This document shows positions 1 through 20,392 of a stretch of 20,392 nucleotides of DNA, one piece after another. Position 1 is the first letter of the stretch. Every line of letters starts with the position of its first letter. Source of the stretch: a virus; the IMG/VR virus record IMGVR_UViG_3300050013_000090, positions 1-20,392 of that record; one strand, given 5' to 3'. Position numbers and translations under genes: made by a program. A model generated the notes under the pieces. The model made no database searches. It was not told the DNA's origin and saw only the letters and a list, made by a program, of their open reading frames with translations.

Positions 1-2
1 TG

Positions 3-818
3 CCTGAGGGAACCGAGCTGGAGCTGTGCGTGGTGGGCCTGCACGCGTGCAAGTCGGCGTTTGCTGCGCTGACGTATGCACCGGGGCCGTGGGTGAGCCG
101 AGTGCGGCTGGAGGGCCGGGTACTCACGGACACGGACAAGGCGTGTGCCACCCGTCGGGTGCGGCTGGAGGGCCGGGTACTCACGGACACGGACAAGGCG
201 TGTGCCACCCGTCGGGTGCGGCTGGAGGGCCGGGTACTCACGGACACGGACAAGGCGTGTGCCACCCGTCGGGTGCGGCTGGCGGGGCCGGTGGATGTGA
301 CCCGTGAGCTACGGCTGTTCAGCGCGGACTGTGCAGAGCGGGTGCTGCCGATCTTCGAGAAGACCGTGCCTGGTGATGCGAGACCACGGCAGGCGATTGA
401 GACGGCCCGGCGCTTTGCCGTCGGCCAGGCCACGGCAGAGGAGCTGGTTGCTGCCTGGGCCGCTGCTGGGGGCGCTGCCCGGTCCGCCCGGGCCGCTGCC
501 GGGGACGATGTCTGGGCCGCTGCCTGGGCTGCCGGGGACGATGTCTGGGCCGCTGCCGGGGCCGCTGCCGGGGCCGCTGCCCGGTCCGCCCGGGCCGCTG
601 CCGGGGACGATGTCTGGGCCGCTGCCCGGGACGATGCCTGGGCCGCTGCCTGGGCCGCTGCCTGGGCCGCTGCCGGGGACGATGTCTGGGCCGCTGCCGG
701 GGACGATGCCTGGGCCGCTGCCCGGGCTGCCTGGGACGATGTCTGGGCCGCTGAGAAGCGGTGGCAAGACCAGACGCTGACCAGCCGGCTCAAGGCTGCG
801 CTGAAGGAGAAGGGATGA
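3..818 (+). CDS. DUF7666-like / Imm5-like Ala-Trp-rich phage protein, copy A (5' end outside window)
   Basis: The first 271 visible codons belong to a gene whose start lies outside the window; comparison with copy B downstream shows that about 28 N-terminal residues are missing. The N-terminal part (GLHACKSAFAAL, then YAPGPWVSRVRLEGRV) resembles DUF7666-type phage proteins. The middle (SADCAERVLPIFEKTVPGD, ARPRQAIETARRFAVG) resembles the Imm5-like 'putative immunity protein' domain, in which ACAE...VLPLFE and PR.AIEAAR are typical. The C-terminal third is a low-complexity run of GDDVWAAA / ARSARAAA units ending EKRWQDQTLTSRLKAALKEKG. Copy A carries three 19-residue units where B has one, plus another 19-residue insertion near the C terminus. 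It ends in ATGA, overlapping the start of copy B. The biochemical role is unknown; the family names are from memory of motifs. Confidence 0.85.
   Translation, partial: PEGTELELCVVGLHACKSAFAALTYAPGPWVSRVRLEGRVLTDTDKACATRRVRLEGRVLTDTDKACATRRVRLEGRVLTDTDKACATRRVRLAGPVDVTRELRLFSADCAERVLPIFEKTVPGDARPRQAIETARRFAVGQATAEELVAAWAAAGGAARSARAAAGDDVWAAAWAAGDDVWAAAGAAAGAAARSARAAAGDDVWAAARDDAWAAAWAAAWAAAGDDVWAAAGDDAWAAARAAWDDVWAAEKRWQDQTLTSRLKAALKEKG
102..272 (+). repeat. Three exact 57-bp tandem repeats inside copy A
   Basis: Units at 102-158, 159-215 and 216-272 are identical and each encodes VRLEGRVLTDTDKACATRR (19 residues), so copy number can change without breaking the frame. Copy B has a single unit at 998-1054 that differs at one base (gtg to gtc, its third position). 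Confidence 0.97.
449..753 (+). repeat. Low-complexity GCCGCTGCC(G/T)GG repeat tract, copy A
   Basis: Irregular short units of the type gccgctgcctgg and gacgatgtctgg encode alternating AAAW and GDDVW peptides. The matching tract in copy B is 1231-1478 and is 57 bp shorter. The tract is so GC-rich and periodic that it stays open in other frames on both strands, giving spurious PGTMSGPLPG and GSGPDIVPG ORFs. Confidence 0.9.
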
Positions 819-1543
819 AGACCTACACTGGCTGGCACTTCACGGCGACCGAGACCAAGGGCCGAGACGGCTGGCCGCTAAAGCCTACCGAGGAGCTGCC
901 TGAGGGAACCGAGCTGGAGCTGTGCGTGGTGGGCCTGCACGCGTGCAAGTCGGCGTTTGCTGCGCTGACGTATGCACCGGGGCCGTGGGTGAGCCGAGTC
1001 CGGCTGGAGGGCCGGGTACTCACGGACACGGACAAGGCGTGTGCCACCCGTCGGGTGCGGCTGGCGGGGCCGGTGGATGTGACCCGTGAGCTACGGCTGT
1101 TCAGCGCGGACTGTGCAGAGCGGGTGCTGCCGATCTTCGAGAAGACCGTGCCTGGTGATGCGAGACCACGGCAGGCGATTGAGACGGCCCGGCGCTTTGC
1201 CGTCGGCCAGGCCACGGCAGAGGAGCTGGTTGCTGCCTGGGCCGCTGCTGGGGGCGCTGCCCGGTCCGCCCGGGCCGCTGCCGGGGACGATGTCTGGGCC
1301 GCTGCCTGGGCTGCCGGGGACGATGTCTGGGCCGCTGCCGGGGCCGCTGCCGGGGCCGCTGCCCGGTCCGCCCGGGCCGCTGCCGGGGACGATGTCTGGG
1401 CCGCTGCCCGGGACGATGCCTGGGCCGCTGCCTGGGCCGCTGCCTGGGCCGCTGCCGGGGACGATGTCTGGGCCGCTGAGAAGCGGTGGCAAGACCAGAC
1501 GCTGACCAGCCGGCTCAAGGCTGCGCTGAAGGAGAAGGGATGA
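815..1543 (+). CDS. DUF7666-like / Imm5-like Ala-Trp-rich phage protein, copy B
   Basis: This 242-residue protein is a complete paralogue of the upstream gene. It starts at the ATG of an ATGA overlap with copy A (MKTYTGWHFTATETKGRDGW). Segments in order: DUF7666-like N-terminal part (about residues 1-90) with GLHACKSAF; Imm5-like segment (about 90-140) with FSADCAERVLPIFE and RPRQAIETARR; Ala/Trp low-complexity tail (about 145-220) of GDDVWAAA and ARSARAAAGDD units; charged C terminus. Outside the length differences the DNA is almost identical to copy A, with one substitution noticed, so the duplication is recent or kept uniform by gene conversion. It is translationally coupled to the next gene by another ATGA overlap. 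No catalytic motif is visible. Confidence 0.88.
   Translation: MKTYTGWHFTATETKGRDGWPLKPTEELPEGTELELCVVGLHACKSAFAALTYAPGPWVSRVRLEGRVLTDTDKACATRRVRLAGPVDVTRELRLFSADCAERVLPIFEKTVPGDARPRQAIETARRFAVGQATAEELVAAWAAAGGAARSARAAAGDDVWAAAWAAGDDVWAAAGAAAGAAARSARAAAGDDVWAAARDDAWAAAWAAAWAAAGDDVWAAEKRWQDQTLTSRLKAALKEKG
899..1543 (+). repeat. Second copy of a tandem gene duplication (matches 3-818)
   Basis: Positions 899-1543 repeat 3-818 except that two 57-bp tandem units and one further 57-bp segment in the low-complexity tail are absent. The offset falls from 896 to 782 to 725 bp, all differences being multiples of 57. Confidence 0.95.
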
Positions 1544-2007
1544 ACCAGGCTGAGTTCAACGGCGTCTGGGTGTTCATCGTCGGGAGCTGGCCCTTCGCTG
1601 CGCTAAAGGAACCCACCACGAAGGAATCGTGGCGGGTTGGGCTGGACGACCTCGACCGGCTGGATGTGATCGACGGGGTGAAGGCTGAGCTGAAGGCGTC
1701 AGACCGGCTTCCGAGTGTGGCTGCGATCCGCCGTGCGGCAAACGAGGCGGCACGGAATCGGAGGCTGTCGGTGGGCTACCTTGAGGCACCGGTGTTGCCG
1801 ATCCCTGAGCGGTTCAGGGGAGACTGGCAGCGTGTGCGAGAGATGGTTGCACTTGGTCCCCTTGATGAGACGGGCGCCTATGCCGATGAGTACCTGTGCG
1901 AGCACGGGATCGGGCATCCGCGACCAGGAGTATTGCACCACGGTGGCGGAGTCCACGGTTGTGACGGCTGCTGTATCGACCGGGGGCACCTAGATGACCA
2001 GGGCTGA
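1540..2007 (+). CDS. Hypothetical phage protein, possible replication-loader-like N terminus and Cys-rich C terminus
   Basis: This 155-residue protein starts at the ATG of an ATGA overlap with copy B. The N-terminal half (W..GLDDLDRLDVIDGVKAEL, then DRLPSVAAIRRAANEAARNRR) has the layout of small phage replisome/helicase-loader domains, where a helical domain with conserved W, L and P.iaeIr motifs sits next to replication genes. That is a weak inference. The C terminus (EYLCEHGIGHPRPG, then GVHGCDGCC) is a Cys/His-rich motif common at the end of actinophage hypothetical proteins and could bind zinc. It overlaps the next small gene by 14 bp in another frame. Function unknown. Confidence 0.82.
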   Translation: MNQAEFNGVWVFIVGSWPFAALKEPTTKESWRVGLDDLDRLDVIDGVKAELKASDRLPSVAAIRRAANEAARNRRLSVGYLEAPVLPIPERFRGDWQRVREMVALGPLDETGAYADEYLCEHGIGHPRPGVLHHGGGVHGCDGCCIDRGHLDDQG

Positions 2008-2161
2008 CGCCCATTCTTGTGGATACCCCGGCTGCAAGACCCAGCCGACGATGTGGTATGTTTACCGCATGTGGTCGAGGTGGCTGTGCAAACCCCACGG
2101 GGAGCACTGGCTGAAGATCGTAGAGTCCCAGCAGGTCCGGCCCAAGGAGTGGAAGCGCTAA
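1994..2161 (+). CDS. 55-residue zinc-finger-like phage protein
   Basis: A short ORF (MTRADAHSCGYPGCKTQP...) with a C-x4-C pair (C9, C14) followed by LCKPHGEHW (C32, H35), the C4C...CxxH arrangement of a small treble-clef or zinc-knuckle fold. It starts inside the end of the previous gene (14-bp overlap) and stops at TAATG, where the next gene begins, so it fills the gap exactly. The same C4C...CKTH layout recurs in the 87-residue protein at 3519-3782, and the N terminus recurs at 6475. A TGN-TATGTT box ends 6 nt before an in-frame internal ATG at 2069, which could give a 30-residue form. Molecular role unknown. Confidence 0.72.
   Translation: MTRADAHSCGYPGCKTQPTMWYVYRMWSRWLCKPHGEHWLKIVESQQVRPKEWKR
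2054..2062 (+). promoter_or_regulatory. Possible extended -10 (TGG-TATGTT) before internal ATG 2069
   Basis: TGN plus TANNNT lies 6 nt before ATG 2069, the same spacing as at 5518, 7604 and 19016(-). Here the start is internal to the 55-residue gene, so it may be coincidence. Confidence 0.25.
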
Positions 2162-2634
2162 TGCCGTACAAAGACCCAGAACGGAGGCGCACCTACGATG
2201 CCGCCCACCGAGAGGAGAAGCGCACCCGCAATGCCGCCTACGATGCCGCCCACCGGGAGGAGAAGCGCGCCTACGATGCCGCCCACCGAGAGGAGAGGCG
2301 CGCCTACGCCGCCGCCCACCGGGAGGAGAGGCGCGCCTACGCCGCCGCCCACCGGGAGGAGAGGCGCACCCACGATGCCGCCCACCGGGAGGAGAGGCGC
2401 ACCCACGATGCCGCCTACAAAGAGCGCCAATGGCAGGCCGCACAAGCTGAAGCGGCGGGGTGTATTGTTGGCACTTGGGAGGAAAATGGGCGCCCTGGTT
2501 GGCAGGGGAGGTTGGCCCGAGAAGTGGCTCGTCGGAGGATCGCCGAGGGGGAGGAAGATATGTCGCTAGCGGACTTGTTTGAGCCCGCGCGGCAATCGGA
2601 GTTTTATTGGAGGCAAGCAAGTGGCTGGTTATAG
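2161..2634 (+). CDS. Charged repeat protein with YDAAHREEKR units
   Basis: This 157-residue protein begins MPYKDPERRRTYDAAHREEK, an N terminus seen in many phage proteins (MPYKDPEkrRaY). The ATG at 2161 overlaps the previous TAA and is preferred over the in-frame codons running back to 2017, which belong to the upstream gene region. Residues 12-91 are about seven tandem 11-residue units, consensus YDAAHREE(K/R)R(A/T), predicted to form a long charged helix or coiled coil. The C terminus (about 95-157) is a different, acidic/Trp-containing segment (GTWEENGRPGWQGRLAREVA, SLADLFEPARQ). The middle drifts between D and A and between Y and H, as expected for slippage-driven repeats. Function unknown; a nucleic-acid-associated role is only a guess from charge. 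Confidence 0.85.
   Translation: MPYKDPERRRTYDAAHREEKRTRNAAYDAAHREEKRAYDAAHREERRAYAAAHREERRAYAAAHREERRTHDAAHREERRTHDAAYKERQWQAAQAEAAGCIVGTWEENGRPGWQGRLAREVARRRIAEGEEDMSLADLFEPARQSEFYWRQASGWL
2194..2433 (+). repeat. 33-bp in-frame tandem repeats (YDAAHREEKRA units)
   Basis: Units begin at 2194, 2239, 2272, 2305, 2338, 2371 and 2404. The first is followed by a 12-bp RNAA insert, and the last is degenerate (HDAAYKERQW). Each unit encodes 11 residues. Confidence 0.92.
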
Positions 2635-2863
2635 GACCAGGACGCCCCAGGACTTGGCCTGGGATAACACACGGCGCCATGCGGACATGGATATTCGCGA
2701 CCTAGTGGCCGACGCCCGGGACAGGGTGATGACGGAGTTGGACAGCAGGTTCAATGCCAACATCCAGGCGGGGATCATTCAACCGCTCCGCGTCAGCCGT
2801 GCCGAACTGTGCCGGATGGTGATTGAGGCGTTGGGGCAGCACAAGATCGACGCAGGCGAATGA
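2621..2863 (+). CDS. Hypothetical 80-residue phage protein
   Basis: The chosen start is GTG 2621, because GGAGG at 2609-2613 lies 7 nt before it and the resulting 14-bp overlap with the previous gene is typical here; an upstream ATG at 2579 would overlap 56 bp. The protein (VAGYRTRTPQDLAWDNTRRH...) is mostly helical with DIRDLVADARDRVMTELDSR and a C-terminal LRVSRAELCRMVIEALGQHK. Its stop overlaps the exonuclease start (ATGA), suggesting co-translation with that gene. No motif was recognised; an HTH-like reading of the C-terminal segment is possible but weak. Confidence 0.8.
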   Translation: MAGYRTRTPQDLAWDNTRRHADMDIRDLVADARDRVMTELDSRFNANIQAGIIQPLRVSRAELCRMVIEALGQHKIDAGE

Positions 2864-3519
2864 TGCGATACGTTCAGGTGCTACCGCCCGAGGATGACGA
2901 TCTCCCGCCGCCCAAGTACGTTGGTCGGTTGGAGCATCGCATCCTGGCCCCGGAGCCCGACGACGTAGGGACTGCGCGTGCCGGTCCAGTGCTCGATCTG
3001 GATATCGAGAACCGGCCGGGCTTCTACTGGTACGACGATAAATGCACCGCCGAGATCACCGCTATCGCAGCCTGCTGGGTTGGTAAGCCCAAGAGCATGA
3101 AGGTCTGGCTGACGGGCCGGGATAGCATCTCGGAGGCGCTTGGCGGCTTCCGTGCGATGTTCGGGGAAGCCGCGATGGTGACGGGGCACAATGTCCGGGA
3201 CCACGACCTGAAGATAATCAACGGGGCTATGTTCCTGAACGGTCAACTGCCCTTACCCGCCAAGCAGTCGAGTGACACCCTGAAGGACTTGGTGCGATAC
3301 AAGGATCTGCCCCGGTCCCAGGAGGCGCTAGGTGTTATGCTTGGGCTGAAGTTCCCAAAGCTACACATGAGCGTGATGGAGTGGGATATGGCCCAACGGG
3401 CGGGAGAGTGGTGGAGGGTAGAGAAGAGGGTGGTGGCGGATGTGAAGCAGCACATGGAACTCAGGGCTGCGCTGTTGGGGCGTGGGTGGCTCCGCAGCCC
3501 GCGAATTTGGAGGCCGTGA
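2860..3519 (+). CDS. DnaQ-like (RNase H fold) 3'-5' exonuclease
   Basis: This 219-residue protein has the acidic motifs of DEDD exonucleases: Exo I LDLDIE (D48, E50), Exo II GHNVRDHD (around N111-D116), a segment DTLKDLVRYKDLPRSQEALG that is characteristic of phage members, and Exo III VVADVKQHMELR (D194). Such enzymes remove nucleotides from 3' ends with two metal ions, in proofreading or degradation. No polymerase domain is attached, so it would act as a stand-alone cytoplasmic enzyme, possibly with a phage or host polymerase. It is coupled upstream (ATGA) and downstream (TGATG). The length and the C-terminal PRIWRP ending match actinophage exonucleases known to me. Substrate is not determinable from sequence. 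Confidence 0.85.
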   Translation: MMRYVQVLPPEDDDLPPPKYVGRLEHRILAPEPDDVGTARAGPVLDLDIENRPGFYWYDDKCTAEITAIAACWVGKPKSMKVWLTGRDSISEALGGFRAMFGEAAMVTGHNVRDHDLKIINGAMFLNGQLPLPAKQSSDTLKDLVRYKDLPRSQEALGVMLGLKFPKLHMSVMEWDMAQRAGEWWRVEKRVVADVKQHMELRAALLGRGWLRSPRIWRP

Positions 3520-3782
3520 TGAGCAAGATGCGTCCGAAGATGCAACGTAACGCCTGTGCGGCCCGCTGGTGCCGTAGGGACAGATTGCCCGCCCCTCTCA
3601 TGCCGTTCTGTAAGACCCATGCCCAGTTCGCGTTGGATATGGGCTGGACCAACCCGGCCAAGTTCGACCTCGTTGTCCTGGGGCTGACGCGCCCGGATAG
3701 GCTGGCTGAGGTATACTACAAGCGCGGTCTTCTTCGCCGGTCGATGATTGCGAGGTGGTGGCAAAGAGTGAGGTGGGAGTGA
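3519..3782 (+). CDS. 87-residue Cys/His zinc-finger-like phage protein
   Basis: It begins MSKMRPKMQRNACAARWCRR, followed by MPFCKTHAQFALDMG. The C-x4-C (C13, C18) and CxxH (in FCKTH) pattern matches the 55-residue gene at 1994. The rest is basic and helical (LTRPDRLAEVYYKRGLLRRS) and ends WWQRVRWE, so nucleic-acid binding is plausible. The ATG overlaps the exonuclease stop (TGATG), with GGAGG 5 nt upstream. No specific function was recognised. Confidence 0.8.
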   Translation: MSKMRPKMQRNACAARWCRRDRLPAPLMPFCKTHAQFALDMGWTNPAKFDLVVLGLTRPDRLAEVYYKRGLLRRSMIARWWQRVRWE

Positions 3783-3784
3783 CG

Positions 3785-4108
3785 ATGGACATACACGAGG
3801 AACGGCACCCCGGCGTCGCGGTGGTGCGTACTGCGGACGGAACCTGCAAGGCGTGCAAGATGTTGAAGCAGAAGGCATATCGCAACTCTCACGCTACCGA
3901 GCGGGCAACGGAACAGGCGGCGGAGCGAGCCCGGAACATCGCCTACAAGGCCGCTCACCCGCCCACGGAGCGATCTAGGTCCGGGTGGGAGTGGGATAGG
4001 GCCTGCAAGGCATATGACAAGGCCGAGTCCCGGCTGGACGAGACTATGCAAGCCTACGTCAAGGCCAAGCGGAAGGCTGGGGCGTTGGCTACGGAGACGG
4101 TGGTGTGA
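3785..4108 (+). CDS. Small CxxC basic phage protein
   Basis: The 107-residue product starts at ATG 3785, two bases after the previous stop; GTG 3779 (GTGA overlap, two more codons) is an equally usual architecture here. Residues 20-40 contain DGTCKACKMLKQKAYRN, a CxxC-basic motif found in many phage hypothetical proteins and sometimes at the N terminus of HNH/Zn proteins. The remainder is a long charged helix (ATERATEQAAERARNIAYKA, and AYDKAESRLDETMQAYVKAK), probably a coiled coil. It is followed by 18 bp and then the HNH gene. Role unknown. Confidence 0.8.
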   Translation: MDIHEERHPGVAVVRTADGTCKACKMLKQKAYRNSHATERATEQAAERARNIAYKAAHPPTERSRSGWEWDRACKAYDKAESRLDETMQAYVKAKRKAGALATETVV

Positions 4109-4126
4109 GAGAGGCGTCTGTCTCGA

Positions 4127-4639
4127 GTGCAGGTGGTGCAATTCCCCCGAGGCATCTCAAGTGAGGATGTTTGGATGACTCCTCTGCGTGCTCGAGGTAA
4201 GCGGTACACAGAGCGCGAGGCTGCTCGACATCGGATCTCGCTTGACCTCCACAAACGGGCAGAGTACCGCTGTGAGGGCTGCGGCATCCGCGATCAGGAT
4301 GCTTCCCACCTGGACTGGCATCATCTCGGTGGCAGCCGGGGCACGGGGCTGGGCTTAGGCGACTGGGCTGACTCGCTGGAGTTGGCCGCGCTGCTTTGCC
4401 ACGACGACCCAAGGAACGGTCATGTGGGCTGTCACACGATCGCGCACAACGACCCGAAGGGGGCGCTGCGGTATCGGCTGCTGCGGGAAGCGGGCGAACG
4501 GCTACGGATCAGGGCGGGCAACTACTGCACTGCGGAGTCGTTGCGGGCCGAGATCGACCCTGCCGATGCGATACGGATGCTGGTTCGCCGTCTCGAAGAG
4601 ACGGGAGTAGATCCCTGGTCGGTGGAATGGCGGCCATGA
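4127..4639 (+). CDS. HNH-family endonuclease-like protein
   Basis: This 170-residue protein has a Cys-rich HNH/treble-clef core: YRCEGCG (C49, C52), then LDWHHLGG (H65-H66), then LLCHDDPRNGHVGCHTIAH (C91, C102, H103, H107). The CxxC...HH...C...C order is that of phage HNH nucleases, which cut DNA with one metal ion. It lies far from the terminase, so a packaging role is less obvious than homing, recombination or host-DNA attack. The GTG at 4127 gives the longest frame; ATG 4172 (MTPLRARGKRYTE) is an alternative with about 15 fewer residues. The 3' end overlaps a 26-codon ORF (ATGA). Catalytic competence cannot be judged. Confidence 0.82.
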   Translation: MQVVQFPRGISSEDVWMTPLRARGKRYTEREAARHRISLDLHKRAEYRCEGCGIRDQDASHLDWHHLGGSRGTGLGLGDWADSLELAALLCHDDPRNGHVGCHTIAHNDPKGALRYRLLREAGERLRIRAGNYCTAESLRAEIDPADAIRMLVRRLEETGVDPWSVEWRP

Positions 4640-4716
4640 AGGTCATCGTCCCCGGTCGGCTGCTGCTGTTCTTTGGCATCTGGTGGCTTGTTGCCCATAT
4701 AGGGGAGATGCTGTGA
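4636..4716 (+). CDS. 26-residue single-pass membrane micropeptide
   Basis: The ORF encodes MKVIVPGRLLLFFGIWWLVA plus HIGEML. A basic N terminus is followed by about 15 hydrophobic residues, fitting one transmembrane helix with the N terminus inside. It starts with an ATGA overlap on the HNH gene and ends with a GTGA overlap on the methyltransferase start, so it sits as a perfectly coupled link in the operon. Phages often encode such peptides (holin-like or regulatory), but nothing specific can be claimed. It could also be a translational relay without a functional product. Confidence 0.5.
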   Translation: MKVIVPGRLLLFFGIWWLVAHIGEML

Positions 4717-5357
4717 GCCTCCCAGAGCCGTACTACAGCGAGGATGGGATCACGATCTACTGCGGGGACTGCCGAGACGTGTTGCCGGGATTAGTGGCGG
4801 TTGACCTCGTTCTCACCGACCCGCCCTACGGGCTAGGGGACAAGTGGCAAGGCGGCAAGCGTCAATGGCCACTCCAATACGAAGGTGGGGACAGCCTCAC
4901 CGGAGTAGCATGGGATTCCGTGCGAATCGAGGGGCTATATGAGTTGATCGGGACGGGTCCAGCTTGTGTCTGGGGCGGGCACCTCTATCCCCTGCCGGTC
5001 AGCCGAGGTTGGCTTATCTGGGACAAGAAGCAGAATGACCGTTTTTCTTCAGGTCAGGCCGAACCTGCTTGGACCACTCTCGACCAACCGATTCGGACAT
5101 TCAGGATGAGCCGAGTCGAGGCTTACTGCAACCCGCGCGATCCCAAACTCCACCCCACCCAGAAGCCCCTCGATCTTATCAAGTGGTGTCTCGGCTACTT
5201 TACAGAGGCGCAACTGATTGTCGATCCATTCATGGGATCTGGGACCACCCTAGTCGCGGCCAAAGAACTCGGGCGTCACGCCATCGGGATCGAGGTTGAG
5301 GAGAAATACTGCGCCATGGCCGTCAAGCGGCTCGCTCAGGGAGTGCTACCGATATGA
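4713..5357 (+). CDS. DNA N6-adenine/N4-cytosine methyltransferase (beta-class order)
   Basis: This 214-residue protein has catalytic motif IV DLVLTDPPYG (DPPY at 36-39) before the AdoMet-binding motif I VDPFMGSGTT (about 171-178), then GIEVEEKYCAMAVKRL. This is the order of N6_N4_Mtase enzymes. HPTQKPLDLI is the usual motif preceding motif I. It transfers a methyl group from S-adenosylmethionine to adenine N6 or cytosine N4 in DNA. It is short, with little room for a separate target-recognition domain, and no restriction partner is nearby, so an orphan phage methylase that masks sites or marks DNA is likely. GTG 4713 overlaps the 26-codon ORF (GTGA) with GGGGAG about 6 nt upstream. Confidence 0.92.
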   Translation: MSLPEPYYSEDGITIYCGDCRDVLPGLVAVDLVLTDPPYGLGDKWQGGKRQWPLQYEGGDSLTGVAWDSVRIEGLYELIGTGPACVWGGHLYPLPVSRGWLIWDKKQNDRFSSGQAEPAWTTLDQPIRTFRMSRVEAYCNPRDPKLHPTQKPLDLIKWCLGYFTEAQLIVDPFMGSGTTLVAAKELGRHAIGIEVEEKYCAMAVKRLAQGVLPI

Positions 5358-5536
5358 GCGACGGACCCGTGTACGTCTGGTGGGCGAAGCGTAGCCAAGT
5401 GTTCCACTTCCGTCCTAGCTGCGGGATGCGGCACCACTGGGACCACCGGGAGAGCGACCTCGCGGTGTTGGCCATCCCGAAGCTCCGGGCGGCGGGTAGG
5501 CACGCATGTTCGTATTGTGTTAGAATGAAGGGATGA
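5354..5536 (+). CDS. 60-residue Ada-like CxxC metal-binding protein
   Basis: The protein (MSDGPVYVWWAKRSQVFHFR...) combines HFRPSCGMRHHW with a C-terminal AGRHACSYCVR. A single Cys followed about 35 residues later by G..aCsYC is the spacing of Ada-type 'VHhpsC...AlaaGyrPC..C' zinc-binding modules found alone in many phages. It is coupled to the methyltransferase by ATGA and to the next gene by ATGA. It is unlikely to be a repair methyltransferase on its own because no alkyltransferase domain follows. Role unknown. Confidence 0.75.
   Translation: MSDGPVYVWWAKRSQVFHFRPSCGMRHHWDHRESDLAVLAIPKLRAAGRHACSYCVRMKG
5518..5526 (+). promoter_or_regulatory. Extended -10 promoter TGT-TAGAAT for a leaderless start at 5533
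   Basis: TGN followed by TAGAAT ends 6 nt before ATG 5533, which would put +1 at the start codon. No -35 match is evident. The six intervening bases (gaaggg) could also act as a weak Shine-Dalgarno element, so read-through translation is possible too. Confidence 0.45.
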
Positions 5537-6357
5537 AACCTTGGTCTGCCCAAGAGGATGCCTTTCTGCGCGAGTGGTATGGCAGGCGACCGCTACCGCG
5601 CAACTTCTTGGAACAGGCAGCTTCTCTGTTGGGTCGTACGAAGGCAAGTGTAGCCTGCCGCGTCAACGAACTTGGTATCGCGGCGTTGGGGACCGACCCG
5701 TACGACGAACGGGGCAAACAGGAGGCCCGGCGTCAAGCGGATATCACCCCCGAAGAGCGCAAATCTGCACGGTCCGCTTCCGCCAAGGCCGGGATTGCCA
5801 AGTACGGGCATCCCCGAGGAATGCTCGGTAAACGACAGTCGCCGGCGGGGTTGGCGGCACTTGCCAAGGGTGCGGCGCACAGTTGGTCTGAGGCGGAACG
5901 TCAATCTGTCAGCGACCGAACGAGCGCGATGATGATCACCAGGCTACGCGAGCACCCCGAAATGTTCGCGGGTGGTCGTCCAGGCAAGGGGGGGCGCCGG
6001 GCAGATCTCGACAACCGCTACTTTCGCTCCCGCTGGGAGGCCAACTACGCGCGGTGGCTCAATGTGCTGGTGGCTCGTGGGGCACTGGTGGGCTGGGGAT
6101 ACGAGGTCGAGACATTCTGGTTCGAGGGGATCAAGCGTGGTAGCCGGTCCTATACCCCCGATTTCCGCCTAGAGCTGCCTGACGGCTCAGTGGAGTGGCA
6201 TGAGGTCAAGGGGTACATGGACGCCAAGAGCAAGACCAAGATCGGCCGCTTCCACCGCTACTACCCAAAGGAGCGCCTAGTCATCCTCGACGGAGAGTGG
6301 TTCAAGGCATTCCGCACCTCGGGTGGCCCAGCCCTCTGCGTGGGATGGGAGACGTGA
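5533..6357 (+). CDS. Myb/SANT-like HTH fused to a DUF1064-type PD-(D/E)XK nuclease
   Basis: This is a 274-residue protein. Residues 1-50 (KPWSAQEDAFLREWYGRRPL, LGRTKASVACRVNELGI) match a Myb/SANT-like helix-turn-helix of the GcrA/phage type. Residues 60-150 are a basic linker (SAKAGIAKYGHPRGMLGKR). Residues 165-260 carry the PD-(D/E)XK core: RSRWEANYARWL (E169), SYTPDF (D210), WHEVKGYMD (E224, K226), then YPKERLVILDGEWF, typical of DUF1064 phage endonucleases. The expected activity is metal-dependent DNA cleavage with the N-terminal domain giving DNA specificity, perhaps in recombination or DNA processing. It starts at ATG in an ATGA overlap and also 6 nt after a TGT-TAGAAT box. The fusion order is confident; the substrate is not. 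Confidence 0.85.
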   Translation: MKPWSAQEDAFLREWYGRRPLPRNFLEQAASLLGRTKASVACRVNELGIAALGTDPYDERGKQEARRQADITPEERKSARSASAKAGIAKYGHPRGMLGKRQSPAGLAALAKGAAHSWSEAERQSVSDRTSAMMITRLREHPEMFAGGRPGKGGRRADLDNRYFRSRWEANYARWLNVLVARGALVGWGYEVETFWFEGIKRGSRSYTPDFRLELPDGSVEWHEVKGYMDAKSKTKIGRFHRYYPKERLVILDGEWFKAFRTSGGPALCVGWET

Positions 6358-6478
6358 ACGGGATACGGGATGCAGGGGGCTGGAGGACGACGGCCCAGAA
6401 TGGTGCAAACTACAGGTTACCGATCATCGGGTGGCGACGAAACCAGAGCAGCGGATCGAGGTTGAGGTCTCGCAATGA
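6354..6478 (+). pseudogene. Short ORF disrupted at a G5 run (probable frameshift)
   Basis: GTG 6354 overlaps the nuclease stop (GTGA) and reads VNGIRDAGG, then continues out of frame (WRTTAQNG...) to 6488. The +2 frame from the GGGGG run at 6375-6379 reads LEDDGPEWCKLQVTDHRVAT and on to IEVEVSQ, an acidic, protein-like composition. It stops at 6476-6478 in a perfect ATGA overlap with ATG 6475. Adding one G to the run would join both halves into a 41-residue protein coupled at both ends. Either the gene is broken or there is a base-count error in this G run. Product unknown. Confidence 0.4.
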
Positions 6479-6522
6479 CCAAGGCTGATGCTCATCCCTG
6501 TGGCTACCCGAGGGGGGGGGGG
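6475..6522 (+). other. Remnant of an MTxADAHxCGYP gene start ending in an 11-G tract
   Basis: ATG 6475 begins MTKADAHPCGYP, homologous to MTRADAHSCGYPGCK at 1994. Of 36 bases, 29 match and the changes are largely silent. The second Cys is replaced by an arginine followed by a run of 11 Gs (6512-6522) that joins directly to ATG 6523. A form starting at 6475 would be 16 residues longer than the one below. Confidence 0.55.
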
Positions 6523-6837
6523 ATGAGTCAGATAGACGAGATCCGGGCAAAGCACCACGCTATCGATCTCGATGCGCCGGAACCGTCTCTCGGCCCGTAC
6601 TGCCTAGCAGACTTTGAGCCCTGGCCCTGCGACACTGCTGTCGCCCTGGCCGAGGTCGATCGGCTGCGGGAGTGTCTTACCTCGGCCCGGAAGGAGATCG
6701 GTATGCTGCGGGATGAGCTTGATCGGCTGGAGGCCGAGATCAAACTGGCGGTACACGAGGGCTACTACGGGGTCGAGCAAGGGCACAGCGACACGGACAC
6801 TCTCGATGCCGTGATGGTAGCCTTGGCGGCCTGGTGA
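6523..6837 (+). CDS. Phage hypothetical protein with leucine-rich coiled coil
   Basis: The 104-residue protein starts MSQIDEIRAKHHAIDLDAPE. The chosen ATG follows the poly-G tract, whose 5' part can serve as the ribosome-binding site; the in-frame ATG 6475 is the alternative. Its pattern (IdEIRakHh, FEPWPCDTAVALAEVDRLRE, then ARKEIGMLRDELDRLEAEIK) is familiar from actinophage small proteins with an acidic N terminus, a WPCD motif and a helical coiled-coil. The C-terminal segment (DTDTLDAVMVALAAW) is short and hydrophobic. It ends in a GTGA overlap with the next gene. Probable homo-oligomer; role unknown. Confidence 0.8.
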   Translation: MSQIDEIRAKHHAIDLDAPEPSLGPYCLADFEPWPCDTAVALAEVDRLRECLTSARKEIGMLRDELDRLEAEIKLAVHEGYYGVEQGHSDTDTLDAVMVALAAW

Positions 6838-7250
6838 CCAACTGGCCGGAGGAGACGAAGCTGAGTGTCTACGACGGCGGAGGCCGTCCGATCCCCCCGG
6901 ATCGCGCTTACCGTGGGATGGAGACTTCCTACGCGATCGCGGCGGCGATGGTTGACTCGGTGATTTGGGACCTGCCGAGTTGGGTAGCCGACATCGTGGC
7001 TTGGCGGTCCAAGGAGCCACCGCCGATCGTCCTGAGCCAGACCGATGCTTGGCTGAGAGAGCATGGCTGGAGGGATGTCGAGGATGTCTACGACGCTGCG
7101 GGGGTGACTGAGCAGCAGCGGATAATCTTGGGACTACGGCTCCTGGGTAATACCGATCGGGAGATCGGCCGGTGGGTTGGGATCTCGCCACTCATGGTTA
7201 GGGTCCAGGGTTTCCGGGCTATGGCCAAACTTCGGACTAGGTGCCTGTAA
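6834..7250 (+). CDS. Sigma-70 region 4-like HTH protein
   Basis: This 138-residue protein starts at GTG 6834 (GTGA overlap). Residues about 90-136 (GVTEQQRIILGLRLLGNTDR, EIGRWVGISPLMVRVQGFRA, MAKLRTR) follow the sigma-70 region 4 / LuxR-type pattern 'lterqrevl.lr..G.s..EIA..lgis...Vr....ra..kLr', a helix-turn-helix that contacts DNA. The N-terminal 90 residues have no region 2, so it is not a full sigma factor. It may be a phage transcription regulator or an anti-sigma/appropriator-like protein. It closes the overlapping run of genes; a 50-bp gap follows. Confidence 0.75.
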   Translation: MTNWPEETKLSVYDGGGRPIPPDRAYRGMETSYAIAAAMVDSVIWDLPSWVADIVAWRSKEPPPIVLSQTDAWLREHGWRDVEDVYDAAGVTEQQRIILGLRLLGNTDREIGRWVGISPLMVRVQGFRAMAKLRTRCL

Positions 7251-7300
7251 CGTGAATCCGGTTATAGACAGAGGGGTGAATACCTTGCTGGGGGAACCGC

Positions 7301-7504
7301 ATGACTACCAAGGACCACGAACGGGCCGTCGCGGGGTTCATGCGGCAGATGGCATCGGCCGCGCCCGAGCGCACGGGCGATGTGATCGGGCGCTACCCCG
7401 TACTCTCGGAGCGGCAGATGCGGACGCGCCGCGAGACGGAGATCCCCTCTGGTTTAGATCCGAGCCAACCCCAGCGGGTGCTGAGGACCTACATCGACCC
7501 GTGA
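7301..7504 (+). CDS. Hypothetical 67-residue phage protein
   Basis: The protein (MTTKDHERAVAGFMRQMASA...) starts at ATG 7301 behind GGGGGAA 8 nt upstream. It is charged and probably helical, with SERQMRTRRETEIPSGLDP and a C-terminal PQRVLRTYIDP. An overlapping frame (from GTG 7252 or 7276) stays open across the same region but is Arg/Gly/Ala-rich, as expected of a shadow. No family recognised. Confidence 0.6.
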   Translation: MTTKDHERAVAGFMRQMASAAPERTGDVIGRYPVLSERQMRTRRETEIPSGLDPSQPQRVLRTYIDP

Positions 7505-7641
7505 TCACCCTTGGCTACTCTCAACTGTGTGATAAGACCGTGACCGACCGCGTCGCCTACTTAGCGGCCCATGATCGTGCTGCGGTGAGGCGGCTGGCTT
7601 CTGTGGTAGTATTGGTCCATGATCTGTCCGCTCTGTGGTGA
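7501..7641 (+). CDS. Possible 46-residue ORF
   Basis: GTG 7501 overlaps the previous stop as GTGA and encodes VITLGYSQLCDKTVTDRVAY plus LAAHDRAAVRRLASVVVLVH and a short tail. It ends 23 bp inside the next gene. The coupling signal is right, but the overlap is long and the product is unremarkable. Confidence 0.35.
   Translation: MITLGYSQLCDKTVTDRVAYLAAHDRAAVRRLASVVVLVHDLSALW
7604..7612 (+). promoter_or_regulatory. Extended -10 promoter TGG-TAGTAT for a leaderless start at 7619
   Basis: TGG-TAGTAT ends 6 nt before ATG 7619. There is no convincing Shine-Dalgarno sequence before this ATG, which makes a leaderless transcript the simplest reading. Confidence 0.5.
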
Positions 7642-7825
7642 GAAGTGGCGTCGGCACGGAGGTGTCCCCCGGAATCACCCCGGGTGGGCCGACTATTGCC
7701 CGCGGTGCTATTGGAGGTCCAGGGGCCTAATCCACTTCGGCCCCTATGCGCGGGACCGGGCAACTCACCGTCGCGCCCTGGCGCCGTGGCTCAACTCCAA
7801 GTGGTACGCTGACGCTCATGGCTGA
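7619..7825 (+). CDS. 68-residue zinc-ribbon phage protein
   Basis: MICPLCGEKWRRHGG at the N terminus and YCPRCYWRSRG at residues 26-36 give two CxxC knuckles (C3/C6 and C27/C30) of a zinc ribbon. The C terminus is basic (YARDRATHRRALAPWLNSKW). The protein begins directly after a TAGTAT box with no ribosome-binding site. Its last 8 bp overlap the next gene. It is likely to bind nucleic acid or protein partners; no specific family was identified. Confidence 0.78.
   Translation: MICPLCGEKWRRHGGVPRNHPGWADYCPRCYWRSRGLIHFGPYARDRATHRRALAPWLNSKWYADAHG
7802..7810 (+). promoter_or_regulatory. Possible extended -10 TGG-TACGCT before ATG 7818
   Basis: TGG-TACGCT ends 7 nt before ATG 7818. The -10 is weaker (CGC in the variable positions) but the geometry matches the other leaderless candidates. 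Confidence 0.35.
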
Positions 7826-8183
7826 GTTCGGCGACCGCCCGGTCCCGGTCGGCGGCGTTCCCACTGTATCCAAGGGGTCAGTGGGCTGGGACTTTTACGT
7901 CGGCACTTCGTCGCCCTCCTACGCCATCTATGTCTTCGAGGATCTTGAGGCCAAGAACTGGGGATTCACCATCCCCGTGCTGGGCATCACGGGCGGGGCC
8001 AAGACGCTGGACAAGACGCTCAAGCGGGTGCGGAGGGCTGTGGCTTTTGCCCTCGATCCCGACTCCGTGGCGGCGAAGGTGAAGGCCATCGCCAAGCGCC
8101 GACCCGACCCGATGAAGCTGACAGCCAAAGAGCGTCGACATCTCCGAGAAGTTGCCAAGGGCAAGTACCGGAGTTGCGAATGA
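7818..8183 (+). CDS. Hypothetical 121-residue phage protein
   Basis: The protein starts MAEFGDRPVPVGGVPTVSKG at ATG 7818, chosen because the preceding in-frame codons lie inside the upstream gene and a TACGCT box ends 7 nt before. The first half looks like beta-strand (VGWDFYVGTSSPSYAIYVFE, then NWGFTIPVLGITGG). The second half is helical and basic (KTLDKTLKRVRRAVAFALDP, KLTAKERRHLREVAKGK). It is coupled by ATGA to a short ORF at 8180. No known family was recognised; a DNA-binding C terminus is plausible. Confidence 0.75.
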   Translation: MAEFGDRPVPVGGVPTVSKGSVGWDFYVGTSSPSYAIYVFEDLEAKNWGFTIPVLGITGGAKTLDKTLKRVRRAVAFALDPDSVAAKVKAIAKRRPDPMKLTAKERRHLREVAKGKYRSCE

Positions 8184-8290
8184 CCCCTAATCCCCGCTGG
8201 ACGCATCAGCCAACACACTCAGCACACATCACAGCCGTGGTTTATGGTGCGCCCAGCCGGGGTTCAGCGGTCGTGGTGGGTGATGGCTAA
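8180..8290 (+). CDS. Possible 36-residue ORF
   Basis: An ATGA overlap starts an ORF encoding MTPNPRWTHQPTHSAHITAV plus VYGAPSRGSAVVVGDG. It fills the 100-bp gap and overlaps the next gene by 8 bp. This is support from arrangement only. Confidence 0.4.
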   Translation: MTPNPRWTHQPTHSAHITAVVYGAPSRGSAVVVGDG

Positions 8291-8474
8291 GCAACTCCAC
8301 CCGTGGATAAGTGGCGGCGAGCTGAGCCTTGGTCCGGTAGAAGGCTTCCATCGCCTCTTGTGGTCGTTCCACTGTCCGGTATGTGGTTCCGGCAGTCATC
8401 ATGAGACCTTTGCTCAGGCGCAAGAGCGGGCCGCCGAGCATGAGCGGAAGCACGGGGGGGATGGTGATGTCTGA
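8283..8474 (+). CDS. 63-residue CxxC...H zinc-binding phage protein
   Basis: The protein begins MAKQLHPWISGGELSLGPVE and contains LLWSFHCPVCGSGSHHETFA, with C35/C38, then AQERAAEHERKHGGDGDV. The CxxC plus C-terminal HxxxH resembles a C2H2-like or zinc-ribbon unit common in actinophages (FHCP.CG...ET...A...aa.H...H). ATG 8283 is preceded by GGTGGGTG and is preferred over the ATG at 8244. It overlaps the next start region. Function unknown. Confidence 0.75.
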   Translation: MAKQLHPWISGGELSLGPVEGFHRLLWSFHCPVCGSGSHHETFAQAQERAAEHERKHGGDGDV

Positions 8475-8658
8475 TCGGACCGACTGCCACTGTTTCTGCC
8501 AGGTGCGACATCCGGCGATGCCGGAGATCTGCACCAACTATCGGGCGACGACCGTCGCCTATGCGAGTGATATCACTGGCCCGGTGGACGTGCCGCTGTG
8601 CAATCCTTGCTGGAACGCGGGTGATGCGCGGCAGCCAATGGAGGTGGCGCGTGGGTGA
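8467..8658 (+). CDS. 63-residue Cys-rich phage protein
   Basis: The protein starts MSDRTDCHCFCQVRHPAMPE and continues to PVDVPLCNPCWNAGD, giving CxCxC near the N terminus and CxxC at about 48-51, so probably one or two zinc sites. ATG 8467 has a GGGGGG tract 6 nt upstream; ATG 8461 or GTG 8464 would add one or two residues. It ends inside the start of the next gene. No family recognised. Confidence 0.72.
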   Translation: MSDRTDCHCFCQVRHPAMPEICTNYRATTVAYASDITGPVDVPLCNPCWNAGDARQPMEVARG

Positions 8659-8902
8659 GGCCGAGAGTACCAACCCGACACCCTCAGAGCACTTCAACGT
8701 CTGGAATGAGGCCATGCCCAGCACGGATGCCATTGGGCTATCCCCCGAGGCACAGGTGCTCAAAGATCATGCTCACCTGTTAGGGGTCTACTGGGACTCC
8801 CTGATCGCCAATGGCGTTCCTTACCATCTCGCCGAGACTCTGTGTGAAGAGTATTCGGAGGAGGTTCTGAGTTCGGATGGCGATGGGGGAGAGTCCGCAT
8901 GA
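8651..8902 (+). CDS. Acidic 83-residue hypothetical protein
   Basis: The start is GTG 8651, with GGAGG at 8640-8644 (6-nt spacing); the longer frame back to 8561 lies inside the previous gene. The product is acidic and helical (LSPEAQVLKDHAHLLGVYWD, SLIANGVPYHLAETLCEEYS, EEVLSSDGDGGESA), resembling short phage proteins of the 'yW..L...G.p..lA..L...y' type. It is coupled downstream by ATGA. Function unknown. Confidence 0.78.
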   Translation: MGEAESTNPTPSEHFNVWNEAMPSTDAIGLSPEAQVLKDHAHLLGVYWDSLIANGVPYHLAETLCEEYSEEVLSSDGDGGESA

Positions 8903-9171
8903 GCAGCACTGAGCCGCGCCCGAGTCGGGACCCAACTAACGAGCCTTCGGGTGGCTACACCTCGGCAGACGGGACGTTTGTCGAGTACCCCGAGCGGCAG
9001 CCATCCAACGAGACGCGCCTGATCGGCCTCGTTGATCGGCTGGAGGCTGAGAACGCCTCGCTCCGCAAGTCGGCCGGTCTGATGCGAGCCCACCTGGAGC
9101 TTGTTCACGATTGCGGATGGGACAGCGAGCGGGGGAACTGCATGGATGAACGCAGGATGATCGGCGGATGA
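8899..9171 (+). CDS. 90-residue coiled-coil hypothetical protein
   Basis: The protein has a polar N-terminal half (MSSTEPRPSRDPTNEPSGGY), then a coiled coil IGLVDRLEAENASLRKSAGL followed by MRAHLELVHDCGWDSERGNC. The coiled coil recalls the RLEAEN.SLR pattern of the peptide at 9855. It starts in an ATGA overlap and ends the run. No function recognised; one Cys pair (DCGWDSERGNC) could bind metal or be coincidental. Confidence 0.75.
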   Translation: MSSTEPRPSRDPTNEPSGGYTSADGTFVEYPERQPSNETRLIGLVDRLEAENASLRKSAGLMRAHLELVHDCGWDSERGNCMDERRMIGG

Positions 9172-9203
9172 TCAACCGTGCGGGCAGGCCAACGGGCTGA
9201 CCC

Positions 9204-9827
9204 ATGTCCCGTAGAGCCGCAATCCCCGGGGTGACCTGCCCGAAGTGTGGCGAGTTACACCTGACCCGCTTCGGTGGAATAGCGTGTGTAGCTCATATCA
9301 AGCACGGAGAGCGGAAGGGAGAACGATGCCGCCGCTCGCCGACCCTCGGAGCGACGGTCTGCAAGACTCATGGCGCTGCTGCCCCCCAGGTGAAGAGGCT
9401 TGCTAAGCGCCGAGTCACCGTGGCTAAGGTGACCAAGGCCATACAGGGTGAGGTTGTAGGTCCGGTCAGTGATCCGTTTGCCACTCTAGAGTTGTTGGCT
9501 GGCGAAGCCTTCCGCTACTTCGAGGTCTTTAGGTCTCGGGTGGAAGAGCTACAGTCTGTTCGTTATGAGTCCGGTCAGGGCTTCGAGCAGATCCGTGGTG
9601 AGGCCCAACTAATGGGTCAGTACCTAGACCGGGCTCAGAAGTTCGCAGAGACCCTTGCCAGGCTACCCCTAGAGGAAAGACGGGTCAGAGTGACTGAGTT
9701 CCAGATGCGACAGGTGGTTACCGCCTTTGACGCTGCTGTGGCAGCGGTCGCTCTAACCCACAGCCAGCGAGACGATCTCAGGGTCTCAATGGCAGGTGAG
9801 CTGCGTAGACTGGATACCAAGGCATGA
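9204..9827 (+). CDS. CxxC/CxxH zinc-finger protein with HGAAAPQVK motif
   Basis: This 207-residue protein has N-terminal CPKCG (C12, C15), then C28 and CVAHIKHG, CRRSPTLGATVCKTHGAAAP and QVKRLAKRR. The VCxxHGGxaPQVr motif is widespread in actinophage proteins with a treble-clef-like zinc site. Residues 85-205 are helical (DPFATLELLAGEAFRYFEVF, QYLDRAQKFAETLARLPLEE, then VTAFDAAVAAVALTHSQ). Such proteins often sit near packaging genes and may act as small-terminase-like or DNA-binding factors; that is an inference, and here it is 4 kb from terL. No Shine-Dalgarno precedes the ATG. Its C/T-ending codons look more mixed than those of its neighbours. Confidence 0.78.
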   Translation: MSRRAAIPGVTCPKCGELHLTRFGGIACVAHIKHGERKGERCRRSPTLGATVCKTHGAAAPQVKRLAKRRVTVAKVTKAIQGEVVGPVSDPFATLELLAGEAFRYFEVFRSRVEELQSVRYESGQGFEQIRGEAQLMGQYLDRAQKFAETLARLPLEERRVRVTEFQMRQVVTAFDAAVAAVALTHSQRDDLRVSMAGELRRLDTKA

Positions 9828-9854
9828 GCACGGGCGCGTATGCCAGGGGATTAG

Positions 9855-10007
9855 TTGGCTGAGCCAGACGTAGTGCAACAGCGGGATACCGTGGCAGAGA
9901 TCGATCGGCTCAGGGCCGAGAACGACATGCTGCGGAAGCAACTCGCCAAGGCACTGGCTGGTCTAGCTGCGATCGTAGGCACCATCACGGTGCCACTGAA
10001 CAACTAG
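9855..10007 (+). CDS. 50-residue coiled-coil peptide (TTG start)
   Basis: The frame encodes LAEPDVVQQRDTVAEIDRLR and on to AENDMLRKQLAKALAGLAAI and VGTITVPLNN. It begins at TTG 9855 with AGGGGA 4 nt upstream, and no ATG or GTG gives a better start (GTG 9873 and GTG 9891 are internal). The first half is a two- to three-heptad leucine zipper (EIDRLRAENDMLRKQL) and the C terminus is hydrophobic, so a short coiled coil with a membrane- or partner-binding tail is possible. The stop is 3 bp before the next ATG. Confidence 0.6.
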   Translation: MAEPDVVQQRDTVAEIDRLRAENDMLRKQLAKALAGLAAIVGTITVPLNN

Positions 10008-10010
10008 GGC

Positions 10011-10850
10011 ATGATGACTAACGAACCTGACCTTCTCAAGCCCGAGGCAGACCGACTTGCCCGCACACTGTCTGATCTCCGGTTCTACGGTAGGAATCGC
10101 CGCTGGGGTGGAATGTTCCGAAGCTTTTGGAACACCCTGATCCGAGGGCACAACGACGAACTGTGCCAAGAGTGCGGCGCCTACTATTTCAGTTGGCACG
10201 CACCCGAGCCGCTCTGGGCGGAACTGATCGGCCACGGGAGCGGGCTACTGTGTCCCCGGTGTTTCGACCGCAAGGCGGACCGGTCGGGAATATGGTTGAT
10301 GTGGACACCGATGGTGCACGCTAGGCGCGACCCTACTGGGCAGCGGAGGTGGATCGAGACGTCTAACTGGTGGTTCGATGACACCCGCGACGCCCTAATG
10401 ATGGGTGTCCCGGACCCCGATATTAAGGCCCACTACCCTGAGCAGTCCCCCTGGAATACCGTCCGCGAGGCTCTGGCCACCCTACCGGTTGCGCCTTTCG
10501 TACCCACTGCAGATTCCTACGGCGCGATCACCGGCCGAGTCCAGACCCTAACGAACCGTGGTGGCTTGCGTTTCGCCCTTTACGACACGCTTCACGATCG
10601 CGCGGTCTCCTGCTACCTTGCCGAGGGCCACGAGAGCATCATGCGGGATATGTGGGGCAGACTCGCCAGCGTAGAGGGACTGATTCGGCGTGATCCCATC
10701 ACCGGACGCCCGCTCACCATCCGCGACATTCGTCAGATTGAACCTCTGCCGGAGCACGCGCCACAGGCGCTTGAAGCGGTGCGCGGGATCTCGCCTAGCC
10801 CCCAGGGACTACGAGCCGAGGACGCTATTCGCCGCCTGCGTGATGCCTGA
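10011..10850 (+). CDS. Zn-binding phage protein fused to a PIN-partner (antitoxin-like) domain
   Basis: This 279-residue protein begins MMTNEPDLLKPEADRLARTL. Residues 1-160 form a phage-type Zn domain (LCQECGAYYFSWHAPEPLWA, then GLLCPRCFDRKADRS), seen in many actinophages. Residues 146-156 are WNTVREALAT, encoded within a 31-bp sequence repeated exactly at 11254. Residues about 170-279 (AITGRVQTLTNRGGLRFALY, LAEGHESIMRDMWGRLASVE, RDPITGRPLTIRDIRQIEPL) resemble the small protein usually encoded just upstream of a PIN-domain toxin in bacteria. A PIN start follows immediately at 10843. The domain boundary at the repeat suggests a recombinational fusion. The antitoxin link is inferred. Confidence 0.75.
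   Translation: MMTNEPDLLKPEADRLARTLSDLRFYGRNRRWGGMFRSFWNTLIRGHNDELCQECGAYYFSWHAPEPLWAELIGHGSGLLCPRCFDRKADRSGIWLMWTPMVHARRDPTGQRRWIETSNWWFDDTRDALMMGVPDPDIKAHYPEQSPWNTVREALATLPVAPFVPTADSYGAITGRVQTLTNRGGLRFALYDTLHDRAVSCYLAEGHESIMRDMWGRLASVEGLIRRDPITGRPLTIRDIRQIEPLPEHAPQALEAVRGISPSPQGLRAEDAIRRLRDA
10450..10480 (+). repeat. 31-bp exact direct repeat, copy 1
   Basis: Identical to 11254-11284. In both places it is read in the same frame as WNTVREALAT. The copies are 804 bp (268 codons) apart, so deletion between them would keep the frame. Confidence 0.95.
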
Positions 10851-10920
10851 TCTAATCTACTGGGACTCCTGCGTCTTTCTCTCCTATGTCAATGGCGACG
10901 CCGATCGATGGCACACCTAG
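10843..10920 (+). pseudogene. PIN-domain toxin remnant (first 25 codons)
   Basis: ATG 10843 overlaps the upstream gene's end and encodes MPDLIYWDSCVFLSYVNGDA plus DRWHT, then stops. IYWDSCVFLSYVNG is the N-terminal strand and first acidic position (D8) of VapC-like PIN ribonucleases, which normally continue for about 100 more residues with three further acidic residues. These are missing, so no nuclease can form. It directly follows a domain typical of the PIN partner, so the pair looks like a decayed toxin-antitoxin-like unit, truncated where gene 10908 begins. Confidence 0.65.
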
Positions 10921-11474
10921 CGGTGGCTGTGAAGGTGAATGGCTGGGCAGACGAGGAGGTGGCCCCACTCGTCGTGGCGCTCAACGGGCTGGCGGAGGTC
11001 GTAAGCCTGGACAGCTGCCAAGACTCCCGAGATATAGGGGGCGCATACGTCATGTTCGTGTCGGGTGACGCGGAGCTGCCTACGGCACGCTTAGTCGAGC
11101 GTTTGGCGATCGATCTGGCCAAACGCCTGAGGGATGTACCTTATCGGCTCCGGCTGGAATGGTTTGCCGGAGGTGACGACCCCGTTGGCTACCTGGTCTC
11201 GCCGCCTGAATTCATCGGGACGCTAGTTCGGGTTGTTGGCGAGGTGGCTACCGCCTGGAATACCGTCCGCGAGGCTCTGGCCACGAGTGGGTATACTCGA
11301 ACTGTGAGTGGAACTGTGGCAGACGCCCTAGAGAGGGTTCGCAATTCTCGGAACGGCATGGGTCACCGCGATGTGCCAGCCGTGGAGCCCGAGAGGCTGC
11401 GCGATGCGCGCGAGAAGATTCAACGCGCCCAGGAGCGGCTTCGGGAACTGACCATTATGCTTGAGGAGATGTAG
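10908..11474 (+). CDS. Hypothetical protein with SLDSCQ..AYVMF motif and repeat-derived C terminus
   Basis: This 188-residue protein starts at ATG 10908 (MAHLAVAVKVNGWADEEVAP), 13 bp inside the PIN stub. Residues 25-115 (VVSLDSCQDSRDIGGAYVMF, then RLRLEWFAGGDDPVGYLVSP) match a conserved bacterial/phage hypothetical family with SLDSC and AYV.F motifs. After residue 115 comes WNTVREALAT from the 31-bp repeat, then a helical tail (ERLRDAREKIQRAQERLREL) after an internal GTG at 11304 that has its own TATACT box. So this ORF may be two units joined in frame: a DSC domain and a 56-residue coiled-coil protein. Function unknown. Confidence 0.72.
   Translation: MAHLAVAVKVNGWADEEVAPLVVALNGLAEVVSLDSCQDSRDIGGAYVMFVSGDAELPTARLVERLAIDLAKRLRDVPYRLRLEWFAGGDDPVGYLVSPPEFIGTLVRVVGEVATAWNTVREALATSGYTRTVSGTVADALERVRNSRNGMGHRDVPAVEPERLRDAREKIQRAQERLRELTIMLEEM
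11254..11284 (+). repeat. 31-bp exact direct repeat, copy 2
   Basis: Second copy of 10450-10480; see that entry for frame and spacing. It ends 8 bp before the TATACT box at 11292. Confidence 0.95.
11292..11297 (+). promoter_or_regulatory. -10 box TATACT, 6 nt before an in-frame internal GTG (11304)
   Basis: TATACT followed by six bases and GTG 11304 would give a leaderless 56-residue product MSGTVADALERVRNSRNGMG and onward to LTIMLEEM. The TG lies one base further up than in a classical extended -10. Confidence 0.4.
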
Positions 11475-11541
11475 AAAGTCAAGCCCTGAGATGTAACGAC
11501 TTCGTCAACCCAAGGCGCACGGAAGCGGTTAAGATGAGAAG

Positions 11542-11610
11542 CGGCCCCGGCAGGAGTCGAACCTGCGCACCCTGGCTACGAGACCTGGCGCTCAATCCCT
11601 GAGCGGGGCC
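11542..11610 (-). tRNA. tRNA-like gene, probably Thr (CGT), with reduced D-arm region
   Basis: On the minus strand 11610 to 11542 folds with a 7-bp acceptor stem (GGCCCCG/CGGGGCC), discriminator G, and a canonical T arm (GCAGG-TTCGACT-CCTGC). The anticodon arm reads GGTCTCGTAGCC, most like tRNA-Thr with anticodon CGT (loop CTCGTAG). Two features are abnormal: bases 8-9 appear to be absent because the D stem (CTCA/TGAG, 5-nt loop) abuts the acceptor stem, and the anticodon stem CCAGG/CCAGG has a central A-A mismatch. No CCA is encoded (the base after the discriminator is C, then T). It could be a decayed or unusual phage tRNA. A CTC(Glu) reading is less likely. Confidence 0.7.
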
Positions 11611-11693
11611 AAGAGGAAGTGACCTGGGAACCGAAGCGTTGCAAGCGCTCCGGCTCTCAGGCTCGCGGGTTAGGCGAGGAGACAATAGAACCC

Positions 11694-11990
11694 ATGAACC
11701 AGAACGCTCTCGGGCCTCTTGGACAACCTCGTCTGACGTCGACAGGGGTACCGCCTTCCCAGGGGGCCGCGACGCTGCCACCCGCGTCGATACCGTCAAG
11801 GAGCAGCGGCCCAGTTCAGCGCGCGATCCAGATCCCTCTTGGTACCGCCTGGGCGACCTTACAGGCACCGTTCCCCCTCACTCAGGAAACGTGGGACTTG
11901 ATGCTGACGGTGCTGGAGGCCATGAAGCCCGGGCTCATCCAGCGGGATGTCGCCCCTGCCCCGCCCACCGAGCCGCCGCCGCTTTCTTGA
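11694..11990 (+). CDS. Conserved bacterial-type hypothetical protein, first gene of a retropepsin cluster
   Basis: The 98-residue protein starts MNQNALGPLGQPRLTSTGVP; the AGGAG at 11676 is 13 nt upstream, a long spacing. The N terminus is Pro/Ser-rich. Residues 57-87 (PLGTAWATLQAPFPLTQETW, then DLMLTVLEAMKPGL) follow the 'lp.PLTe.eWd.ml.vL.aMKPgLv' pattern of small bacterial hypotheticals. It ends TGATG, overlapping the next gene by one base. The composition and neighbours are bacterial rather than typical of this phage's small genes, so host-derived cargo is likely. The start codon is not certain. Confidence 0.68.
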   Translation: MNQNALGPLGQPRLTSTGVPPSQGAATLPPASIPSRSSGPVQRAIQIPLGTAWATLQAPFPLTQETWDLMLTVLEAMKPGLIQRDVAPAPPTEPPPLS

Positions 11991-12238
11991 TGGTTTTGGA
12001 AAAAGAGCTTGCCTACTTCGAGGCCCATAAGAGCGATCTACTCTCCAAATATCAGGGCCAGTTCGCGCTGATTTATGGCGATGAGCTGCTTGGGACGTAC
12101 ACGCGCTTCGAGGAGGCTTTCGAGGCAGGGGTGGCGCGGCTGGGCAACGAGTCGTTCCTAGTGCAGCCGATCGTCGAGAACGCAGGGCAAGTTCAGTTCC
12201 CTGCCCTCGCCGTTGGGTTGCTTCGTGCCCATCCATAA
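11990..12238 (+). CDS. Conserved bacterial protein (LEKELAYFEAHKSDLL family), partner of a retropepsin-like gene
   Basis: The 82-residue protein (MVLEKELAYFEAHKSDLLSK, then GQFALIYGDELLGTYTRFEE, AFEAGVARLGNESFLVQPIV) matches a widespread bacterial family I know as 'LEKELxTYExhxxxLLaxxGkFVLIxGdexvGtydtyeDAlxAGyxrFGlepFLVkqI'. That gene commonly precedes an aspartyl-protease-like ORF, as here. The start is the ATG of the TGATG overlap with the upstream gene. The C terminus (NAGQVQFPALAVGLLRAHP) is a few residues longer than usual. The role in bacteria is unknown to me; conserved pairing suggests a shared function with the downstream gene. Confidence 0.8.
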   Translation: MVLEKELAYFEAHKSDLLSKYQGQFALIYGDELLGTYTRFEEAFEAGVARLGNESFLVQPIVENAGQVQFPALAVGLLRAHP

Positions 12239-12452
12239 CCAGTTCATCGCACCAGGCCCGGGCCAGCCACCCAATTCGCAGGCTCTTCTGGAGGTGGGCG
12301 CCTGCGTGGTCGCCGAAGTTCATGTTCCGCCCCAGATCGCCGAGGTTCTAGAAAAGGAAGGAAGTCCCGTCCCGGCGTCGCAAAGCGGCTTCAGTTCGGG
12401 TTGGACTTGCGACGGCAGCTCGCTTGACGAGCCGTGCCCGTGCCTGGCATAA
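12225..12452 (+). pseudogene. Retropepsin-like aspartyl protease remnant, broken at the DTG active site
   Basis: GTG 12225 (overlapping the previous gene by 14 bp) reads VPIHNQFIAPGPGQPPNSQA and then VGACVVAEVHVPPQIAEVLE, SPVPASQSGF. This is the N-terminal strand region of the small bacterial retropepsin-like family, in which 'GP.l.v.i.vP..la..l.a.G.pvPaP..G.ALiDTGAs' is expected. At that point the frame reads SSGWTCDGSSLDEPCPCLA and stops. LD (ttg gac) and GSSLDEP are visible but in different frames, so the catalytic Asp-Thr-Gly is lost by small indels. The remaining 100 or so residues of the protease are absent. Confidence 0.6.
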
Positions 12453-12453
12453 T
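12424..12453 (+). promoter_or_regulatory. Sigma70-type promoter TTGACG-N18-CATAAT
   Basis: TTGACG (12424-12429), an 18-bp spacer, and CATAAT (12448-12453) preceded by TGG (extended -10). Transcription would begin near 12460 and serve the small genes at 12504 and 12559. AAGGAG follows at 12463. Confidence 0.55.
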
Positions 12454-12503
12454 GGGGTACTAAGGAGAGTGACCCTCCGGCTGCGAATTGGTGGCCAGAA
12501 CAG

Positions 12504-12569
12504 ATGGGCAAGTGTCGGGTCTGCGGTGGCGACCTACTAGATCCAGACAAGGATCACGATGGCCGATAA
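12504..12569 (+). CDS. Possible 21-residue CxxC peptide
   Basis: ATG 12504 encodes MGKCRVCGGDLLDPDKDHDG R and stops 11 bp inside the next gene. One zinc knuckle (CRVCGG) resembles CHECGG in the next gene, as if it were a truncated relative or a leader peptide. Confidence 0.4.
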   Translation: MGKCRVCGGDLLDPDKDHDGR

Positions 12570-12744
12570 CGAGCCCGGCGTCGGAGACTGGCGCGGTGAG
12601 TGTCACGAGTGTGGTGGCGAACTACATGGCACGAGTTCGGTGGTCTGCGATCGGTGCGCGCATGGGCATGATCTAGACAGACATAGACGAGAGACCCAGG
12701 TGGCAAGGAGACAGAGACACACGGGTAGAGGCGAGAGCCACTAG
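12559..12744 (+). CDS. 61-residue zinc-ribbon phage protein
   Basis: The protein starts MADNEPGVGDWRGECHECGG and continues to TSSVVCDRCAHGHDLDRH, with two CxxC pairs (C15/C18 and C30/C33) forming a zinc ribbon. After residue 40 the sequence becomes Arg/Gln-rich (RRETQVARRQRHTGRGESH), which looks unlike a folded tail. The +1 frame stays open for 79 codons from 12677, suggesting that the true C terminus may lie in that frame. It follows the promoter at 12424. Function unknown. Confidence 0.65.
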   Translation: MADNEPGVGDWRGECHECGGELHGTSSVVCDRCAHGHDLDRHRRETQVARRQRHTGRGESH

Positions 12745-12913
12745 GGCACTGGGCGAGAGATCGGATAGGGCGGAGGCGATCGCGGATCGGGACGAGATAA
12801 GACAGAGACGAGATCCGGGCGACGAGAAAGTCTGGCTGGCTGCCAAGGACTCGCCACCCATTAGACGCATACCGGGTGGGGATACTCCAGGGAGATGGGT
12901 CCTCACTCATAGA
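12677..12913 (+). other. Open frame without a start, possible frameshifted extension of the zinc-ribbon gene
   Basis: From 12677 to the TAG at 12911-12913 one frame is open for 78 codons with charged, protein-like sequence (RVEARATRALGERSDRAEAI, ADRDEIRQRRDPGDEKVWLA, AKDSPPIRRIPGGDTPGRW). It has no ATG, GTG or TTG start and is closed upstream by TAG 12674-12676. It overlaps the tail of the 12559 gene in the +1 frame. Many AGA codons argue for caution. Confidence 0.3.
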
Positions 12914-12922
12914 TTATGAGTC
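12906..12922. repeat. Perfect 7-bp inverted repeat ACTCATA-GAT-TATGAGT
   Basis: ACTCATA (12906-12912), loop GAT, TATGAGT (12916-12922). It is AT-rich, so it is a better candidate for an operator or regulator site than for a strong terminator. No T-tract follows. Confidence 0.6.
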
Positions 12923-12935
12923 TCTGCGCATAAAG

Positions 12936-12961
12936 TAACTCACGGGCACAGGTAACTCACA
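12936..12961 (+). repeat. Direct repeat GTAACTCAC, 17-bp period
   Basis: Copies at 12936-12944 and 12953-12961. They lie between the two palindromes and may be protein-binding half sites. Confidence 0.5.
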
Positions 12962-12985
12962 GCGATTGAGATCAACCCGGCTGGC

Positions 12986-13003
12986 GATAAGAACTCTTAT
13001 CGT
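12986..13003. repeat. Perfect 7-bp inverted repeat CGATAAG-AACT-CTTATCG
   Basis: CGATAAG (12986-12992), loop AACT, CTTATCG (12997-13003). It could form an operator palindrome or a hairpin. No downstream U-rich tract is seen. Confidence 0.6.
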
Positions 13004-13287
13004 GAACTCCAGAGGCTGTCTCGGGCCTCGCCGATGGCTGGTTCGGCCAAAGTTACCTAATCGATCTCGTCGTATCCGTCCTTACCGCTCCGAAATTTAC
13101 AGCTCCAAAAACTCGCCTTTAGGCCCGATTCGCAATAAGCCACTCTGACAAAAAGTATATCCCCGGCAATCCCGGCACTCGTGAGATCAAGTGCGCTGGA
13201 TAGCGGAGCAGCCAGTTGCACTCTTGAGGCACCTTCCCCAACAGCCGTTAGATTAGGTCGTCGTCTACTCGGAGGTGGTCTGCAAGC

Positions 13288-14958
13288 ATGAGTGGTGGCA
13301 CCTCCGTACTTGCGGACCTACTTGATCCCCCTGCGAAGCGGATCTATCGCACACCGGGAGCGTTGGCGAAGGCGCTGAACCCGAAGACGAGGCAGACACC
13401 CGCGCTGGACCTGATTGACGCGGAGTTGGTAGGGGTCGCGGAAGGGCGGTGTGAGCGGCTGATCATTTGCATGCCTCCTCAGGAGGGCAAGAGCACCCGG
13501 ATAAGTCGATACGGGATCCTGTGGATGCTGTACCGGAACCCCAATCTCCGGGTGGTGCTGATCTCGTATGGGGAAGAGATGGCGCGGCACTTCAGCCGAC
13601 AGATCCGGGGTGACATCACCACCTTTGACGGGACCGAAGGTTTGACGGATCTGGGCCTGCGGATTCAGGCCGACAGCCGAGCGGTGGGGAACTGGCGTTT
13701 GGCGCTACCGGCCCAGGGCGGTCTTTACGCGATTGGTCTGTACGGCTCGATCACGGGCAAGCCGGTAGACCTGTTGGTGATTGACGATCCAGTCAAGGAC
13801 TTCCGGGCAGCGGATTCAGAACTGCTGTCTGAGCAGGCATGGCAGACGTGGATGGCCGTTGCCCGACCAAGGCTGGCGCCCAACGCTCCGGTAGTTGTGG
13901 TGCTGACCCGGTGGCATGAGCAGGACTTGGCGGGGAGGCTCTTGGCCAAGCAGGCAGAGGATGAGGCGGCTGGGGTTGAGAATCACGACCGCTGGAAGGT
14001 GATCAACATTCCCGCCCGGGCTGACCATGACATTGAGAAGGGTGAGGCCGACATCCTGGGGCGCAAGGCCGGGGAGTTCATGATCTCGGTCCGTGGGCGG
14101 ACGCGAGAGCAATGGGAAGCGACCAAGGCCGCGACGGCTCCGAGGATCTGGACTTCTCTCTACCAGGGCCGGCCGAGTCCGGAAGCGGGGGACGTCTTCC
14201 AGAGAACGTGGTGGAAGCGGTACGACATCCCGCCGTGGACCAGGGAAGGCACCTCGTGCCTTGTTCCCGACGGCGAGCTGGTCCAGTCGTGGGACATGAC
14301 TTTCAAAGACACGTCTTCGAGTGACTACGTTGTTGGGCAAGTCTGGCTCCGCCGGGGGGCAGATGCCTTTCTGGTGGATCAAGTCAGGGCGCGGATGACC
14401 TTCACCGAGACCATCACGGCCTTGCAGTCGCTGACTGCAAAGTGGCCGCAGACCACTGCCAAGTTGGTTGAGGACAAGGCCAACGGCCCGGCGGTGATCG
14501 ATAGCCTGAAGAAGGAGATCGGCGGGCTGATCCCGGTCAACCCCGGCAAGGACTCCAAGACGGGCCGAGCCCGAGCGGTGAGTCCCTTCGTGGAGTCGGG
14601 TAACGTCCACCTTCCCACCGAACGGGTTGCCCTGTTCAATGTCGAGTCGCTGATCGAGGAGTGCGCCTCATTCCCCAACGGCGCTCACGATGACCAGGTG
14701 GACGCGTTGAGCCAGGCGTTGAAGAGGCTCCTGTTGCACGCAGTCAGTGCCCAGGCGGAGGCGTTCCACCAGTTGGCCCTGGAGAGACTCGCCCAGACGC
14801 CGTTGGAGGTTGTCCAAGAGGCCCGAGAGGCCCGAGAGCGTCTGGCGCGACCAAGGGCCTTGGTGCGGTGTCCGTCACCCCAGAATTTGAACAAGCACCT
14901 CTACCGGGGTGATGTCTGTGCCTTATGTGGGCAGGTGCGGGAGGCGGTGAGTGTCTGA
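13288..14958 (+). CDS. terL: Terminase large subunit (TerL)
   Basis: This 556-residue protein is the ATP-driven DNA-packaging motor and headful/cos nuclease. Walker A-like CMPPQEGKST (about 61-70, with GKST), Walker B DLLVIDDP (D166-D167), and motif ALPAQGGLYAIGLYGSITGK are typical of the ATPase. The C-terminal RNase H-like nuclease shows SWDMTFKDTSSSDY (D336), LVEDKANG (about 394-401) and HDDQVDALSQAL (D468/D469). It ends with an extra CxxC-type tail (VRCPSPQNLNKHLYRGDVCA, LCGQ) that may bind zinc. The ATG at 13288 has GGAGG about 12 nt upstream. No small terminase was recognised immediately before it. A short Zn ORF overlaps its stop. Confidence 0.95.
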   Translation: MSGGTSVLADLLDPPAKRIYRTPGALAKALNPKTRQTPALDLIDAELVGVAEGRCERLIICMPPQEGKSTRISRYGILWMLYRNPNLRVVLISYGEEMARHFSRQIRGDITTFDGTEGLTDLGLRIQADSRAVGNWRLALPAQGGLYAIGLYGSITGKPVDLLVIDDPVKDFRAADSELLSEQAWQTWMAVARPRLAPNAPVVVVLTRWHEQDLAGRLLAKQAEDEAAGVENHDRWKVINIPARADHDIEKGEADILGRKAGEFMISVRGRTREQWEATKAATAPRIWTSLYQGRPSPEAGDVFQRTWWKRYDIPPWTREGTSCLVPDGELVQSWDMTFKDTSSSDYVVGQVWLRRGADAFLVDQVRARMTFTETITALQSLTAKWPQTTAKLVEDKANGPAVIDSLKKEIGGLIPVNPGKDSKTGRARAVSPFVESGNVHLPTERVALFNVESLIEECASFPNGAHDDQVDALSQALKRLLLHAVSAQAEAFHQLALERLAQTPLEVVQEAREARERLARPRALVRCPSPQNLNKHLYRGDVCALCGQVREAVSV

Positions 14959-15118
14959 GATAAAGCTAGCCCCCGATCCCCTGTTCCCCGAGGGGAGTTG
15001 CCACGAACCCGACCCACTCGTCGGTGATCTCTGGTGCTTCTGCGGCTCTCCGGTAGAGGATTGTCCTGTCATCGGCCGCGCCATCGCCGCTGTACGAGAG
15101 GCGGAGCGCCCGAGCTAG
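14951..15118 (+). CDS. 55-residue Cys-rich zinc-binding protein
   Basis: GTG 14951 overlaps the terL stop by 8 bp and encodes VSEIKLAPDPLFPEGSCHEP, then DPLVGDLWCFCGSPVEDCPV and an Ala/Arg helix. C17, C29, C31 and C38 could hold a zinc ion. It is too short for a length-filtered ORF list but has a clear stop and a protein-like composition. It is convergent with the minus-strand gene at 15136-15369, ending 17 bp from it. Confidence 0.7.
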   Translation: MSEIKLAPDPLFPEGSCHEPDPLVGDLWCFCGSPVEDCPVIGRAIAAVREAERPS

Positions 15119-15135
15119 GCGCCCCGCCCTGTAGG

Positions 15136-15369
15136 TCAGCCCGGGACGAGTTCGCCCTCCGTCGAGAGGAACATCGGAGCCAGCCCGATCCTCATCGCGG
15201 CTTTCCCTACTGGCCACCAAGACTTCTGGTCGCAGGTGGGGCAGTGATACTCATACAGACCGTCCTCGGTGGGCTGCTCTGCTTCGCTGGGGATATCGTG
15301 GTTCTCATCGGCGCAGATCCGCCCAAGGATCTTCTCGGTCTCTTCGTCGGATAGTCTCCTGATCGACAC
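15136..15369 (-). CDS. Minus-strand CxxC moron-like protein
   Basis: Minus-strand GTG at 15369 is preceded by GAGGAG with 6-nt spacing. The 77-residue product begins (fMet)SIRRLSDEETEKILGRICA and contains EYHCPTCDQKSWWPVGK, a CxxC zinc knuckle, and ends TEGELVPG. It lies inside the packaging module on the opposite strand to its neighbours and carries its own extended -10 promoter (15410-15418). Such inserted, self-transcribed genes are typical of phage morons, often expressed in lysogens or to change the host. The specific function is not recognisable. Confidence 0.75.
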   Translation of the reverse strand: MSIRRLSDEETEKILGRICADENHDIPSEAEQPTEDGLYEYHCPTCDQKSWWPVGKAAMRIGLAPMFLSTEGELVPG

Positions 15370-15409
15370 CTGTCTCTCCTCTGGTCCCGGGTTGATTTCC
15401 GGCCTTTCG

Positions 15410-15418
15410 ATTATAGCA
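15410..15418 (-). promoter_or_regulatory. Extended -10 promoter TGC-TATAAT (minus strand)
   Basis: Minus-strand TGC-TATAAT about 41 nt upstream of the GTG at 15369; no -35 match was found, consistent with an extended -10. An AGCCC-cttat-GGGCT inverted repeat lies just upstream at 15426-15440. Confidence 0.6.
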
Positions 15419-15456
15419 CCCCCTGAGCCCCTTATGGGCTGGGTAGGAGATTCCGA

Positions 15457-18138
15457 GTGAGAATCGGCTCATTTGAGTTTGGCCGGGTCCGCAAGGATGC
15501 CCTGCCCCTAGTCACCCAGGGTGCTATGCCCGACCCCACCACCGAGCAGTCGATGGCCGCTCAGGGCCTCGGCCCGGTCATGCCGTTCTCCCCCGGAAGA
15601 CCCATCAACCCCTACCTGGCCCTCGGGACGGCCCCACGCGCCTACGATTTCCGAACCGGGCGCAACATAAATGTCCGTCCACGGTCGGATCGGTCCTCGT
15701 TTGACCTGCTGGCGGGGCTGACGTACAACTGGCCCGTGGCGGCCATGTGCATCGCACACCGGATCAACAGCTATAAGAGCTTCACGTGGTCGGTCGTCCC
15801 GATGCCCGGGGAGACCGGGAACAATGACCTCTTGATCCAAGAGGCGACGAAGATCATGCAGCGGCCGGATGGCAAGCATTCCTACATGTGGGTCATCTCG
15901 CAATACCTGGAAGACCTGTTCCGGTATGATGCCGCATGTCTCTACCGAAGGCGGGACGAGCTGGGCCGCGTGATCGGACTCAATGTGGTCTCTGGCCTGA
16001 CGATTGCGCCGATGCTGGACTTCTACGGCCGCATCCCCGACGCCCCCGCGCCGGCGTACATCCAGTACGCGAACGGGCTTCCCTTTGAGTGGTTCACCGA
16101 AGACGACATCGTCTACGAGCCGTTGAATCCCCAGCCGGATTCAGCATACGGCAAGGCCCCCATCGAGAACGTGATGATGGCCGCGAACACCGACATCCGC
16201 ATGGGGCTGAGTCTGCTGGACTACTTCACCGAGGGCTCGATTCCCGGTGGCATTGTCAACGCCTCGGCGAGCATCACGGACCCTGCGGCCCTTCGGGAGC
16301 GCGAGGCCGACTGGGATGCAGACCTCGAAGGCGACCAGGCCAAGAAACAGCGAGCCAAGTGGCTGATGGCCGACGAGAAGTTCACCGCCATCGACAAGAA
16401 GCCGTTTGACGAGAACGCATTTTTATGGAACTTCCGCATTGGCTGCGCCGCCTTTGGAGTAGTGCCTCAGGATTTGGGCATAACCCTGGATGTGAACCGC
16501 GCGACTAGCGATACGCAGATAGATATTCAAGAGAGAATTTCTGATCGTCCGCTCGGATTGCACCTGGACGGGATCTTCACCCGCTATTTACAGGACGATA
16601 GGGGATACCCCGTCGAGTTTCACACTAGTCTTGCCGCAGTGAAGGAAGACAGGTTGACCGAGGCCAACGCTTGGAAGGTCTACGTTGACGAGGGCGTCGC
16701 CTCTGTTAGCGAGATGCGCCAGGCGCTCTTGGGATTGCCCGAGGATGACGAACGTCCCGTCCCGCGGTTCATCATGACTGCGCGGGGCGGGCCGATCCCG
16801 ATCGCGAATCTCATGGCCATCGCGGGGCCGGTGAACCCCGACACGATGATGCCCGCGGAAGAGATCCCGCTATTGGACACTCGGGACAAGCCCCTCGAGG
16901 CTGCGGCCGGTTTACTTCCCGGCAAGACCATGAACACCCCCGGCGCGCTTGTGAGCACCTTCAACCCCGACGAGCCCGAGTTCCCGCAGGACGAGAACGC
17001 CGTTCCCCCCGCACCGACTACGATCGCTGCGGTCGCTAAGGCCGAGACTGCGGGGATCACCACGGAGACTGGTCTAGAGGGTGTGGACCTTCAGGGCCGG
17101 GATGAGGACGAGGAAGAGGAAGCCGAGGTCGCCAAGGAACTCTCCCGCTGGCGGGACAACGCCCGAGGCCGTGTGAAGCTCGGTAAGGCCCCCCGGCAGT
17201 TCGCGAGCACCATCCTACCCGTTCCGCTGTGGACGGCCGTCTGGAAGACACTGGAGCCCGCCAGGACCAGGAATCAGGTAGACCAAGCGTTCGAGGTGGC
17301 CAAGGCACAAGGCCCAAAAGCCCCTAGGCGCCTTCTGGATCAAATCGCGGCGCATTACGCACCGCTGATCCAGGCGGCGCTCCCGAAGGCCTTAGGTGGT
17401 CTGGACGACGCGATTCGGGCCTATGCACAAACCCAATCAGTTGTCAAGGCGCTACAGGCCGACCCGGCTGCGAGGCAGGCGGCGCGTGTCGCCCTGGCTG
17501 CTGCGGTCGTGGTCGATCCGTCCGCGCTCAAGACCGTGTTGCAGAACTTGGCCGCCGATGCTTACCTGGCCGGGACGCACACCGCTGCGTCAACCGGTCA
17601 GGTGCTCACCGCCTTCGGGAAGATTGACACCGCAATCGACTGGGACGCCTGGACCCCCGGTTCGGCTGCCGCCGCGCAAGCACTGAACGACCCGGGGTTG
17701 AATGCAGTCCTCGATGCGGCGGACCAGACGATCTCTGGACTGACCAGTAACACCATCGACCAGATCGGCACGGTGCTTGCAGATGGGATCTCCCAAGGGA
17801 CTTCAGTCGATGCCCTGGGGGTGCAGATCCGGGACTTCGTTGGAGGTGACGCCGACCGGGCGTTCATGATCGCCAACACCGAGACCTGCCGGGCGATGTC
17901 TCAAGCCTCGATGAACACCTACACCCAGAACGGGATCACCGGGGTCACTTGGTCGGGCGAAGACGATGCCTGCGACATCTGCCAGGCCAACATAGACGCC
18001 GGGATTATCGCCACGGGCGACGACTTTCCCTCTGGCGATTCTGAGCCGCCTGCCCACCCGAACGACAGGTGCAGCGTCAGCCCCGCCGACTTGCCAACCG
18101 AAACCAGCCAGCCGGATCAGTCCGGAGACGAGGAGTAG
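15457..18138 (+). CDS. Portal protein with C-terminal MuF-like domain
   Basis: At 893 residues the protein is a portal-MuF fusion. The N-terminal ~450 residues follow the HK97-type portal pattern (WPVAAMCIAHRINSYKSFTW, YLEDLFRYDAACLYRRRDEL, DDIVYEPLNPQPDSAYGKAP, and VDEGVASVSEMRQALLGLPE). Residues about 520-570 are an acidic linker (GRDEDEEEEAEVAKE). The C terminus has a MuF/head-morphogenesis signature: ADRAFMIANTETCRAMSQAS, then TWSGEDDACDICQANIDAGI, DDFPSGDSEPPAHPNDRCS, with C839/C842 and the closing HPNDRC. The portal is the vertex ring for DNA entry; MuF domains associate with it during capsid assembly. GTG 15457 follows GGAG with 8-nt spacing. Confidence 0.93.
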   Translation: MRIGSFEFGRVRKDALPLVTQGAMPDPTTEQSMAAQGLGPVMPFSPGRPINPYLALGTAPRAYDFRTGRNINVRPRSDRSSFDLLAGLTYNWPVAAMCIAHRINSYKSFTWSVVPMPGETGNNDLLIQEATKIMQRPDGKHSYMWVISQYLEDLFRYDAACLYRRRDELGRVIGLNVVSGLTIAPMLDFYGRIPDAPAPAYIQYANGLPFEWFTEDDIVYEPLNPQPDSAYGKAPIENVMMAANTDIRMGLSLLDYFTEGSIPGGIVNASASITDPAALREREADWDADLEGDQAKKQRAKWLMADEKFTAIDKKPFDENAFLWNFRIGCAAFGVVPQDLGITLDVNRATSDTQIDIQERISDRPLGLHLDGIFTRYLQDDRGYPVEFHTSLAAVKEDRLTEANAWKVYVDEGVASVSEMRQALLGLPEDDERPVPRFIMTARGGPIPIANLMAIAGPVNPDTMMPAEEIPLLDTRDKPLEAAAGLLPGKTMNTPGALVSTFNPDEPEFPQDENAVPPAPTTIAAVAKAETAGITTETGLEGVDLQGRDEDEEEEAEVAKELSRWRDNARGRVKLGKAPRQFASTILPVPLWTAVWKTLEPARTRNQVDQAFEVAKAQGPKAPRRLLDQIAAHYAPLIQAALPKALGGLDDAIRAYAQTQSVVKALQADPAARQAARVALAAAVVVDPSALKTVLQNLAADAYLAGTHTAASTGQVLTAFGKIDTAIDWDAWTPGSAAAAQALNDPGLNAVLDAADQTISGLTSNTIDQIGTVLADGISQGTSVDALGVQIRDFVGGDADRAFMIANTETCRAMSQASMNTYTQNGITGVTWSGEDDACDICQANIDAGIIATGDDFPSGDSEPPAHPNDRCSVSPADLPTETSQPDQSGDEE

Positions 18139-18141
18139 CAC

Positions 18142-18336
18142 ATGGCAGACGTAGCGGCCAAGGTTGCCAAGATGACCGAGATGCGTATCGGGGTCACCCG
18201 CTGCGGCTGTGGCGAGCCCACCTCGCACGCTAACACCCCATGCCCGCAGGGCGTGTCCGATCCCTCCGGGACGCGCGTCCTGCGCTCCTACCGCAACCCA
18301 CTCAGGCAGCTCGCCTGGAACCTCACAGGGAGATAA
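18142..18336 (+). CDS. 64-residue Cys-containing protein
   Basis: The ATG is preceded by GAGGAG (7-nt spacing), just after the portal stop. The product (MADVAAKVAKMTEMRIGVTR, CGCGEPTSHANTPCPQGVSD, then a basic tail LRSYRNPLRQLAWNLTGR) has CxC and a further Cys at about 34, so it could be zinc-binding. Its 3' end overlaps the end of the minus-strand endonuclease gene by 14 bp. Probably co-transcribed with the portal. Function unknown. Confidence 0.65.
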   Translation: MADVAAKVAKMTEMRIGVTRCGCGEPTSHANTPCPQGVSDPSGTRVLRSYRNPLRQLAWNLTGR

Positions 18337-19009
18337 GTTTCTTCGGGTTCTTCCGCCGCCAGACCATGCAGGCTCGGCAGTACCGGTAGTTGGGCTGAGA
18401 TGGCCTTCTGTAGGTGTTCTCAGGGGTGAACTCGTGACCTCGCTTACAGTGGGTCTTGGACGCCTGCCAGATGCCTTGCCGACCTGGCCGCGGGGCGCCG
18501 AGAACCGGGTGGGGGAATCGGGCGATAGCCTCAATGGCCTTGGCCCGTTTGGACTCCAACTTCATGTAGGGCACCATCGCCTCTAGCAGGGCGATGACGT
18601 CGTATCGACGGAAGAGGGTCCAGGTCCAGCAGTCACGACGCGGCTGGAGACCGCCGGCCTTGGTACTACGCCGATCGCGATAGACGCTGCCTCCGAACTG
18701 AGCAACCCAGTCGATGACCTCTTTGTCGGTCATTCCGATGCGGAGTTGGGTGTGGGACGGCCCAACGACAGAGATACTCCCCTCCCCATCAAACAGCCCC
18801 GCCAAGTAAGCCAGGTCCGTGGGCTCCGTTGGAACGCGATAGGAACTGGCCCACAACTCAGACGGTTTCCAGTCCGGGAACCGGCGATGAAGGGCACCGT
18901 AGAGAGCCTCTCCGTTGCGTCCGAGTTCTGCCGCGATGTGGCGGACTTTTTCGCCCGCCAGCACCCGACCCATTACCGCGTCGAGATCGTGACCTAGAGA
19001 TTTTACCAT
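18323..19009 (-). CDS. Free-standing LAGLIDADG homing endonuclease
   Basis: Minus-strand ATG 19009 gives a 228-residue protein beginning MVKSLGHDLDAVMGRVLAGE. An upstream ATG adding 27 residues would read through the promoter region and is rejected. Residues 10-47 are an HTH-like segment (GEKVRHIAAELGRNGEALYG). Residues 66-79 are the single LAGLIDADG motif (LAYLAGLFDGEGSI). Residues about 90-175 form the endonuclease core. The C terminus (CKRGHEFTPENTYRRPSQPN, then YRYCRACMVWRRKN) is a CxxC zinc-type DNA-binding module common in mobile endonucleases. It would cut specific DNA to copy itself into empty alleles. It is inserted against the transcription of the virion genes. Confidence 0.88.
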   Translation of the reverse strand: MVKSLGHDLDAVMGRVLAGEKVRHIAAELGRNGEALYGALHRRFPDWKPSELWASSYRVPTEPTDLAYLAGLFDGEGSISVVGPSHTQLRIGMTDKEVIDWVAQFGGSVYRDRRSTKAGGLQPRRDCWTWTLFRRYDVIALLEAMVPYMKLESKRAKAIEAIARFPHPVLGAPRPGRQGIWQASKTHCKRGHEFTPENTYRRPSQPNYRYCRACMVWRRKNPKKLISL

Positions 19010-19015
19010 AGCTAC

Positions 19016-19024
19016 AGTATAGCA
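19016..19024 (-). promoter_or_regulatory. Extended -10 promoter TGC-TATACT for a leaderless endonuclease mRNA
   Basis: On the minus strand TGC-TATACT ends 6 nt before the endonuclease ATG. The divergent gene at 19043 starts 33 bp from that ATG, with AGGAG at 19029-19033, so the two genes share one short intergenic region. Confidence 0.65.
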
Positions 19025-19042
19025 CACCAGGAGTATAGAGCA

Positions 19043-19435
19043 ATGGCTACCGTACTGACTTCCGCGGGCAAGGGGCTGACGACGGCTCACCTGACAAACA
19101 CTGGAACCCCCGTGGCGCCCCAGTACGTCGCCATCGGCTCTGGGGCCACGGGTGCCGTGGTCGCCGACACCGCCCTAACGACCGAATACACCACCGGCAC
19201 GTGGACGGGCTACGCGCGCGTATCCAGCACGATGACCCAGCAGACCGTCACCGCGACCAACGACACCGCTCAGTTCGTGGCCACCTGGACCGCCCCGGGG
19301 ACGGAGACCGTTGCCGAGGCTGGCAACTTCACGGCCTCGACCTCGGGTACGATCTTCGTGCACGGCAACTTCACCGGGGTGGCGCTCAGTTCGGGCGATT
19401 CGCTCCAGGTTACGATCACCTGTCAGTTCACCTGA
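19043..19435 (+). CDS. Putative phage virion protein (beta-rich, TGYARVSSTMT type)
   Basis: This 130-residue protein starts MATVLTSAGKGLTTAHLTNT with AGGAG 9 nt upstream. It is Thr/Ala-rich and beta-strand-like: PVAPQYVAIGSGATGAVVAD, TGYARVSSTMTQQTVTATND, EAGNFTASTSGTIFVHGNFT. The pattern 'kYvaiGtGtga....tAL.tE......vtg......t.....T.......aG.fd.st.G.lf....F...L.sGDslq.t' is one I recognise from virion/tail-associated proteins of many environmental phages. It is likely a decoration, tail or fibre-base component; the exact location is unknown. A beta-propeller gene follows. Confidence 0.7.
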   Translation: MATVLTSAGKGLTTAHLTNTGTPVAPQYVAIGSGATGAVVADTALTTEYTTGTWTGYARVSSTMTQQTVTATNDTAQFVATWTAPGTETVAEAGNFTASTSGTIFVHGNFTGVALSSGDSLQVTITCQFT

Positions 19436-19493
19436 GTTCGGTGTTGGCGGGAGGTCAGCCGGTGGCTGAGCAATTCGACGTGGTGACCTTCTG

Positions 19494-20392
19494 ATGCCCA
19501 CCTTCCCTTACGCCTACACGGCGAACTACGGCGCCAGCACGGTCACGAAGATCAACCTCTCCACGTTCGCGACAGTGGGTAGCGCGCTTGCGGTGGGCAG
19601 CTACCCCTACTCCATCGCCGTCGATCCGGCTGGGACCTTCGCCTACGTCGCGAACTACAACAGCAGCACGGTCACGAAGATCAACCTCTCCACCTTCCTG
19701 ACGGTGGGTAGCGCCCTTGCGGTGGGGAGCGACCCCATCTCCATCGCCATCGATCCGGCTGGGACCTTCGCCTACGTCGCGAACTACAGCGACTCCACGG
19801 TCACGAAGATCAACCTGAGCACGTTCGCGACAGTGGGGAGCGCACTGGCAGTGGGGGGTTACCCCATCTCCATCGCCATCGATCCGGCTGGGACCTTCGC
19901 CTACGTCGCGAACGCTGGCGACTCCACGGTCACGAAGATCAACCTCTCCACCTTCCTGACGGTGGGTAGCGCGCTTGCGGTGGGGAAAAGCCCCCAATCC
20001 ATCGCCGTCGATCCAGCTGGGACCTTCGCCTACGTCGCGAACTACAGCGCCTCCACGGTCACGAAGATCAACCTCTCCACCTTCCTGACGGTGGGTAGCG
20101 CACTGGCGGTGGGGAGCGACCCCTACGCCATCGCCATCGATCCGGCTGGGACCTTCGCCTACGTCGCGAACGCTGGCGACTCCACGGTCACGAAGATCAA
20201 CCTGAGCACGTTCCTGACAGTGGGCTCTGCGCTGGCGGTGGGAAGCGTCCCCCAATCCATCGCCGTCGATCCGGCTGGGACCTTCGCCTACGTCGCGAAC
20301 GCTGGCGACTCCACGGTCACGAAGATCAACCTGAGCACGTTCCTGACAGTGGGCTCTGCGCTGGCGGTGGGGAGCGACCCCCAATCCATCGC
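19494..20392 (+). CDS. YVTN-type beta-propeller repeat protein (3' end outside window)
   Basis: Plus-strand ATG 19494 (TGATG) opens a frame with no stop to the window end (at least 299 codons). It is built from 43-residue units: AYVANYNSSTVTKINLSTFL, then VGSALAVGSDPISIAIDPAG TF. This is the YVTN family beta-propeller repeat (YVaN....tVtvIdtst..v...i.vg..P..ia..pdGt). Each unit is one four-stranded blade; seven blades make a propeller, and six complete units plus part of a seventh are seen. It comes straight after a virion protein gene, so a fibre or receptor/glycan-binding role is likely, though a lactonase-like relative is possible. The protein must be longer than shown. Confidence 0.9.
   Translation, partial: MPTFPYAYTANYGASTVTKINLSTFATVGSALAVGSYPYSIAVDPAGTFAYVANYNSSTVTKINLSTFLTVGSALAVGSDPISIAIDPAGTFAYVANYSDSTVTKINLSTFATVGSALAVGGYPISIAIDPAGTFAYVANAGDSTVTKINLSTFLTVGSALAVGKSPQSIAVDPAGTFAYVANYSASTVTKINLSTFLTVGSALAVGSDPYAIAIDPAGTFAYVANAGDSTVTKINLSTFLTVGSALAVGSVPQSIAVDPAGTFAYVANAGDSTVTKINLSTFLTVGSALAVGSDPQSI
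19512..20392 (+). repeat. 129-bp tandem repeats encoding propeller blades
   Basis: Repeat starts at 19512, 19641, 19770, 19899, 20028, 20157 and 20286 (last cut by the window end). Backbone codons are nearly identical; variation clusters at two short loops: the residues after VAN, and SxPxS before IAxDPAG. Confidence 0.96.

Follow-up and report, generated by a model that had tools for sequence, protein, structure and literature searches.

A seven-bladed YVTN-type beta-propeller with loop-confined variation, encoded in an exchangeable cassette of a phage head/collar locus

The propeller gene and its surroundings

The window, by which we mean the whole stretch of 20,392 nucleotides analysed here, ends within a reading frame that encodes a repetitive beta-propeller (Table 1; related contigs carry L numbers). 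The original prediction took this gene to be adjacent to tail genes. We instead find the window copy in a head/collar module, together with the genes for the terminase, a portal-MuF fusion and a collar-fibre-like protein, and it is other copies, on related contigs, that lie at the tail tip. Because the window is the entire IMG/VR fragment and the frame stays open to its last base, the 3' end of the gene is simply missing. The nearest relatives of the terminase, at roughly 50% identity, belong to Arthrobacter, Brevibacterium and Microcystis phages, and the portal gene, used as a guide to related propeller contigs, had no match among the first seven relatives. Immediately upstream of the propeller, a possible short cistron has a stop codon that overlaps the propeller start; the same TGATG overlap occurs in L002, L003, L005, L006 and L007, and from this arrangement the two frames may be translationally coupled.

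Table 1. Features of the window discussed in the text, in order of position.
Feature	Position	Strand	Remarks
Terminase large subunit	13288..14958	+	
Portal protein fused to Mu F-like head morphogenesis domain	15457..18138	+	
Small conserved ORF	18142..18336	+	upstream of collar-like gene; DNA 87% identical to L002/L005
LAGLIDADG/HNH homing endonuclease gene	18323-19090	-	inside head module; overlaps start of collar-like gene
130-aa collar-fibre-like protein (phrog_5417)	19043..19435	+	
Cassette breakpoint	19437..19438	.	2 bp past stop codon of 130-aa gene
Possible 10-codon leader cistron (GTG...TGA)	19462..19494	+	stop overlaps propeller start (TGATG)
Seven-bladed YVTN/lactonase-like beta-propeller ORF	19494..20392	+	ATG start; 299 aa visible, 3' end beyond record
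Blade 1, strands b-d	19494..19607	+	from alignment with L002/L003 and AF2 DSSP strands
Blades 2-7, six complete 129-bp units	19608..20381	+	starts 19608, 19737, 19866, 19995, 20124, 20253
Exact tract in common with L004 tail-tip propeller	20051..20252	+	202 nt
Start of closing strand (QSIA...)	20382..20392	+	cut by contig end

Seven blades closed by a C-terminal strand

The reading frame consists of seven YVTN/lactonase-like blades of 43 aa (129 bp) each, and Tandem Repeats Finder (TRF) run over 19506-20392 returns a period of 129 with 6.9 copies and zero indels. The blades had been described from the sequence as near-identical 129-bp units; the period stands, and 'near-identical' is slightly generous, with amino acid identities among the six complete blades of 83.7-93.0% (mean 87.4%) and nucleotide identities of 81-95%. 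That mean lies well inside the class of highly repetitive propellers, which is defined by blade identities above 60% (PMC9218822). The Pfam match of the frame, Lactonase (PF10282, E=4.2e-19, above cut-off), combined with the tandem array of 7 x 43 aa, places the protein in the YVTN/lactonase-like group.

The missing end can be read from relatives. The protein of L002, 95% identical to that of the window, is complete at 333 aa and ends in ...SIAIGPIPYLPAGGAPTGIPPSYVINQAALIRASVF, after which come a stop codon, an AGGAGA that resembles a ribosome-binding site and a further ATG. In relatives whose 3' ends are intact, the seven blades seen in the window are followed by a closing strand that reads ...SIAIGPIPY, and the count of seven is found again in the window, in L002 and in L003 and L008, which were assembled separately. 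If the window gene ends as that of L002 does, it would lack no more than the closing strand and a brief tail. AlphaFold2, run on the L002 protein together with four relatives, gives a seven-bladed propeller with pLDDT 88.5 (about 95 across the blades) and pTM 0.85. In this model, three N-terminal strands and one C-terminal strand (residues 296-301) complete blade 1, so that its strand a is supplied by the C-terminus, a velcro closure of a seven-fold toroid; the window itself is cut within this closing strand.

The best Foldseek match of the L002 model is 1L0Q (E 4.2e-27, TM 0.85, rmsd 1.3 A), which is also the nearest solved relative by sequence (34% identity). 1L0Q is likewise a seven-bladed YVTN propeller and is extracellular; unlike the window protein, it is an archaeal cell-surface layer protein with a PKD domain and not the product of a phage gene. 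Several other Foldseek matches are putative lactonases and the best Pfam family carries that name, so one might read the gene as an enzyme of the lactonase/6-phosphogluconolactonase kind. We regard this as most unlikely, since near-identical, near-symmetric blades with hypervariable loops fit poorly with one conserved asymmetric active site and since 1L0Q, the closest protein of solved structure, belongs to a surface layer. An N-terminal signal, which had been named in advance as a mark of an enzyme unrelated to the particle, was also looked for: reading of the sequence reveals no signal peptide on the phage protein.

Amino acid variation lies on one face of the propeller

Among the six complete blades of the window, amino acids vary in repeat columns 1, 2, 5, 17, 18, 19, 31, 41 and 42. 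We define the BC loop as columns 17-20 and the DA loop as columns 41, 42, 1 and 2. Variable columns make up 7 of the 8 columns in these loops and 2 of the 35 elsewhere (Fisher p=8.5e-6, for loop columns that were picked after viewing the data and the original remark on two variable loops). That remark, that variability is confined to two loop positions, was essentially right, although synonymous change is distributed over the remainder of the blade. In a scan of all 1,505 placements of two blocks, the observed placement is the maximum, and none of 20,000 random sets of eight columns reached the pN of the loop columns. The ratio pN/pS is 2.05 (window), 2.69 (L002) and 3.74 (L003) in the loops against 0.26, 0.23 and 0.49 outside them, with the proviso that pN/pS taken across paralogous blades may be inflated by shuffling of pre-existing variants. 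When blades at matching positions in the window and L002 are compared, the loops hold 19.8 nonsynonymous to 2.2 synonymous changes and the remainder 5 to 8.

By DSSP assignment on the L002 model, the variable positions fall at residues 55-58, in the BC loop, and at residues 36-40, in the DA loop that enters strand a. In the antiparallel four-stranded meander of a propeller blade, the DA and BC loops emerge on the same face. Therefore, one side of the disc holds nearly all of the amino acid variation.

How might such variation arise? A diversity-generating retroelement (DGR) that mutates the loops is the least likely of the explanations we weighed. Many variable codons do have the form NNC, as would come from AAC template codons, and position 42 uses nine codons that all end in C; against this, third positions are 77-87% G/C anyway, and the variation is spread over seven blades and not one terminal repeat. 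Furthermore, we found no DGR reverse transcriptase (RVT_1) in 13 related records, all of them fragments, and a search for a template repeat in the window and in the 47.7-kb L003 record was negative. With both components missing from the fragments searched, we disfavour this mechanism.

A probable fibre-type cassette in the head/collar locus

Two other records, L035 and L036, share 99.9% identity with the window along stretches of 4.0 and 6.4 kb, and in both the identity ends at position 19437. Beyond this point they carry an unrelated gene pair encoding 381 and 627 aa, so that the propeller gene sits on one side of a sharp breakpoint as an exchangeable module on a conserved backbone, a pattern expected of a receptor-binding or fibre protein. 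The 627-aa protein differs in its N-terminal domain and carries at its C-terminus a stalk built from 20-residue repeats (RARvvaLAaSSASVaaI); in L003 and L008, it is the propeller that is fused to a C-terminal stalk of the same kind. In L041-L044, the same 130-aa gene precedes yet other heads and stalks with 18-20-residue periodicity. Stalks with 18-20-residue repeats (RARxxxLAxxSASVAxI and similar) define a family of long fibre stalks seen in L003 (6900-8462), in the 627-aa gene of L058 and in L041-L044. No relatives of the stalk proteins were found among cultured phages, and Pfam and PHROG gave no match for the 627-aa protein of L058.

The 130-aa protein that anchors the cassette is weakly classified as of the collar-fibre type. 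In the annotated complete genome MW202796.1, its homologue bears the label 'tail collar fiber protein', and after it come a repeat protein of the stalk type and several genes for tail fibres. For the Gp80 family (podophage GP4 fiber I, PF23140), with a cut-off of 27 bits, L041 reaches 27.0 bits and L044 27.6, and the window's 130-aa protein has no match. A profile comparison between the 130-aa and the 117-aa Gp80-like neighbour proteins was not significant, a PDB search with the 130-aa profile returned chance matches only, and the AlphaFold2 model was poor (pLDDT 43.5) and was left out of the fold search. The likeness to GP4 fiber I Gp80 and to the neck fibre of phage A-1(L) is that of a small adaptor-like protein beside fibre genes, the difference from Gp80 being that the window protein falls below the family cut-off. 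In A-1(L), gp80-gp82 form multi-component fibres with a distal carbohydrate-binding module and no propeller is mentioned; that module did not bind the host (PMC10966104).

On the window's sister contig, L058, a protease gene and predicted capsid genes follow the cassette. Taken as a whole, the gene context supports a collar or neck fibre position. Between its predicted capsid and connector genes, L058 also has a group of genes that look glycosyltransferase-like and epimerase-like by sequence alone (11267-14655 on the reverse complement), a possible glycan modification island.

A gene lying in a head module could also have a decoration or assembly role: the propeller might be a structural head/collar decoration or spacer that docks virion proteins or stabilises the neck, with loops that track its partners and not host receptors. 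The window copy does sit between portal and predicted capsid genes, and phage SU10 has a nozzle whose core is made of seven-bladed propellers (PMC9509320). We nevertheless judge this reading unlikely. Near-identical sister phages dispense with the propeller and have unrelated genes in its place, in other phages it is absent or sits at other loci, a pN/pS above 2 on one face is not expected of docking domains, and in SU10 the propeller is a built-in part of the nozzle and no exchangeable module.

Propellers at the tail tip and exchange of blades

Copies of the propeller are sited among structural and fibre genes at more than one place, in the head/collar region (window, L002, L003) and at the tail tip (L004, L006, L007, L057). 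In L006, L007 and L057, the same propeller (MPTFPYAY...) follows the tape measure gene, a Gp80-family protein (PF23140, E=2e-12) and a 313-aa gene, and in L057 hub-like and lysin-like genes lie downstream of it. In L004 and L056, the propeller is embedded in a tail-tip protein. The DNA upstream of these last two copies is 99.3-99.5% identical to L058 over 4.0-5.8 kb, and therefore head-locus and tail-locus propellers, although recorded on separate contigs, belong to one phage group. A strongly diverged propeller-like protein of 327 aa also occurs in L069 (4506-5489), where it immediately follows sequence akin to the final part of the 313-aa gene, suggesting from its placement that propellers may recur at this tail-tip site.

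The arrays of the window and L004 share a 202-nt exact tract (Table 1), and blade 6 of the window is identical to blade 4 of L004. As the two arrays are otherwise about 82-87% identical, an exact run of this length is not expected at some 15% divergence unless exchange was recent. L004 and L056 themselves differ in blade order and yet have exact tracts of 189 and 127 nt in common. Blade shuffling, which the original prediction put forward as a way to change binding surfaces, thus gains support as far as the exchange of blades is concerned.

A different possibility is that the gene is accessory (moron-like) and acts outside the virion, for instance as a binding protein, secreted or intracellular, that hampers the host or competing phages. 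The bacterial relatives inspected (26-47% identity, best segment) mostly resemble secreted or lipoprotein-type surface propellers, and repetitive propellers of Nostoc have been linked to prokaryotic innate immunity (PMC9218822). The phage protein lacks a signal peptide, though, and both its fusion to a fibre-type stalk in L003/L008 and its insertion in a tail-tip protein in L004/L056 speak against such a role, which we consider quite improbable.

Repeat arrays and assembly

The evidence comes from short metagenomic fragments, in which arrays of 129-bp repeats are prone to assembly error, and it is natural to ask whether blade arrangement, blade number or junctions are artefacts. Most contigs break within the blade array. 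The array of L057 has five blades, which we do not accept as a true change in blade number, assembly collapse being possible. In L005 (5664-7085), a head-locus propeller of 2.5 blades runs into a C-terminus of tail-fibre type and then hub-like genes, across a junction that skips the major tail and tape measure genes; we did not count it as evidence for a genuine propeller-tail fusion, since it looks like a repeat-mediated misassembly or misjoin, or a deletion. We judge artefact a very unlikely explanation overall. Seven blades are found in contigs assembled separately, the propeller-tail fusion is the same in L004 and L056, and the exact identity with L002 ahead of the 19437 breakpoint extends for only some 14 nt, which is shorter than the usual assembly k-mers and argues against a k-mer misjoin.

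Comparison with known propellers and fibres

Propellers with highly repetitive blades arise continuously in every lineage, and a few viral examples have been reported (Pereira & Lupas, PMC9218822; PMC6805158). They resemble the window protein in having blades more than 60-80% identical and in their continuing amplification; in the window, by comparison, the amino acid differences fall on one face and whole blades are common to two loci of a phage group. YVTN/NHL/lactonase propellers also occur in phage proteins of the BFVD database (e.g., A0A6J5SZJ1, A0A8S5THG8, A0A6J5R6I7, A0A0N7GFD2), from uncultured Caudovirales and some cultured phages, with the same fold at about 11-31% identity among the matches listed. 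The siting of the gene among virion genes is consistent with the suggestion of a virion component, but its fold is not a new type, since phage proteins were already known to have it. A search of cultured phages for relatives of the propeller gave only one unannotated faecal record at 29% identity.

Propellers have also been described in the tail fibre of RcGTA (PMC7296036) and in eCIS fibres (PMC12923769). There, a propeller of foot or lectin type is part of a fibre of phage origin, as is proposed here, in some cases with a repeat shaft; by their descriptions these are different propeller families, and the portions available report no pattern of blade shuffling. With the terms used, our literature search turned up no paper that links YVTN propellers to the binding of receptors by phages. 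Already known are the fold, the recent amplification of blades and the mosaicism of receptor-binding proteins. What is different here is diversification restricted to one face, a cassette swap on an otherwise identical backbone and the sharing of blades between two structural loci.

A proposed exchangeable binding head

We favour the reading, with a probability of roughly 0.6, that the propeller serves as an exchangeable and fast-diversifying head that faces the host and binds receptors or glycans, mounted on a collar or neck fibre in the phage of the window and on tail-tip fibres in relatives. The protein would then be carried on the virion and attached to a fibre, with the strands acting as a rigid scaffold kept by purifying selection and the binding surface made up, on one face, of the BC and DA loops from each of the seven blades. 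Specificity could change along two routes: by swapping a whole-gene cassette downstream of the conserved 130-aa collar-like gene, and by blade-level recombination among near-identical 129-bp units, which would include exchange with the second propeller at the tail tip. A more ambitious version, which we offer tentatively and would not bet on, is a combinatorial adhesin in which libraries of near-identical blades, differing chiefly at their surface loops, in the collar and tail-tip propellers recombine into new faces without a reverse transcriptase, alongside the swapping of fibre-head genes.

On balance, the original prediction is partly supported. Its supported parts are the propeller of repeated blades, the variation confined to loops, the signs of blade exchange, the lack of an N-terminal signal peptide and a siting consistent with a virion gene.

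If the favoured reading is true, the locus would provide a natural repeat-scaffold binder in which the framework is held by purifying selection while the loops of one face change, and new specificities would come from blade exchange and cassette swapping and not from DGR mutagenesis. It would be a natural counterpart of engineered repeat-protein binders, and would offer a small, defined and probably well-folding set of sequences for testing how phages alter binding.

Other repeat genes in the window

Two further repeat-bearing genes lie at the opposite end of the window. The reading frame at 2017-2634 contains 33-bp tandem repeats encoding AYDAAHREERR-type units and has no Pfam match. The gene at 1-1543 combines WAAAGDDVWAAA-type repeats with 57-bp tandem repeats (RLEGRVLTDTDKACATRRV) and has Imm5-like Pfam matches; it occurs twice, in near-identical copies (484 nt at 99.6%), and a related copy is found in L005 at 13550-14153.
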